The position numbers and the translations under genes are program-made. DNA of 64,000 bases, taken from NCBI GenBank assembly GCA_005772895.1, contig SXIH01000062.1, positions 120,761-184,760 on the forward strand, read 5' to 3'. Shown here in pieces: positions 1-64,000 of the stretch (its first letter is position 1; each line of letters opens with the position of its first letter). Under the pieces are notes generated by a model. The model searched no databases and had not been told where the DNA came from. It saw only the letters and a list, made by a program, of their open reading frames with translations. The stretch comes from Bacteroidota bacterium (GTDB taxonomy: Bacteria; Bacteroidota; Bacteroidia; 2-12-FULL-35-15).

Positions 1-1237
1 TGCGTTTCAACATCGCGCGTTTCCAAAAATGCCAAACCCAATTTTCTGTTTTGGTGGAAAGCTTTTGGTCTATTGATTGTTTTCTGTTGATCTGCAAAAG
101 CTTGTGAATATCAATTTTAACCGGACAAACTTCTGTGCATTTTCCGCAAAGTGTAGAAGCAAAACTCAAGTGTTTGAATTCCTCCATACCTTTAAAATGA
201 GGCGTTATAATAGAGCCAATTGGTCCGCTGTAAGTTGTTCCATAAGTGTGTCCGCCAACTGTTTGATAAACCGGACAAGCATTTAAACATGCCCCACATT
301 TAATACAAGAAAGCGCTCTGCGTTGTTCTGTTTCTGCCAGCACGTTTGTTCTTCCGTTGTCTAAAAGAATCACATACATTTCCTCTGGGCCATCTTTTTC
401 TCCTTGTTGTTTTGATCCTGTATAAATGGTGTTGTATGCTGTAGTTCCTTGTCCTGTGCCGTATGTAGAAAGTAGTGGCCAAAATAAATCTAAATCCGCT
501 ATCGATGGAATTACTTTTTCTATTCCTACAATTGCAATTTGAATTTTTGGAAACGCTGCTGACATTAAGCCGTTGCCTTCGTTTTCGGTTATTGCAATTG
601 CTCCAACATCTGCAATTAAAAAATTTCCTCCGCTCACTCCTACTTCTGCTTTGCTGTATTTCAAGCGCAATTCTTCGCGCACAAAATTTGTAATTTTTTC
701 AGGAGTAAATTCTATGGGCGTTTGTTTTTTCTCGTGAAAAGTTGTCGCCACTTCTTCTTTTGAAAGATGCATAGCTGGTGTTACAATGTGGTAGGGCGGC
801 TCATTACGGAGTTGTACAATGTATTCACCCAAGTCTGTTTCAATGCTTTCTATTCCTTGTTCTTCCAGGGCTTCGTTGAAATTAATTTCTTCGGTCGCCA
901 TGGATTTTGCTTTCACCACCGTTTTTGTTTTCGCCTTCTTCATAATCTGAAGCGCTTCTTTTACGGCCTCTTCAGCGTCCTGCGCCCAAATTACTTTTCC
1001 TCCACGTTTGATAAAATTTGCTTCAAATTCAATTAAATATTTATCAAGATTCTCAATTGATTTTTGTTTTAATGCAGATGCTCTCGTTTTCGCTAATTCT
1101 AAATTCGAAAACTGTTCTTTCCCTTCCAACACTTTTTTATCATACTGCGAAATGTTATGCAATATGGTTTTGCGGTGTTCTATATCAAACGCCTTTTTTT
1201 CGGATGCTTCTAAAAATAATTCTAGTGCTTGCGACAT
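1..1237 (-). CDS. lutB: LutB-like lactate utilization iron-sulfur protein (partial, runs off window start)
   Basis: Reverse-strand translation from CAT at 1235-1237 is open to position 1. It contains ferredoxin-type motifs CIKCGACLNACPVYQ and CGKCTEVCPVKIDIH plus the LutB-like body; absent from the ORF track because it is truncated. Confidence 0.88.
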   Translation of the reverse strand, partial: MSQALELFLEASEKKAFDIEHRKTILHNISQYDKKVLEGKEQFSNLELAKTRASALKQKSIENLDKYLIEFEANFIKRGGKVIWAQDAEEAVKEALQIMKKAKTKTVVKAKSMATEEINFNEALEEQGIESIETDLGEYIVQLRNEPPYHIVTPAMHLSKEEVATTFHEKKQTPIEFTPEKITNFVREELRLKYSKAEVGVSGGNFLIADVGAIAITENEGNGLMSAAFPKIQIAIVGIEKVIPSIADLDLFWPLLSTYGTGQGTTAYNTIYTGSKQQGEKDGPEEMYVILLDNGRTNVLAETEQRRALSCIKCGACLNACPVYQTVGGHTYGTTYSGPIGSIITPHFKGMEEFKHLSFASTLCGKCTEVCPVKIDIHKLLQINRKQSIDQKLSTKTENWVWHFWKRAMLKR

Positions 1238-1402
1238 GGTTCAGTTGGCAGTAGACAATAGACAATAAACAGTAGACAAGTTTTGGTCTATTACCTATTT
1301 ATGTTATCGACTTCTTTTCTTTGTCTACTTTTTTATTTGTTGTTTTTGCTTTTCCTTTTTTATTTGTCTGTTGCAGACTGTCTATTGTCTACTTTTTGCA
1401 AT

Positions 1403-2944
1403 CTACTTTTTGTTCGAGTCAACCAAAACTCTGTCATTACGATTCGCCAATTCCCAGGCAGTGAAAAAAACCAACCGTGTAATTTTTTCCATTTTATTAA
1501 AATCTATTTTTTGTACTTCGTCTGTTTCCTTGTGATAATCGGCATGAACACCATTGAAATAGAAGATGACAGGAATTCCCTTTTTTGCGAAATTGTAATG
1601 GTCGGAGCGATAATAAAAACGGTTCTTGTCTTTTTCATCGTTGAAAGTATAATCCAGCTCAAGGTTCGTATACGTTTTGTTTGCTTGTTCGCTCACGTTG
1701 TGAAGTTGGGTGCTCAACTTATCGGAACCTATTAAATAAACGTAATTTGAATTCTTTGCGTGGTTTTCGTCAAGCCTTCCTATCATATCAATGTTCAAAT
1801 CGCAAACGGTATTCTTAAGTGGATAAACAGGATTTTCGGTATAATATGCAGAGCCTAGTAAGCCTTTTTCTTCTCCGGAAACGGGCATAAACAAAATACT
1901 TCTGCGCGGACCGTGTCCTTCTTTTTTTGCTTGTGTAAACGCTTGTGCAAGATTAATTACAGCTACTGTTCCGGAGCCATCATCGTCTGCTCCATTATAA
2001 ACAACATCGCCTTCTTTTCCAAGATGATCGTAATGGGCGGTGATCACAACTAACTCTTCTTTTAAATCTGTTCCCTCAACATAGCCCAAAACATTTTCTG
2101 CTTCAATTTTTTGTACATTGTTTTTTACATCAATCACAAGATTTGTTTTCGCCTTTATTTTCAATGGTTTCCGGCTCTTCGAAATTTTTTCAATGATTTT
2201 TCCAATGTTTTGTTTTTTTAGAATTGCGTTCGCCATTTCTTTCGAAATATAAATAACCGGTGCTTCTTTTTTTGGTAATTCTAATTTTAGTGCTGCCGTT
2301 TCTAGTCTGTGTTTGTTGTCGGCAACTCCTTTTTCAACATCGTCAACAACAATTAAAATAGCAAGCGCGCCCGCTTCTTTTGCTTTTTCTGTTTTTGCTT
2401 TATAATAGGTTGTCCAAATAGATGGCTTGTTTGTTTTTGTTACAATGGATTTTCCTTCTGCGTCATATGGCTCTGCGGCTAAAATCATAATTACTTTATT
2501 TTTTACATCTGCCCCTTTATAATCATTATAGTTCTCCTCCTCTATTCCATATCCCAAAAACAAAACACTGTTGCTTGTAATTTTTTGTTCGCTTAGACCC
2601 GGAAAATTATAGTAGTCTTTATTCCCAATAAATTTTTTTTCGTTAATTGTCATGTCTGCCGGAACAGGCAAGATCATGTTGAGTGGATATGTTTGATAGT
2701 AGGTGTTGTCTTTATAAGGAGGAATCCCAAAACTTTTAAATTGATTCGAAATATATTCTGCAGCCATCTTCTGCCCTTTCTTTCCTGTTTCCCTTCCTTC
2801 GAATTCGTCAGAAGCCAACACGTGCAAGTTTTTGCTCATTTCGGAGGCGGTAATTATTTTAGAATAGCGAATAGCTGTTGTATCCTTTTGTTGCGCAAAA
2901 AGAAGCGATGGTAATAATAAAAGAAAAAGTGTTTTTTTAATCAT
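1403..2944 (-). CDS. M28 family metallopeptidase, secreted
   Basis: Signal peptide; AHYDHLG, NGADDDGSGT, SGEEKGLLGS and DMIGR motifs typical of M28 aminopeptidases. Confidence 0.9.
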   Translation of the reverse strand: MIKKTLFLLLLPSLLFAQQKDTTAIRYSKIITASEMSKNLHVLASDEFEGRETGKKGQKMAAEYISNQFKSFGIPPYKDNTYYQTYPLNMILPVPADMTINEKKFIGNKDYYNFPGLSEQKITSNSVLFLGYGIEEENYNDYKGADVKNKVIMILAAEPYDAEGKSIVTKTNKPSIWTTYYKAKTEKAKEAGALAILIVVDDVEKGVADNKHRLETAALKLELPKKEAPVIYISKEMANAILKKQNIGKIIEKISKSRKPLKIKAKTNLVIDVKNNVQKIEAENVLGYVEGTDLKEELVVITAHYDHLGKEGDVVYNGADDDGSGTVAVINLAQAFTQAKKEGHGPRRSILFMPVSGEEKGLLGSAYYTENPVYPLKNTVCDLNIDMIGRLDENHAKNSNYVYLIGSDKLSTQLHNVSEQANKTYTNLELDYTFNDEKDKNRFYYRSDHYNFAKKGIPVIFYFNGVHADYHKETDEVQKIDFNKMEKITRLVFFTAWELANRNDRVLVDSNKK

Positions 2945-3031
2945 GCTTTCTTTTTGTTACCCTGAGCATTCTGCGTAATAAGCAGACACTATCGAAGGGC
3001 GTAAAATTCGTTTTAATTCGCTATCTGTAAC

Positions 3032-3466
3032 CTAGTGGCCCTCCGCTATCTTCTTTACTCTATCCAAATGTCTTCCACCTTCAAATGCTGTTGTATAAAA
3101 AACATCAATACATTTTTTTGCTTCTTCTTCATTCATATATCTTGCCGGCAAGGTTAATATGTTAGCATCGTTGTGTTGTCGTGCAAGCTCTGCTATTTCG
3201 GGCATCCAGCACAATGCTGCGCGTATTCCTTTGTGTTTGTTGGCCGCCATACTTATCCCGTTTCCGCTTCCGCACATCAGTAAACCATAATCAAACTCTT
3301 TGCTTTCAACTCCTTTCGCAACCGAGTGTGCAAAGTCGGGATAGTCTGCGCGCTCTTCTGAATAACAGCCAAAATCTTTTATCTCGTATCCTTTCGCTAA
3401 TAAGTAGGGCATTAGCTTTTCTTTCAGTTTAAATGCTGCGTGGTCACAACCTATGGCTATCTTCAT
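3032..3466 (-). CDS. rpiB: Ribose 5-phosphate isomerase B
   Basis: MKIAIGCDHAAFKLKE...CGSGNGISMAANKHKGIRAALC...RHNDANIL-type motifs. Confidence 0.93.
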   Translation of the reverse strand: MKIAIGCDHAAFKLKEKLMPYLLAKGYEIKDFGCYSEERADYPDFAHSVAKGVESKEFDYGLLMCGSGNGISMAANKHKGIRAALCWMPEIAELARQHNDANILTLPARYMNEEEAKKCIDVFYTTAFEGGRHLDRVKKIAEGH

Positions 3467-3969
3467 GTTAAAATATTTAATTAATATATCGTAATTAACA
3501 GCTTTTTTGGCTTATTAACACGGTTGTAAAGTTTAAAAATAATGTGCTGATAATTAGACCTCTGCTTTTTATTTTATCAACACGATTTCTGTTGAAAACA
3601 AAAGACTTTGTTATCAATGTTTAGAACATTTTTCTTGCTTTGTTAAAACAAGGTGTCGCATGTATTAATTTTTGAATTGACAAGCATTTTCTTTTCAGAA
3701 TTTAACACGACTATTCAACAATTTGGTAACATAAATTGTCGTAATTTTGTATAGAAGTTATCAGATGAAAACAGTGCTAACAACCTGTTGATAAACCTAA
3801 ATAAATCTAGTGTTCAGCGCTTTATCTTCTAAGAACTTTTTAATTGTTGTTGGTTGAATGTTAGAACTCATAATTGCAACGCTTTTATTGTTTTTTTTTA
3901 CACTCAACTAACAGACCAACAACAACAACATTTTTTAAAATATTTAAAATAAAAAAATATATTATTATT
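3467..3969. other. Candidate oriC-like intergenic region
   Basis: About 500 bp of AT-rich DNA between divergent rpiB and nadA. DnaA-box-like 9-mers: TTATTAACA 3512-3520, TTATCAACA 3574-3582, TGTTGAAAA 3590-3598, TGTTGATAA 3786-3794. Very AT-rich tract at 3880-3969. Lies near mnmG/gidA and a parS-like cluster. Confidence 0.4.
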
Positions 3970-4956
3970 ATGGGTGGTGGTTCATTAGAAAAAGGGTTTC
4001 TTGATATTCCGATTGATTTTTCTCTAGATTTGTTTGCTGAAATAAACAAGCTCAAAAAAGAAAAAAATGCAATCATACTCGCCCATTACTACCAAGATGC
4101 AGACATACAAGACATTGCCGATTACATTGGCGATAGTCTCGGATTATCACAAGAAGCAGCAAAAACAAATGCAGATATTATTGTTTTTGCCGGAGTTCAT
4201 TTCATGGCCGAAACTGCAAAAATTCTTTCACCAAATAAAAAAGTTTTATTACCAGATTTAAGAGCAGGATGTTCATTAGCAGATTCCTGTCCTGCAGATA
4301 AATTTTCTGAATTTAAAAAACTTCATCCCGATCATTTAGTAATTTCTTATATCAACTGTACTGCTGATTTAAAAACGTTAACTGATATAGTTTGTACTTC
4401 CACTAATGCTGTTCAAATTGTAGAAAATTTACCTAAAGATCAAAAAATAATATTTGCTCCGGATAAAAATTTAGGTGCATACATCAATAAAAAAACAAGA
4501 AGAAATATGTTGCTTTGGGATGGAGCATGTATGGTTCATGAAATTTTTTCTTTGGAGAAAATAGTAAAATTAAAAAATCAACATCCCGGAGCTTTACTTT
4601 TAGCACATCCTGAATGTGAAGCCAACCTTCTTGAAATAGCTGATTATATTTGTAGTACAACTGGTATATTAAATTACGCAACAAAATCCGATGCAAAAGA
4701 ATTTATAGTAGCAACAGAAGCCGGCATTATTCATCAGATGCAATTAAAGAATCCTGGGAAGACATTTATACCTGCTCCACCGAATAATTCTTGTGCATGT
4801 AATGATTGTCCTCACATGAAATTAAACACTCTGGAAAAGCTTTATAATTGCCTTAAATACGAGCAACCGGAAATAATATTATCAGCAGATCTTATCGAAA
4901 AAGCGAAGAAACCAATTATAAGAATGCTTGATTTGTCTAAACAATTTGGGTTATAA
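3970..4956 (+). CDS. nadA: Quinolinate synthase (start placed at 3970 rather than 3874)
   Basis: [47 protein letters not shown] motifs. The 32 residues upstream of M(3970) encode only an AT-rich tract. Confidence 0.93.
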
Positions 4957-5003
4957 TTATGTAATGTATTAATAATCAAATATTTATAATTATTAATTAT
5001 GAT

Positions 5004-5040
5004 AAAGTCCTTATATTTACTACCTTTACGGACTTTTTGA
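5004..5040 (+). terminator. Hairpin downstream of nadA / upstream of mnmG
   Basis: AAAGTCC (5004-5010) ... GGACTTT (5030-5036) followed by TT. Confidence 0.45.
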
Positions 5041-5049
5041 AAATAAAAA

Positions 5050-6954
5050 ATGTTTAAAGAATACGATGTTATAGTTGTTGGTGCTGGTCACGCAGGTTGT
5101 GAAGCCGCTGCTGCTGCTGCAAACATGGGTTCTTCAACATTGTTGATAACCATGAACATGCAGACAATAGCTCAAATGAGCTGCAATCCTGCTATGGGTG
5201 GAATTGCAAAAGGTCAGATAGTTCGTGAAATAGATGCATTGGGTGGATATTCAGGAATTGTAACAGATAGAACTGCAGTTCAATTCAGAATGTTAAATAG
5301 CTCAAAAGGCCCAGCAATGTGGAGTCCTAGAGCACAAAGTGATAGATGGAAATTTGCTGAAGAATGGAGACTAATGCTGGAAGCCACGCCAAACCTGGAT
5401 TTCTGGCAGGATATGGTGAAATCACTTATCGTAGAAGACAATGTTGTGAAAGGTGTAATAACCGGAATGGACCTTGAAATACGAGGAAAATCAGTGGTTT
5501 TAACCAATGGCACTTTTTTAAATGGATTGATTCACTTAGGTGAAAAGCAATATGTTGGCGGAAGAGCGGGCGAAAAATCATCTACAGGAATTACTGAACA
5601 GTTGGTAAAATTAGGATTTGAAGCCGGTAGAATGAAGACAGGCACGCCTCCCCGGGTGGATGGGCGCTCTTTGGACTATTCTAAAATGGAAGTTCAACAC
5701 GGTGATGAAAATCCAAATAAATTTTCTTACTTAAATGTAGATCAATTTGGTTTTAAAGTAGAAAGAAAAGACGCTTTTCAAAATGGTCCATCAGGCCAAA
5801 TCCCTTGCTACACAACGTATACAAACGAAGCGGTTCACGAAATTTTAAGAACAGGTTTTGAAAAATCGCCAATGTTTTCCGGAAGAATTCAAGGCCTTGG
5901 GCCAAGATATTGTCCAAGTATTGAAGATAAAATTACACGCTTTGCAGAACGTGAAAGACATCAGATATTTGTTGAACCAGAAGGGTGGAATACGGTTGAA
6001 ATTTATGTAAACGGTTTCTCTACTTCTCTTCCAGAAGATGTTCAATACAAAGCTTTAAAAATGATTCCAGGGTTTGAAAATGTAAAAATGTTTCGTCCTG
6101 GTTATGCTATAGAATACGACTATTTTCCTCCTCAACAATTAGACTTAACCCTTGAAACAAAGCTAGTTAGCAATTTATATTTTGCCGGACAGATAAACGG
6201 AACTACAGGCTATGAAGAAGCTGCTTGTCAGGGTTTAATGGCTGGAATAAATGCACACTTAAAAATTAATGGACGCGAGCCATTTATATTGCAGCGTTCT
6301 GAGGCTTATATAGGCGTTTTAATTGACGATTTAGTTACCAAAGGAACCGAAGAGCCATATCGCATGTTTACTTCACGTGCGGAGTATAGAATTCTTTTGC
6401 GTCAGGACAATGCAGACATTCGTTTAACTCCAAAGTCTTTTGAGTTGGGCTTGGCTAAAAAAGAGCGAATGGATCGCGTTCAAATCAAGCAAAAAAACAC
6501 TAACGAAATCATCTCTTATTTCAAAAAAGAAAGCATTGACCCAAGTGAAATAAACCCGGTTTTGGAAACAATCGGCTCCTCTCCTATTTCTCAAAAAGTA
6601 AAAATGTTTGGCATATTAACCCGTCCAACAATTACACTTTTAGACTTTGCAATTGCATCAGAAAAGGTAAAAGAATTCGTTTCTCAATTCGACATGGAGA
6701 GCATTGAGCAAGCAGAAATTTTAATGAAGTACGAAGGATATATTTCAAAAGAACACGAGTTGGCAGACAAACAAACCCGATTAGAAGATTTGGTTTTACA
6801 CGATGATTTTGATTATATCCGGTTAACTTCTTTATCTAAAGAAGCCCGAGAAAAACTAACAAAAGTTCGTCCTAGAACAATAGGACAAGCATCCCGAATT
6901 TCAGGAATTACACCTTCTGACATCTCGATATTAATGGTATATTTAGGCAGGTAG
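5050..6954 (+). CDS. mnmG: tRNA uridine-5-carboxymethylaminomethyl modification enzyme MnmG/GidA
   Basis: [66 protein letters not shown]. Confidence 0.96.
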
Positions 6955-6967
6955 TTCCACGTGGAAC
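6954..6967. promoter_or_regulatory. parS-like ParB-binding palindrome 1
   Basis: GTTCCACGTGGAAC, perfect 14-bp palindrome overlapping the mnmG stop codon. Confidence 0.8.
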
Positions 6968-6990
6968 TAACACAAAAATTAGACGTGCTC

Positions 6991-7014
6991 GTCATTTCGA
7001 GCGTAGTCGAGAAA
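6991..7014. repeat. Dispersed repeat GTCATTTCGAGCGTAGTCGAGAAA (uninterrupted copy)
   Basis: Same two half-sequences recur at 58333-58376, where a 20-bp palindrome separates them. Confidence 0.8.
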
Positions 7015-7899
7015 ATGGAGAAACTTGATAATTGTCCAGTATGCAATTCTACTCAAAACAAGCCTTTTTTGTCTTGTATTGATCATACTGTTTCACGTGA
7101 AACCTTTCAAATTGTGGAGTGCGAATCTTGTGGGTTTAAGTTTACAAATCCTCGTCCAGAGGAAAAAGACTTAGGAAAATATTATAAATCGGACGACTAT
7201 GTTTCTCACTCAAACACCAAAAAGGGTTTTATAAATTCAACTTATCAGTCTGTAAGAAAGTATACTTTACTCAAAAAACTTCAGCTCATTTCGAAGTATT
7301 TTAAGACAGGAAATATTCTGGATATTGGATGTGGGACCGGAGAGTTTTTGAACACCTGCAAAAGTGCTAAATGGAAAACAATCGGAATAGAACCAGACGC
7401 TGATGCCAGACAAATGGCAATCAAAAATTTTGGTCTTGATGTACGAGAAGAAAGCGAATTAAAGAACCTCCCAGACTCAAGCTTTGAGGTTATTTCTATG
7501 TGGCATGTTTTAGAACACGTTCCAAGATTAAACGAAAGGGTAGAGGAGTTAAAACGATTAATAAAACCAAATGGAATAATTATCATTGCTGTTCCTAATT
7601 GTAATTCTTTAGACGCAAAGATCTATAAAGAACAATGGGCGGCTTACGATGTTCCCAGACACCTGTATCACTTTACCCCAAAAGATATCGACTCCCTATT
7701 CGCAAAACAGAGCTTAAAAATGTTCAAAATTCTTCCAATGGTGTTTGACTCTTTTTATGTTTCTATGCTCAGCGAGAAGATAAAAACAGGCAAAACAAAC
7801 ATTCTACGTTCCACGTGGAACGGATTCAGATCTAACCTATCTGCAATTAAAACCGGAAAGACCTATTCTAGTCAGATTTATTTAATCAGCAAGAAATAA
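7015..7899 (+). CDS. Class I SAM-dependent methyltransferase with N-terminal Zn-ribbon-like motif
   Basis: CPVCNSTQNKPFLSC...CESCGFKFTNPRP; NILDIGCGTGEFL; MWHVLEHVP. Start moved from 6961 (GTG) to ATG 7015 because 6961-7014 is parS plus a repeat. Confidence 0.85.
   Translation: MEKLDNCPVCNSTQNKPFLSCIDHTVSRETFQIVECESCGFKFTNPRPEEKDLGKYYKSDDYVSHSNTKKGFINSTYQSVRKYTLLKKLQLISKYFKTGNILDIGCGTGEFLNTCKSAKWKTIGIEPDADARQMAIKNFGLDVREESELKNLPDSSFEVISMWHVLEHVPRLNERVEELKRLIKPNGIIIIAVPNCNSLDAKIYKEQWAAYDVPRHLYHFTPKDIDSLFAKQSLKMFKILPMVFDSFYVSMLSEKIKTGKTNILRSTWNGFRSNLSAIKTGKTYSSQIYLISKK
7090..7103. promoter_or_regulatory. parS-like ParB-binding palindrome 2
   Basis: GTTTCACGTGAAAC; the 16-mer TGTTTCACGTGAAACC differs by one base from the canonical parS TGTTTCACGTGAAACA. 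Confidence 0.85.
7808..7821. promoter_or_regulatory. parS-like ParB-binding palindrome 3
   Basis: GTTCCACGTGGAAC inside the methyltransferase ORF. Confidence 0.8.
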
Positions 7900-7933
7900 C
7901 ACTTCGGCTTTTTCGATATACCAGTCAAAATTT

Positions 7934-7959
7934 AACCACCAGCTAGGTGGTTTTTTTGT
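7934..7959 (+). terminator. Rho-independent terminator after methyltransferase
   Basis: AACCACC-AGCTA-GGTGGTT followed by a T-tract. Confidence 0.75.
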
Positions 7960-8101
7960 GCCCACATTTTTATAAAAATCGACTATTTCTTCGTGCCCAT
8001 TTTCGAGCAAGTTTCTTATTTTCCTAAATTAAGATTCAGGAAATATCCGAGCCCCCTTTTGACATCTTAAATCTTATTTCAGGAACAAAAAACAAAACCC
8101 T

Positions 8102-8115
8102 GTTCCACGTGGAAC
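8102..8115. promoter_or_regulatory. parS-like ParB-binding palindrome 4
   Basis: GTTCCACGTGGAAC in the intergenic region. Confidence 0.8.
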
Positions 8116-8506
8116 GACAATATCTTTTCAAACAGAAAACCAATACTTTTTCTCGAATTATAAAACCCAGAATTAAGAAAAGGGATATTTTAAAATGAAA
8201 TTTATTTAGTGGAAAACAAATTTGTCTTGTCGCTTTGCTTTAGTGCTTAAGTTGGATAAAAAGCACAAGTTTCTGCTGGGAAGCTAAACTGTTCGCAAAA
8301 AAGATCAAAAAACGCAAGCAAAACCACCAATTAGGCCATTAAACCGCTTAAACCTCTTCGCTAGTGTCTTTTGTTGTCCGAAAGGGCGAAAGGCGCTTAA
8401 AACGCACAAAAAAGACCTCTTTTGAGACCCTTTGCGCGGGCTTGTTACAGCTGTTTTGCCCTGATTTTGTTAGATTTTTACTAAAATCCTGAAAATTCCG
8501 GAAAAA

Positions 8507-8556
8507 AATCGTTCCCCTTTTTTCATTTTCAAAAACGGGAACGATTGAACTTTTTT
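8507..8556 (+). terminator. Hairpin / possible terminator
   Basis: AATCGTTCCC (8507-8516) pairs with GGGAACGATT (8537-8546), followed shortly by TTTTTT. Confidence 0.45.
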
Positions 8557-8631
8557 AAAACAGTGAATTGGAAAGACAATCAATTTGAACACAGAATGAA
8601 AGACTTTGTTACTTTTGGAAAACAGCAAAAC

Positions 8632-8663
8632 ATTTATAATTCATAATTTTCAATTTATAATTT
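8632..8663. repeat. Degenerate short-unit repeat (ATTTATAATTCATAATTTTCAATTTATAATTT)
   Basis: Three imperfect copies of an ATTyATAATTT-like unit immediately upstream of ATG 8669; the ORF track wrongly includes it in the CDS. Confidence 0.6.
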
Positions 8664-8668
8664 CCCAC

Positions 8669-9826
8669 ATGGACAATTCATTTATCCTAAATCACCTTGG
8701 CGAAGACCGCTATGAATACTACGGTTCCGTAGCGCCACCGATTTTTCAAACAACTAACTTTTGTTTTAAAACTGTTGCAGAAATGCGTCAGAAACTAACA
8801 AAAGAATTAGAAACACCGTTTTATACAAGAGGCTATAACCCAACGGTGGCAACCCTTAGAAAGAAGTTGGCGGCACTAGAAAAAGCAGAAGACGCACTCG
8901 TTTTTTCGAGTGGAAGCGCAGCTGTTGCAGCAGCGGTAATGAGCGTTGTAAAAGGGGGAGACCACGTTGTGTGTGTTCAAAAACCATACAGTTGGACAAA
9001 CAACTTACTCTCGAAATACCTAGCAAAATATGGTGTCACACACACTTTTGTGAGTGGAGGAGAGGCCGCAGATTTTGAAAAAGCCATACAGCCGAACACA
9101 AAACTAATCTATCTAGAAAGCCCAAATTCATTGACCTTTGAGCTACAAAACATTGAAGCAATTGCGAAATTAGCAAAGAGCAAAAACATTACAACAATCA
9201 TTGACAACAGCCACAATTCACCCATCAACCAAAATCCAACTTCGATGGGAATTGATTTGGTGTTACACTCAGGAAGCAAGTATATCAATGGGCACAGCGA
9301 TGTTGTTTGCGGAATTGTTTGCGGATCGAAAGAAAGAATCATGAAAATGATGGCCGAAGAATACATGACAATTGGAAGCTGTATTTCGCCCCAGGATGCA
9401 GGATTGATTTTGCGAGGTTTAAGAACAATTGAATTAAGAGTGAACCACAGCGCCAAAAGCGCTCAAAAAGTGTCTGATTTCTTAGAAAAACACCCTAAAA
9501 TAAAACAACTACACTATCCTTTCTCTTCTAAAAACCCACAGCTAGAATTAGCAAAAAAGCAAATGAAACAAGGTGGCGGACTTTTGTCTATTGTGATTGA
9601 CGCAAAGGATGAGGCAGGAGTAGAGCGGTTTTGCGACAACCTAAAGCGTTTCATAATGGCAACATCTTGGGGCGGATATGAATCTTTATTGTTTCCACTG
9701 TGCGCATTAGCCGCAAGCAAAAGCTTTGAAAACCCGCTGCCATGGAACATGGTGAGATTGTATATTGGATTGGAAGATGCGGATTTGTTGATTGAAGATT
9801 TAAGGCAAGCGCTGGAAAAAGTTTAA
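8669..9826 (+). CDS. Trans-sulfuration family PLP-dependent enzyme (cystathionine gamma-synthase/beta-lyase type)
   Basis: YYGSVAPPIFQTTNF, YTRGYNPTVATLRKKLAALE, SGSAAVAAAVMS, HSGSKYINGHSDVVCG (PLP lysine). Confidence 0.88.
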   Translation: MDNSFILNHLGEDRYEYYGSVAPPIFQTTNFCFKTVAEMRQKLTKELETPFYTRGYNPTVATLRKKLAALEKAEDALVFSSGSAAVAAAVMSVVKGGDHVVCVQKPYSWTNNLLSKYLAKYGVTHTFVSGGEAADFEKAIQPNTKLIYLESPNSLTFELQNIEAIAKLAKSKNITTIIDNSHNSPINQNPTSMGIDLVLHSGSKYINGHSDVVCGIVCGSKERIMKMMAEEYMTIGSCISPQDAGLILRGLRTIELRVNHSAKSAQKVSDFLEKHPKIKQLHYPFSSKNPQLELAKKQMKQGGGLLSIVIDAKDEAGVERFCDNLKRFIMATSWGGYESLLFPLCALAASKSFENPLPWNMVRLYIGLEDADLLIEDLRQALEKV

Positions 9827-10332
9827 ATAATTTCAAACTGAAACAAGCTCAAAGATATTTCTGCATAATGTGCAGGAAGCAATTCTGGATTTTTTGGTTT
9901 AATTACTTCTAAGAATTCAAAGCCGCATTTTACATAATATTCACAAAGCTTTGCGTTGTCGCCCCAGGTATCCATTCTCAGATATTTTTTTCCTAAGTTT
10001 TTTCCAAACATTGTGCCCCAGGAAATAATTTCTGTAACAAAATTCTTTCCTCTGAATTTTGGATTTGTAACAATTCTATGAAAATATATGGAAGGGTCTT
10101 TGTCTCTTTCTCCCCAAATAAGCGGGTCAGAATAAGCAACACAGAATACGCAGGCGATTTCCCCATCAACGACAATTTTCCATTGACGGTTTTCCAAGAT
10201 TTCTTTTTTTATAAGTTCCGGTTCGAAGGGAAGCCAATGTTGATCAGAGATCTTTTTTTGATAAGCAATAGCAATATCATACAGATTGAAAATAGAATCA
10301 AGATCAGCAATGGTGCTGTTTAGAAATAGCAT
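9823..10332 (-). CDS. GNAT family N-acetyltransferase
   Basis: RIVTNPKFRGKNFVTEIISWG ... YLRMDTWGDNAKLCEYYVKCGFEFLE. Confidence 0.8.
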   Translation of the reverse strand: MLFLNSTIADLDSIFNLYDIAIAYQKKISDQHWLPFEPELIKKEILENRQWKIVVDGEIACVFCVAYSDPLIWGERDKDPSIYFHRIVTNPKFRGKNFVTEIISWGTMFGKNLGKKYLRMDTWGDNAKLCEYYVKCGFEFLEVIKPKNPELLPAHYAEISLSLFQFEII

Positions 10333-10338
10333 AAAAAA

Positions 10339-10890
10339 TTAATTCTTCACAAATCGTGTGCGAGAAATGTTTCCTGAATTGTTTATTTCTATAAAATAAA
10401 TTCCGGCAGACTGTTCCGAAATATCAAAAACAAAAGCGGTTCCTGCAACTTCTTTTTTCTCCATCACAACTTGTCCGGCAACATTCACAACCTTGAAAGT
10501 TGCATCTGTTAAAGGTTTTGAGGAAACAAGATTTACAAGTCCGTTAGCCGGATTTGGAAAAACAGAAATCGGATTTAAATTATTTTCATCAATATTGCTT
10601 GCAACATCGTTGTCTACAAATATTGTAATTACAGCAATTCCGCAATATTTATCTGTAACGGTTACTGTATAGTTTCCATATTCCAAACCGCTGATATCTT
10701 CTGTAGTTGCTGTGAAACCAGACGGTCCGGTCCAGCTATAAGTGAACGGGGCAACTCCTCCGGAGACAGAAAGATCTATGGAGCCCGTTGACATTCCTGT
10801 TATCGTGTTGATTACAGAATATGTTAAGTCGCTCGCGAACGTAACGCCAACAAACAAAAACAATAAGATGGATAAAGTAATTTTTTTCAT
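10339..10890 (-). CDS. Secreted protein with SprB-like repeat and T9SS type A sorting domain
   Basis: Signal peptide; GSIDLSVSGGVAPFTYSWTGPSGF...YGNYTVTVTDKYCG; C-terminal ISVFPNPANGLVNL...GQVVMEKK...GIYFIEI. Confidence 0.82.
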   Translation of the reverse strand: MKKITLSILLFLFVGVTFASDLTYSVINTITGMSTGSIDLSVSGGVAPFTYSWTGPSGFTATTEDISGLEYGNYTVTVTDKYCGIAVITIFVDNDVASNIDENNLNPISVFPNPANGLVNLVSSKPLTDATFKVVNVAGQVVMEKKEVAGTAFVFDISEQSAGIYFIEINNSGNISRTRFVKN

Positions 10891-10902
10891 TTATGTTATT
10901 TT

Positions 10903-11730
10903 TTATAAAATAAGTTTTGCTTTTTTAGCAATCAATTCATTTAAAGGCGTTTTTTGATTCAGGTCGTCATTCTTCATAAAAGAAATCGTTTTTTCATCTT
11001 TATTAATCACAAGAAAGCCTTCTTTTAATGTTGTTCCAATATTTTTTTTAGTTGACACAACTCCGTTAGTTGACACTTCGTGAATAACACTAGAATTCGA
11101 TATTAAATATGTTTTTTTATTCTTTTCAAAAAGCGAAAAATATCCATCAACAGGAAATTTAATCACCTCTCCGTGTTTCCACTCTGTTCCATTGTAATTC
11201 CAAACGCTTAACTCTCCATTGTTTGATATCGCCATTGTATATGTGCCATCGCTGTTTGATATTGCATCGTAAAAGAAGCCCTCCAAAATATTCGATCTTT
11301 TGGTAACAAAAAGATATGGATCGTTGTATACGAATGGATTCATATCAACGCTCAGGTTAATCAATTCCATTGGTGTTGGAGATTTGCTCCACTCTTTCAA
11401 AGAAGAAATCAACAATCGCTTTATAGCTTCATTTCTGTCGTTCAGCGGATGCAATAAAAAACTAACTGCATACAAATTTGTATCAACCACATCCCAAGAA
11501 AATGGAATAATAGGATCGTCAAAATTTCTTCCCACAGGCATTGCAAGTTTTTTGGCAGACCTTATTGAGTCTGTGTATTTACCTGTATGCAATGTCGCCA
11601 GCTGATGATTTTCGTCAATCGTTGTAAAAAAATAATTTCCATTTTGAATAATTATTTTTCGTTCAATCGACTGTGAAAAAACAGCAACCGAAAAAAGAAT
11701 AAAAAAAGAAACAAAGAACGTTTTACGCAT
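10903..11730 (-). CDS. Hypothetical secreted protein
   Basis: N-terminal signal peptide; intact 275-aa ORF, 2 bp from the upstream gene; no recognised domain. Confidence 0.6.
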   Translation of the reverse strand: MRKTFFVSFFILFSVAVFSQSIERKIIIQNGNYFFTTIDENHQLATLHTGKYTDSIRSAKKLAMPVGRNFDDPIIPFSWDVVDTNLYAVSFLLHPLNDRNEAIKRLLISSLKEWSKSPTPMELINLSVDMNPFVYNDPYLFVTKRSNILEGFFYDAISNSDGTYTMAISNNGELSVWNYNGTEWKHGEVIKFPVDGYFSLFEKNKKTYLISNSSVIHEVSTNGVVSTKKNIGTTLKEGFLVINKDEKTISFMKNDDLNQKTPLNELIAKKAKLIL

Positions 11731-11732
11731 TA

Positions 11733-12992
11733 TTAAAATGTGCTAATAGATTCCGACAAATCGGACAATGTCATATTGTTTGTAAAAAAACAATTGGTTG
11801 TTGTGCCGCTTGTATACCTGAAGCTCCAGCCACTAAATGCAGCCGTTTTAATTGATACCAATGTTGGAAAAGTAACACCATAACAAGCATCATAATACAC
11901 GCCATCAATTTTTGCAATCTGATGATTATTAAAATAAGAAGATGGTCGAACGTTGCAAGAGCCGGGGATTCCAGACTGATCCGTTACATCAGCAGTTGTA
12001 AAAACATATTGATTATAAGGAGGAGGAATAGAGCCGGTAATGGCATTATAGGTATTTTTCCAAGGAAAGGTAGAGCAGGTTGCAGCACCCGTAGCGGTTC
12101 CGAAAGTCCAATTTTTTACGATAAAGCGATTTACATTGTATCCACAAACAACATTGCTTATTGGGGTTATGTAAACATAGTTGCTTGTGCGAACAACGCC
12201 TTGAATTTTAATTGTAGCTAAAAATAATTGGGCAAAAGTGTAGCATTGTGCATCTTTATATTGTAAAAGCGACCCAAGGTTTGTGTTTGTTGTGTTCATT
12301 ATTTTATAATAAAACAAACTATCGTCTTTATAATTTAAAACAATCTGGTCGGTGAACTCGCTCCAAACTCTCGCAATAATTGCCGTGTCGGTGCTATAAC
12401 CTTGTGCGTTTCTACAACTAATATCAAAAACAGTGTGATACCATTTAAAGTTTGTTCCTTCTGTCTGAGGTGCGCTGCGGGTAACGTACAACGTGTTGTT
12501 GCTTGTTCCTGCCGACTTCCAGGTTGTTCCTCCGTCAAAAGAAATTTCCCAGTTGATTGTATAAGGCTTAAAAAAACGAACGATTGAAGCCGCAAAAACG
12601 TGCGAGCCGGTTGTTGCAGGATAACTAAAAGAATGAACCGTTCCCGAAACAGGAGTTAATGTAGCAGTTGCAGGAGCAAAGTTGATAGAGTCGGAGCCAA
12701 AACCTCTTACATCAACAGATACAGGAACGGTTGGACAATCAATAGTGAAAGATGCAGCAACGCGGGGAGCAACACCGCTTACGTAAGCAACGGGTCTCTG
12801 CAAAGTTGCGTTGTAGTTATATTGAGGAGTCGGATATACAATTCCGCCAACACTATCCTTACGAATAGCAAGGTTTCCGCCACTGAATGTAACGCTAACC
12901 AGATTGACATTTGAATAAGTAAAATCTTGTGCAATGGAATCGGAAGAACAAAAAACCAAAGCGATAAATAAGCAACGTAAAATCTTTTGCAT
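11733..12992 (-). CDS. Secreted protein with possible transglutaminase-like Cys-His-Asp domain
   Basis: Signal peptide; DAQCYTFAQLFLATIKIQGV (possible catalytic Cys helix) and HQIAKIDGVYYDACYG (possible His/Asp). Confidence 0.6.
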   Translation of the reverse strand: MQKILRCLFIALVFCSSDSIAQDFTYSNVNLVSVTFSGGNLAIRKDSVGGIVYPTPQYNYNATLQRPVAYVSGVAPRVAASFTIDCPTVPVSVDVRGFGSDSINFAPATATLTPVSGTVHSFSYPATTGSHVFAASIVRFFKPYTINWEISFDGGTTWKSAGTSNNTLYVTRSAPQTEGTNFKWYHTVFDISCRNAQGYSTDTAIIARVWSEFTDQIVLNYKDDSLFYYKIMNTTNTNLGSLLQYKDAQCYTFAQLFLATIKIQGVVRTSNYVYITPISNVVCGYNVNRFIVKNWTFGTATGAATCSTFPWKNTYNAITGSIPPPYNQYVFTTADVTDQSGIPGSCNVRPSSYFNNHQIAKIDGVYYDACYGVTFPTLVSIKTAAFSGWSFRYTSGTTTNCFFTNNMTLSDLSESISTF

Positions 12993-13055
12993 GAGAAGAG
13001 TTTTTTGCTAATTTATAACAAATTTTATTTTGAAGCAATAAAAGTTTTTTGGTTG

Positions 13056-13517
13056 CTATTGTGGGCGATAAATCGTGTATTTGCCTTTTTTAATATACGA
13101 CAAATCAATTTCTGAAAACTGCACAAATCGTTTACCGTTTGCATTTTGTTCTGCTATGGTATATTTATTTGTTTCCGCAACTTTGTAGATAATTGCAGTG
13201 TGATGAGGAATTTCTTTCCATGCGCCATCAGGATATTCTATTCTTACTTTTTCAAATTGAATAATGTCGCCAGGCAAAACGGGATCTTTTTTTGTCAGAG
13301 CTTTTCCAAATTCATATGGCGGAGTCCATGTTGCTCCGGCATTGTTTAGTGCTTCTTTAGCCAAGTCCCAGCATTCACCTTTGCCAACTTTTTTTCCTTT
13401 GTTCAAATCGCAAAAAGAAAGAATTTTTTTTGCAAGTGGACTTCTTTCTTGTGCATTTACGTTTTGTAATGACAAAAGAGAAAAAGAAAAAAGCAATATT
13501 AAAAAACGAAAATGCAT
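13056..13517 (-). CDS. Secreted CHAP/NlpC-like amidase domain protein
   Basis: GKGECWDLAKEAL...PGDIIQFE...HHTAIIYKV...IAEQNANGK. Confidence 0.6.
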   Translation of the reverse strand: MHFRFLILLFSFSLLSLQNVNAQERSPLAKKILSFCDLNKGKKVGKGECWDLAKEALNNAGATWTPPYEFGKALTKKDPVLPGDIIQFEKVRIEYPDGAWKEIPHHTAIIYKVAETNKYTIAEQNANGKRFVQFSEIDLSYIKKGKYTIYRPQ

Positions 13518-13558
13518 GTTGAGTTTTTTATTAAAATATCACAATAGTTGTGCCAGCA

Positions 13559-15079
13559 CTAAATCGCCCCAACCTTAATCTTCTTACCAGGCATTAACGA
13601 ATACTTTGCGCCAAAATTGTTTAAGCGCTTTAATTCATCAACAGTGGTTTTATATTTCTGAGAAATTTTATAAAGCGAATCGCCCTTTTGTACAAGATGA
13701 TATTTATATTTTCCTGAAACACTTGCGTTAGAATTGTTTTCAGGAGTATTTGTTGTTTTGTTTTCTGTTACAGTAGCGCTTGTTTTTTCAACAGGCTTTT
13801 TTCCGTAAACATAAATTGTTAATTTTTTTCCGGGCTTCACTGTAGAAGAAGAAATGTTGTTCCACGATTTAATTTCTCCAACCGTACAACCATACCGTTT
13901 TGCAATGGTGCTTAAGTGCTCGCCTTTTCTAACAGTGTGAATTTTCATTGTTTCCTGTGTAGCCAAAACATCCTGACTGTGAATTTTGCTTAAGCCCTTG
14001 TTGTAAATGCTGTCTTCGTTAGCAACAAAAATTCCCATCTTGGCAGAAGGAAGCGCAAGCGTATTTACTTCATCTGGCGAATACGGAATAACTCTTTTTT
14101 TATAACTCGGATTTAAATACATCAACTCGTCTTCCGCAATTCCTAAGACACTTGATATTTGTGAAAAAGAAACTTGTTTTTTTACAGCAACAGTATCCAC
14201 TTGTAAAAATGTTTTTTTAGGAATGGCCGTATAAATGTTGTGCTCAGCAGTGTGATTCATAACATAATTAACAGCAATAAATGCAGGAACGTAACCTTGT
14301 GTTTCCTTTGGTAAATAAGGACGGATTTCCCAATACGTTGTTTTTCCTCCGCTTCTGCGGATAGCTTTGTTAATGTTTCCCGGACCGCAATTGTAAGCAG
14401 CAATTACCATTTGCCAGTCTCCAAAAAGTCCGAATAAATATTTAAAATACTCACAAGCAGCAACCGTTGATTTGTAAGGATCACAACGTTCGTCCACATA
14501 AGAAGAAACCTGAAGCCCGTAAATTTTTCCTGTTGGATACATAAACTGCCACAAACCCATCGCTCCGGAACGGCTTTTGGCAAGAGGGTTTAGGGCCGAC
14601 TCACAAATTGCAAGATTTTTTAATTCTAACGGTAAATTGTATTTGTCGAGTTGCTCTTCAAACATCGGAAAATAAAATTGCGAAAGCGCCATCATGCGGG
14701 AAACAAGTTCTCTTCTGCGAATAGTGTACAAATCGATATAACCTTTTACAACAGGATTGTATTGTAAATCAAAAGGAGAGGCAGCATCTAATTTTGCTAA
14801 GCGTGACTCTAAAATCATTTCATCGTAACGCGGAACAGAATCGTGCGGGAAATTGTATTTGGGATTTTTCGGGTAAGCGATTTTGCCATAGCCCAATTCA
14901 AATAAATTTAATTTATAAAGACTGTCAAGTGCTGCTGCGATAGGGTCGTCAACAAAAACTTCGGGCGCATAAGCTACCGCTGTTTGCGAACACAAGCGGG
15001 ATGTGTTTACAAACAAAAAAAGAAATGTTCCAACGATAGCAATCGTTTTTTTGTATGAAGAAATAAGTTTTACCACCAT
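13559..15079 (-). CDS. Lytic transglycosylase (MltD-like) with two LysM domains
   Basis: ESALNPLAKSRSGAMGLWQFMYPTGKIYGL, AAYNCGPGNINKAI, LysM: HTVRKGEHLSTIAKRYGC and HLVQKGDSLYKISQKYKT. Confidence 0.92.
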   Translation of the reverse strand: MVVKLISSYKKTIAIVGTFLFLFVNTSRLCSQTAVAYAPEVFVDDPIAAALDSLYKLNLFELGYGKIAYPKNPKYNFPHDSVPRYDEMILESRLAKLDAASPFDLQYNPVVKGYIDLYTIRRRELVSRMMALSQFYFPMFEEQLDKYNLPLELKNLAICESALNPLAKSRSGAMGLWQFMYPTGKIYGLQVSSYVDERCDPYKSTVAACEYFKYLFGLFGDWQMVIAAYNCGPGNINKAIRRSGGKTTYWEIRPYLPKETQGYVPAFIAVNYVMNHTAEHNIYTAIPKKTFLQVDTVAVKKQVSFSQISSVLGIAEDELMYLNPSYKKRVIPYSPDEVNTLALPSAKMGIFVANEDSIYNKGLSKIHSQDVLATQETMKIHTVRKGEHLSTIAKRYGCTVGEIKSWNNISSSTVKPGKKLTIYVYGKKPVEKTSATVTENKTTNTPENNSNASVSGKYKYHLVQKGDSLYKISQKYKTTVDELKRLNNFGAKYSLMPGKKIKVGAI

Positions 15080-15190
15080 TACAAATATCGTGATGATTGT
15101 TTACAATAACAAGCATTATAGACAAGTAAAGCGTTTTAATTGACGAAAAATTGTTAAAAAGGAAAGAAAAATAAAAAGGAGAAGAAACAA

Positions 15191-16618
15191 CTAACAATTC
15201 TTCATCAGATAATCTGAAAAAGCAAACACATCAGCATCTGCAAAGTTTTTACCAATTACCTGAACACCAAAAGGCAAACCACTGGAATGTTTTCCCATCG
15301 GCAATGAAATAGCAGGAAGTCCAGTAATGTTTGCTTGTACAGTGAAAATATCTTCCAGATACATTGCAATCGGGTCAGCACCTTTTTGTCCGAATTCAAA
15401 TGCTGTTCCCGGAGTTGTAGGCAAAAAAATGAAATCGTATTTATCTAAAATTTCATTTGTTTTATTTTGAATAACCCTGCGAACCTTTTGTCCTTTGGAG
15501 TAATACGCATCATAATATCCTGAACTCAAAACAAATGTTCCTAACATTATTCTCCGCTTTACTTCTGTTCCAAAACCTTCGCTACGAGATTTTTTGTAAG
15601 TCGATTCTAAATCCGTTGCGTTTTTACTTCTGTATCCAAAATTAATTCCATCAAAACGGGCAAGGTTAGAAGAAGCTTCTGCAGTTGTTAAAACATAATA
15701 GGTTGGCACCAAATAATCTAAATAAGGAAAATCAACGGCTTCAACGGTGTGTCCGGCAGACTTTAATTTACCAATGATATCATTGATGCGTGTTTTTATT
15801 TCAGGATTTAATCCTTCATTTTCTAAACAATCTTTGATGTAAGCAATGCGAAGTTTTGCCGGAGTATTTTTTAATTCTTTTGAATAAGCAGGAACAGGTT
15901 TTGAAGAAGATGTGCTGTCATATTCATCTTGCCCAGCCATTACTTCCATTATCAATGCAGCATCTTCAACGGTTTTTGTAATCGGACCAATTTGATCAAA
16001 CGAAGAAGCATAAGCAATCGCTCCGTAGCGGGAAACCCTTCCATAACTTGGCTTGTATCCCACAACACCACAAAACGAAGCCGGCTGACGGATAGAACCA
16101 CCAGTATCTGTTCCTAAAGCAGCAATGCACATATTTGCAGCAACGGCAGCAGCAGAACCACCGGAAGAACCACCGGGAACACGTTTTATATCTAATGGAT
16201 TCAACACATTTCCAAAAGCAGAGTTTTCGTTAGAGCTTCCCATCGCAAATTCATCGCAGTTACAGCGACCGATAATAATCGCATCTTCTGCTAATAGTCT
16301 TTCAACAACAGTTGCATTGAATAATGATTCAAATCCCTCTAAAATTTTTGATGATGCCGAAACCTTATGGCCCTTATAACACAAATTGTCTTTCAGCGCA
16401 ATTACCATTCCCGCAAGTTTTCCTGCCGTTTTGGATTTTATTTTTTCATCAACAAGTTTTGCTTTTTCTAAAGCAGATGTTTTGAAAATTTCGAGAAAAA
16501 TATTCAGATTTTTTTTTGACGCAGCAGTTTCAATGTAAGAATTAACAAGCGCAACACAAGTTGTTGTGCCGCTTTCTAAATCAGATTTAATTTCAGAAAA
16601 AGAATTGTAAATTTTCAC
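15191..16618 (-). CDS. gatA: Asp-tRNA(Asn)/Glu-tRNA(Gln) amidotransferase subunit A
   Basis: VALKDNLCYKGHKVSASSKIL, VPGGSSGGSAAAVAA, GTDTGGSIRQPASFCGVVGYKPSYGRVSRYG. Confidence 0.95.
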   Translation of the reverse strand: MKIYNSFSEIKSDLESGTTTCVALVNSYIETAASKKNLNIFLEIFKTSALEKAKLVDEKIKSKTAGKLAGMVIALKDNLCYKGHKVSASSKILEGFESLFNATVVERLLAEDAIIIGRCNCDEFAMGSSNENSAFGNVLNPLDIKRVPGGSSGGSAAAVAANMCIAALGTDTGGSIRQPASFCGVVGYKPSYGRVSRYGAIAYASSFDQIGPITKTVEDAALIMEVMAGQDEYDSTSSSKPVPAYSKELKNTPAKLRIAYIKDCLENEGLNPEIKTRINDIIGKLKSAGHTVEAVDFPYLDYLVPTYYVLTTAEASSNLARFDGINFGYRSKNATDLESTYKKSRSEGFGTEVKRRIMLGTFVLSSGYYDAYYSKGQKVRRVIQNKTNEILDKYDFIFLPTTPGTAFEFGQKGADPIAMYLEDIFTVQANITGLPAISLPMGKHSSGLPFGVQVIGKNFADADVFAFSDYLMKNC

Positions 16619-16639
16619 AAATCAGGAATATTATAAATA

Positions 16640-16665
16640 CAAAATCCTCTTCTATAAGGAAGAGG
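16640..16665 (-). terminator. Hairpin terminator of tatA (minus strand)
   Basis: CCTCTTC (16646-16652) / GAAGAGG (16659-16665), followed on the minus strand by ATTTTGT. Confidence 0.6.
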
Positions 16666-16690
16666 AGTAGGGAATATTAAAAATTAAAAA

Positions 16691-16885
16691 CTAGTCTTTT
16701 TTATCAGGAGAAGGATTATTTGCGTCTTCGCCTTTAGATGCATCTTTGAATTCTTTAACACCTTTTCCAAGCCCTTTCATAAGTTCCGGAATTTTTTTAC
16801 CGCCAAAAAGCAATAAAACAATTACCAAAACAATAATCATTTCTGTTGCGCCAAGTCCAAAAAGAAGAAATATACTATTTAACAT
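16691..16885 (-). CDS. tatA: Sec-independent protein translocase TatA/E
   Basis: [38 protein letters not shown]. Confidence 0.93.
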
Positions 16886-17082
16886 GTTATTTTGATTTTA
16901 TTAATATACCACAAAGATACTAAAAATTATTTCCTTGACTGTATTTGAGCAAGAATACTTTTTGTGTAGGCAGAGAAGCCGATTAAGGAGGCGAACGAAA
17001 AAACGAAAAAAGGAGTAACTTCGTATATATATTGTCGTATGATTGAATTGAAATGCAAGGATGTTTTTTTTAAAAGGGGCGT

Positions 17083-20000
17083 ATGAAAAAAAAACGCTAC
17101 TTATTTTTTTTAATTTGTTTTTGTTCTTTTGGTCTGAAGGCCCAATGCCCCCAATTCTATGATGGAACAGGGGCTTTGTCATCAGCACCTTATTGGGTTA
17201 GTTGTTCGGGCGGAGCATATACGCTTAATTTAGCTTCACCAACCGTTTTAACAACCTATTCCATTGATTGGGGTGATGGAAGCCCTGTAGATGCAGGCGG
17301 ACCACAACCGGCAAACACCCCAATTGTCCATAACTACACGGCAACTCTAGACACATTTATTGTAACAATAACAACCAATACGGGCGTTGTTTGTGTGCTC
17401 ACAGGGGTTGTTGTAATGGAAGAGCCCGTAAATGCATCTATACAAATTCCAATTGGTGGTGTTACTACAGCTTGCGCGCCTGCAACTTTGCAGTTCATCA
17501 ATTCCAGCACTGACGTTTCACCAACCACAACGTTTATCTGGGATTTTGGAGACGGCTCTCCGCCTTTAACGTTTGATTATACTAATGCCGGGCAAACCAT
17601 TAACCACACATATCTGCAAGGAACCGTTAATTGCCAAACAGCGGTTACTCTCACAGCAGAAAACTATTGCAGTTTTGGAAGCCCAACGCTTGCATCGTTT
17701 AATCCAATTCAGATTTATGATATAGACGATGCAGCAATTACTCCGGATGCAACTTTGAAATGTTTTCCCGACAATACTTTCACACTTACAAACACAACAG
17801 CACGAAATTGTCTGGCGCAGGGAAACATGCAACAGCGCTATGAATATTGGAACTTTGGAGATTATTGGGGACTAGGATACGATTCAATTATTAGTTGGAC
17901 CGCTTGGCCACCAACATTTCCGCACACACTAACTTACCCGGGTGTTGGAAGCTATACAACAATGCTTGTAGACAGTAGCATGTGTGGTCTGGACACTGCA
18001 TTTGTAACAGTAACAATTGTTCCTCCTCCAACAGCGGGAGTTATTGCGCCAGTTGATTCGGGATGCGTTGGTGTTGTTTTTACCTTTAACAATACAAGTT
18101 CTCCGGGATACAGCTATTCCTGGAATTTTGGAGATACTCCCGTATATACTGTATTTCCGTTTGGACCCGTAAATTATACTTATGCTGTTGCGGGAACATA
18201 CACAGTAAGTGTTGTGGCTTTTGTGCCGGGCGCAGGCGCAACTTGCAGAGATACAGCAACAGTTGTTGTGACTGTTTTTCCCAGTCCTATTTCAGCATTT
18301 AATGCATCCGCACTTGTCGGTTGCGATTCGCTTAACGTAACATTTACTGATGCATCCATTTCTGCAATTACGTGGGATTGGGATTTTGGAAACGGAAACG
18401 TTTCTGCCGTTCAAAACCCGCCAATTCAAAATTATGGTATAGGAACATATACTGTTTCCTTAGATGTAACATCTTTAAATGGTTGTCCGAATACAAGTCA
18501 ACAAACAATAAATGTTTATCAAACACCTGTCGCGGCTTATACAACAGGACCAACATGCCAAGGTTCTCCGGTAAACTTTACAGATGCCTCAACAAGTTCA
18601 GTTGGTGATCCATTGACAAATTGGCTTTGGGATTTTGGTGATGGCTCACCAACAAGCAATCTTCAAAACCCTTCTCATATATATGCTACAGCAGGAACGT
18701 ATACAATAATTTTATTTGCAAACACAGCCAACTGCTCCGATTCAACAACAGGAACAATAACCATAAACCCAATTCCAACAGCAGTGTTTTCACTTGCTCC
18801 GGCAAATGGTTGCGGACCACTTAGTGTTGCGTTTACTAACACATCTATTGGTGCAGCAACATACTCCTGGAATTTTGGAAATGGAAACACATCAACAGTA
18901 ACAAACCCGACAGAGGTTTATACAAACCCCGGAAGCACAGATACGACTTATTATGTTTCCTTGTTAGCCACAACAGCATTGGGTTGTGTGGATAGTCTTT
19001 CGGATAGTGTAACCATATTTGGAAAACCACTTGCCTCATTTACATCAAATGCAGTAGCATCCTGTGCACCGGTAATGGTAACTTTTACAAACACATCCAC
19101 GGCAGCAACAACTTATCTGTGGGATTTTGGTGATGGCACAGCAACATCAACAGCAGTGAGCCCAACACACCTTTTCCAAAACACAACATTGTTTATTCAA
19201 AACTATAATGTAATTCTTATTGCAACAAATGCAGGTGGTTGTACCGATACAGCAACAATGATTGTGCAAGCTTATCCCGAACCGATATTTGGTTTTACAA
19301 TGATTCCGGATACCGGCTGTACGGCACTTACAGTAAATTTTCCTTCTGTGCTTGGAGCGGTAATGTATATGTGGGATTTTGGAGATGGGTTTACTTCAAC
19401 CGGAGCAAATCCAACACATATTTTTACAAATGCAACAACACTTCCTGTTACTTACACGGTTCAGTTGATTGCAACAAATGCTTTTACTTGTCAGGACACA
19501 ACCTATGGTGATGTTTTAGTTTATCCTCAACCACAAGCCGCATTTACTTCATCGGTTACACAAGGTTGTCCGGACCTCTCAGTAAATTTTACAAACACAA
19601 GCGTTGGCGGAACATCCTATCAATGGAATTTTGGGGATGGATCTCCAACAGACACAGCAACAAGTCCGACACATATTTTTGTTAATACATCAACAACCGT
19701 TTCCGACACGTTTAATGTTCAATTAGTTACAACCAGTGGTTTTGGTTGTATCGACACAGCAAACACAACCATTATTGTTTATCCGGATGTGATTTCAAAT
19801 TTCACGGCAAACACTCCAATTTGTTCCCCAAGTGCAGCAACATTTAACAACTTAAGCTTAGGAGCAGCAACTTACAATTGGGATTTTGGTGATGGAAATA
19901 CGAGCAACCTTTTTTCTCCAACCAATGCTTACATTAATCCCGGACCGGCATCTATAAACTTCACCATTACTTTAACGGCAACATCTTCTTTCGGATGCGT

Positions 20001-21087
20001 TTCGGTTTTCACACAACCATATACTGTTTATCCTACGCCTGTAGCGACATTTATAGCCACACCTTTGACTCAAACGTATCCGGCCACGACCGTTACCTTT
20101 ACAAACACAACGGTAAATGCAGTGAGCTATACTCATGCTTGGGATTTTGGTGACGGAAATGGTTCAACCGCAATCACGCCAGGAGCTTACGTTTACGGAA
20201 CGTGGGGAATTTACACCGTAACATTAATTGTTACAAATGGTTTTTGCAGTGACACTACAACACAAACAATTACAATAATTCCGCCACCACCTGTTGCAAG
20301 TTTTCTTGGTGTTTTTGCGGGATGCAGACCACTTACAATAAACCCAATTAACACATCTCAATTCGCGTCATCTTATCTCTGGGATTTTGGAGACGGGATA
20401 GGAACATCAACAGCTACCAATCCAACATATACTTATTACAATGCCGGAAATTATACTATCACACTAACAGCAACAGGACCAGGAGGTGTCGCAAGTGTTA
20501 TTGGAATTGACAGCGCAATAGTTTATGATATTCCCGTAGCAGCATTTGCTGCAAGTCCGCTTACCGCCAACGCAACCAGCGACCCAGTAACGTGTCTGAA
20601 TTTAAGCGCTGGTGCGACAAGTTATATTTGGGATTTTGGCGATGGCACAGGGGCAACGGATGTAAATCCGGCACACATATATCAATCACCAGGACAATAT
20701 CAAATTACATTGATTGCAATAAACGGATTTGGTTGTCGCGACACATTTAATTTGCCGAATCAAATAACCGTTGAAGCCGCTACAGAAATAGAAGTGCCGA
20801 ATGCATTTACTCCAAACGAAGCAGGAGGGAATGGTGGAGGATATGATCCTGCAGATTTATCAAACGATGTTTTTCATCCGAATGTAACGGGCGTAAAAAA
20901 ATATCAACTAAGTATTTATAATCGTTGGGGGGAATTAATTTTTGAAAGTCTCGATCCAAAAATTGGTTGGGATGGTTATTACAGAGAAAAGCTTTGTCAG
21001 CAAGATGTATATGTCTGGAAAATAAAAGCAACAAGCAATACGGGTGAGTCAATTGTTAAAACAGGCGATGTTACACTTTTAAGATAA
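17083..21087 (+). CDS. Giant PKD-repeat adhesin with gliding-motility-associated (CHU_C, T9SS type B) C-terminus
   Basis: Signal peptide; about 14 W(D/N)FG(D/N)G-type PKD motifs; C-term VPNAFTPNEAGG...YNRWGELIFESLDPKIGWDGYY...KTGDVTLLR. Confidence 0.92.
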   Translation: MKKKRYLFFLICFCSFGLKAQCPQFYDGTGALSSAPYWVSCSGGAYTLNLASPTVLTTYSIDWGDGSPVDAGGPQPANTPIVHNYTATLDTFIVTITTNTGVVCVLTGVVVMEEPVNASIQIPIGGVTTACAPATLQFINSSTDVSPTTTFIWDFGDGSPPLTFDYTNAGQTINHTYLQGTVNCQTAVTLTAENYCSFGSPTLASFNPIQIYDIDDAAITPDATLKCFPDNTFTLTNTTARNCLAQGNMQQRYEYWNFGDYWGLGYDSIISWTAWPPTFPHTLTYPGVGSYTTMLVDSSMCGLDTAFVTVTIVPPPTAGVIAPVDSGCVGVVFTFNNTSSPGYSYSWNFGDTPVYTVFPFGPVNYTYAVAGTYTVSVVAFVPGAGATCRDTATVVVTVFPSPISAFNASALVGCDSLNVTFTDASISAITWDWDFGNGNVSAVQNPPIQNYGIGTYTVSLDVTSLNGCPNTSQQTINVYQTPVAAYTTGPTCQGSPVNFTDASTSSVGDPLTNWLWDFGDGSPTSNLQNPSHIYATAGTYTIILFANTANCSDSTTGTITINPIPTAVFSLAPANGCGPLSVAFTNTSIGAATYSWNFGNGNTSTVTNPTEVYTNPGSTDTTYYVSLLATTALGCVDSLSDSVTIFGKPLASFTSNAVASCAPVMVTFTNTSTAATTYLWDFGDGTATSTAVSPTHLFQNTTLFIQNYNVILIATNAGGCTDTATMIVQAYPEPIFGFTMIPDTGCTALTVNFPSVLGAVMYMWDFGDGFTSTGANPTHIFTNATTLPVTYTVQLIATNAFTCQDTTYGDVLVYPQPQAAFTSSVTQGCPDLSVNFTNTSVGGTSYQWNFGDGSPTDTATSPTHIFVNTSTTVSDTFNVQLVTTSGFGCIDTANTTIIVYPDVISNFTANTPICSPSAATFNNLSLGAATYNWDFGDGNTSNLFSPTNAYINPGPASINFTITLTATSSFGCVSVFTQPYTVYPTPVATFIATPLTQTYPATTVTFTNTTVNAVSYTHAWDFGDGNGSTAITPGAYVYGTWGIYTVTLIVTNGFCSDTTTQTITIIPPPPVASFLGVFAGCRPLTINPINTSQFASSYLWDFGDGIGTSTATNPTYTYYNAGNYTITLTATGPGGVASVIGIDSAIVYDIPVAAFAASPLTANATSDPVTCLNLSAGATSYIWDFGDGTGATDVNPAHIYQSPGQYQITLIAINGFGCRDTFNLPNQITVEAATEIEVPNAFTPNEAGGNGGGYDPADLSNDVFHPNVTGVKKYQLSIYNRWGELIFESLDPKIGWDGYYREKLCQQDVYVWKIKATSNTGESIVKTGDVTLLR

Positions 21088-21088
21088 A

Positions 21089-22711
21089 ATGAAAACAAAA
21101 AAAGAAATACAATTTTGTTTCTTGGCAACATTATTTATGTTGTTGGTTTTTTCGTTTTCTATTGTTGCAGCACAACCTGTGAAACACGATTTTCAATTTA
21201 AGAAAACGCTAAAAGAGGCAGACGATTTTTTTGAAATAGATGATTATAAAAGTGCAGAAAAATTATACTTAAGCATTTTGCCGAACGACTCATTAAACGA
21301 AAAAATAAATCTGAATATTGCTATTTGTAAATTCAAACAAAAACAATTTCCGGAACAAATTCTTCCGTTTTTGATAAAAGCAGAAAAAAGCAAATTGGCG
21401 CCTGCACAATTTTATTTAGGAAAAGTATATCATTTGTCTTGTCGTTTCGAAGAGGCAATTCTTCATTACAATAATTACAAAATGTTTGATGAAAAAAATC
21501 GTGAATACAATAACGAAGAGGTGAATAGATTTATTGAAATGTCGGTGCGTGCAAAAAATGAAATGCAACAGCCGCACAAAGCATTAATTAAAAATGTTGG
21601 ACCAACGATCAATACAAAATATCAGGAATATGTTCCGCTTATTTCGGCTGACGAAAGTAAATTGTTTTTTACTTCACGCAGACCGGGAAGCACAGGTGGC
21701 GAAACAGATGTGTTGGGAAATTACAATGAAGATGTTTATGTTTCATACAAAGAAAGCAACGGAAGCTGGAGCAAACCCGAAAATATTGGCGGACCGGTGA
21801 ACACAGAAAAACATGATGCCTGTGTCAGTTTGTCGCCCGATGCACAACACATGTTAATTTTTAGAACAAGTGAAGATTTGAGTAGCGGAGATTTATATTC
21901 TACTTATTGGAACGGAAAAAACTGGGGCAATCCTGTGATGCTCGGGAAAGAAATTAATTCGGAATTTAAAGAATTAAGTGCCTGCAACAATAACGACAAC
22001 ACGATGATTATTTTCACATCTGACAGACCGGGTGGATTCGGAGGAAAAGATTTATACAGGATAGTAACTCTTCCAAATGGAAAATGGAGCCAACCACAAA
22101 ATTTAGGTCCAAAAATAAACACAAAGTACGATGAAGATGCACCCTTCTTTTCATCAAACGGGCAGTATTTATATTTTAGTTCTAATGGAATGAACACAAT
22201 GGGTGGATATGATATTTTCAGAGCAGATGCGTATGCTGATATGTCTTTTGCCGAACCACAGAACTTAGGTTATCCAATAAACTCTGTTGGTGATGATATC
22301 TTTTTTGTTATCAGTGCAGATGCGAAGCACGGATATTTTTCATCTTTAAATGAAGAAAAGACCGACCCGAATTATTTGAGCGATGATATTTTTTTAATAG
22401 ACATGCGTTATGGCGAAAACGAAACTTGTGTGAAAAAAGGGTTGTGTGTTTTTGATAAAGACAACAATGCGCCTATTCAAGTTCAGATTTCGGTTTATGA
22501 TGAGGTGACACAAAAGGTGATAGGAATATATAAACCAAACAGCAGCGGGAGTTTTATTTTTACTGTGAATCCATACGATAAATATAAAATTGTAGCAGAG
22601 GCAAAAGGATATGAAACAATTTCGTTGCCATTTGCACCTCTTGTTGAACAAGAAGATTACGAAGTAGAAGTGGATGTACTAACCTTAGAATTTAAAAAAC
22701 TTGATAAGTAA
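21089..22711 (+). CDS. PD40/WD40-like beta-propeller lipoprotein/OMP-type protein with C-terminal carboxypeptidase-regulatory-like region
   Basis: TPR-like N-term; repeated PLISADESKLFFTSRRPG, IIFTSDRPGGFGGKDLYR, YLYFSSNGMNTMGGYDIFRA. Confidence 0.8.
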   Translation: MKTKKEIQFCFLATLFMLLVFSFSIVAAQPVKHDFQFKKTLKEADDFFEIDDYKSAEKLYLSILPNDSLNEKINLNIAICKFKQKQFPEQILPFLIKAEKSKLAPAQFYLGKVYHLSCRFEEAILHYNNYKMFDEKNREYNNEEVNRFIEMSVRAKNEMQQPHKALIKNVGPTINTKYQEYVPLISADESKLFFTSRRPGSTGGETDVLGNYNEDVYVSYKESNGSWSKPENIGGPVNTEKHDACVSLSPDAQHMLIFRTSEDLSSGDLYSTYWNGKNWGNPVMLGKEINSEFKELSACNNNDNTMIIFTSDRPGGFGGKDLYRIVTLPNGKWSQPQNLGPKINTKYDEDAPFFSSNGQYLYFSSNGMNTMGGYDIFRADAYADMSFAEPQNLGYPINSVGDDIFFVISADAKHGYFSSLNEEKTDPNYLSDDIFLIDMRYGENETCVKKGLCVFDKDNNAPIQVQISVYDEVTQKVIGIYKPNSSGSFIFTVNPYDKYKIVAEAKGYETISLPFAPLVEQEDYEVEVDVLTLEFKKLDK

Positions 22712-23693
22712 AATTAAAAATAAAATTCTTTGTCTTTTTTCGATCATAGCATTCAATGCTCTTTCGCAAGATGTGCATTTTACGCAGTTTTATGCGAACC
22801 CGATTTTCTTAAATCCTGCATATACGGGAGCAACGTTTGAGCATCGTTTTGTTGCTAACTACAGAAACCAATGGCCGGGAATTTCAAAAGCATACAGCAC
22901 ATATGCTATTTCATACGACTATAATATGACCGAAATAAATAGCGGTGTTGGAATTCAAATAATGCGCGACAGGGCAGGAACCTCTAATTTAACTACAACG
23001 GGTGTTATGGGTTCGTATGCATATTATTATCAGGTAGAAAAATTTAAAGAGGTAAGAATGGGTTTGCAGCTTTGCTATATTAATAAGTTTTATGATTACG
23101 GAAAACTAACATTTAACGATCAATTATTTACAGGTTCGTCAGTTTCTAACGACATAGAAAACGTTCCAAAAATAAATTACCTCAACATAAATGCAGGGGC
23201 GCTTTATACTACAAGGTTGTTGTGGGCAGGCTTTGCGCTTCACAATATCAATAGACCAAATACAACCTTGGTTGATGGCGACAATCGTTTGCCGATGAAA
23301 TTTTCTGTACATGGTGGATACAAATTTATTATATCTAAAAAAGGAAATTTCTTGGAAAAATATTTTGCTCCTGCAATTAATTATCATCATCAAAATAAAT
23401 TTGATGAATTGGACTTGGGGGCCTATTATTTTTATTCTCCTATAAGTTTTGGTGTTTGGTATCGCGGACTTCCACTCAAACATTATGATGCAGGCTATCC
23501 AAATACGGACGCACTTAGTTTTTTGGTGGGATTAGACATTAAAGACTACGATATGCGGATTGGATTTAGTTATGACGTAACGCTTTCGCGATTGGCGTCC
23601 AGATCTTTTGGTGCCGCAGAACTTTCTATAATTTATGAAATAGCTAAGAAGAGCAAAAGAAAAAGGGTGTATGTAAGTTGCCCTAAATTTTAA
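22701..23693 (+). CDS. PorP/SprF family type IX secretion system membrane protein
   Basis: DVHFTQFYANPIFLNPAYTGATFEHRFVANYRNQWPGI, GVGIQIMRDRAGTS; overlaps the previous gene by 11 bp (TTG start). Confidence 0.92.
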   Translation: MISKIKNKILCLFSIIAFNALSQDVHFTQFYANPIFLNPAYTGATFEHRFVANYRNQWPGISKAYSTYAISYDYNMTEINSGVGIQIMRDRAGTSNLTTTGVMGSYAYYYQVEKFKEVRMGLQLCYINKFYDYGKLTFNDQLFTGSSVSNDIENVPKINYLNINAGALYTTRLLWAGFALHNINRPNTTLVDGDNRLPMKFSVHGGYKFIISKKGNFLEKYFAPAINYHHQNKFDELDLGAYYFYSPISFGVWYRGLPLKHYDAGYPNTDALSFLVGLDIKDYDMRIGFSYDVTLSRLASRSFGAAELSIIYEIAKKSKRKRVYVSCPKF

Positions 23694-24946
23694 TTGTTCT
23701 TATATAGCCAATCTTCCGGATTTAATTTTGTTTGTCCTTTCCAAACCTCAAAATGCATCACAGTTTTGTTATCGTCATCGTCCAATAAAACAGAACCAAT
23801 ATTTTGTTTGGTAGTTACTTTATCTCCAACGGCTACGTATACATCTTTCAGGTTAGAGTAAATCGTCAAAAATTCACCATGTCTTAATAGAACAAACTGT
23901 CCGGCACCCGGCATGCTCACAACCGCTTTAACTTCTCCCTCAAAAACAGCACGGGCCAATGCGCCACTATTTGTTGTAATGTCAACACCATTATTATTAA
24001 TGTCAATGTCTTTCATTAATGGATGAGGATGAACACCAAAGCGTTCGCTGATAACACCTTTTGCAACCGGCCAAGGTAATTTACTTTTGTTGTTTGAAAA
24101 CGAATTAGACAACTGTTGCGATTCAGGGGTTAACACCAGCTTTTGCGGTTTCGGTTTATTTTCTTTGGCCGCTTGAGCTTGAGCTTTTTCCAATTCTTTT
24201 TCTATTACTCGCTGAATAGCTTGTTGTAATTTTTGTGCGTCTTTTTTCTTTTTTTCCAGATCTTTTTTGAGTTTGCTTTCTTGTTGTTGAAGCTCAGAAA
24301 ACACTTGTTCTTTCTCCGTTTTTTCAGAAGTTAAATTTTGTTTTTCAGATTCTTCACTGCCCAACAAAACACGTTGATCCGATTTTTTCGCTTCTAATTC
24401 CTGAACTTTTTCGTTCAACTCTTTTTTTGTCTTAACAATTCTTCCTGCCTGCTTGTGTCTGTATTCGCTGTATTGTTGCAAATACTTTAAACGCATATAA
24501 GCCTGCTCAAAATCTGCAGAAGCAAAAACAAACATTAAGCGGCTATACGAATCCTGATTTTTATATGCATAGTAAATCATTTTTGCATACTCTGCTTTTA
24601 GTTTGGTAAGGTCTTTTTGCAAACCATTTATAGAAGCATTGTTTTCTTTAATTTGTTTATTAAGCACAGCAATTTCATTATTGATTGTTGCAATTAACTC
24701 CTCACGTGCGCTGATTTTTTTGTTCAGCATCACAAGTTGATTTAAAGAAAGTTTTTTATTTTTTTTTGTTTCTGCAAGCAATTGATTGGTCGCCTCAATT
24801 TCTTTTTGAAGCTGTTTCTTTTTGTTCTCTAAATCTTTTTTGGTTTGTTTTTGAGAAAAGACTGACCCTGCGCTCAATAGCACGAAACAAAAAAGAAAAA
24901 CAATCGAAAGCGAACTACTTTTTTTCTTTGATCTGTACAGGTTCAT
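23690..24946 (-). CDS. Murein hydrolase activator EnvC-like, M23 peptidase domain with coiled coil
   Basis: Long coiled coil; ISERFGVHPHPLMKDI...VFEGEVKAVVSMPGAGQFVLLRHGEFLTIYSNL. Confidence 0.9.
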   Translation of the reverse strand: MNLYRSKKKSSSLSIVFLFCFVLLSAGSVFSQKQTKKDLENKKKQLQKEIEATNQLLAETKKNKKLSLNQLVMLNKKISAREELIATINNEIAVLNKQIKENNASINGLQKDLTKLKAEYAKMIYYAYKNQDSYSRLMFVFASADFEQAYMRLKYLQQYSEYRHKQAGRIVKTKKELNEKVQELEAKKSDQRVLLGSEESEKQNLTSEKTEKEQVFSELQQQESKLKKDLEKKKKDAQKLQQAIQRVIEKELEKAQAQAAKENKPKPQKLVLTPESQQLSNSFSNNKSKLPWPVAKGVISERFGVHPHPLMKDIDINNNGVDITTNSGALARAVFEGEVKAVVSMPGAGQFVLLRHGEFLTIYSNLKDVYVAVGDKVTTKQNIGSVLLDDDDNKTVMHFEVWKGQTKLNPEDWLYKNN

Positions 24947-25805
24947 AGTTTTCCGGAATCTTAAAAGGGAACGTTTGCTCTTCGTTTAAAACAACTTTAC
25001 TGTATGCCAAGTCTATCTTAACGTTTTTTTGTGCCTTAATAGTATAATTCATCTTCATAGGAAAGAGTTGGGTAGAGTCTTTTTGCTCATATTCGCTATA
25101 TCTGGCATCAAAACTTCTGTCGGGACCAAACTCATAAAACAATATTCTGGCTATTTTAAACGTTTCAGGGATCATGTAAATACTCTGTGCGGGCTCTTTT
25201 AGTTCTTTCCCCTTTTCCATTACCTTGTGAAGCTTTTTCTTGCGAATGGTGCCGAGTGTATACTGACAATTATCGATTCCCGGTTTTATTTTTTCATCCT
25301 CATCATAAAACTCAACACTGTTTCCTATTAAAAGCGATTGCAGCATTTCAAAGTCCAAATCGGTGCTTGCTAGTTTGCTGATGTATGCATAATCACCAAT
25401 AAAAAACTTTCCATTGTCATCACCCAATGGTCGTTTAATAAATTTTACAGAATCTTTTGTAATCAAAACGCGGGCACCCTCTATTCCCAATTTCGACAAT
25501 GACATCCAGATAACACTGTCTCTTCTTATTCGCAATGTTATGGTAAAAGATGCCGATGAGCTATCAATTTCGGCATCGGCTGACAACTTTGCATTGAGGC
25601 GCTCGAACTTAAATTCCTTTTCTTTTAAATTGGAGGTAAGCGTTCTGGCGTTTTTAAAATCCAGAATACAGCGCCCATTATTGAGCGTAATTTTTTGACG
25701 GCTTTTACACGAAGAAAAAATAAGCGAAACAAAAAGGATAGCATAAACAATCCGGAAAAGATGTTTGGTTTTAAAAAAGAAAAATGTGTGAACGAATTTA
25801 TTCAT
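24915..25805 (-). CDS. DUF4292-family lipoprotein-like protein
   Basis: Cys-containing signal (FSSCKSR) and conserved gene order TPR-DUF4292-M23. Confidence 0.7.
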   Translation of the reverse strand: MNKFVHTFFFFKTKHLFRIVYAILFVSLIFSSCKSRQKITLNNGRCILDFKNARTLTSNLKEKEFKFERLNAKLSADAEIDSSSASFTITLRIRRDSVIWMSLSKLGIEGARVLITKDSVKFIKRPLGDDNGKFFIGDYAYISKLASTDLDFEMLQSLLIGNSVEFYDEDEKIKPGIDNCQYTLGTIRKKKLHKVMEKGKELKEPAQSIYMIPETFKIARILFYEFGPDRSFDARYSEYEQKDSTQLFPMKMNYTIKAQKNVKIDLAYSKVVLNEEQTFPFKIPENYEPVQIKEKK

Positions 25806-27573
25806 ACAACTTTTTGTCTGCTATTTTTTTGTCCAACAAAGTAGAGTTGCCTCCGTTTTTTTTGGCATCCTTCCAATATTTTATTGCCTCTTCTGTGTCA
25901 CCCAATTGAAATAAAATATCGCCATAATGCTCAAGAAGAGTGCCATTTGTTTTTCCTCCATTATCAATTGCTTTGCCAATCCAAACTTTTGCATCGTCAT
26001 ACTTTTTCATCTGAAACAAAATCCAACCATAGGTGTCTTGATAAGAGCTGATGTTAGGTTGAAGAGCGTTACACCTTTTCGACATTGCTTCTGCCTTTTC
26101 CAAATTTTTATTTCGCAGAGATAAATAGTAGGAATAGTTATTTAGCACACCGGCATTATCCGGATTTAACTCAAGAGACTTGTCATAAGCAGCATCTGAA
26201 GCATCATTGTTTTTTAATTGGTTTTGCGCATCGCCAATCCCAGAATAAAAATCAGCCAAAAAAAGATTGTTATCAAAAACAAACTCTTTTCCTTCTGTCC
26301 ATGAAGCAAGAGCCTCCGTATAGTTTCTTAATTGATAATTTGATGCCCCGTTGTAAAAATAGGGCAATGGTTGATTAGGGAAAAGCTCCATTGCCTCTTT
26401 GCTTTCTTTTAGTAATGCAACAAAATCATTCAGCTCCGATTCAATAAAAAGCAATTGGTTCCATATAGCATACTTTTCTTTATCTAATGCAATTGCTTTC
26501 CTAAATTGAATTCTCGCCAATTCATATTTTTTATCTCGAAATAAAAAGTCACCATAAACAGAAAAAGCCTTTGCTTCATCGGGATGAACCTCAACAATAA
26601 TTTTACACAATTCATCAGCATCAGATTTTAATTCAGGAAAACTTTCGGTGATGTCGTAATACGACAAAAGGATTTTCACTTTCGTGTCTATATCTAGCTG
26701 ATTGCTTTTGAAAGCAAGTTTAATTTCCTGAAAAGCTTTATCGTTTTGTTTTAAGTTCCGATAATAATCAGCAAGCGAAAGGTGTACATAAGCGTTTGTA
26801 GAATCAATTTTAATAAGTTCATTGTACGCTTCAAAAGCTTTTTCATTCATTCCCTTTTCCTGATAAAGCTCTCCTAAAATCCCATAATATTTTGCTTCTT
26901 TTGGAAATGTTTTAATTAATTTTTTTGCTTCGTCAACCGCTTTCTCAAAATTATTATTGACTTTATAAAGTTTTAATTTTTGCATGGAGGACTCTTCGGT
27001 TACACCAATAGCAGCTTCTATTTTGTTATAAGTTTTAATGGCCTCATTCAATTTGTTTAAATAGATGTAAACGTTCGCCAACTCATAATAAAAATCATAG
27101 TTTTCAGGATTGTCTTTAATCAGTCTCTCATAAACAGCAGCTACTTCGTTTAGCAATTTGTTTTCTTTCAAACAACTTGCATACAACAATTGGTACCAAA
27201 CATTTTTTGGATCAATTGCAGCAGCCCTCTTGCTATATAAAAGAGCTTGATTTTTATTGTTCTGAAAAGAATAAATGTTTGCTAACTCATACATAGTAGG
27301 AGCGCTGTTAGGGTCTATTTTCAAGGCTTGAGAAAAAAGCGTTTCAGCCATGTCGTAGTTTCCTAATATGCGCTCTTTGTTCGCATCAATAAAAAGGCGT
27401 TTAAACAAAATAAGGTCTTTGTCAGAAATACTGCCAGTTGCATTTTTGCCGGAATTACTATCAGCACTTGTTTTTGGTGTTTTGCACGCAAAAGAAAAAA
27501 GCAGAATCAACAGAACCGCAAAAGTTTTGTTTTTGAGAAGCAGAGAATATAATTTAGACAGAAGATTTGTCAA
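25798..27573 (-). CDS. TPR repeat lipoprotein
   Basis: Lipobox-like FSFACKT and many TPR motifs. Confidence 0.85.
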   Translation of the reverse strand: MTNLLSKLYSLLLKNKTFAVLLILLFSFACKTPKTSADSNSGKNATGSISDKDLILFKRLFIDANKERILGNYDMAETLFSQALKIDPNSAPTMYELANIYSFQNNKNQALLYSKRAAAIDPKNVWYQLLYASCLKENKLLNEVAAVYERLIKDNPENYDFYYELANVYIYLNKLNEAIKTYNKIEAAIGVTEESSMQKLKLYKVNNNFEKAVDEAKKLIKTFPKEAKYYGILGELYQEKGMNEKAFEAYNELIKIDSTNAYVHLSLADYYRNLKQNDKAFQEIKLAFKSNQLDIDTKVKILLSYYDITESFPELKSDADELCKIIVEVHPDEAKAFSVYGDFLFRDKKYELARIQFRKAIALDKEKYAIWNQLLFIESELNDFVALLKESKEAMELFPNQPLPYFYNGASNYQLRNYTEALASWTEGKEFVFDNNLFLADFYSGIGDAQNQLKNNDASDAAYDKSLELNPDNAGVLNNYSYYLSLRNKNLEKAEAMSKRCNALQPNISSYQDTYGWILFQMKKYDDAKVWIGKAIDNGGKTNGTLLEHYGDILFQLGDTEEAIKYWKDAKKNGGNSTLLDKKIADKKLYE

Positions 27574-27583
27574 AATATTGTTT

Positions 27584-28585
27584 TTATCTGATTGTGCTAT
27601 AATCGCCCAGGCTTAAATCGCTCGACTTTCCTGTAAACTCCGAAAAATTTCCCACCATTGAATTGCTGAGCTCAGCATTTTTAATTTTGCTGTTAGTTTG
27701 AACAATGCTGTTTTTTACTGTAGCATTTTCAACAATTGTATTTGCGCCAATGGAGGCGTGTGGGCCAACAACCGAATTAATCAATTGAACATTTTCGCCA
27801 ATAAAACACGGCTCTATAATTTTTGAGTTGGTGTTTTTGTGTGACGCAGAAACAATTCCTGTGCCTTTAATAAACTCTAAAATGCGTTGGTTGGTATATA
27901 CTGTAGCGTCTTTGTTTCCGCAATCCAACCACTCTGTTACTTTTCCGGGAGAGAACTTTGTGCCTTTAGCTTTCATGTTTTCTAGCGCGTTAGTAAGTTG
28001 GTATTCTCCTTTTTCTTTAATGTCGTTATCCAATAAATATTTTAATTCGCGCTTCAAATAATCGCCATCTTTAAAATAATAAATTCCAATAATTGCTAAA
28101 TCAGAAACAAACTCTTGTGGTTTTTCTACAAAGTCTGTAATTACGTTGTTGGCATCTATTTTCACTACACCAAAAGGTTTTGGGTCTTCTACTTTTTGTA
28201 CCCAAATAATGCCTTCTTGTGAAGAGTCCATTTTGAAATCCGCCTTAAATAAGGTATCAGCAAAAGCAACAACAACTTTTCCTGTTACGCAACTTTCTGC
28301 ACACATAATTGCGTGTGCTGTTCCCAATGGAGTGTCTTGATAAAAAATACTTCCTTTTGCTCCAAGACTTTCTGCTACTTTAACCAGGTTGTCTTCTGCT
28401 TCTTTTCCAAAACGACCAACCACAAACGCAATTTCATCAACCTTTTCGTCACAAACTTTTATAATGTCTTCCACAATGCGTTGAACCATTGGTTTTCCTG
28501 CAATTGGAATAAGCGGTTTTGGAGTAGTAAGTGTGTGTGGGCGCATTCTTTTGCCCATTCCAGCCATTGGGATAATAATTTTCAT
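27584..28585 (-). CDS. Nucleotidyltransferase (sugar-nucleotide type) with left-handed beta-helix C-term
   Basis: IIPMAGMGKRMRPHTLTTPKPLIPIAGKPMV...; hexapeptide-like C-terminus. Confidence 0.9.
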   Translation of the reverse strand: MKIIIPMAGMGKRMRPHTLTTPKPLIPIAGKPMVQRIVEDIIKVCDEKVDEIAFVVGRFGKEAEDNLVKVAESLGAKGSIFYQDTPLGTAHAIMCAESCVTGKVVVAFADTLFKADFKMDSSQEGIIWVQKVEDPKPFGVVKIDANNVITDFVEKPQEFVSDLAIIGIYYFKDGDYLKRELKYLLDNDIKEKGEYQLTNALENMKAKGTKFSPGKVTEWLDCGNKDATVYTNQRILEFIKGTGIVSASHKNTNSKIIEPCFIGENVQLINSVVGPHASIGANTIVENATVKNSIVQTNSKIKNAELSNSMVGNFSEFTGKSSDLSLGDYSTIR

Positions 28586-28633
28586 AAAAACAATTTAAAG
28601 TTTATTGTTTGGAGTGTTTTAGTTCTTTGTCTT

Positions 28634-28657
28634 TTGTCTACTGATTTGTTGTCTACT
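28634..28657. repeat. TTGTCTACT-type degenerate repeat (2 units)
   Basis: TTGTCTACT at 28634-28642 and 28649-28657, also found at 1251-1392 and 50666-50690. Confidence 0.65.
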
Positions 28658-29087
28658 TTTTCCCCGTACTACCAAATCCACCTTCGCCTCTTGTGCTTTC
28701 TTCAAGCACTTGAACCTCTTGCCATTCGGCTTGTTCGTGTTTCGCAATTACCATTTGTGCAACACGCTCACCATCGTTAATTGTAAAATCTTCTTTCGAA
28801 AGATTTACAAGTATCACTTTTATTTCTCCTCTGTAATCAGCATCAATAGTGCCAGGAGAGTTCAAAACAGTTAATCCGTTTTTAAATGCCAATCCGCTGC
28901 GTGGACGAATTTGTGCTTCGTATCCAACAGGCAATTCGATAAATAAACCGGTTGCAACAAGTGTTCTTTCCAGTGACTTCAAAACTATTGGAGCATCAAT
29001 ATTCGCGCGCAAATCCATTCCTGCTGCAGCACCCGTTGCATAGCTAGGAAGCTTGTGTTTTGATTTATTTATTACTTTGATTTTCAT
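28653..29087 (-). CDS. dut: dUTP diphosphatase
   Basis: [63 protein letters not shown]. Confidence 0.95.
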
Positions 29088-30556
29088 GCCAGTTTTCTAA
29101 AATTAGTCTTCTCCATTTTCCACGTAAACAAAACAAATCCTATGAGCAGCAAATTGTTTAAAATCAAATTTATTGCTCCGGACCCCGTTTTTATAAAAAC
29201 GCTGATAAAGTACAAAGTTAATGATAAACCTAAGTAAGCAAAAATCCGTTTCAGGTCGTAATTAACAGGATAATGTTTATTACCCAGGAAGTATGAAACC
29301 ACCATCATGCTTGCGTAACAAATAAGTGTGGCCCAAGCTGAGCCCATATATCCAATGCGGGGAATCCAGTAAAAATTTAATGTTATTGTAATGATGGCGC
29401 CAAAAATGGTCAATAAAGCACCATAACCTGTTTGTCCGGTTAGCTTATACCAAATCGACTGATTGATAAACACGCCCAGGAACAAATTTGCCAAAAGTAA
29501 AATCGGAACAACCCCCATTCCTTCTCTGAAATCTTCCCCGACAAAATATTTTATCCAATCAATATTCATCATCGTTCCTAAAAAAATGATAGAACAAATA
29601 ATTACAAAATATTTCATGATGGCAGCGTTTGTTGCTTTAGAATCTTTGTCTTTCGACTGACTAAAAAAGAAGGGCTCTGCAGCAAAACGAAAAGTCTGAA
29701 TAAAAATGGTCATGATGATTGAAACTTTGTAACATGCACCATAAATACCCGTTTGCGACATAGCTTCGTTTTCGGGGAGCAAATAAGTAAGTAAAACCCG
29801 GTCAAGTGTTTCGTTAATCATTCCTGCTAAACCGGCAATTAGCAAGGGAAGCGCATAAACCATCATTCTTTTCCAAAGTGGCGAATCAAACACATATCTC
29901 ATTCTGAAAATTTCCGGTGAAAGCAATAAAAGTGTTACAAGTGTTGCAATTAAATTGGAAATAAAAATATAGCCAACACCAATTTCCGGATTGTAAACAG
30001 CTTCAACAAAATCCTTGTATGCCGATTCTTCTGCTTCATAAACGGGTTTGCAAAACAGAATAAAGAAAACATTTAATCCGATATAAGTTGCGATATTAAT
30101 TACTTTAACTATTGCGAATCGTTTTGCTTTCCCCTGTTCACGGAGCTTTGCAAAAGGAATACTTGTTAGCGCATCGGTTGCAATAATGATGGCGAACCAA
30201 ATAACATATTCGGGATGACCTGTAAATTTAATGCTTTCGGAAATAGAATTAGAAAAAGCGCTTGCCAGAATAATAAACAAAACACTTGTGGTGAAAACAG
30301 AAATTAGTGCAGTGGTGTATACTTTTTGTTTGTCGTTTTCCGATTGTGAAAATTTAAACAACGCAGTTTCCATTCCGTATGTCAGAAAAACCAACAAGAA
30401 AGAAACATAAGCGTATGCAGAGGTAACAACACCAAATTCTTCAGTAGAAAAGTTGTAAGTAAAAAGTGGAGTTAAAAGATAATTCAGCAATCGCCCCACA
30501 ATAGTAGGCAAGCCATAGATGGCTGTTTGTGACGCGAGTTTTTTTAAAGGATTCAA
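29084..30556 (-). CDS. Polysaccharide biosynthesis / oligosaccharide flippase family protein
   Basis: About 12-14 TM segments; [39 protein letters not shown]. Confidence 0.88.
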
Positions 30557-30558
30557 AT

Positions 30559-31338
30559 TTATTTTCCAGTAAAATTAGCTTTGCGTTTTTCTAAAAATGC
30601 AGACGTTCCTTCTTTAAAATCTTCCGTTGAAAAACATTTTCCGAATTCATTTATTTCTGCATTAAATCCGTCCACACCATTTTCGAAATAAGCATTTACA
30701 CTATTAATAACACCTGTAATTGCTTTTGGTGATTTTGTTTTTATTTTTTCGATTACCTCTGAACATTTTGCCATTAGCTGATCTGCCGGCACAACATAAT
30801 TTACTAATCCTAAACTTAATGCTTGTTCGGCACTTAACATATCTCCCGTCATGTGTAATTCTAATGCTTTTGTTTTTCCAACATATTGAATCAATCGTTG
30901 CGTTCCTCCATATCCGGCAATCAAACCAAGATTTACTTCGGGTTGACCGAATTTTGCATTATCACTTGCAATGCGCAGATGACAAGCCATTGACAACTCG
31001 CATCCGCCACCTAGCGCAAAACCATTTACGGCAGCAATCACGGGCTTTGAACAGTTTTCGATTTGTTTAAAAACATCTTGTCCGGCTTTTGCTAACGCCT
31101 TTCCTTGTTCTACCGAAAGACCAACAAATTCAGCAATGTCGGCACCCGCAACAAAAGATTTTGGTCCCGCTCCGGTAATAATAATTGCTTTCACTTCTGT
31201 GTTCGACTCTCCATTTTTTACTGCAAGCCCAATTTCTTCAACTGTTTTTTTGTTGAGTGCATTTAGTTTATCCGGACGATTAATGGTAATCGTAAGAACA
31301 TTATTATCTATTGCTGTTAAAAGGTTTTCAAATGTCAT
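30559..31338 (-). CDS. Enoyl-CoA hydratase/isomerase (start preferred at 31338)
   Basis: NRPDKLNALN, GAGPKSFVAGADIAEF, AAVNGFALGGGCELSMACHLRIAS. The longer ORF to 31485 overlaps the next gene. Confidence 0.9.
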   Translation of the reverse strand: MTFENLLTAIDNNVLTITINRPDKLNALNKKTVEEIGLAVKNGESNTEVKAIIITGAGPKSFVAGADIAEFVGLSVEQGKALAKAGQDVFKQIENCSKPVIAAVNGFALGGGCELSMACHLRIASDNAKFGQPEVNLGLIAGYGGTQRLIQYVGKTKALELHMTGDMLSAEQALSLGLVNYVVPADQLMAKCSEVIEKIKTKSPKAITGVINSVNAYFENGVDGFNAEINEFGKCFSTEDFKEGTSAFLEKRKANFTGK

Positions 31339-31348
31339 AACGGAAGGA

Positions 31349-31756
31349 TTAAAAATTTCTGTGTTCTTTAACATAATTTGTGATGTACTCGATGATTTCT
31401 TTGGTGTCGGTTCCCGGAGGGAAAAGCTTTCCAACGCCAATCTTATTAAGACTTTGAATATCTTTATCGGGAATAATTCCACCACCGGTTAACAACACAT
31501 CTGTCATTCCTTTCTCTTTCATTAAAGTCATTATTTTAGGAAAAACGGTATTGTGAGCGCCCGATAAAATACTTACTCCAATGGCGTCCACATCTTCTTG
31601 CAAAGCAGCATTTACAACCATTTCAGGCGTTTGGCGCAGACCGGTATAAATAACCTCCATTCCTGCATCTCGCAAAAAAGAAGCAATTACCTTGGCCCCA
31701 CGATCATGTCCATCTAGCCCAACTTTAGCAACTAAAACACGTATTGGTCTGTTCAT
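31349..31756 (-). CDS. Stand-alone cobalamin (B12)-binding domain protein (acyl-CoA mutase small subunit type)
   Basis: [57 protein letters not shown]. Confidence 0.93.
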
Positions 31757-31845
31757 AAAAACAACAATTATAGGATACGAATATACGAAATGTATCGCAC
31801 GAAAAGGGTCTTTTTTTGTAACAGGCAGAAGAGAAAATGAAAGGG

Positions 31846-34800
31846 CTATTCTTCAGAATAACAAGGCAAAGAAACAAAAAAGGTGGTTCCTTTTCCCGTT
31901 TTTGTTTCGAACCAAATTCTTCCATTGATGGTTTCAACAATGTTTTTTACCATTGCTAACCCAAGCCCCATTCCACCAGTTTTAGTAGTAAAGTTTGGAA
32001 CAAAAATTTTATCTAATACATCATCTTTAATTCCGTTACCGTTGTCAGTAACAGAAATCAAGAAGTGATTTTTTTCATGGCTTAGCGCAACAATAATTTT
32101 TCCTTTTCTTTCTTCCGGAATTGCTTGTGCGGCATTCTTAATAAGATTATTAAACACTCTCAGAAGCTGTTCTTTATCTGCGGTTACAAATGCATCTGTT
32201 TCAACTTTAGTTTCAAAAACAATTTCAAGATTTTCGGAATCATGAAAAAGGGCAATCGTATTTCCGACAAGTTCTTTGATATTTATTTTTTCAAGATTTG
32301 CTTTTGGCATTTTTGCAAAGTTGGAAAATTCGGTTGCGATGCTAGAAAGCGTATCAATTTGTTCGATAATAGTTTTTGTTAAACGCTCCATCTTTTGATC
32401 CATATCCGGTCCGTCATCTTTCCATGTGCGTTGTAAATGTTGCACACTCAATTTCATAGGCGTTAACGGATTTTTAATCTCGTGAGCAACTTGTTTTGCC
32501 ATTTCTCTCCAGGCGCTTTCTCTTTCTGACTTTGCCAGCAAATCGGCACTTTTTGAAAGCTCTGCAATCATTCGGTTGTATTCACTAACCAGGTTTCCAA
32601 TCTCATCGTTTTCTTTCCACTCAATCGGTTCGTTAGTTGTTCCGAGTTTAATTTTACTCAGCTTGTCCTGAATTAATTTTAAAGGTTTTGTAACATAGTT
32701 GGAAATAAAAATAGCGGTGACAATCGACAAAGCAAAAAGCAAAACATAAATATTTATCAGAGCAACCAAGAAGCCGGAAATTTCTTTTTCCAATTCACTT
32801 TGTTTTGCAAAATAAGGCAGATTAAGGTAAGCCAGCAATTTACCATCTTTGTTTTTAAACGGAATGTATGCCGACAAATATTCTAGCTTCCCGATTCTTT
32901 CATCATGAATAAATTCTGATTTTTCTAAAAGAGCAATTTGCAGAAATGCTTCCGGGTTCATTTTTTTGGAAGTCAAGCCTTCGTCAAAAACTTTTGAGCG
33001 AGACGAGGCATAAAGGTTTCCTTGCACGTCATAAAAATTAATATCAGTAAAAAAAACAGACGAAGATTTTTTCAAAATAAAAGAAACGTATTCGGTCAGG
33101 CCCTTATTTAATGTTGGTTCTGTCGATAATTTGCTTTCAATATCAATTAATACCGAATGAATTTTTTCGCTGATGTTCTCTTTGTTTTTTACTTCAAACT
33201 GCTGTTTGATGTAATAAATAGTTCCACCTCCAAATAACGCAAGCGAGACAAGAACAATTAAAACAAGTAAAATTTGTATACGATATTTAAAACTAAAATT
33301 CTCTAATAATCTTCCGGATGAAGCCTGACGGAAAAACAAAATAGACAACAACAATAAACTAAAAAACGCAAACAAATACGAGAAGGTTGTTACTTTCCCG
33401 ACCAAACCATCGTTTCTTTTGCTAAGCACAACAAGTGTTTCCGGACTAGGACGATAAAGCAAGTGATTAAATCCATCTTTGTTTTGAAAAACAAATTCGT
33501 CAGCAGAAATTTTAAAATCAAAAGAAGTTAAGTGATAAGTATATTTTCCGTACTGATTTAATAATTGATTGTGCCGGTATTTTGCATACGAATAACTACT
33601 CAGCTCTTGCGACAAACCAATGTTTCTGTCGAGCAATAATTCAGGAAAACCAACTTCGTCTGAAATAAATTTCGCATCCAACTCAACGTACATTGTACCA
33701 TATTTTGCATTGGAGCCAACCGATTTATACAAAGGTAGTTTTGCTAAATAACTTATTTTTCCGGAAGAATTGTTTATAAAATGAAATCCTTCGCAAGAAG
33801 TTTCTTGTCCGCGTTTTTCAATCAACTCATCAAAATAAAAGTTGTTGTCAAACACCGGGTTTTGTGAACGGATAATTGGCGCACAAGCACTATCGAAAAG
33901 AGCAACGTGTACATCGTATTTTTCCCAAAAGCCACTGAAATATTGTTGTTTAATTCTTTTTTCAAAAGCTTCCGGTTGTTTTTCTAACCCATTTACTAAT
34001 GACAAAAGAATAGAATCTGCTTGAAGTTTTTTCTCAACATCTTTAAATAAAAGCTCTGCAACAGGATCTTGTTCGGCCGCTAATTTTTCAGCGTAAATTT
34101 TTCTGCTCTCTACTTCTTTTAATCCGGAATGCTTGATAAAAATATGAACCGAGTATAAAGAGAAAAGGAAAACTAAAAAGATGATGCTTGAAAATGGATA
34201 AATGATCTGTTTGCGTTTGATAATGGCAATTGACAAAACAAGCAAGAAAGGCCAGAAAATTACTATTAAATCAAGCGTTCCCAACAAATGAGAAATAAGC
34301 GTGTGCACACTTGACGAAACAACAAAAACTAACAGGTATTGTTTGTTATTTAGTTTTAGTTGCTTTAAAACAGAAACCAATTTGTCGGCAAATAAAAAAT
34401 AAACAAAGAGTAAAAGACCAATAATTATAATTCCGACATAACTATATTGATTAAGCGAAAACAGGTTGTTAATCCCAAAAGGGATGTTGGAGTTTTTGAT
34501 TAATCCAATAAACAAACCGTTGATAATCCAAGAAAACCAAAAGAATGCGAGAAAAAACAAAAAGGACAATATAAGCTTGTTTATTTTCTGCAAGCGATTT
34601 ACCAGGGCGTCAAATTCACAATCATTAAAAAAAACATAGGTTAAATAAAATAATAAACCAACGTTTAGTAATAAGTCGCCTAGCGAGGTTAGCCAAATAG
34701 AATTTGCGTTTGCGAAAATAGTTGGACTGAACAAGTCGAAGGAATAAAAACTTTCAGGCAGAGCAAATTTGATAGAGAAATATCTTATTGCAACAACAAA

Positions 34801-35553
34801 AACTAAAAAAGCAATCGTAGAATAATTTTTTCCTTGCTTCAGTAAAAAGTCAGCACAAAAAACTTTTAGAAATGCAATTAAAAAAATAAACCCTAAAAGA
34901 TTAAGGAGAACGGAAAAATAAGAAACAAAAGAAACAGAATTGTTGGCAGGGTTGAACTCTAGCGAAAACAAATAATCTCCGTTGTAGTTTTTTACACCAT
35001 TGCTGGCGTTAGGATTGTCGGTAATTAATTTTGTTTCAGATGGAACAGCAAAATCTTTTTGAAATTCATTTACCAAATATTTGTTTTGATAAGGGTATTC
35101 GTTTTTTACCAGCACCAGTCCAACAATTGCTTTTGTTGTAGTTGCGTTGGTGTGTGGGCGCACAACTTCAAACCAGCCATTGTGCAGTTTTGCCATTTTT
35201 TGATCTAAACAAACTTCTTTCACCCAATTTTCAACAGCAATTGAATTGTCGCTCCAAAACTTTAATGTGTCGTTTTCATATATGAGAAGAGCAACCCCTT
35301 CGTCTTTCATCAATCGGCTATAGTAAGCAGGGCTTTTTGCAAAAAGATCGTTGTAGTTTTCTGTTTCGGCTCGTTTGGCAAGCGCTAACATTTCTTCGTT
35401 TAAACGTATTTCTTTTTTGTGTAAAACGCTTTCAAATCCTGCAATAGTAGGCGCAGCTCCTCCCGAGTAGGTATAATACAAAAGCGTTCCTGTTGCAAAA
35501 AAAACAAATGCAAAAAGAAAGAGAGAATATTTATTTTTGAAAAACTTTACCAA
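31846..35553 (-). CDS. Large multi-TM HAMP sensor histidine kinase (NtrY-like)
   Basis: Multiple TM segments, HAMP-like region, [23 protein letters not shown]-box, [13 protein letters not shown]-box, DNGNGI and [10 protein letters not shown]-boxes. Confidence 0.92.
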
Positions 35554-35668
35554 GAAAATTATTTTTAATACATTTAGAGTTCAAGAAAAAGCGTTGTGCG
35601 TTAAAACAAAGGTGCGAATAAAATAAATAAACAAGGCACATTCGGCCACAGAAATTGTACCAAACAGT

Positions 35669-37558
35669 ATGAGTCGCCAAAAAACAAAAAAAGAATCACC
35701 GGCCTTGCCACTAGAAAAAACAGGAGGCTTCAATTTTTATAGTTTTAAAATGCAGGCCATAGTGCTGGTGTTTATTGGTTTTGTTTTTTATGCAAACTCA
35801 TTTTCCAATGAATATGCATTGGATGACGGAATAGTAATTCAAAACAACGATTATGTGCAAGAAGGCTTCAGGGGCATTCCAAAAATATTAACCACCGATG
35901 CTTACGAGAGTTTTTACAGACACATGGGCGCCAAACAACAGCTTGCAGGTGGAAGATATCGCCCGCTTTCTGTTGTTACATTTGCAATTGAACAACAATT
36001 TTTTGGAAGTAGAGCCAAAGAGAAGCCGCTTGATGATGTTGCCACGGTGCGACACTTTATGAATGTGATCTATTATCTTTTGTCGATATTTTTCCTTTTT
36101 TATTTGTTGAGGAATTATATTTTTAAAGAAAATCATCTCGCTGCATTTGTTGCCTGTCTCATTTTTTTAATTCATCCAATGCATACCGAGGTTGTTGCAA
36201 ACGCAAAAAGCAGGGATGAAATTTTATCGTTTTTGTTTATCGTACTAACATTTATTTCGGTGTTCCGGTATCGTGAAAACAAAAGCATATTGCAGCTTTT
36301 ACTTGGGCTCTTCTTTTATTTTTTAGCACTATTATCAAAAGAATATGCGGTTACGTTGTTGATTTTAATTCCAATTTTGCTGTTTATAGTCTTAAAAGAA
36401 TCATTTGTAAAATCAATATTGACAACCCTTCCATTCGTTTTTATTGCACTTGTTTATTTGTTGATCCGCTATAAGATTGTAGGAGCCGGAGCAAAGTTTG
36501 AAAACCCTGACGTGTTAAATAACCCTTATCTGTATGCAACAGCCCCGGAAAAACTAGCTACCAAAATAGATGTACTACTTAGATATTTAAAGTTGCTTTT
36601 TTACCCCAATCCACTTTCAAGCGATTATTCTTATAACACCATTCCGTTTGCAAACTTCAGCAGTGGCGCTGTTTGGGCGTCTATTATAATCCACATCTCC
36701 CTGTTTGTAGGAGCGGTAATTTTGTTTTTTAAGCGGAACATTTTGTCGTTTGCAATCACATTTTATTTATTGCATTTGTTTTTGATTTCCAATTTTGTGT
36801 TTAACGTTGGAGCAACAATGGGAGAGCGGATGGTTTACCACTCTTCGTTTGGATTTGCTGTTGCGCTCGCTGTTTTTTTTACCTGGATGCTTCAAAAAAT
36901 TTCTTCGGAGCAGACAAGAAAAATTGTTGCTGTATCTTTTGGGTGTATTGTGGTTATATGGTGTGGAGCAAAAACAATTGCTAGAAATGCTGAATGGAAA
37001 AACGATCAAACGCTATTTATTGCAGACGCTCAAACGGTTCCAAATAGTGCATTAGTAAACGGAAATGCAGGAAAGGCCTATATTGATCTTTCTGAAAAAC
37101 CGGAAAACAAAGCACAAGAAACAGAACTCATTAATAAAGGAGTGTATCATTTAAGTCGTTCGGTACAAATTCATAATAAATATGTAAACGGATATTTAAA
37201 TTTAGGAGTAGCTTATTTTAAATTGAAAGATTACGAAAAAGCAAAATTTAATTGGGAAACAGCAAAGAAGATTTATCCGAACAATCCATTTATAAAAAGG
37301 AATATGGATTTACTTGGAGCAACCTATTTTAATGAAGGAATGGCTGTTGGGGCGAAAAATATTCCCGAAGCAATTGTTTGGCTTGAGAAAGCAGTGAGTA
37401 TAGATTCTACAAATGTAGAATATTGGTACAATTTGGGCGGAGCGTGTTTCACCAATAAAGACTTTGATAAGGCAAGGAAAGCGTGGACAAAAACGTTAAA
37501 GCTAAAACCCGACCACGCACAAGCGCAACAGGGAATGGGGGCTTTGCCTCCGCAATAG
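35669..37558 (+). CDS. Multi-TM TPR protein resembling TMTC-type (DUF1736) membrane proteins
   Basis: FVFYANSFSNEYALDDGIVI...GRYRPLSVVTFAIEQQFFG; C-terminal TPRs. Confidence 0.75.
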   Translation: MSRQKTKKESPALPLEKTGGFNFYSFKMQAIVLVFIGFVFYANSFSNEYALDDGIVIQNNDYVQEGFRGIPKILTTDAYESFYRHMGAKQQLAGGRYRPLSVVTFAIEQQFFGSRAKEKPLDDVATVRHFMNVIYYLLSIFFLFYLLRNYIFKENHLAAFVACLIFLIHPMHTEVVANAKSRDEILSFLFIVLTFISVFRYRENKSILQLLLGLFFYFLALLSKEYAVTLLILIPILLFIVLKESFVKSILTTLPFVFIALVYLLIRYKIVGAGAKFENPDVLNNPYLYATAPEKLATKIDVLLRYLKLLFYPNPLSSDYSYNTIPFANFSSGAVWASIIIHISLFVGAVILFFKRNILSFAITFYLLHLFLISNFVFNVGATMGERMVYHSSFGFAVALAVFFTWMLQKISSEQTRKIVAVSFGCIVVIWCGAKTIARNAEWKNDQTLFIADAQTVPNSALVNGNAGKAYIDLSEKPENKAQETELINKGVYHLSRSVQIHNKYVNGYLNLGVAYFKLKDYEKAKFNWETAKKIYPNNPFIKRNMDLLGATYFNEGMAVGAKNIPEAIVWLEKAVSIDSTNVEYWYNLGGACFTNKDFDKARKAWTKTLKLKPDHAQAQQGMGALPPQ

Positions 37559-37589
37559 TTTGAAAAACGGAATTTTATTCTTATTTTTG
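37559..37589 (+). promoter_or_regulatory. Bacteroidota-type promoter TTTG-N19-TAnnTTTG
   Basis: TTTG 37559-37562; TATTTTTG 37582-37589; ATG at 37630. Confidence 0.65.
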
Positions 37590-37629
37590 GTTATAACATT
37601 TTACGTTGATATAAAACTACTCAATAACA

Positions 37630-40600
37630 ATGTCTTTTACAGGTAAAAAATATTTTCTTCTTGTTTTTTTGTGCCTGTTCGTTTCATATAACTATGCCCA
37701 AAAGAATCGTATTAATGATTCACAAAGCGACATAAAATTTACTGAGAATAAAAAACAATGGGATCCAAAAGTCTTGTTCAGAGCACAGCTTGACGGAGGA
37801 GTTTTGTTTCTTGAAAAAAACGCATTTGTTTATAATTTCTATGACAAAGAAACGCTCCGGAACAATCATATAGGAAAGAACAAATCTGCCACAGGAAAAC
37901 CTATTCGTTCCCATTCTTTTCGAATGACATTCTTAAATGCATTGCAAGAGGTAGAAACTTCTTCTACGCAAATTACCCACGATTATGTAAACTATTTTAT
38001 TGGGAAAGACCCTCAAAAATGGGCGAGTAACGTTAAAAACTATCGTGAAGTAAACTATAAAAATTTATACGAAGGAATAGATTTACAAGTATTAGGTTTA
38101 CAAAACAGCATAAAGTATAATTTGATTGTTGCTCCTAATTCTGACCCAAATAAAATCGCCTTTTTTTACGAAGGCTTAAATAAAATTAAATTAGAAAAAG
38201 GTAGTCTTATTATCAAGACTATTGTGAATGAAATGGTTGAACAAAAACCATACGCATATCAATACATTGATGGTTTTGAGGTAGAAGTGCCTTGCGAGTT
38301 TGTTTTGAAAAACAACACTGTAGCTTTTCGTTTTCCAAAAGGATACGACAAATCGGTTGAGTTGGTAATCGACCCGATTTTGGTTTTCGCATGTTCATCG
38401 GGATCTCTTGCGGATAATTTTGGGATGACAGCAACATACGATGCAGATGGAAATTTATATTCGGGCGGAACCTGTTTTGATATTGGATTTCCAACCACTG
38501 TTGGCGTTTATGACTCAACTTTCAATGGCGTTCCGTCATACGGCATAACAGATGTTGTTATTACAAAATACGATTCATCTGGAACGTTTCTTCAATACTC
38601 AACATATATCGGTGGTGCATCAAGTACTGAAATTGTTACAAGCTTAGTTGTTGACGGTTCAGACAATTTACTTTTGTATGGTGCAACTGGTTCGCCCGAT
38701 TTTCCTGTAACCCCAACAGCATATGATACTACTTTCAACGGTGGAATTTTACTTCGTTTTGTTTATAACGGAAGTTATTTTGATAACGGAACAGATATTT
38801 ATGTAGCAAAGTTTAATCCGACAGGAACAGCGCTTTTGGCATCAACATTTATTGGAGGAAGTTTAAATGATGGAGTTAACGTGAACAACGATAGCACTCT
38901 TTTTTCTTCTGGTCCGCCAGCAGTTTATGAATTTCCTGCCGATTCATTGCAATACAATTATGGAGATCAATACAGAGGAGAAATAAATGTTGACGCACTT
39001 GGAAACGCTTATGTAGCAAGCTCTACCCGCTCGGGCGACTTTCCAATAGCAAGCGGATTCGACAACGTTTTGGGTGGTGAACAAGATGCAATTGCGTTTA
39101 AATTTAATCCCGATTTTTCTGTTTTAATGTGGAGCACATTTTTAGGTGGAACAGATAACGATGCAGGATACGCTTTAGCATTGGACGACTCTTCAAATGT
39201 TTTTATTACCGGTGGAACACGAAGCAATGATTTTCCTGCAACACCAGGAGTTCTCCGAACAACCTACCAGGGCGGGAAGGCAGACGGATATATTTCTAAA
39301 ATAAAAAATGACGGTACAGCACTGGTTTCATCTACTTATTGGGGAACAGGCGCATACGATCAAAGTTATTTTATTCAGATTGATAAAGACAGCAACGTTT
39401 ATGTTGTAGGACAAACAGAAGGGTTAATGCCGGTTACGCCAGGTGTTTATAGCAATGCAAACAGCAGTCAGTTCATTACCAGAATGAATTATACTTTAAC
39501 AACACTTGGTTTTTCAACTGTTTTTGGAAATGGCAGCAGCTCGCCAAACATTTCGCCTTCTGCCTTTTTGGTGGATGATTGTAAAAATATTTATGTATCA
39601 GGTTGGGGTGGAAAAATTGTTGCTCCGATTACAACAACAACCGGAATGCCAATAACACCAGGCGCCATACAGCCAACAACAGATGGACACAATTTTTATT
39701 TGTTTGTACTTTCTGCAGATGCCACAACACTTATTTACGCAACTTATTTTGGTGGATCAAGCAGTTGGGAACACGTGGATGGTGGGACAAGCCGTTTCGA
39801 CAAAAAAGGAATTATTTATCAATCGGTTTGTGCGGGATGTGGTGGCAATGATGATTTTCCTGTAACACCAGGCTCTTGGCCTTATACAAGTCCAATTTAT
39901 ACACCATATACGCCAGGTGTTCCATCAACAGGAATTAATATGAATTCTAATTGTAATAACGGAACATTCAAATTCGATTTTCAAGTTCCTCCTGTAGACG
40001 CTGATTTTTCTATTGATACAGCAGCTGGTTGTGCTCCTTTCACCGTTGTGTTTACAAACCAAAGTTCACCAACAGGAACATACCTTTGGGATTTTGGTGG
40101 AGGGGATACTACATCCACAATTTATAATCCAACGCATGTTTTTCCAACTCCCGGAACATATCAGGTAATGCTTACTTTGTACAATGATGCTTGTAAAATT
40201 GCCGACACTGCTTATACTTTCATAACTGTGTATCCCGGAATTGTTGCTGATTTTGGATTAGCAAACGCTCCTTGTTCTAATTTAATTACACTAACCGATT
40301 CATCGGCAACCAGCCCAACTTCTTGGGATTGGGACTTTGGTGATGGCACAGGAACATCAACACTTCAAAACCCAAATTATACGTATTCCGCTGCTGGAAA
40401 TTATGTTGTTACACTTATTGCAACAACAATAAATGGTTGTGCCGATACAACATCTTTGAGTTTTGATAATTCAGGTGGAACAACGATTAATCCGAATGCA
40501 ATAATTTGTGAAGGCGACAATGCGTCATTAAATGCAACAGGAGGATTTGCATATAGCTGGTCGCCATCAGGAAGTTTAAGCAATCCGAATATTGCCAATC

Positions 40601-41241
40601 CAGTTGCGAGTCCATTAACAACAACAACGTATACAGTAAATATTTCAACGGTAAACTCTTTGGGCGATACGTGTATCATTAGTATGACTACAACCGTTAC
40701 TGTAATTACGCCAAGCTCATTTCCAATTACAGCAACAGCAGATAACGATAGCATTTTTTCAGGAAGCTCAACAGTTATTCATGCTATTACAGATACAACA
40801 CTTACAATAATATGGACGCCCTCTACCGGAGTAAGCGATCCAAGTTCTTTTAATCCAACAGTTTCTCCAACAACTACAACAACGTATACGGTAACAATAG
40901 TTGATTCTTCAGGTTGTCCAAAATATGCTACGATAACAATTTATGTTTTGTCTACACAATGTGATCCTACAGACGTTTTTGTTCCAAATGCATTTACTCC
41001 GAATGGCGATAGTGAAAACGATATTTTATATGTAAGAGGAAACATGATTTCGGAAATGTATTTTGCAGTTTACAACCGTTGGGGAGAATTGGTGTTTGAA
41101 ACAACTAAACAAAATGTGGGATGGGATGGAACATACAAAGGAATGAAAGCCGACCCGGCAGTATTTGCCTGGTATTTAAGAGCAAAATGTTATAACGGAG
41201 AAGAGCTTAAAAAACAAGGAAACACAACCTTATTAAGGTAA
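37630..41241 (+). CDS. T9SS type B (CHU_C) adhesin with SBBP-like beta-propeller and PKD repeats
   Basis: N-term IKFTENKKQWDPKVLFRAQL; repeated YSTYIGG/ASTFIGG/WSTFLGG and DFPVTPTAYDTTF; PKD WDFGGGD, WDFGDGTG; C-term VPNAFTPNGDSENDIL...YNRWGELVFETTKQNVGWDGTY. Confidence 0.92.
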   Translation: MSFTGKKYFLLVFLCLFVSYNYAQKNRINDSQSDIKFTENKKQWDPKVLFRAQLDGGVLFLEKNAFVYNFYDKETLRNNHIGKNKSATGKPIRSHSFRMTFLNALQEVETSSTQITHDYVNYFIGKDPQKWASNVKNYREVNYKNLYEGIDLQVLGLQNSIKYNLIVAPNSDPNKIAFFYEGLNKIKLEKGSLIIKTIVNEMVEQKPYAYQYIDGFEVEVPCEFVLKNNTVAFRFPKGYDKSVELVIDPILVFACSSGSLADNFGMTATYDADGNLYSGGTCFDIGFPTTVGVYDSTFNGVPSYGITDVVITKYDSSGTFLQYSTYIGGASSTEIVTSLVVDGSDNLLLYGATGSPDFPVTPTAYDTTFNGGILLRFVYNGSYFDNGTDIYVAKFNPTGTALLASTFIGGSLNDGVNVNNDSTLFSSGPPAVYEFPADSLQYNYGDQYRGEINVDALGNAYVASSTRSGDFPIASGFDNVLGGEQDAIAFKFNPDFSVLMWSTFLGGTDNDAGYALALDDSSNVFITGGTRSNDFPATPGVLRTTYQGGKADGYISKIKNDGTALVSSTYWGTGAYDQSYFIQIDKDSNVYVVGQTEGLMPVTPGVYSNANSSQFITRMNYTLTTLGFSTVFGNGSSSPNISPSAFLVDDCKNIYVSGWGGKIVAPITTTTGMPITPGAIQPTTDGHNFYLFVLSADATTLIYATYFGGSSSWEHVDGGTSRFDKKGIIYQSVCAGCGGNDDFPVTPGSWPYTSPIYTPYTPGVPSTGINMNSNCNNGTFKFDFQVPPVDADFSIDTAAGCAPFTVVFTNQSSPTGTYLWDFGGGDTTSTIYNPTHVFPTPGTYQVMLTLYNDACKIADTAYTFITVYPGIVADFGLANAPCSNLITLTDSSATSPTSWDWDFGDGTGTSTLQNPNYTYSAAGNYVVTLIATTINGCADTTSLSFDNSGGTTINPNAIICEGDNASLNATGGFAYSWSPSGSLSNPNIANPVASPLTTTTYTVNISTVNSLGDTCIISMTTTVTVITPSSFPITATADNDSIFSGSSTVIHAITDTTLTIIWTPSTGVSDPSSFNPTVSPTTTTTYTVTIVDSSGCPKYATITIYVLSTQCDPTDVFVPNAFTPNGDSENDILYVRGNMISEMYFAVYNRWGELVFETTKQNVGWDGTYKGMKADPAVFAWYLRAKCYNGEELKKQGNTTLLR

Positions 41242-42257
41242 TGAGAAAAAATAAATTCATATTGTTTTTATTTGTGTTTAGCATGAGCATCGCTCAGGCT
41301 CAAGACATTCATTATTCTCAATTTAATGCATCGCCACAAAATTTAAGTCCTTCTCAAACTGGTTTATTTGATGGCGATTGGCGCTTTGCCGGAAATTACA
41401 GAAGTCAGTGGTCAGTAATTCCTGTTCCTTACAGAACATTTTCTATTGCTGCAGAAACACGCTTAAAAACAAAATTAGAAAACGATGTTCCCGCTGTTGG
41501 AGTGCAAATAAATTCAGACAAATCGGGAGACTCAAAATTTTCTACCACTCAAATATTTGTTTCAGGAGCATACATTAAAAAATTAAATAAAGACTCAACA
41601 CACTTTGTTTCACTTGGTCTTCAGCCCGGAGTTACAACAAAAAGTTTTGATGTTGCAGCACTCACATTCGATAATCAATACGATGGCGATGCTTATAATC
41701 CTGCATTGGCAAGTGGTGAAAATTTTCCCAAAACAAGAATTACCTATTTAGATTTAGGTGCAGGACTTGGTTATTTATGGAGAAAAAATCATCGCACTTT
41801 GGTTAACATTGGTGTATCAACACTTCACTTAAACCGACCAAAACAATCGTTCTTTAATAACGATGAAATTCGTTTAGATATGAAAACGTGTGTGAGCGGA
41901 ATAGCAGAATTTCCTGTTGCTGCTCAGTTGGATATTTTACCAAGTGTGATGTATCAGCGACAAGGAAAATTTCAAGAAACAGTCGTAGGTGTATTTGGTA
42001 AATATCATTTGAAGCCGATAAACGGCATGACAACAGCTGTTTCGCTTGGTGGATTCTACAGAATGAAAGATGCATTTATATTAGTTGCTAATATGGATTA
42101 CAAAAATTTCAATGTTGGAGTGAGTTATGATGTAAACACTTCAAAATTAATTGCAGCAACAAACCGAAGAGGGGGATTTGAAATTTCGGTAATTTATATT
42201 TTCAAAAAAGTGGCTCCGTTTATTGCTAAAAAACGTGCTTGCCCTATTTATATGTAG
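41241..42257 (+). CDS. PorP/SprF family type IX secretion system membrane protein
   Basis: DIHYSQFNASPQNLSPSQTGLFDGDWRFAGNYRSQWS; stop-start overlap TAATG with the adhesin gene. Confidence 0.92.
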   Translation: MRKNKFILFLFVFSMSIAQAQDIHYSQFNASPQNLSPSQTGLFDGDWRFAGNYRSQWSVIPVPYRTFSIAAETRLKTKLENDVPAVGVQINSDKSGDSKFSTTQIFVSGAYIKKLNKDSTHFVSLGLQPGVTTKSFDVAALTFDNQYDGDAYNPALASGENFPKTRITYLDLGAGLGYLWRKNHRTLVNIGVSTLHLNRPKQSFFNNDEIRLDMKTCVSGIAEFPVAAQLDILPSVMYQRQGKFQETVVGVFGKYHLKPINGMTTAVSLGGFYRMKDAFILVANMDYKNFNVGVSYDVNTSKLIAATNRRGGFEISVIYIFKKVAPFIAKKRACPIYM

Positions 42258-42296
42258 TGTATGGTTTTTGAGAAGAGAGAAAAACTTCGTGATTTT

Positions 42297-44267
42297 ATGA
42301 AAGCAAAAATTATATTTTTTCTTGCCACCTGCTTTTTGCTTTTTGCCTCTCCCATTTTCTCACAGAAAACAAAAACCTTGTTGGCCGATGGCGATAAAGC
42401 ATTTGCAGATAAGGATTATTTTTCTGCGGCAGGATATTATAATAAGGCTATCATGCAAGATTCCAGCGATATTGTAGTTCAATATAAATACGCAGATGCA
42501 AGCAGATTAAATTTCGATTACGACATTGCCGAGCATTGGTATACAAAAGTTTTTAAAAAAGATGCGCAAGGAAAGCTTTACCCGGAATGTTCTTTTTGGC
42601 TAGCAACACTTAAAAAAAGCAAAGGCAATTACAAGGATGCAAAAAAAATGTTCGATAAGTATGCGAAGAAAAACAAAAAAAAGAAAGACAATTATTTTGT
42701 AAAGAAAGCCCTTCAGGAAGTAGCTGCATGCGATTTCGCACAATTATTAATGGCGAGCCCGGATAAAACGGTGAGCATATTTCATTTGGACAGCACCGTG
42801 AATAGTAAGGTTTCGGAGTATGCGCCAATTCAAGTCGATAGTCTTTTGTATTTTTCTTCTTTACGTGATGGGAAAGACCGCGACAAAAAAAACAGCGTAA
42901 ACTACAATAAAATTTATACAGCCATTCAAAACGATTCGGTTAAATGGCAGAAGGCTGTGGAATTAGATTCGTTATTTAATCGAAGCGGAATTCATAATGC
43001 TAACACTGCTTTTAATGCCGACTTCACAAAAGTTTATATTACACGATGTGTTCCCAAAAACGCGATGGAATTTAATTGTGACATATATTCAACCGAATAT
43101 AAAAACGGACACTGGGGAACGCTACAAAAACTGCCGGCTGAAATAAATGCAAAAGGCGCAACAAACACTCAGCCGGCTATTGGTTACTTAGGAGAAGAAG
43201 AGGTGTTGTTTTTTGCTTCCGACAGAAGCGGAGGGCAAGGCAAAATGGATATTTGGTACAGCAAAGTCAATAAAGACGGAAGCTATGGAAAGGCAACAAA
43301 TGCGGGGAAAAAAGTAAATTCCATTGACGATGAAATCACTCCTTACTATTGCAAACCTTGTCAGGAATTATTTTATAGTTCAACGTGGCATAAAGGCTTG
43401 GGCGGATTTGATATTTTTAAAAGCGAATATAAGAATGACGAATTAGGAGAACCAAAAAATTTAGGATTGCCTTTTAATAGCAACCTTAACGATATTTATT
43501 TCTCGATAAACTCTAAACGCACAGAAGCATTTATTTCATCTAATCGTATTGGTTCTTTCTTTGAAGAAAAAGAAAGCTGCTGCAACGATATCTATATGAT
43601 TAAACTTCCAAAAATTGATGAGCCGCCTAAAAAGGTTGACAGCACTAAGGTTTTTGTAACACAAATGAAATTGTTGGTTCCTCTCACATTGTATTTCCAC
43701 AACGATGAACCCGACAAAAAAACATTGGCAATTACAACTCCTAAAAACTATAAAAAAACGTATGAAGATTATTCTGCTATGCGTGAGTTGTACAAAAAAG
43801 AATATTCAAAAGGAGCAAAAGATGCCGATTTAGAAAGAGCAATCGGTGACATTGATAATTTGTTTGACGACTCGGTAGATGCAGGAATGCAAGATTTAGA
43901 AAAGTTTGCACAGCTCTTGAAAAAAGTGTTAGCCGACAAAGAAAAAGTAACCATTACTATGAAAGGATTTTGTAGTCCGCTTGCCTCAACAGATTACAAC
44001 GTTAATTTGGCAAAACGCAGAATCTCCAGCTTGAGAAACTATTTCAGAGAATATGAAAACGGCATTTTTGTAAAATATATCGACAATAAAAATCCGGATG
44101 AAGGAAGTATAACCTTTTTTGATGAAGATATTGGAGAGTTAAAAGCCCGTCCAAATGTGAGTGATGATTATTACGACACAAAAAACTCCATATACAATCC
44201 TGTAGCAGCACTGGAGCGGAAAATACAGATTATTGCCATTTCTACCTTTTCCGATAATAGAGAATAA
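42297..44267 (+). CDS. TPR/PD40 protein with C-terminal OmpA-like domain
   Basis: VLFFASDRSGGQGKMDIWYSKV, ELFYSSTWHKGLGGFDIFKSEY; VTITMKGFCSPLASTDYNVNLAKRRISSLRNYF. Signal-peptide start at 42297 preferred over 42261. Confidence 0.82.
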   Translation: MKAKIIFFLATCFLLFASPIFSQKTKTLLADGDKAFADKDYFSAAGYYNKAIMQDSSDIVVQYKYADASRLNFDYDIAEHWYTKVFKKDAQGKLYPECSFWLATLKKSKGNYKDAKKMFDKYAKKNKKKKDNYFVKKALQEVAACDFAQLLMASPDKTVSIFHLDSTVNSKVSEYAPIQVDSLLYFSSLRDGKDRDKKNSVNYNKIYTAIQNDSVKWQKAVELDSLFNRSGIHNANTAFNADFTKVYITRCVPKNAMEFNCDIYSTEYKNGHWGTLQKLPAEINAKGATNTQPAIGYLGEEEVLFFASDRSGGQGKMDIWYSKVNKDGSYGKATNAGKKVNSIDDEITPYYCKPCQELFYSSTWHKGLGGFDIFKSEYKNDELGEPKNLGLPFNSNLNDIYFSINSKRTEAFISSNRIGSFFEEKESCCNDIYMIKLPKIDEPPKKVDSTKVFVTQMKLLVPLTLYFHNDEPDKKTLAITTPKNYKKTYEDYSAMRELYKKEYSKGAKDADLERAIGDIDNLFDDSVDAGMQDLEKFAQLLKKVLADKEKVTITMKGFCSPLASTDYNVNLAKRRISSLRNYFREYENGIFVKYIDNKNPDEGSITFFDEDIGELKARPNVSDDYYDTKNSIYNPVAALERKIQIIAISTFSDNRE

Positions 44268-44381
44268 AACATTTCTGCTTTTTCTCCGTTTTGTTAATTG
44301 ATCATTAAGCGAAAATGAAGCTTCTTTTTCCTTTTAAAAATCCCCTAAATTGTTTAATTTTGTTGGAGACGACTATTTTTT

Positions 44382-45956
44382 ATGCGCAGACTTTTTAAAA
44401 TCCTTTTTTTGTTATTTCCAGCTGTTTTGATTGCCCAGCCGCAACAAAACACTAACCCGAACGGATACAACAAATTTTATTACGACAATGGAAAAATTTC
44501 CAGTGAAGGACCAATGCGTGATGGCAAGCCTGATGGATATTGGAAAACGTATTCTTTAAACGGAGTTTTAAAATCAGAAGGAAACAGAAAAAACTTTCAA
44601 TTGGATAGCGTTTGGAAGTTTTATAGCGAACAGGGTAAACTGGCTTTTGAATTCAATTATAAAGAGGGCAAAAAAAACGGATTGAAAAAATCGTTTGACA
44701 CCAAAACAGGCGCACTAACCGTTGCCGAAAATTTTGAAAACGATGCAAAGCAAGGGAATACAATTATTTATTACAAACCAGAAAAACTTCCTGATTCAAC
44801 ATTGGCGCCCGTAAAAGTAAAACAACTTATTCCATTTATTGCCGGAAAAGAAGAAGGACAAGGCTATGAACTTTCTAAAGACAGCACAATTATAACAATT
44901 ACCAGATATAAGATGGGCTTTATTCAGAAGGAAGAGAAAGTAAATCGCAGAGACGAAGCAGGGTTGAAGCAAGGAATGTGGAAAACGTTTTATCCATCTG
45001 GAATTGTAAAAACAGAAGTAAGCTTCTTAGATGATAAAATGAATGGATATTTTAAAGAGTATTCAGCTAATGGAAGTTTGTCGAACACCACAAAATATAT
45101 TAATGGTGTAATTCAAACAAACGCTCCTGAGCTTGCTAAGCTGGATGTAAAAACATCTTACCATGAAACAGGAACAATAAAATTTACAGGAACTTACAGA
45201 GATGGCGTAGCAGAAGGAATTCACAGAGAATTTTCTCCCGAAGGAAAAGTTATTGCAGCAAAAGTTTATGTTGATGGATATTTAACGGGAGAAGGAATAT
45301 TGGACACAGCAGGTCGTCAGCAAGGCCCATGGAAAGAATACCATTCTAACGGAGAATTAAAATCTCAAGGAGAATACTTAAATGGAAAAAGAATAGGCGA
45401 CTGGGCGTTTTATCATTCTAATAAAAAACTGGAACAAAAAGGGAAGTACGATAAAAAAGGAAGAGCACAAGGTCCATGGAAATGGTATTACGAAAGCGGA
45501 AATTTATTGCGGGAAGAACTTTACCGTAACGATTTACAAGACGGAACAATGATTGAATATGGTGATTCGGGAAATGTAATTACCAAAGGAGATTATATTG
45601 ACGGGCAGAAGGAAGGTCCTTGGATGCTTGAGTTGCAAGAATATAAAGAAGAAGGTGTTTTTAAAGCCGATCAAAGAGATGGTGAATGGAAACACTATTA
45701 TACAGAAAACGGAAAACTTCGGTTTGTCGGAAAGTTTATTGATGGAATTCCGGATGGAATGCAGATATATTATTATTTAAATGGTAAAGAACGACAAACA
45801 GGAAAATATGTTGGCGGATTAAAAGAAGGAGAGTGGAAATATTTTGATGAAGCAGGATTTTTATTTCTTACCATTTTATATAAAAACGATATTGAAATTC
45901 GATTTGATGGAATTAAAGTTTTGCCCGAATCATCATCAGAGCCCAGTATAAAATAA
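44382..45956 (+). CDS. MORN-variant repeat protein (often annotated 'YwqK family antitoxin')
   Basis: Many units of type GPMRDGKPDGYWKTYSLNGVLKSEG. Confidence 0.82.
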   Translation: MRRLFKILFLLFPAVLIAQPQQNTNPNGYNKFYYDNGKISSEGPMRDGKPDGYWKTYSLNGVLKSEGNRKNFQLDSVWKFYSEQGKLAFEFNYKEGKKNGLKKSFDTKTGALTVAENFENDAKQGNTIIYYKPEKLPDSTLAPVKVKQLIPFIAGKEEGQGYELSKDSTIITITRYKMGFIQKEEKVNRRDEAGLKQGMWKTFYPSGIVKTEVSFLDDKMNGYFKEYSANGSLSNTTKYINGVIQTNAPELAKLDVKTSYHETGTIKFTGTYRDGVAEGIHREFSPEGKVIAAKVYVDGYLTGEGILDTAGRQQGPWKEYHSNGELKSQGEYLNGKRIGDWAFYHSNKKLEQKGKYDKKGRAQGPWKWYYESGNLLREELYRNDLQDGTMIEYGDSGNVITKGDYIDGQKEGPWMLELQEYKEEGVFKADQRDGEWKHYYTENGKLRFVGKFIDGIPDGMQIYYYLNGKERQTGKYVGGLKEGEWKYFDEAGFLFLTILYKNDIEIRFDGIKVLPESSSEPSIK

Positions 45957-45972
45957 AAGACGATTTAATTTT

Positions 45973-48900
45973 ATGACGCTCTCCTCAAAAACCAAATCAG
46001 AATTAATCCTTGAAGTAAAAAAGCTTCAAAGGAAACTGAATTTGGCAGAAAAAAAACAAGAACAAAAATCACCGAAAAATCAAGTTGGCTCAAACTGTTC
46101 AAAGTGGGACTCCTATTATAAAAATTCACTTAATATCATTTTAGTAGTAGATAAAAACGGGAACATCCTTGACATCAACAGGGTTTCTAAAGCAACAAAA
46201 AGGGAAAATGTTATTGGTAAAAAAATTTATTCCTTCGTTGAAAAGGAGTCTGCCCAAACAATAAAAAAAGCAATCGATAGTGTTTTTAAAACAAAAAAAT
46301 CACAGGAATATAACAGCTGGAGACAAGACGAAAAGGGCGCAACGCATTATTATAAAAGCAAGGCCACTGCCATAATTGAAAACAAAAAAGTAATAGCGGT
46401 TGTGGTTGATGCAACAGAAATTACAAAAGAAGTTTCATCGCATTTGCAGCTAAAGGAAAGCGAGCAAAAGTTCAGGATGCTTACAGAAAACGCAACGGAT
46501 TTAATATACCGCTGCAGAGTTTTTCCGGAATTCCGCTATGAATATATCAGCCCATCAGTTAAGTCAATTACAGGGTATTCTGCAGAGGATTTTTATTCTC
46601 AACCATTTCTAGGATTTAAAATCGTTCATCCTGACGATGTTCATTTGTTGGGAGATTCAGAAAACTTAATAAAGAAGAAGTCTAAAATAAGAAATGTAAA
46701 AGGGCCGGAAGTTATTGTAAGATGGATAAAAAAAGACGGTTCTGTTATTTGGACAGAAACACGCAACAAGCCCGTTTTTGACAAAAAAAACAGACTGATT
46801 GCTATTGAAGGAATATCAAGAGACATTACAAAACAAAAAACAAGCGAGGAAAAATTAAAGGATAGCGAAGAGCGATTTAAAATTCTTTCAAATGCTACTT
46901 TCGAAGGAATAATTTTTTCAGAGAATGGAAAAATTATTGACGCAAACGATCAGTTTGTTCAAATGTATGGATATAAATCTTCCGAAGAAATTATTGGAAA
47001 AAGTTTAATTGATGATTTTGTAGTTGAGGACCAAAAATCATTGGCTAGAAAATTTGTTCGACTAGCGGTTGCTAAGCCTTGGGAGGTAGACACAATTAAG
47101 AAGGACGGAACAATTATTACTGTTGAAACAAAAGGACAAAACATTCCATATTTTGGAAAAACAATTCGTGCAACAGTAATTTATAACATTACAGAACGAA
47201 AGAAGTACGAGTTTAATTTAAGAGAAAGCGAAAGAACGTTATCAACGTTGATGAACAATTTGCCGGGGATGGCATATCGTTGTAACAATGATGAAAAATG
47301 GACAATGCGATTTGTTAGTAAGGGATTTCAAGAACTAACAGGTTACAATCCGAAAGACATTATTAACAATAACAAAAGATCTTTTGCAGACATAATTCAT
47401 CCTAACGATAGAAACTTAGGAAAAAAAGAAATTAAAAAAGCGCTCGAAACTCACACTCCATTTGAAATTGAGTATAGATTGATTACCGCGTCCGGACAGG
47501 CTAAATGGGTTTGGGAAAAAGGAGAAGGCGTTTTTTCTGATGACGGAAAACTGCTTTTCTTGGAAGGGTTTATTACTGATATTGGTGACAAAAAACAATT
47601 TGAACAAGAATTAAAACGTAGCCGCGAAAACTATAAAAGCTTGGTTGATTATTCTCCAGATGGAGTTATAATTCACATTGATGGCATAGTAAAATTTGCA
47701 AACCCAAGTGCGCTTAAATTGATTGGTGTAGATGGGTATGATGAGCTAGAAAACACTCCTGTTTTTGATTTCATTTTACCCGAGTACCATCAAAATGTTT
47801 TGGAAAGAACAAGCAAAACAAAAGAAGGAGCAAACCTGGATTTTATTGAAATAAAAATAAAAAATAAAAAAGGCGACATTGTAGATTTAGAAACAAAGCC
47901 AACACTCATTCGTTTTAATGGCCAAGAGGCAATTCAGGTGGTGTTTCATGATATTTCCGCAAAAAAATTATCAGCCAAAGAACAAACAAGAGCTCAAATT
48001 GCAGAAGAAACAAACGAATTGCTAGAGCAAGAAATTACCAAACGAAAAGTAATTCAATTAGAATTACAAGAGTCGCAAAAATATACCAGACTAATTATCA
48101 ACGGCTCTCTTGATATGATTTGCGCTTCCGACAGAAAAGGGTTTATTACCGAATTTAATGAAGCAGCACAAAAAACATTTGGATATAAACTAGAGGAGGT
48201 GCTTGGAAAACATGTTAGCATGTTGTATGAAAGTCCAGAACAGCGAGTAAAAATAACAGACGAAGAATTATATAAAAAAGGAGTTTATGCTGGCGAAGTT
48301 GTCAATAAGCGGAAAAATGGAGAAAAGTTTATTGCCTATTTATCTGCATCTGTACTTAAAAACGAAACAGGAGAAGTAATTGGTGCAATGGGTGTTTCTA
48401 GAGACATTTCCGAATTAAAAAGAGCGGAAGAAACATTGCGAACACAATCAGCAAAGTTCAATGCAATTATTGAAAGTAGCTCTCACTTTATCTGGACCGT
48501 TGATAAAAACTATTGTTTCACAACTTTCAACCAAAACTTTAATAAAGAAGTAGAAGCAAGATATGGTGAAAGTCCAAAGCTTGGCAGCCCCATGGTTTTT
48601 ATTAGTCAAGGCGCAGAAAAAACCTATAATGATTTTTTAATAAAAAAGTATGAAGGAGCATTTGCCGGTGAACCACAATATTTTGACATAAGTTTTTTTG
48701 ATAAAAAAGGAACCGAAAATTGGAGAGAAATTTATTTAAATCCAATTCTTGCTGAAGATGGATCGGTTATGGAAGTTTCTGGAATAAGCCATGATATTAC
48801 TGAGAAAAAAATATCAGAAGAGCGAATCCGATTATCGCTTCAGGAAAAAGAAGTATTGTTAAAAGAGGTTCACCATCGTGTTAAAAACAACCTACAAGTA

Positions 48901-49467
48901 ATTTCAAGTATTTTAAATCTTCAATCGTCTTATGTAAAAGACGAAGGGACGCTACAAATTTTAAAAGAAAGCCAGAATAGAATCAAGTCAATGGCATTTA
49001 TTCATGAAAGTTTGTACCAAACAAAGGATTTTTCAAGTATTAATTTTACCGAATATGTTGTAAATCTGTCCCAAAACCTGATTCATTCATATTCAAATTT
49101 TGATAATGAAGTAAAATTAAATCTTGACATTCAAAATGTTTTTCTTAATTTAGACCTGGCGATACCTTGCGGGCTAATTATTAACGAAATTGTGTCTAAT
49201 GCTTTAAAGTATGCTTTTGCCGACAATAGCGAGGGAGGGGAGATAAGCATTAAAATGCAGATAAAAGGGGACAATTTAGAGCTTAGAATAGGAGATAATG
49301 GCAAGGGTTTGCCTGAAAACATTGATTATAGAAATACTGAGTCGCTCGGATTACAATTAGTTGTAACTTTGACCGACCAATTGAGTGGGACAATAGAATT
49401 GGATTTAACAAAAGGAACAAACTACACCATTATATTTAAACATAACCAAGTAAAAAACCGCATATAA
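45973..49467 (+). CDS. Soluble multi-PAS sensor histidine kinase, HisKA_2/HWE-like
   Basis: Repeated PAS/PAC modules; LLKEVHHRVKNNLQVISSILNLQSSYVKD H-box; LRIGDNGKGLP. Confidence 0.92.
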   Translation: MTLSSKTKSELILEVKKLQRKLNLAEKKQEQKSPKNQVGSNCSKWDSYYKNSLNIILVVDKNGNILDINRVSKATKRENVIGKKIYSFVEKESAQTIKKAIDSVFKTKKSQEYNSWRQDEKGATHYYKSKATAIIENKKVIAVVVDATEITKEVSSHLQLKESEQKFRMLTENATDLIYRCRVFPEFRYEYISPSVKSITGYSAEDFYSQPFLGFKIVHPDDVHLLGDSENLIKKKSKIRNVKGPEVIVRWIKKDGSVIWTETRNKPVFDKKNRLIAIEGISRDITKQKTSEEKLKDSEERFKILSNATFEGIIFSENGKIIDANDQFVQMYGYKSSEEIIGKSLIDDFVVEDQKSLARKFVRLAVAKPWEVDTIKKDGTIITVETKGQNIPYFGKTIRATVIYNITERKKYEFNLRESERTLSTLMNNLPGMAYRCNNDEKWTMRFVSKGFQELTGYNPKDIINNNKRSFADIIHPNDRNLGKKEIKKALETHTPFEIEYRLITASGQAKWVWEKGEGVFSDDGKLLFLEGFITDIGDKKQFEQELKRSRENYKSLVDYSPDGVIIHIDGIVKFANPSALKLIGVDGYDELENTPVFDFILPEYHQNVLERTSKTKEGANLDFIEIKIKNKKGDIVDLETKPTLIRFNGQEAIQVVFHDISAKKLSAKEQTRAQIAEETNELLEQEITKRKVIQLELQESQKYTRLIINGSLDMICASDRKGFITEFNEAAQKTFGYKLEEVLGKHVSMLYESPEQRVKITDEELYKKGVYAGEVVNKRKNGEKFIAYLSASVLKNETGEVIGAMGVSRDISELKRAEETLRTQSAKFNAIIESSSHFIWTVDKNYCFTTFNQNFNKEVEARYGESPKLGSPMVFISQGAEKTYNDFLIKKYEGAFAGEPQYFDISFFDKKGTENWREIYLNPILAEDGSVMEVSGISHDITEKKISEERIRLSLQEKEVLLKEVHHRVKNNLQVISSILNLQSSYVKDEGTLQILKESQNRIKSMAFIHESLYQTKDFSSINFTEYVVNLSQNLIHSYSNFDNEVKLNLDIQNVFLNLDLAIPCGLIINEIVSNALKYAFADNSEGGEISIKMQIKGDNLELRIGDNGKGLPENIDYRNTESLGLQLVVTLTDQLSGTIELDLTKGTNYTIIFKHNQVKNRI

Positions 49468-49468
49468 A

Positions 49469-50221
49469 ATGTCAAAAACAAACATTCTTATAGTTGAAGA
49501 CGAAAGCATTGTAGCAAAAGATATTCAACATAGCCTTAAAAAGCTCGGATACACAGTTGTTGGAATGTATTCAACAGGTGAAGATGCAATTAAAACTGCT
49601 GAAGAAACCAAACCGGATTTGGTGTTAATGGACATCATGCTAAAAGGTGATATGAGTGGAATTGACGCAGCCGGGCAAATCCGTGAGAAGTTCAATATAC
49701 CAATCATTTATTTGACAGCTTATGCCGATGAAAGTACTTTAAGCAAAGCAAAAGTTTCAGAACCTTACGGATATATTATCAAACCATTCAAAGAAATTGA
49801 TTTACACACATCAATTGAAATGGCTATTTACAAGCACGAGAAAGAAACAGATGTTAAAAAAGAAAGAGATTTCTTATACTCTATTGTAGAAAACAAAGAA
49901 TCAAAAGACATCATTTTCGTAAAATCAAATTCACGTTTGGTAAAAGTAAAAACCAGCGATATTTATTTTGTAGAAGCATTAAAAGATTACGTTGTTATTA
50001 ATACAAACAGCGCACGTTATACCATTCACAGCACGATGAAAGACATTGAGAAAAAATTGCCAACCAGCGATTTTATCCGTGTTCACCGCTCTTTCATAGT
50101 TCGCATTGATAAAATTGTTGCGATTGAACAACCGAATTTAATTTTAGAAGAAGACAAAAAATTAATTCCAATCGGTGGTTCTTACAAAGATGATTTGGCT
50201 AAGAGATTGAATATGATCTAG
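49469..50221 (+). CDS. LytTR-family response regulator
   Basis: Receiver domain ILIVEDESIVAKDIQ...LVLMDIMLKG...YGYIIKPF; LytTR IYFVEALKDYVVINT...FIRVHRSFIV. Confidence 0.93.
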   Translation: MSKTNILIVEDESIVAKDIQHSLKKLGYTVVGMYSTGEDAIKTAEETKPDLVLMDIMLKGDMSGIDAAGQIREKFNIPIIYLTAYADESTLSKAKVSEPYGYIIKPFKEIDLHTSIEMAIYKHEKETDVKKERDFLYSIVENKESKDIIFVKSNSRLVKVKTSDIYFVEALKDYVVINTNSARYTIHSTMKDIEKKLPTSDFIRVHRSFIVRIDKIVAIEQPNLILEEDKKLIPIGGSYKDDLAKRLNMI

Positions 50222-50230
50222 GTTTTTGCT

Positions 50231-50272
50231 CGCAGATACCGCAGTCCCGATAGCTATCGGGATTCGCAGATA
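50231..50272. repeat. Nested repeat: CGCAGATA ... [TCCCGATAGCTATCGGGA] ... CGCAGATA
   Basis: 18-bp perfect palindrome at 50245-50262 between direct CGCAGATA copies (50231-50238, 50265-50272). Confidence 0.75.
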
Positions 50273-50295
50273 ATTTTTTTGATATATTATTTATT

Positions 50296-50331
50296 AAAAA
50301 CGCCACCTCATCGGTGGCGTTTTTCTTTTTA
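50296..50331. terminator. Bidirectional terminator between convergent genes
   Basis: AAAAACGCCACC-TCATC-GGTGGCGTTTTT, T/A tracts on both sides. Confidence 0.88.
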
Positions 50332-50646
50332 ATCAGCAATTAGTGTGACGTTTAATTTCCTTTTTCCTTCTGGAATAGTTTTAGAAGTAATCGTGTCGTT
50401 GCCAGAGATTACAAACACATTAACAGGATAATCTGTTCCGGATTTTTTCAGTCTTGCACGAAATGAGCCATCCGTTTTGGATATAGTTTCTACATTAGCA
50501 TTTTCCATTAAATCAATCTGAAATTCATGATAATCAACAGATATTTTAGCATTAGGAATGGGCTTGTTGTTTTTGTCAATAACAATCCCTTGAATTTTTA
50601 TACTCGGGAAAAAAATGTAAACAAAGAAAGTCGCAATGTATCCCAT
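50329..50646 (-). CDS. Small membrane-anchored protein with carboxypeptidase-regulatory-like (transthyretin-like) fold
   Basis: N-terminal TM; IQGIVIDKNNKPIPNAKISVDYHEF...KTDGSFRARL. Confidence 0.6.
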   Translation of the reverse strand: MGYIATFFVYIFFPSIKIQGIVIDKNNKPIPNAKISVDYHEFQIDLMENANVETISKTDGSFRARLKKSGTDYPVNVFVISGNDTITSKTIPEGKRKLNVTLIAD

Positions 50647-50665
50647 ATGTTTTTAATTGAGCATG

Positions 50666-50690
50666 TTGTCTACTTTTTATTTTGTCTACT
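50666..50690. repeat. TTGTCTACT-type degenerate repeat (2 units)
   Basis: TTGTCTACT at 50666-50674 and 50682-50690. Confidence 0.65.
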
Positions 50691-50703
50691 GGCTTTTTTT
50701 CTT

Positions 50704-53115
50704 TTACACCTCAAACCCCCATTCATCCAAAAACGCATTGCCAGTAGAAGGCTTTGGTGGCTTAGGTTCAGAAGGCCTTTCAAATGAATCGGAAACATTT
50801 TTGTTCTGTTTGTTCCTTTCCGTTGCCGATTTCATTTCCTCTTTATAATTTTTACTTTTCGCTTTATGTTGCTCGCGCTTAGATAATGGTCGTTGCTGTT
50901 CTTTTGACTTATAACTTTCTCCTTTTGGCTTTTCTTCCAACACCTCCACCAATGCAAAATCCAATTGTTTTTTTACTAAGTCGGCACGCTTAATCTCAAT
51001 TCTCACATTATCTCCAAGGGTTAATACTTTTCCGAACTTTCTTCCACGCAAACAATAATTGTCTTCATCAAAATAATAATTGTCGTCACGCAATTCACGA
51101 ATTCGTACCATTCCTTCACAATGATTTTCAATGATCTCAACAAAAATCCCCCATTCCGTAACACCCGAAATCACGCCATCAAACTCTTCTCCGATTTTAT
51201 CCGTTAAGTATTGAACTTGTTTGTATTTAATGGAAGAGCGTTCCGCATCGGCCGCCAGCTTCTCCATATCGGAGGAGTGCTTGCATTGTTCTTCTAATTT
51301 ATCGATGTCGGGATTTTTTCCTCCGTCTAAATAATGTTGCAGCAAACGATGCACCATTACATCCGGATATCTTCTGATAGGAGAAGTAAAGTGTGTGTAG
51401 TAATCAAATCCTAATCCGTAGTGACCAATATTTTTTGTTGTGTAAACAGCCTTCGCCATCGTACGGATAGCAAGCATTTCAATCATCCCCGATTCTTTTT
51501 TCTCGTTTACTTCTTTCAATAAATTATTCATTGAATCGGCAACAGTGTTGATGTTTTTTACATTTAATTTATAACCAAACTTCGCCACAAACTCTGAGAA
51601 GTTTTGCAACTTATCCGGATTTGGTTTGTCGTGAATACGGTATACAAACGGTCTTTGACTTTCTTTGCTATTTCCCTTTTGGTCTTGTGTCTTGTATCTT
51701 GTGTCTTGCTTTTTCTTCCCAACAAACTCCGCCACTTTTCTGTTCGCCAAAAGCATAAAATCTTCAATCAATTGATTGGAATCTTTCGCTGTCTTAAAAA
51801 ATACGCCCGTTGGATTTCCTGATTCATCCAAATGAAATTTCACTTCCATTTTTTCAAAAGCAATGCTCCCTTTTTTAAAACGATTCGTACGCAATATTTT
51901 GGCTAATCTATCTAACGTTAAAATCTCTTCTTTAAAATCTCCTTCTTCTGTTTCAATTACTTCTTGAGCTTCTTCATAAGTAAAGCGTCTGTCGGAATTA
52001 ATAATTGTTCTTCCAAACCATTCTGCCACCACCTCTGCATCGTCCGCCATTTCAAACACAGAGGAGAAACACAGTTTTTCTTCATTCGGACGAAGAGAAC
52101 AAACGTTGTTTGATAAAACTTCCGGAAGCATCGGAACGACCCTATCCACAAGGTAAACAGAAGTAGCGCGCGAAATTGCTTCTTTGTCAATCATCGAATC
52201 AGGTTTTACGTAATGACTCACATCAGCAATGTGGACGCCAATTTCCCAGTTTCCGTTTTTTAATTTTTGAATGGAAAGCGCATCATCAAAATCTTTTGCA
52301 TCAACAGGATCGATAGTAAACGTGGTTGTTTTTCTAAAATCCCGTCTTTTAGAAATTTCTTCAGCTGTAATTTTAATAGGAATGAGGTCAGCAGCGCGCT
52401 CAACATCTTTCGGAAACTCATTTGGGAGTCCGTATTCCGCTAAAATTGCGTGCATTTCGGTGTTGTTTTCACCAACATCTCCCAACACTGTTTTTATTTC
52501 ACCTATTGGATTTACTCCATTTTTAGGCCATTCTACAATTCTGGCAATTGCTTTTTGTCCATCTTTTGCACCGTTTAGCTTTTCAATTGGGATATAAATA
52601 TCTACGTGTACTTTAATATTGCTTGGAACCAAAAAGGCAAATTTGGGAGAAACCTGTATTGTTCCTACAAATTCTGTCTTGTTGCGCTCGATCACCTCTA
52701 CAATTTCACCTTCTTGTTTTCCTCTTCCCTGCGGAAATACGCGTACTTTAACAAGATCCCCGTGCATGGCATTGAGCGTCTTTTTAGGAGCAACAATCAC
52801 ATCTTTTTCAGTGTCTTCAGATATAATATAGGCGCTTCCTGTGGATGTCATGTCCACTTTTCCTGTAATATATATTTCAGAACGCTTGATTTTAAATTTG
52901 CCACGTTCGGGCTCTATAACGGAGCCATTGTTCTTCAATTCCTCTAAAATAACATTGATTAATTGCCTTTGGCCAAAATCGGTGATTTTTAATTCCGCAG
53001 CTATCTGCTTGTAATTGAGCGCTTTATTTCGGTTGGCAGACAATACTTTTAGTATTTCTTCGAAAAAAAAGCTCTTTTTCTTTCCCTGCGTTTTGCTTTG
53101 AAATTTCTTTGCCAT
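50704..53115 (-). CDS. rnr: Ribonuclease R
   Basis: TTFTIDPVDAKDFDDALS, VHIADVSHYVKP, YLVDRVVPMLPEVLSNNVCSLRPNEEKLCFS, YYTHFTSPIRRYPDVMVHRLL, S1 domain. Confidence 0.95.
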   Translation of the reverse strand: MAKKFQSKTQGKKKSFFFEEILKVLSANRNKALNYKQIAAELKITDFGQRQLINVILEELKNNGSVIEPERGKFKIKRSEIYITGKVDMTSTGSAYIISEDTEKDVIVAPKKTLNAMHGDLVKVRVFPQGRGKQEGEIVEVIERNKTEFVGTIQVSPKFAFLVPSNIKVHVDIYIPIEKLNGAKDGQKAIARIVEWPKNGVNPIGEIKTVLGDVGENNTEMHAILAEYGLPNEFPKDVERAADLIPIKITAEEISKRRDFRKTTTFTIDPVDAKDFDDALSIQKLKNGNWEIGVHIADVSHYVKPDSMIDKEAISRATSVYLVDRVVPMLPEVLSNNVCSLRPNEEKLCFSSVFEMADDAEVVAEWFGRTIINSDRRFTYEEAQEVIETEEGDFKEEILTLDRLAKILRTNRFKKGSIAFEKMEVKFHLDESGNPTGVFFKTAKDSNQLIEDFMLLANRKVAEFVGKKKQDTRYKTQDQKGNSKESQRPFVYRIHDKPNPDKLQNFSEFVAKFGYKLNVKNINTVADSMNNLLKEVNEKKESGMIEMLAIRTMAKAVYTTKNIGHYGLGFDYYTHFTSPIRRYPDVMVHRLLQHYLDGGKNPDIDKLEEQCKHSSDMEKLAADAERSSIKYKQVQYLTDKIGEEFDGVISGVTEWGIFVEIIENHCEGMVRIRELRDDNYYFDEDNYCLRGRKFGKVLTLGDNVRIEIKRADLVKKQLDFALVEVLEEKPKGESYKSKEQQRPLSKREQHKAKSKNYKEEMKSATERNKQNKNVSDSFERPSEPKPPKPSTGNAFLDEWGFEV
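51683..51708. repeat. Heptameric tandem repeat inside rnr (CAAGAcA CAAGAtA CAAGAcA CAAGA on minus strand)
   Basis: TCTTGTG TCTTGTA TCTTGTG TCTTG on the plus strand; encodes part of the KKQDTRYKTQDQKGNSKES insertion. Confidence 0.8.
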
Positions 53116-53231
53116 ACCCCAAAAGTGCTATTGATTTATGGATAAATAAAGATTTGTTGATAAAAACTAAAAAAAACTTTATCCATGCAACCAAATAATG
53201 CAACTTTGCATCTATACAACAGAAATCGATT

Positions 53232-53762
53232 ATGACTGATGAGCAAATAGTAAAAGGGTGCATCGATAAGAATGCAATTGCTCAAAAGAACTTGTACGAA
53301 AAATTCTCTCGCAAGATGATGGGTGTATGCCTAAGGTATTGCGACAGTACGGAAGAAGCGGAAGATGTAGTACAAAATGGATTTATAAGTGTATTTGAAA
53401 ATATAGAGTCCTTTAAAGGGACAGGTTCTTTAGAAGGCTGGGTAAGAAAGATAATGGTAAACACAGCGCTAACCAATATCAGAAAAAACAAAAAATTAAA
53501 ACAAAACATTGAGTTGGATAGTGTAGAGTTTATGCTTCCATCCAATATACATACAAACGACAGTTTTGCGACCAAGGATCTTTTAAAGATCATACAATCA
53601 CTACCTGTTGGATTTAAAACAGTTTTTAACCTTTATGCTATTGAGGGCTATTCACACAAAGAGATAGGAGAAATGCTAAACATTTCGGAAGGCACTTCAA
53701 AATCTCAATATTCAAGAGCAAAAGCACACTTACAAAAGATTATACCAATAGAAAGAGAATAA
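53232..53762 (+). CDS. ECF-type RNA polymerase sigma factor
   Basis: EEAEDVVQNGFISVFENIESFKGTGSLEGWVRKIMVNTALTNIRKNKK; sigma4 region YSHKEIGEMLNISEGTSKSQYSRAKAHLQ. Confidence 0.95.
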   Translation: MTDEQIVKGCIDKNAIAQKNLYEKFSRKMMGVCLRYCDSTEEAEDVVQNGFISVFENIESFKGTGSLEGWVRKIMVNTALTNIRKNKKLKQNIELDSVEFMLPSNIHTNDSFATKDLLKIIQSLPVGFKTVFNLYAIEGYSHKEIGEMLNISEGTSKSQYSRAKAHLQKIIPIERE

Positions 53763-53767
53763 ACAAA

Positions 53768-54733
53768 ATGAAGAAAGATAATTTAGAAGATTTATTTAAG
53801 GACTCCTTTGAAAACTTTGAGGCTGACGTTAATCCAAGTGTTTGGAAGAATGTTCAGACAGCAATGAAAGGGGTTGGCTTAGGCTTGTTGGGCAAAATGT
53901 TGCTTAACAAACTAGGTTCTAGTGCGGTTATTTCTATTGTGTCGTCTGCAGCAGCAGTTATTGCTACAGTATTTGTGATGAATGGAACAAAAACAGAAAC
54001 AAAAACAACAGAACCGAAAAAAGAAACTCAGCCTAAAGTTGTTACAGAAGTAGTGAAACCTAGTGTTGATGAAATAAAAACATTTTTAGCTCCGGAAAAA
54101 ATAGAAAAGAAAGAAACTCCGGCTTTAGAAAAGAAAGAAGTTGAACCTAAAAACATAAATGGAGCCATAACAGTTAAGAAAGATAAAAAAGCAATTGAAG
54201 CTTTAATTTCTGATAATCGTATTGCATCTATTTCTTCAAGCTGTGTTGGCGGAACGGTTCCTTTAATTATAAGCCTTTCAAATTTAGGAAGCGGAAAAAT
54301 AAATAAGTGGACATTTAATGATGGAAGCAAACCAATGACAGGTGCAGAGCCAGTGAAATATTTTGATGAGCCGGGTATTTATACAATTACGCTTACTTCA
54401 ACCAGTGCTGACGGAAAAACAGCAGTAGATAGTATTAAGGTAGAAGCATTAGCAAATTCATCAATTTCAACTCCATCAGAATTTACACCTAACGGTGACG
54501 GACAAAATGATTTATTTGTATTTGCCCGCGTGAATGTTGCTAGCTATAATATTACAATTGTAGATAAAGACGCAAATGTTGTTTACGATTATTCTGGAAC
54601 AGATGGAAAGTGGGATGGCAGAACACCAAAAGGGAAAGACGCAAAAGAAGGAACGTATTATTATTTAGTATCTGCAGTTGGTAAGGATGGGAAAACATAT
54701 GAGAAAAAAGGAAAAATTGCTTTAAAAAGATAA
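53768..54733 (+). CDS. Putative membrane-tethered anti-sigma-like protein with PKD and CHU_C-type C-terminus
   Basis: N-term NLEDLFKDSFENFEADVNPSVWKNVQTAM; single TM AVISIVSSAAAVIATVFVM; E/K-rich linker; PKD KWTFNDGSKPM; C-term PSEFTPNGDGQNDLFVFA...GKWDGRTPKG...GTYYYLVSA. Confidence 0.75.
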   Translation: MKKDNLEDLFKDSFENFEADVNPSVWKNVQTAMKGVGLGLLGKMLLNKLGSSAVISIVSSAAAVIATVFVMNGTKTETKTTEPKKETQPKVVTEVVKPSVDEIKTFLAPEKIEKKETPALEKKEVEPKNINGAITVKKDKKAIEALISDNRIASISSSCVGGTVPLIISLSNLGSGKINKWTFNDGSKPMTGAEPVKYFDEPGIYTITLTSTSADGKTAVDSIKVEALANSSISTPSEFTPNGDGQNDLFVFARVNVASYNITIVDKDANVVYDYSGTDGKWDGRTPKGKDAKEGTYYYLVSAVGKDGKTYEKKGKIALKR

Positions 54734-54739
54734 TAAAAA

Positions 54740-54862
54740 TTGGGGCATCGGGAAGAATTTAATTTTGTTTGGTCCAACGTCAAACAAAACAAATTCAAAA
54801 ATATTAATCCTGTTTTTAGCTCTACCACCACTACATACACGATTTTTGTTGCCGGTGTCTCC
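54740..54862 (+). pseudogene. Relic of a CHU-type Ig/PKD-like repeat domain
   Basis: One frame reads LGHREEFNFVWSNVKQNKFKNINPVFSSTTTYTIFVAGVSN, similar to QFVWTPGGTLSNPLIANPVASPSVTTTYTVSGTSQ in the next gene; no start codon or full domain. Confidence 0.4.
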
Positions 54863-54940
54863 AATTTTTTAAAATATTTTGAAACCTGTTGCTACTCCAA
54901 TAGGAATTAAAACAAAAAGGTATCTCAGCCAAATACTGGT

Positions 54941-54971
54941 TTTGATACCGTTTTTGTTTTTTGTATTTTTG
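54941..54971 (+). promoter_or_regulatory. Bacteroidota-type promoter TTTG-N19-TAnnTTTG
   Basis: TTTG 54941-54944; TATTTTTG 54964-54971; ATG at 54998. Confidence 0.65.
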
Positions 54972-54997
54972 CTAAACATTTCAAACTCATCCCTACA

Positions 54998-57900
54998 ATG
55001 AAAAAAATTACACTACTAATTATTTTCTCATTCTGTTTATTGTTTATTAATTCTTCAAAAGCATCGCATATTGCCGGAGGAGATTTAAGCTATACCTGTT
55101 TGGGCGGAAATCAATACCAACTAAACTTAAACTTGTTTGTTGATTGTCTTGGTTTCGATCCAGGAGTTGCGCAAACAATAACTTGTACAAGTACATGCGG
55201 TGGAAGCGTAACGGCAACAGTAAACTGTACAAATCCCGGAGGAACAGAAATTTCTCAATTATGTCCGGCACAAATTGGAAACAGTACATGTAGTGGCGGA
55301 ACATTGCCAGGGATGTGGGTGTTTAATTATACGGGAATTGTTACTCTTGCGCCCCCATGTGATACCTGGAATATGAGCTGGAATGTGTGTTGCAGAAATG
55401 GTGCAATCATCAATCTTGTTACACCCGCAAGCCAGTCATCTTATATTGAAGCAACATTAAATAGTGTTACTGATTCTTGTAATAACTCTCCTTATTTTAC
55501 ATCTCAGCCAATTCCTTATGTGTGTCAAGGACAATTAGTAAATTATAATTATGGTGTTATTGAAGCTGACGGAGACTCATTATATTATTCGCTAATCAAT
55601 GCAATGGGAGCCGGTGCTACAATGTTAGCATACTCACCAGGATATTCTGCATCAGCTCCAATTCCAGGAATAACAATAGATCCGGCAACGGGACTGCTGA
55701 CATTTACACCAATGACACTCGGAAATTTTGTGGTTGTTGTATTGGTACAAGAGTATGACGCTGCAGGAAATCTTATTGGAACAGTTATGCGAGATATTCA
55801 ATTTATTGTACAGACATGTGCCAACCAAGTTCCAGATCCAGCTCCAACAGCGGGATCAATAACAGGTTTAACAGGAACAGCAGTTCTTGCCGGACCGTAT
55901 GAATTAGAAATGTGTGAAGGAGCAACCTTTACTTTTAATGCTGTATATACCGATTCGGATGCTGGAGATTCATTGTCGATTGTTTCAAATATTTTAACAG
56001 TATTGCCCGGAGCAACAATTACTTTTACCGGAACAAATCCTCTAACTGTTACTATCAGCTGGACAGCTCCAGGCGGAAGTGCAGGAACAAATACAAACTT
56101 TAGTGTTACTGTAAACGATGGTGCTTGCCCGGTTATGGGACAACAAACTTTTGTTTACGATGTGAACGTAAACCCCAGAACATTGGGAGGCGGGGATCAA
56201 ATTATTTGTGGCACTCAAACAGCAACACTAAACGGAACTGGTGGAAGTGTATTTAATTGGAGCGTGTTGAGCGGTGACCCAATGGTTGTTGGAACAAACT
56301 TTTCTTGCAATCCTTGCGATAATCCAATAGCTTCTCCATCTGTAACAACAGTATATGAAGTGGTAAGTGATTTAAGTGGAACTTGTGTAAACAGAGATAC
56401 AGTTACCATTACTGTTGTAGCCGATTTTACTTTAACAACAGCACAAAGCGCAACTGCTTCTTGTTTGTTGCAACCAATACAGTTTAATGCAACATCATCA
56501 CCAAGCGGAACATATATTTATTCTTGGTCACCATCAACATATTTGGATGACCCAACTATTTCAAATCCAACCGCTACAATTACCAGCCCTGGAACATATA
56601 CTTACTATGTCCAGATTACCAGTCCGCTTGGGTGTGTAAAAGTAGATACTGCAACAATCGTAATTAACGCGAGTTATCCGCCAAATCCGGTTTCTTATGT
56701 TTCCGATTCTGTTATTTGTGTTGGCGACACGGTTAACCTTGGTGTTACTTTCGGAGCGAGTGTTCCATCTGTTTGTGGAACAAATCCTGTTGGATGTGCA
56801 GCGTCTTTAGTTGCACAAGTTGGAACAGGTGTAACAACAAATACTCCAACAACCTGGCCAGCACCTTATGCGAATTGGTATACATCCGGGAAACATCAAA
56901 TGTTATTCAGAGCAACTGAATTGAATGCAGTTGGAATAACAGGAGGGAAAATAGATCAGATAGAATTTAATGTTTTAGCGATAAACGGTATTTCTTTATA
57001 TCATCAATATACAATCAACATGGGTTGTACAAGTTTAAGTGCACTTACTACATGGGTAACTGGATTGTCAAATGTGTATACTCCAAAAAATTACAACGTT
57101 GTAGTTGGCTGGAACGCACACCCATTTGATGTTGCTTATGAGTGGGATGGAATTTCTAACTTAATTGTTGAAATTTGTTTTAACGAAGGCCCGCCATATC
57201 CAAATTATATTCAAAGTTGTACATCACCATATACTGTTACACCATTTGTTTCATGTTTGTATAATTTTAGTGACTCATCTCCAATGTGTCCGGATTTAGG
57301 TTTTGCGACAGCGATAAGCAATCGTCCTAACATTCGTTTTCAATATTGCGGAGCTGCACCCGATTCTAGTGTATATAGCTATTCTTGGGCTCCAACCGTA
57401 TTTAATCCTACTACTCAAACAACGGGAGCAACGCCACCAAATGGGACAACAACATATTATGTAATTGTTACAGATACGACAAGCGGATGTTTGGATACAG
57501 CCTTTGTGGATGTTTTAGCAAACGTAACGTCTCTTTCTGTTGATGCAGGAGCTAATGATACAATTTGTCCGGGAACACCAACTAACTTAAATGCAACTGG
57601 CGCAACACAATTTGTTTGGACACCAGGCGGAACACTTTCCAATCCTTTAATTGCAAATCCAGTTGCTAGTCCTTCTGTTACAACAACCTACACTGTTTCA
57701 GGAACCAGTCAATGTGCAACAGGTGCAGGTGTTGATAGTGTAACAGTTTTTGTTCCGGTGGTTTCACCGCTCAATGTTACTGCAGGAGCTAATCAGGAAG
57801 TTTGTGTTGGCTCTCCGTATGCTCTTAATTCTAGTAGCAGTGGCGGCTTTGGCGGAAACACTTATACTTGGACATTTGTTTCAGGATATGCCGCTGACAG

Positions 57901-58300
57901 TATTCAAAATGCAAATTCTTCAACAGCTCAGGTGATGCCTACTATGCCATCCACAAATATTTATCAGGTTACTGTAATGGATGCTTGTGGATACATGACT
58001 GTAGATACAGTTGTTGTAGACGTATTATTAGATTGTGATTTAGATATTCCAAACGTGTTTACTCCTAATGGCGATGGGAAGAATGATTTTTTCATGATAT
58101 CATCAAACGGAATAAAAACATTCTCTATCACAATTTATAATCGTTGGGGGACAAAAGTGTTTGAATCAGATGATATTACCAAGAGCTGGGATGGAGGCGA
58201 TTCAAATGATGGAACATACTTCTATATTGTAACTGCAGAATCCATCAACGACAAAAAATACGATGCAAAAGGCTATTTACAGCTTTTGAGAAGCAGATAG
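54998..58300 (+). CDS. Large secreted T9SS type B (CHU_C) protein
   Basis: Signal peptide; repeated ANPVASPSVTTTYTV-type Ig modules; C-term IPNVFTPNGDGKNDFFMISSNGIKTFSITIYNRWGTKVFESDDITKSWDGGDSNDGTYFYIV. Confidence 0.92.
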   Translation: MKKITLLIIFSFCLLFINSSKASHIAGGDLSYTCLGGNQYQLNLNLFVDCLGFDPGVAQTITCTSTCGGSVTATVNCTNPGGTEISQLCPAQIGNSTCSGGTLPGMWVFNYTGIVTLAPPCDTWNMSWNVCCRNGAIINLVTPASQSSYIEATLNSVTDSCNNSPYFTSQPIPYVCQGQLVNYNYGVIEADGDSLYYSLINAMGAGATMLAYSPGYSASAPIPGITIDPATGLLTFTPMTLGNFVVVVLVQEYDAAGNLIGTVMRDIQFIVQTCANQVPDPAPTAGSITGLTGTAVLAGPYELEMCEGATFTFNAVYTDSDAGDSLSIVSNILTVLPGATITFTGTNPLTVTISWTAPGGSAGTNTNFSVTVNDGACPVMGQQTFVYDVNVNPRTLGGGDQIICGTQTATLNGTGGSVFNWSVLSGDPMVVGTNFSCNPCDNPIASPSVTTVYEVVSDLSGTCVNRDTVTITVVADFTLTTAQSATASCLLQPIQFNATSSPSGTYIYSWSPSTYLDDPTISNPTATITSPGTYTYYVQITSPLGCVKVDTATIVINASYPPNPVSYVSDSVICVGDTVNLGVTFGASVPSVCGTNPVGCAASLVAQVGTGVTTNTPTTWPAPYANWYTSGKHQMLFRATELNAVGITGGKIDQIEFNVLAINGISLYHQYTINMGCTSLSALTTWVTGLSNVYTPKNYNVVVGWNAHPFDVAYEWDGISNLIVEICFNEGPPYPNYIQSCTSPYTVTPFVSCLYNFSDSSPMCPDLGFATAISNRPNIRFQYCGAAPDSSVYSYSWAPTVFNPTTQTTGATPPNGTTTYYVIVTDTTSGCLDTAFVDVLANVTSLSVDAGANDTICPGTPTNLNATGATQFVWTPGGTLSNPLIANPVASPSVTTTYTVSGTSQCATGAGVDSVTVFVPVVSPLNVTAGANQEVCVGSPYALNSSSSGGFGGNTYTWTFVSGYAADSIQNANSSTAQVMPTMPSTNIYQVTVMDACGYMTVDTVVVDVLLDCDLDIPNVFTPNGDGKNDFFMISSNGIKTFSITIYNRWGTKVFESDDITKSWDGGDSNDGTYFYIVTAESINDKKYDAKGYLQLLRSR

Positions 58301-58323
58301 CCCCCAGCAAAATACAAAATAAA

Positions 58324-58388
58324 CCCCGGTTGTCATTTCGAGCGCCTGCCTACCGGTAGGCAGGAAGTCGAGAAACCGGGGTTTTTTA
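58324..58388 (+). terminator. Terminator built from a nested palindromic repeat
   Basis: Outer stem AACCCCGGTT / AACCGGGGTT then TTTTTATT; interior carries GTCATTTCGAGCG-[CCTGCCTACCGGTAGGCAGG]-AAGTCGAGAAA. Confidence 0.8.
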
Positions 58389-58408
58389 TTAAAAATACAA
58401 AATAAAGT

Positions 58409-58426
58409 TTCAGAAAGTTTTGAAAG
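58409..58426. promoter_or_regulatory. Candidate GbsR/MarR operator (autoregulatory), TTTCA-N8-TGAAA
   Basis: TTTCAGAAAGTTTTGAAA overlapping the -33 element TTTG (58420-58423). Confidence 0.55.
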
Positions 58427-58449
58427 TTAGAAAATGGTTGTATATTTGT
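58420..58449 (+). promoter_or_regulatory. Bacteroidota-type promoter TTTG-N18-TAnnTTTG
   Basis: TTTG 58420-58423; TATATTTG 58442-58449; ATG at 58466. Confidence 0.7.
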
Positions 58450-58465
58450 ATCGTAAATTAATAAT

Positions 58466-58972
58466 ATGAAACTTATAGAAAGCAAAGAAAAATTCATCAA
58501 CGCCTGGGGAACATTAGGAACCAGTTGGGGAATTAACCGCACCATGGCTCAGGTGCACGCTTTGTTATTAGTTTCTCCCGATGCATTAAGTGCAGAAGAT
58601 ATTATGGAAGAACTTACAATTTCCAGAGGCAATACCAATATGAATGTAAGAACATTAATTGATTGGGGTTTGGTTTTCAAAGAAACACGATCAGGTGAAC
58701 GCAAAGAATTTTTTACTGCAGAAAAAGATATTTGGAAAGTATTCAAACAAATTGCCAAAGAACGTAGAAAACGTGAATTAGAACCAATTTTTAAAGTATT
58801 GGATGAGGTGAAGAAAGTGGATGGAGATAAACGCGACAAAAACATTAAAGCATTTGTAGACGCCATTGAAGACATTGAACGCTTTACAAAGAAAGCCGAC
58901 AGAACCCTGGAAACAATGATTAAAGCAGATGAAAACTGGTTGGTTGGCTCTTTTATGAAATTAATGAAATAG
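58466..58972 (+). CDS. GbsR/MarR family transcriptional regulator
   Basis: GTSWGINRTMAQVHALLLVSPDALSAEDIMEELTISRGNTNMNVRTLIDWGLVFKE winged helix. Confidence 0.88.
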   Translation: MKLIESKEKFINAWGTLGTSWGINRTMAQVHALLLVSPDALSAEDIMEELTISRGNTNMNVRTLIDWGLVFKETRSGERKEFFTAEKDIWKVFKQIAKERRKRELEPIFKVLDEVKKVDGDKRDKNIKAFVDAIEDIERFTKKADRTLETMIKADENWLVGSFMKLMK

Positions 58973-58997
58973 TCTGATAAAAAAATTTGCATATATA

Positions 58998-59015
58998 TTT
59001 CAATAATTATTGAAA
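58998..59015. promoter_or_regulatory. Candidate GbsR/MarR operator 2, TTTCA-N8-TGAAA
   Basis: TTTCAATAATTATTGAAA, perfect 18-bp palindrome just upstream of ATG 59027. Confidence 0.6.
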
Positions 59016-59026
59016 GTTCTGAAAAA

Positions 59027-59389
59027 ATGAATTACAATGTTCTCACATACCTGTTTTATTTTTTGATTCTGCTTTTTGTGGTTTTATATGTTGGAATGGT
59101 TTTATACAAAGGTGGCCGCCCATTTTTAATCAATACCTTTTCCGGAAATGAAACTGTGGCAGACGCAGTAAACAAGTTTTTATTAGCAGGTTATTATCTC
59201 ACCAACATTGGCTATACTATAATAGCATTAAAAATTTGGGAAAGAGTAGAATCGCCAATACAATTATTAAATGTGTTAAGCCTAAAGGTTGGAGCAATTG
59301 TTTTAACGCTTGGAATAATGCATTTTATAAACATCATATCATTAGTAGCAATAGGAAAAAGAAAAAAATTAAATAATACTAACCAATAA
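59027..59389 (+). CDS. Small integral membrane protein (paralogue A)
   Basis: Predicted TM helices; shares Kxx(F)L(I/V)(N/D)xF.G.(E/N)..A..VNK.L..G(Y/F)YL...G with the next ORF. Confidence 0.7.
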   Translation: MNYNVLTYLFYFLILLFVVLYVGMVLYKGGRPFLINTFSGNETVADAVNKFLLAGYYLTNIGYTIIALKIWERVESPIQLLNVLSLKVGAIVLTLGIMHFINIISLVAIGKRKKLNNTNQ

Positions 59390-59401
59390 AAACTAGAAAT
59401 C

Positions 59402-59842
59402 ATGGACTACATTGTACTCGCTTACAGCATCTATCTGCCAATAGCAGTTGCGCTGACCATTTGGGTGGCTCGCACCCTTCACAATAACGGAAAAGTTTTT
59501 TTAGTGGATATTTTTCACGGACAAAATGAGCTGGCCGTTTCAGTAAACAAACTTTTACAAGTTGGATTTTATTTAATCAGCTTAGGATTTGCAATTATTA
59601 AATTGGAAATTGTACCAGGTTGGAAATACGATCAGGTAACCGGACAAAATGTTCAAGAACAAATTAACAACACACAAAGCATGATAGAAGTTTTAAGCTA
59701 TAAGTTGGGTTCTTTTATTTTAATTTTAGGAATGATGTTGTTCATTAACTTGTTTCTTTTGCTAATTTTAAGAAGCGGTTCAAAACCAAGAACACAAACA
59801 ACTTATATTCCACCAAAAGATTTAGCGATTAAAGGAGTATAA
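59402..59842 (+). CDS. Small integral membrane protein (paralogue B)
   Basis: Same architecture as the 59027 ORF. Confidence 0.7.
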   Translation: MDYIVLAYSIYLPIAVALTIWVARTLHNNGKVFLVDIFHGQNELAVSVNKLLQVGFYLISLGFAIIKLEIVPGWKYDQVTGQNVQEQINNTQSMIEVLSYKLGSFILILGMMLFINLFLLLILRSGSKPRTQTTYIPPKDLAIKGV

Positions 59843-59844
59843 AA

Positions 59845-60765
59845 ATGCAAATAAACAAACTCATTTTGGCTGGAGGAACAGGATTTCTCGGTCAAGCAAT
59901 CATCGATAGATTCAGCAAACAAGGAGCTCAAATTATTGTGTTCACAAGAGGGGGAAATCGAAAAATTGGAAATACAAACTACATTCATTGGGATGGGAAA
60001 ACATTTGGTGAATGGACAAAAGAATTGGAAGGCGCAGATGTATTGATTAATCTCACAGGAAAAAGTGTAGATTGCAGATACAATGAAAAAAACAAAGCAG
60101 AAATTATTTCTTCTAGAGTAGATGCAACAAAAATTTTAGGGGAAGCGATTAATAAAACAAACAATCCACCTAAAGTTTGGTTGAATTCCGCCTCCGCAAC
60201 AATCTATCGTCATGCAGAAGATAAGCCGATGGACGAATTCACCGGAGAAATTGGAGAGGGATTTTCGGTAGGAGTTTGTAAAGTATGGGAAAAAGCATTT
60301 AATGAAATCAACAATCCAAAAACCAGAAAAATTATTATGCGTATTTCTATGGTTATGGGAAAAGGTGGTGGTGTATTGCCAGTTATGACTAAATTAGTAA
60401 AAGCCGGCTTGGGTGGAAAAATGGGAAACGGAAAACAATTTATCAGCTGGATACACGAAGAAGATTTTTTAAATGCAATGGAATTTTTAATTCAAAACGA
60501 GCAAGCAACAGGGGCTTATAATTTTGCTGCACCAGGGCCCATTCCAAACAAAGAGTTTATGGCGTTAATGCGAAAACAATTAAATGTTAATATTGGGTTG
60601 CCTGCAATGAAATGGATGTTAGAGATAGGAGCGTTTTTTATTAAAACCGAAACCGAACTTATTTTAAAAAGCAGAAGAGTTGTTCCAACAAAATTATTAA
60701 AAGAAGGATTTGTTTTTAAATTTCCAACAGTTGAACAAACATTAATAAGTTTGTGTGATGCCTGA
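59845..60765 (+). CDS. TIGR01777-type NAD(P)-binding epimerase (YfcH/SulA-like)
   Basis: LAGGTGFLGQAIIDRF, VLINLTGKSVDCRYNEKNKAEIISSRVDATKIL, SASATIYRH, RISMVMGKGGGVLPVM. Confidence 0.92.
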   Translation: MQINKLILAGGTGFLGQAIIDRFSKQGAQIIVFTRGGNRKIGNTNYIHWDGKTFGEWTKELEGADVLINLTGKSVDCRYNEKNKAEIISSRVDATKILGEAINKTNNPPKVWLNSASATIYRHAEDKPMDEFTGEIGEGFSVGVCKVWEKAFNEINNPKTRKIIMRISMVMGKGGGVLPVMTKLVKAGLGGKMGNGKQFISWIHEEDFLNAMEFLIQNEQATGAYNFAAPGPIPNKEFMALMRKQLNVNIGLPAMKWMLEIGAFFIKTETELILKSRRVVPTKLLKEGFVFKFPTVEQTLISLCDA

Positions 60766-61234
60766 AATAATATTGACAACAATTATAAAAGCTCCCATTA
60801 AACGCTGTTTCGATTTAGCAAGAAGCATTGATTTGCATTTGCATACGTCATCAAAAACAAAAGAGGAAGTAATTGCTGGAGTGAGATCCGGGTTGATTAA
60901 TAAAGGCGAAACAGTTACTTGGAAAGCAAAACATTTTTGGATTACTCAAACACTTTCTTCCGAAATTTCAGAAATGAATTCTCCTTTTATGTTTGAAGAT
61001 AGGATGTTGGATGGGGCGTTTAAAAAGATTCAGCATCAGCATCTTTTTGAAGATGAAAACGGGAAAACTATAATGAAAGATATTTTTGTTTTCGAATCAC
61101 CTTTTGGAATTTACGGGAGACTATTTAATTTTTTAGTTCTTACAAATTATATGAGACGTTTTTTGCAGGAAAGAAATCAAATAATAAAAAGAGTTGCTGA
61201 ATCGGAGGAGTGGAAAAAATATTTACAAGAATGA
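60758..61234 (+). CDS. SRPBCC family protein (START/Bet v1-like)
   Basis: TIIKAPIKRCFDLARSIDLH...GETVTWKAKHFWITQTLSSEISEM; overlaps epimerase stop. Confidence 0.82.
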   Translation: MPEIILTTIIKAPIKRCFDLARSIDLHLHTSSKTKEEVIAGVRSGLINKGETVTWKAKHFWITQTLSSEISEMNSPFMFEDRMLDGAFKKIQHQHLFEDENGKTIMKDIFVFESPFGIYGRLFNFLVLTNYMRRFLQERNQIIKRVAESEEWKKYLQE

Positions 61235-61923
61235 GTGTTTTTTTAACAGCTGAATGGAATTACCTTATCAACATTACTTATGCGGTTGACCCCAAAGTTT
61301 TGTTGCCTCATCTTCCAAAAGGGTTGAGTCTGGATATTATTGATGGAAAAGCATTTGTGAGTTTTGTTGCTTTCGAATTCAACGATGTAAAAGTAAAAGG
61401 ATTCCGAATTCCATTTCACAGAAAATTTCCGGAAATCAACTTGCGTTTTTATGTGAACAAAAATGGAAAACGAGGGGTTGTTTTTATCAAAGAATATGTG
61501 CCGAAATATTTTGTTGCACTCATTGCAAATAAAATTTATAACGAACCATATTCCGCAATTAAGATGAATTACAGCATTCAAGAAGCAGAAAACGGATTAA
61601 GTGTGAAACATTCGTTTTGTATAAACGATAAGTGGTTTAACATTTCGGTAACAGGTGAAAATAAACTGTATACTCCCGGAAAGGATAGCATAGAACACTT
61701 TTTTAAAGAACACGAAATAGGATTTGGGAAAGACAAAAGCGAAAACACCATAGAATACAAAGTGGAGCATCCCATCTGGGAAATATATCCGGTTAAAAAT
61801 ATTGAATCAACAATTTGTTTTGAAAAAATTTACGGAAAAAAATGGGCTTTTTTAGATTCGGAAAAGCCACACAATGTTTTGCTTGCAAAAGGGTCAAAAA
61901 TAAAAGTATTCGATAAAAGCTAA
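61231..61923 (+). CDS. DUF2071 (YqjF-like) family protein
   Basis: FLTAEWNYLINITYAVDPKVLLPHLPKGLSLDIIDGKAFVSFVAFEF...EINLRFYV. Confidence 0.8.
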   Translation: MSVFLTAEWNYLINITYAVDPKVLLPHLPKGLSLDIIDGKAFVSFVAFEFNDVKVKGFRIPFHRKFPEINLRFYVNKNGKRGVVFIKEYVPKYFVALIANKIYNEPYSAIKMNYSIQEAENGLSVKHSFCINDKWFNISVTGENKLYTPGKDSIEHFFKEHEIGFGKDKSENTIEYKVEHPIWEIYPVKNIESTICFEKIYGKKWAFLDSEKPHNVLLAKGSKIKVFDKS

Positions 61924-62820
61924 TTAGACTTTCTCCGCCTTTTTTTCCAAATACTTTTCGTACAATAAATGTACTATTCCATCAGAAAGTCCAATTTGAG
62001 GAACAAGCACTTTTTCTATTTCCGCTTTTTTGAGAACACTAAGTAAAATTTTTGAAGCAGGAATAATCACATCGGCACGATCGGGATTCAAACCAAATAC
62101 TTGCATCCGTTCTTCATATGTATAAGATTCTAATACTTCATATAGGTTTTTAATCTTTAAAGTCGAAATAGTTTTGTTTGGTTTTCTACCAATCATTTTA
62201 AAAAGCTTGTTAATGTTTCCACCCGAGCCAATAGCAATAAGCGGCTTATATCCATCCGTTTGCTCTTTTACCCAATTTTTAAAATAACCCCAATATTCTT
62301 TGTCAATTTGTTCGTGCAACATTCGGATTGTTCCAATATTGAATGATTGAGAAACGACAACTTTATTTTTTGAAAACAAAGTAATTTCTGTACTGCCTCC
62401 ACCAATATCAACATACAAATAATTATTTGCCTTGTCTAAATGTTCTTCAATGTGATTTGAAAAAATAATATCAGCTTCTGTTTTCCCATCTATAATTTCA
62501 ATTTTTATTCCAGCTTCTTTTCTTACACGGGTAACAACATCATAGCCGTTTTCTGCATCGCGCATAGCAGCCGTTGCGCAAGCACGATAATCAACCGCAT
62601 CATAAACATCAATCAAATATTTAAATGCTTTCATTGCAGTAACTAGTTTGTCTGCTTTTTTTGTTGAAATTTTTTTGTTGAGAAACGAGTCTTCTCCCAA
62701 GCGAATTGGCACACGAATTAATTCCGCTTTTTTGTAATACGTCTTGCCTTTGTCTTCATAAACATTACAAAACAATAAACGAACGGCATTTGAACCTATG
62801 TCGATGGCTGCGAATTTCAA
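61924..62820 (-). CDS. ppx: Ppx/GppA family exopolyphosphatase
   Basis: MKFAAIDIGSNAVRLLFCNV, ATAAMRDAENG, YVDIGGGSTEITLF. Confidence 0.92.
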   Translation of the reverse strand: MKFAAIDIGSNAVRLLFCNVYEDKGKTYYKKAELIRVPIRLGEDSFLNKKISTKKADKLVTAMKAFKYLIDVYDAVDYRACATAAMRDAENGYDVVTRVRKEAGIKIEIIDGKTEADIIFSNHIEEHLDKANNYLYVDIGGGSTEITLFSKNKVVVSQSFNIGTIRMLHEQIDKEYWGYFKNWVKEQTDGYKPLIAIGSGGNINKLFKMIGRKPNKTISTLKIKNLYEVLESYTYEERMQVFGLNPDRADVIIPASKILLSVLKKAEIEKVLVPQIGLSDGIVHLLYEKYLEKKAEKV

Positions 62821-62821
62821 A

Positions 62822-64000
62822 TTATTTTATTCTAGATTTTAATACTTGAACCATTTTTTCCTGTGCACGCACTTTTACTTTTTCATCCGTTTTCCGATAC
62901 TCATTATTTTGTGTGCTTCCCAACATTCGCGCTTTTGTATTGTCTGCCCAAAGCGTATCCATAATATTTTTTAACTGTTTTTGAATAGCAGAATCATAAA
63001 TGGGAACGGCAACTTCAGAGCGATGATCTAAATTTCTTGTCATCCAATCTGCCGAAGATATAAAGTATTTCTCATGTCCTTTGTTATGAAATATGAACAC
63101 TCTGCTATGTTCTAAATATTTATCCACAATACTTATTGCTTCTATATTTTCGCTTAAGCCCTTTATTCCTGCTACCAGAGAGCAGATTCCCCGAACAATT
63201 AATTTTATTTCCACTCCTTCCGAACTTGCCTCATACAATTTATAAATCATTTGTGGATCAACTAAATTATTCAGTTTCAAAAAAATAGATGCGGGCTTGT
63301 TTGCACGTGCATGTTGAATTTCTTTGTTGATAAGTTGATACAATCGTTTCCGCATATAAAAAGGAGAAACTAACAAATGTTTGTAGCTCCCACCTTTATA
63401 ATTATCCGAATAAAAATTAAAAACCCTTTCAACCTCTTCTGTTATTTGACTATCAGATGTAAGCAGTGTATGGTCGGTATAAACTCGTGCCGTATCACCA
63501 TTAAAGTTTCCTGTTCCGATATGTGCATACTGATTTATTGTTCCGGATTCTTTTCTGGTGATTAAAAACATTTTTGAATGTATCTTCAATCCAGGCACAC
63601 CATAAATTACATTTGCGCCTTCTTCTTTAAGTTTATCCGACCAATAAATATTTGCTTCTTCATCAAACCGTGCCTGCAACTCAATTACTGCTGTAACTGT
63701 TTTCCCATTTTTTAGTGCATTTATTAATGCTTGCACAATACTTGAATTTTTTGCAACACGATACAAAGTAATTTTAATGCTTTGCACTTTCGGGTCGATA
63801 GACGCCTCTCTTAAAAAGTCGATGATGTGATCAAACGACTGATATGGATAAGTAAGCAAAACGTCTTTCTTCTTAATAACTTTAATTAATGAAGTCTGAT
63901 CTTTAAAGTCGGGATGCTTTAGAGGTTTTATTTTTTTATAACTCAAATCGGGATGACCTACATTCGGAAATGAAATAAAATCTTTAAAATTGTGATATCG
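62822..64000 (-). CDS. ppk1: Polyphosphate kinase 1 (partial, runs off window end)
   Basis: YPYQSFDHIIDFLREAS, KITLYRVAKNSSIVQALINALKNGKTVTAVIELQARFDEEANI, KIHSKMFLI, GTGNFNGDTARVYTD, SSADWMTRNLDHRSE. Frame stays open from 63946 to 64000, so the listed start is not the true one. Confidence 0.95.
   Translation of the reverse strand, partial: RYHNFKDFISFPNVGHPDLSYKKIKPLKHPDFKDQTSLIKVIKKKDVLLTYPYQSFDHIIDFLREASIDPKVQSIKITLYRVAKNSSIVQALINALKNGKTVTAVIELQARFDEEANIYWSDKLKEEGANVIYGVPGLKIHSKMFLITRKESGTINQYAHIGTGNFNGDTARVYTDHTLLTSDSQITEEVERVFNFYSDNYKGGSYKHLLVSPFYMRKRLYQLINKEIQHARANKPASIFLKLNNLVDPQMIYKLYEASSEGVEIKLIVRGICSLVAGIKGLSENIEAISIVDKYLEHSRVFIFHNKGHEKYFISSADWMTRNLDHRSEVAVPIYDSAIQKQLKNIMDTLWADNTKARMLGSTQNNEYRKTDEKVKVRAQEKMVQVLKSRIK

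Follow-up and report, generated by a model that had tools for sequence, protein, structure and literature searches.

To our knowledge, it is an open question how the supply of T9SS cargo is kept in step with export capacity in Bacteroidota. The Dma anti-sigma factors of Bacteroides, in connection with which a 2024 study by Pardue is reportedly cited, are among the closest described counterparts of the gene pair analyzed here. Their far end lies at the outer membrane, and the protein spans both membranes (PMC13088901). Both systems are found in Bacteroidota only, both have the anti-sigma gene beside the cognate ECF sigma gene, and both have a cytosolic domain, one inner-membrane span, a long periplasmic linker, and a far end that faces the outer membrane (as predicted here from hydropathy and linker length). 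They differ in that our 321-aa protein ends in PKD and CHU_C domains instead of a C-terminal outer-membrane beta-barrel, and in that the Dma regulon consists of OMV/PUL genes, whereas the promoter motif and predicted regulon here point to T9SS cargo.

In Porphyromonas gingivalis, PorA, which carries a CTD, provides input to the PorXY-SigP T9SS pathway (PMC7712824); a T9SS C-terminal-domain protein thus acts through an ECF sigma factor on T9SS genes, and feedback from T9SS function has been proposed (PMC7712824, PMC4800418). PorA, however, is a separate exported protein that works via a two-component system and is reported in Porphyromonas only, and SigP controls the machinery, whereas here the predicted anti-sigma factor has the type B domain within its own chain and the candidate sites lie at cargo genes. 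No SigP-specific model is among the 25 NCBIfam matches listed for the locus. The accessible part of a study of Flavobacterium psychrophilum promoters (PMC9723704) places one ECF/anti-sigma pair together with genes for T9SS components in an ECF promoter class (SM6); that part describes no T9SS-domain anti-sigma factor, and its genes encode machinery (GldN, PorU), not cargo.

FecR, PupR, and HasS, with their TonB-dependent transducers, offer another parallel, as an inner-membrane anti-sigma factor touches an outer-membrane transport machine that reports on itself (PMC11637429, PMC7186176). Pfam finds no FecR/DUF4880 domain in the 321-aa protein, however, and here a secretion signal would do the docking, onto a machine that exports. 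A ZAS (Class I) or FecR-type anti-sigma factor was rejected, with no zinc-finger or FecR match at E values up to 1 (Pfam/NCBIfam). Type B CTDs bind PorP/SprF barrels, and type B cargo (SprB/PG1035 type) carries CHU_C/TIGR04131 at the extreme C-terminus (PMC9143113), as does the 321-aa protein, which differs in having no Sec signal peptide and in having a cytosolic head and an internal transmembrane segment. Our literature search, thin on subscription papers and preprints, found no paper pairing CHU_C with an anti-sigma factor in this sense.

An ECF Sigma Factor and Its Predicted Membrane-Bound Partner

The window is the whole stretch of DNA analyzed, 64,000 nucleotides long. A first-pass annotation had described in it a sigma gene, a gene for a 321-aa protein beginning 5 bp beyond the sigma stop codon, and a gene for a 1100-aa CHU_C protein, and all three were confirmed (Table 1). 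The product of the first gene has regions 2 and 4 only, as is characteristic of ECF factors (Sigma70_r2, PF04542, 8e-16; Sigma70_r4_2, PF08281, 4e-14; Pfam), and scores 97.8 bits against TIGR02937 (cut-off 42.9; NCBIfam).

Table 1. Predicted features of the locus, with positions counted from the first nucleotide of the window
Feature	Position	Strand	Basis or remark
Putative autoregulatory ECF promoter, TGCAACC-N17-ATCT	53186..53213	+	18 nt upstream of sigma ATG
ECF sigma factor, 176 aa (regions 2 and 4)	53232..53762	+	Pfam/NCBIfam; orthologs 98-37% identical
Predicted anti-sigma factor of 321 aa, membrane-spanning, ending in PKD and T9SS type B (CHU_C) domains	53768..54733	+	Domain matches, conserved pair, head homology
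Predicted cytosolic anti-sigma head, residues 1-36	53768..53875	+	Consensus NIExLFKxxFxxFEADVxPxVWxNIQ
Single predicted transmembrane segment, residues 53-72	53924..53983	+	Hydropathy; segment starts at ~49-63 in orthologs
Variable K/E/T/S/P-rich linker, predicted periplasmic, residues 73-156	53984..54235	+	Low identity, variable length
PKD domain, residues 157-224	54236..54439	+	Pfam PKD_4 1.1e-9; AF2 pLDDT
CHU_C domain (T9SS type B) at the C-terminus, residues 235-321	54470..54730	+	PF13585, TIGR04131, AF2
Conserved structured RNA core, 3' UTR of anti-sigma gene	54739..54864	+	Fold, covariation, nine relatives
Intrinsic-terminator-type hairpin GGTATC...GATACC, then T-rich; predicted to end the pair's transcript before gene 3	54910..54959	+	Fold and alignment
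Secreted CHU_C T9SS cargo protein (predicted), 1100 aa; linked but optional neighbor	54998..58300	+	Pfam, signal-peptide-type start

The head of the 321-aa protein is its best-kept region among genus orthologs (mean identity 73% over residues 1-32); over linker residues 73-135 the mean is 23%. The only hydrophobic segment, at residues ~53-72 (Kyte-Doolittle 2.37), agrees with the single internal transmembrane segment earlier placed at about residues 52-70; no N-terminal signal peptide is present, and the 52 mainly polar residues before the segment make it unlikely to be a cleaved one. In the predicted topology the positive-inside rule is indistinct, because the periplasmic linker is likewise Lys-rich. 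Both the PKD domain and the CHU_C-like end named in the first-pass annotation were recovered, the latter at residues 235-318 (57 bits, 2.2e-15; Pfam) with 0 residues beyond the domain, and since the protein scores 41.5 bits against TIGR04131 (cut-off 35; NCBIfam), the tail is better described as a true type B T9SS domain.

An AF2 model built from nine sequences resolves the CHU_C domain (pLDDT about 80-91) and PKD domain (mostly about 65-87 by block) well, unlike the head (below 50), whose structure therefore supports no claim. A PDB sequence search with the 321-aa protein gave matches limited to collagenase PKD and cadherin. In the PDB fold search PorU ranks first, but Ig-like folds are generic and many other proteins of this kind also match.

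The pair is conserved: in about 50 inspected loci from many families, a sigma gene is followed, at a spacing of -20 to +48 nt, by a gene for a transmembrane protein with CHU_C, so the concern that the arrangement might not extend across genomes is ruled out. The head is present in all 25 genomes examined of the same genus and in 122 of 296 sampled genomes of the class. In all of 52 proteins examined, CHU_C is followed by 0-5 aa and nothing more, as in exported cargo, and the distance from transmembrane segment to CHU_C is 133-265 aa; PKD is hard to recognize in two proteins (L044 and L087). The head is homologous to those of barrel-tailed, ECF-adjacent proteins (hhalign 98%, E 3e-13), which have the Dma layout (L129-L136) and are the only relatives with OMP_b-brl_2; its likeness to Dma was assessed through these Dma-like proteins. 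Because the pair is conserved and the head shares this homology, and with CHU_C invariably terminal, the earlier suggestion, an anti-sigma factor that uses a tethered CHU_C domain as its sensor, has good support, and we regard the 321-aa protein as very probably an anti-sigma factor.

Promoter Motif and Predicted Regulon

Putative promoters of the sigma gene share the consensus TGCAACC-N17-RTCT, found in exact form before the orthologous sigma gene in 39/50 loci with a CHU_C partner versus 2/10 others (p = 9e-4). Scans of the organism's own genome covered short stretches and coordinate joins; among these, the sigma promoter has the top PWM score (41.8) and is the sole exact site preceding an ECF gene, and three of the eight exact sites are intragenic. 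Across genomes, the ratio of motif to reversed control is 207:25 in 16 genomes of the genus versus 31:18 in nine genomes of the class without the head (p = 3e-5).

The genome encodes a T9SS (SprA match, 2609 bits) and more than 200 candidate cargo genes. With a PWM trained on other genomes, sites were detected before about a quarter of the CHU_C genes (12/52) versus 0/57 controls (p = 7e-5). In four genomes, cargo occurs in 26 of the 39 assessable units bearing a site versus 27 of 171 background units (p = 9e-10); the replicate from one of them (G014), taken alone, gives p = 0.08. The relevance to T9SS, first proposed from the CHU_C tail, thereby gains independent support, and since the same motif precedes both the sigma gene and T9SS cargo genes, the pair probably controls T9SS cargo, a prediction from sequence in which we have good confidence.

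Terminator, Structured RNA, and the Third Gene

The 1100-aa protein has a strong CHU_C match (7e-22), and its gene follows the pair after 264 bp that hold a structured RNA and the terminator. The three-gene cassette of the first-pass annotation stands in part: a cargo gene comes next in 14 of ~24 genus loci; none does in an 83%-identical relative (L021), and in the window the terminator intervenes and no promoter site precedes the 1100-aa gene (PWM score -6.9). The hairpin, helix 6 of the covariation analysis, is missed by a standard terminator scan, its loop being longer than the scan allows.

Positions 54740-54975 have a folding z of -5.0. An alignment of RNA core and terminator (A8) contains 13 pairs with compensatory changes versus 3.6 in shuffles (0/500), and covariance-model matches reach 125-150 bits. 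Rfam gave no match above gathering score for the core, the best chance matches being 19 bits (E ~1), and none for the counterparts in L021 and L022. By fold and covariation, the core is an unreported structured RNA lying between genes 2 and 3.

A Possible Secretion-Capacity Switch

We propose that the two genes form an ECF sigma/transmembrane anti-sigma switch governing T9SS cargo. The architecture, conservation, head homology, promoter motif, and its enrichment before cargo genes are read directly from sequence; what we infer is that the sigma factor is bound, how the protein lies in the membrane, which T9SS part is its partner, and, most of all, in which direction the signal runs. The head would keep the sigma factor at the inner membrane, and the transmembrane segment and long, disordered linker would place the PKD and type B domains in the periplasm, within reach of outer-membrane T9SS parts for type B cargo (the SprA translocon or PorP/SprF-type barrels). 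There the tail would act as a tethered mimic of cargo: bound to a free T9SS receptor, it would pull or expose the anti-sigma factor, and the released sigma factor would use TGCAACC-N17-RTCT promoters to express both its own operon and a large number of T9SS cargo genes. Once receptors are saturated with cargo, the tail would be displaced and the sigma factor would remain bound, so that cargo synthesis would track secretion capacity. That T9SS is sensed through the CHU_C tail we hold somewhat more likely than not, and on balance we favor a switch that senses T9SS and controls cargo, whatever its polarity; the particular polarity just described, with free receptors activating and saturation silencing, is doubtful.

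A different possibility is that the CHU_C tail exits via T9SS and is then held on the outside of the cell by a PorP-like barrel, which would give a Dma-like span of both membranes (PMC13088901); PorP-like proteins do serve as anchors for type B CTDs (PMC9143113). An outside ligand or mechanical strain would then be sensed, and T9SS would merely deliver the sensor. The head is indeed common to barrel-tailed proteins, and a linker of 133-265 aa suffices to cross the periplasm, but the predicted regulon is T9SS cargo and no single nutrient or stress class, which fits a T9SS signal. We also know of no precedent for an inner-membrane anchored protein crossing the T9SS translocon, and we consider this explanation unlikely.

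The protein could also be a plain periplasmic adhesion or envelope sensor of classic RseA/FecR-type logic, making no contact with T9SS and releasing the sigma factor through envelope stress and regulated proteolysis. PKD and CHU_C are both Ig-like folds that might serve as binding modules, and generic Ig-like proteins are numerous, alongside PorU, among the top fold matches; yet the invariably terminal position of CHU_C, its score above the T9SS sorting cut-off, and the motif before T9SS cargo genes make it quite improbable.

A third alternative accepts the switch but has it control mostly itself, while a different ECF factor from its subfamily does most of the reading at the cargo-gene sites. 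The genome has 19 ECF genes, three of them close to the profile of this sigma factor; a paralog promoter (L276) has a related N17 site, and the motif, of ECF-subfamily type, also precedes two non-CHU_C pairs (L134 and L141), so another sigma factor could read some sites. The best-scoring promoter and only exact ECF-preceding site in the scanned stretches of the genome are nevertheless this sigma factor's own, and motif enrichment tracks the pair across genomes, which leaves a general reassignment of the sites very improbable. That the protein is ordinary T9SS-exported cargo beside a sigma gene by coincidence, its type B domain being genuine, is hardly credible and was rejected given the missing Sec signal, the transmembrane segment starting at residue 53, the ~50 conserved pairs, and a head common to other ECF partners.

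We tentatively read the locus as a whole as one in which an anti-sigma cargo mimic couples T9SS state to cargo transcription across much of Bacteroidia, the operon of one sub-clade adding a structured 3' UTR RNA that resembles cargo-domain coding sequence. The motif TGCAACC-N17-RTCT offers a handle with which T9SS cargo regulons can be sought in genomes not yet studied. If the proposal is true, Dma-like anti-sigma heads would be a modular platform on which outer-membrane-facing sensors are exchanged, and a sigma/anti-sigma pair with a cargo domain as sensor would make the matching of cargo to capacity testable, as a secretion-capacity feedback circuit linking T9SS state to the transcription of cargo genes.

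An ECF sigma factor paired with a membrane-tethered CHU_C protein

The first-pass annotation described this locus as an ECF sigma factor gene, a tethered PKD-CHU_C protein and a giant CHU_C protein, and the reading frames and domains agree with that layout. The sigma product contains regions 2 and 4 (Pfam/NCBIfam domain search); 5 bp downstream lies the gene for a 321-aa protein, and after a further 264 bp the gene for a secreted protein of 1100 aa. The 321-aa protein has 52 mainly polar residues at its N-terminus and a single hydrophobic segment (about residues 53-72), followed by a variable linker rich in K, E, T, S and P, a PKD domain (residues 157-224) and a CHU_C domain (the T9SS type B C-terminal domain; residues 235-318 by Pfam, 235-321 in full). 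Its tail scores 41.5 bits, above the curated cut-off of 35 for T9SS type B sorting, and an AF2 model gives support for folded PKD-CHU_C domains only. A T9SS is present in the genome (SprA match, 2609 bits), along with 74 CHU_C places and 150 or more places of type A.

Features of the sigma factor locus and its surroundings in the window
Feature	Position	Strand	Remarks
TGCAACC-N17-ATCT site	53186-53213		upstream of sigma gene
ECF sigma gene	53232-53762		
Anti-sigma candidate gene	53768-54733		321 aa
Structured RNA core	54739-54864	+	covariation; counterpart in L021 (83% identical relative) at 6972-7097
Terminator-type hairpin	54910-54959	+	downstream of RNA core
Third gene	54998-58300		1100 aa
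ppx	61924		

A survey of related loci from public genomes, together with profile searches for the head (residues 1-36) in 41 relatives and 296 class genomes, found the pair to be widespread. Among the relatives, the head was matched in all 25 of the 25 genomes of the genus, mostly in single copy; at least one match occurred in 122 of the 296 class genomes. DNA was read at about 60 loci with head matches: the head adjoins an ECF sigma gene wherever both genes are readable, and the partner protein ends in CHU_C at about 50. CHU_C forms the chain end in 52/52 partner proteins, with 0-5 residues beyond it; the stretch from the transmembrane segment to the domain measures 133-265 residues. In genus orthologs the head is best conserved (73% for residues 1-32) and the linker least (23%), with PKD (56%) and CHU_C (49%) intermediate. 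Genomes G028 and G039 encode, in addition to the main type, another and more divergent kind of ECF partner with a CHU_C tail (L138 and L142; 405-422 aa, tail ending -IP or -AP), and family f16 (L118, L299, L303) has a second ECF sigma gene directly downstream of the pair.

Weaker head matches fall mostly in proteins of about 500 aa whose genes come immediately after ECF genes. These proteins have a long linker behind a transmembrane segment at around residue 50, and they end in an aromatic residue, as is typical of outer-membrane barrels; three of five tested matched OMP_b-brl_2. Profile-profile alignment of CHU_C-type and barrel-type heads gave 98% probability (E 3e-13, 36 columns). Dma proteins of B. 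thetaiotaomicron are described as reaching from outer membrane to cytosol and as acting on ECF21 sigmas (PMC13088901). Because its head is homologous to that of barrel-tailed ECF partners with a Dma-type layout, the 321-aa protein looks like a Dma-like anti-sigma factor in which the barrel has been swapped for a T9SS cargo domain, and we infer that it binds the sigma factor. The Dma family has a barrel tail, whereas this protein does not, and we do not call it a Dma. ECF genes followed by Dma-like proteins of about 500 aa, with the same head, transmembrane segment and barrel-like tail (L276, G000:C39:9783; L129-L137), were found in many Bacteroidia genomes; this layout extends well beyond Bacteroides.

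The predicted recognition site and T9SS cargo genes

The motif upstream of the sigma gene recurs with identical spacing before the orthologous gene at 39 of 50 CHU_C-type loci versus 2 of 10 others; since autoregulation is usual among ECF factors, we take it as the recognition site of this sigma. With the reversed pattern as control, motif counts were 207:25 in 16 genus genomes (28:1 in G003, 24:1 in G004 and in G014), 11:0 in G039 (another family, pair present) and 31:18 in nine class genomes without the head. The genome itself has eight exact sites: the sigma's own, three inside genes, three lying 24-154 bp before genes whose frames end in CHU_C (coordinate joins), and one before a secreted-protein gene whose frame ends near a contig end without a recognised tail. 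L134 and L141 also carry the motif and L276 a similar N17 site; it may be common to related ECFs, which limits assignment of sites to this sigma.

Cargo, defined as a type A or B tail by local HMMs within the first three genes of a unit, was counted in regions from G003, G002, G014 (same genus) and G039. It was found in 26 of 39 assessable site-bearing units (15/21, 4/6, 4/8 and 3/4, respectively); the G002 self-site is left out (27/40 with it). Of the remaining units in these regions, 27 of 171 had cargo (p = 9e-10). A weight matrix trained on other genomes only was run over the upstream regions of 52 CHU_C genes of this genome; 12 scored at least 7.7 (p = 7e-5) and nine at least 16 (p = 9e-4), versus 0 of 57 controls at either threshold, the sigma's own promoter being set aside. 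This enrichment makes it probable that some of the T9SS cargo genes are transcribed by this sigma factor.

Several motif-bearing operons (L146, L161, L175, L178, L179, L330) have as their first gene that of a small secreted protein (about 120-145 aa), with a giant CHU_C protein encoded next; the small protein may serve the latter as a dedicated partner. A close paralogous ECF gene with a 244-aa transmembrane protein (L275, G000:C54:27008-27544, minus strand) is preceded by GGCAACC-N16-GTCT, and the sprA upstream region (L268, about nt 58) contains GGCAACT-N16-GTCT; these sites, whose spacer is one base shorter, perhaps mark a second circuit, similar to that of SigP, which would serve the T9SS machinery.

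The third gene and a structured RNA

The proposed three-gene cassette stands only in part. A secreted cargo-type gene comes next at 14 of about 24 loci of the genus and at three loci of other families (L308, L309, L314; gap 27-37 bp in the first two), but in L021 the gene after the pair is ppx, on the opposite strand, so the third gene is not obligatory; linkage to a cargo gene thus recurs but is optional. In the window the hairpin stands between the pair and the third gene, and a weight-matrix scan found no motif site upstream of the latter (score -6.9). L294 (G197) offers a minimal in-operon cargo: 1 bp separates the anti-sigma gene from the start of a gene for a secreted protein of 136 aa that carries a CHU_C-type motif.

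The 264-bp gap is better conserved than the flanking genes: identity to L021 is 96%, versus 82% for anti-sigma DNA and 56% for third positions of unchanged codons with four-fold-type degeneracy. Its fold has z = -5.0 on the + strand and -1.8 on the minus strand, and compensatory changes affect 13 of 70 pairs across nine genomes versus 3.6 in shuffles (0/500). Rfam holds nothing resembling this RNA. Covariance-model matches are confined to one sub-clade and always lie just after the anti-sigma stop codon, bar one (55 bits; L339, 4085-4212) within the coding sequence of the CHU_C cargo gene adjoining the pair in G009. The RNA is a 3' UTR element, since at the loci checked no more than about 15 nt lie between the stop codon and its start. 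It may be a small RNA that the sigma operon yields from its 3' UTR, and it may have been exapted from the coding sequence of a cargo gene; our guess, taking sigma-E small RNAs as the analogy, is that it regulates cargo or envelope mRNAs.

A possible sensor of T9SS function

Pairs of an ECF sigma and a trans-envelope anti-sigma are a known kind of system; our literature search found no description of a T9SS cargo domain as an anti-sigma sensor with a predicted T9SS cargo regulon. Type B domains bind PorP/SprF-type barrels (PMC9143113); in P. gingivalis the T9SS-domain protein PorA already provides input to an ECF pathway, for which a feedback from T9SS function was proposed (PMC7712824). In the model that we favour, the CHU_C tail would act as a tethered cargo mimic reporting the availability of T9SS outer-membrane parts, and the linker, if extended, could span the periplasm. 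The T9SS signal may have the opposite polarity to that which we favour, and, with lower probability than the cargo-mimic model, the protein may be a surface-anchored, Dma-like sensor. Tentatively, a free T9SS receptor would lead to release of the sigma factor and saturated receptors would keep it held, a polarity chosen because it gives sensible homeostasis.
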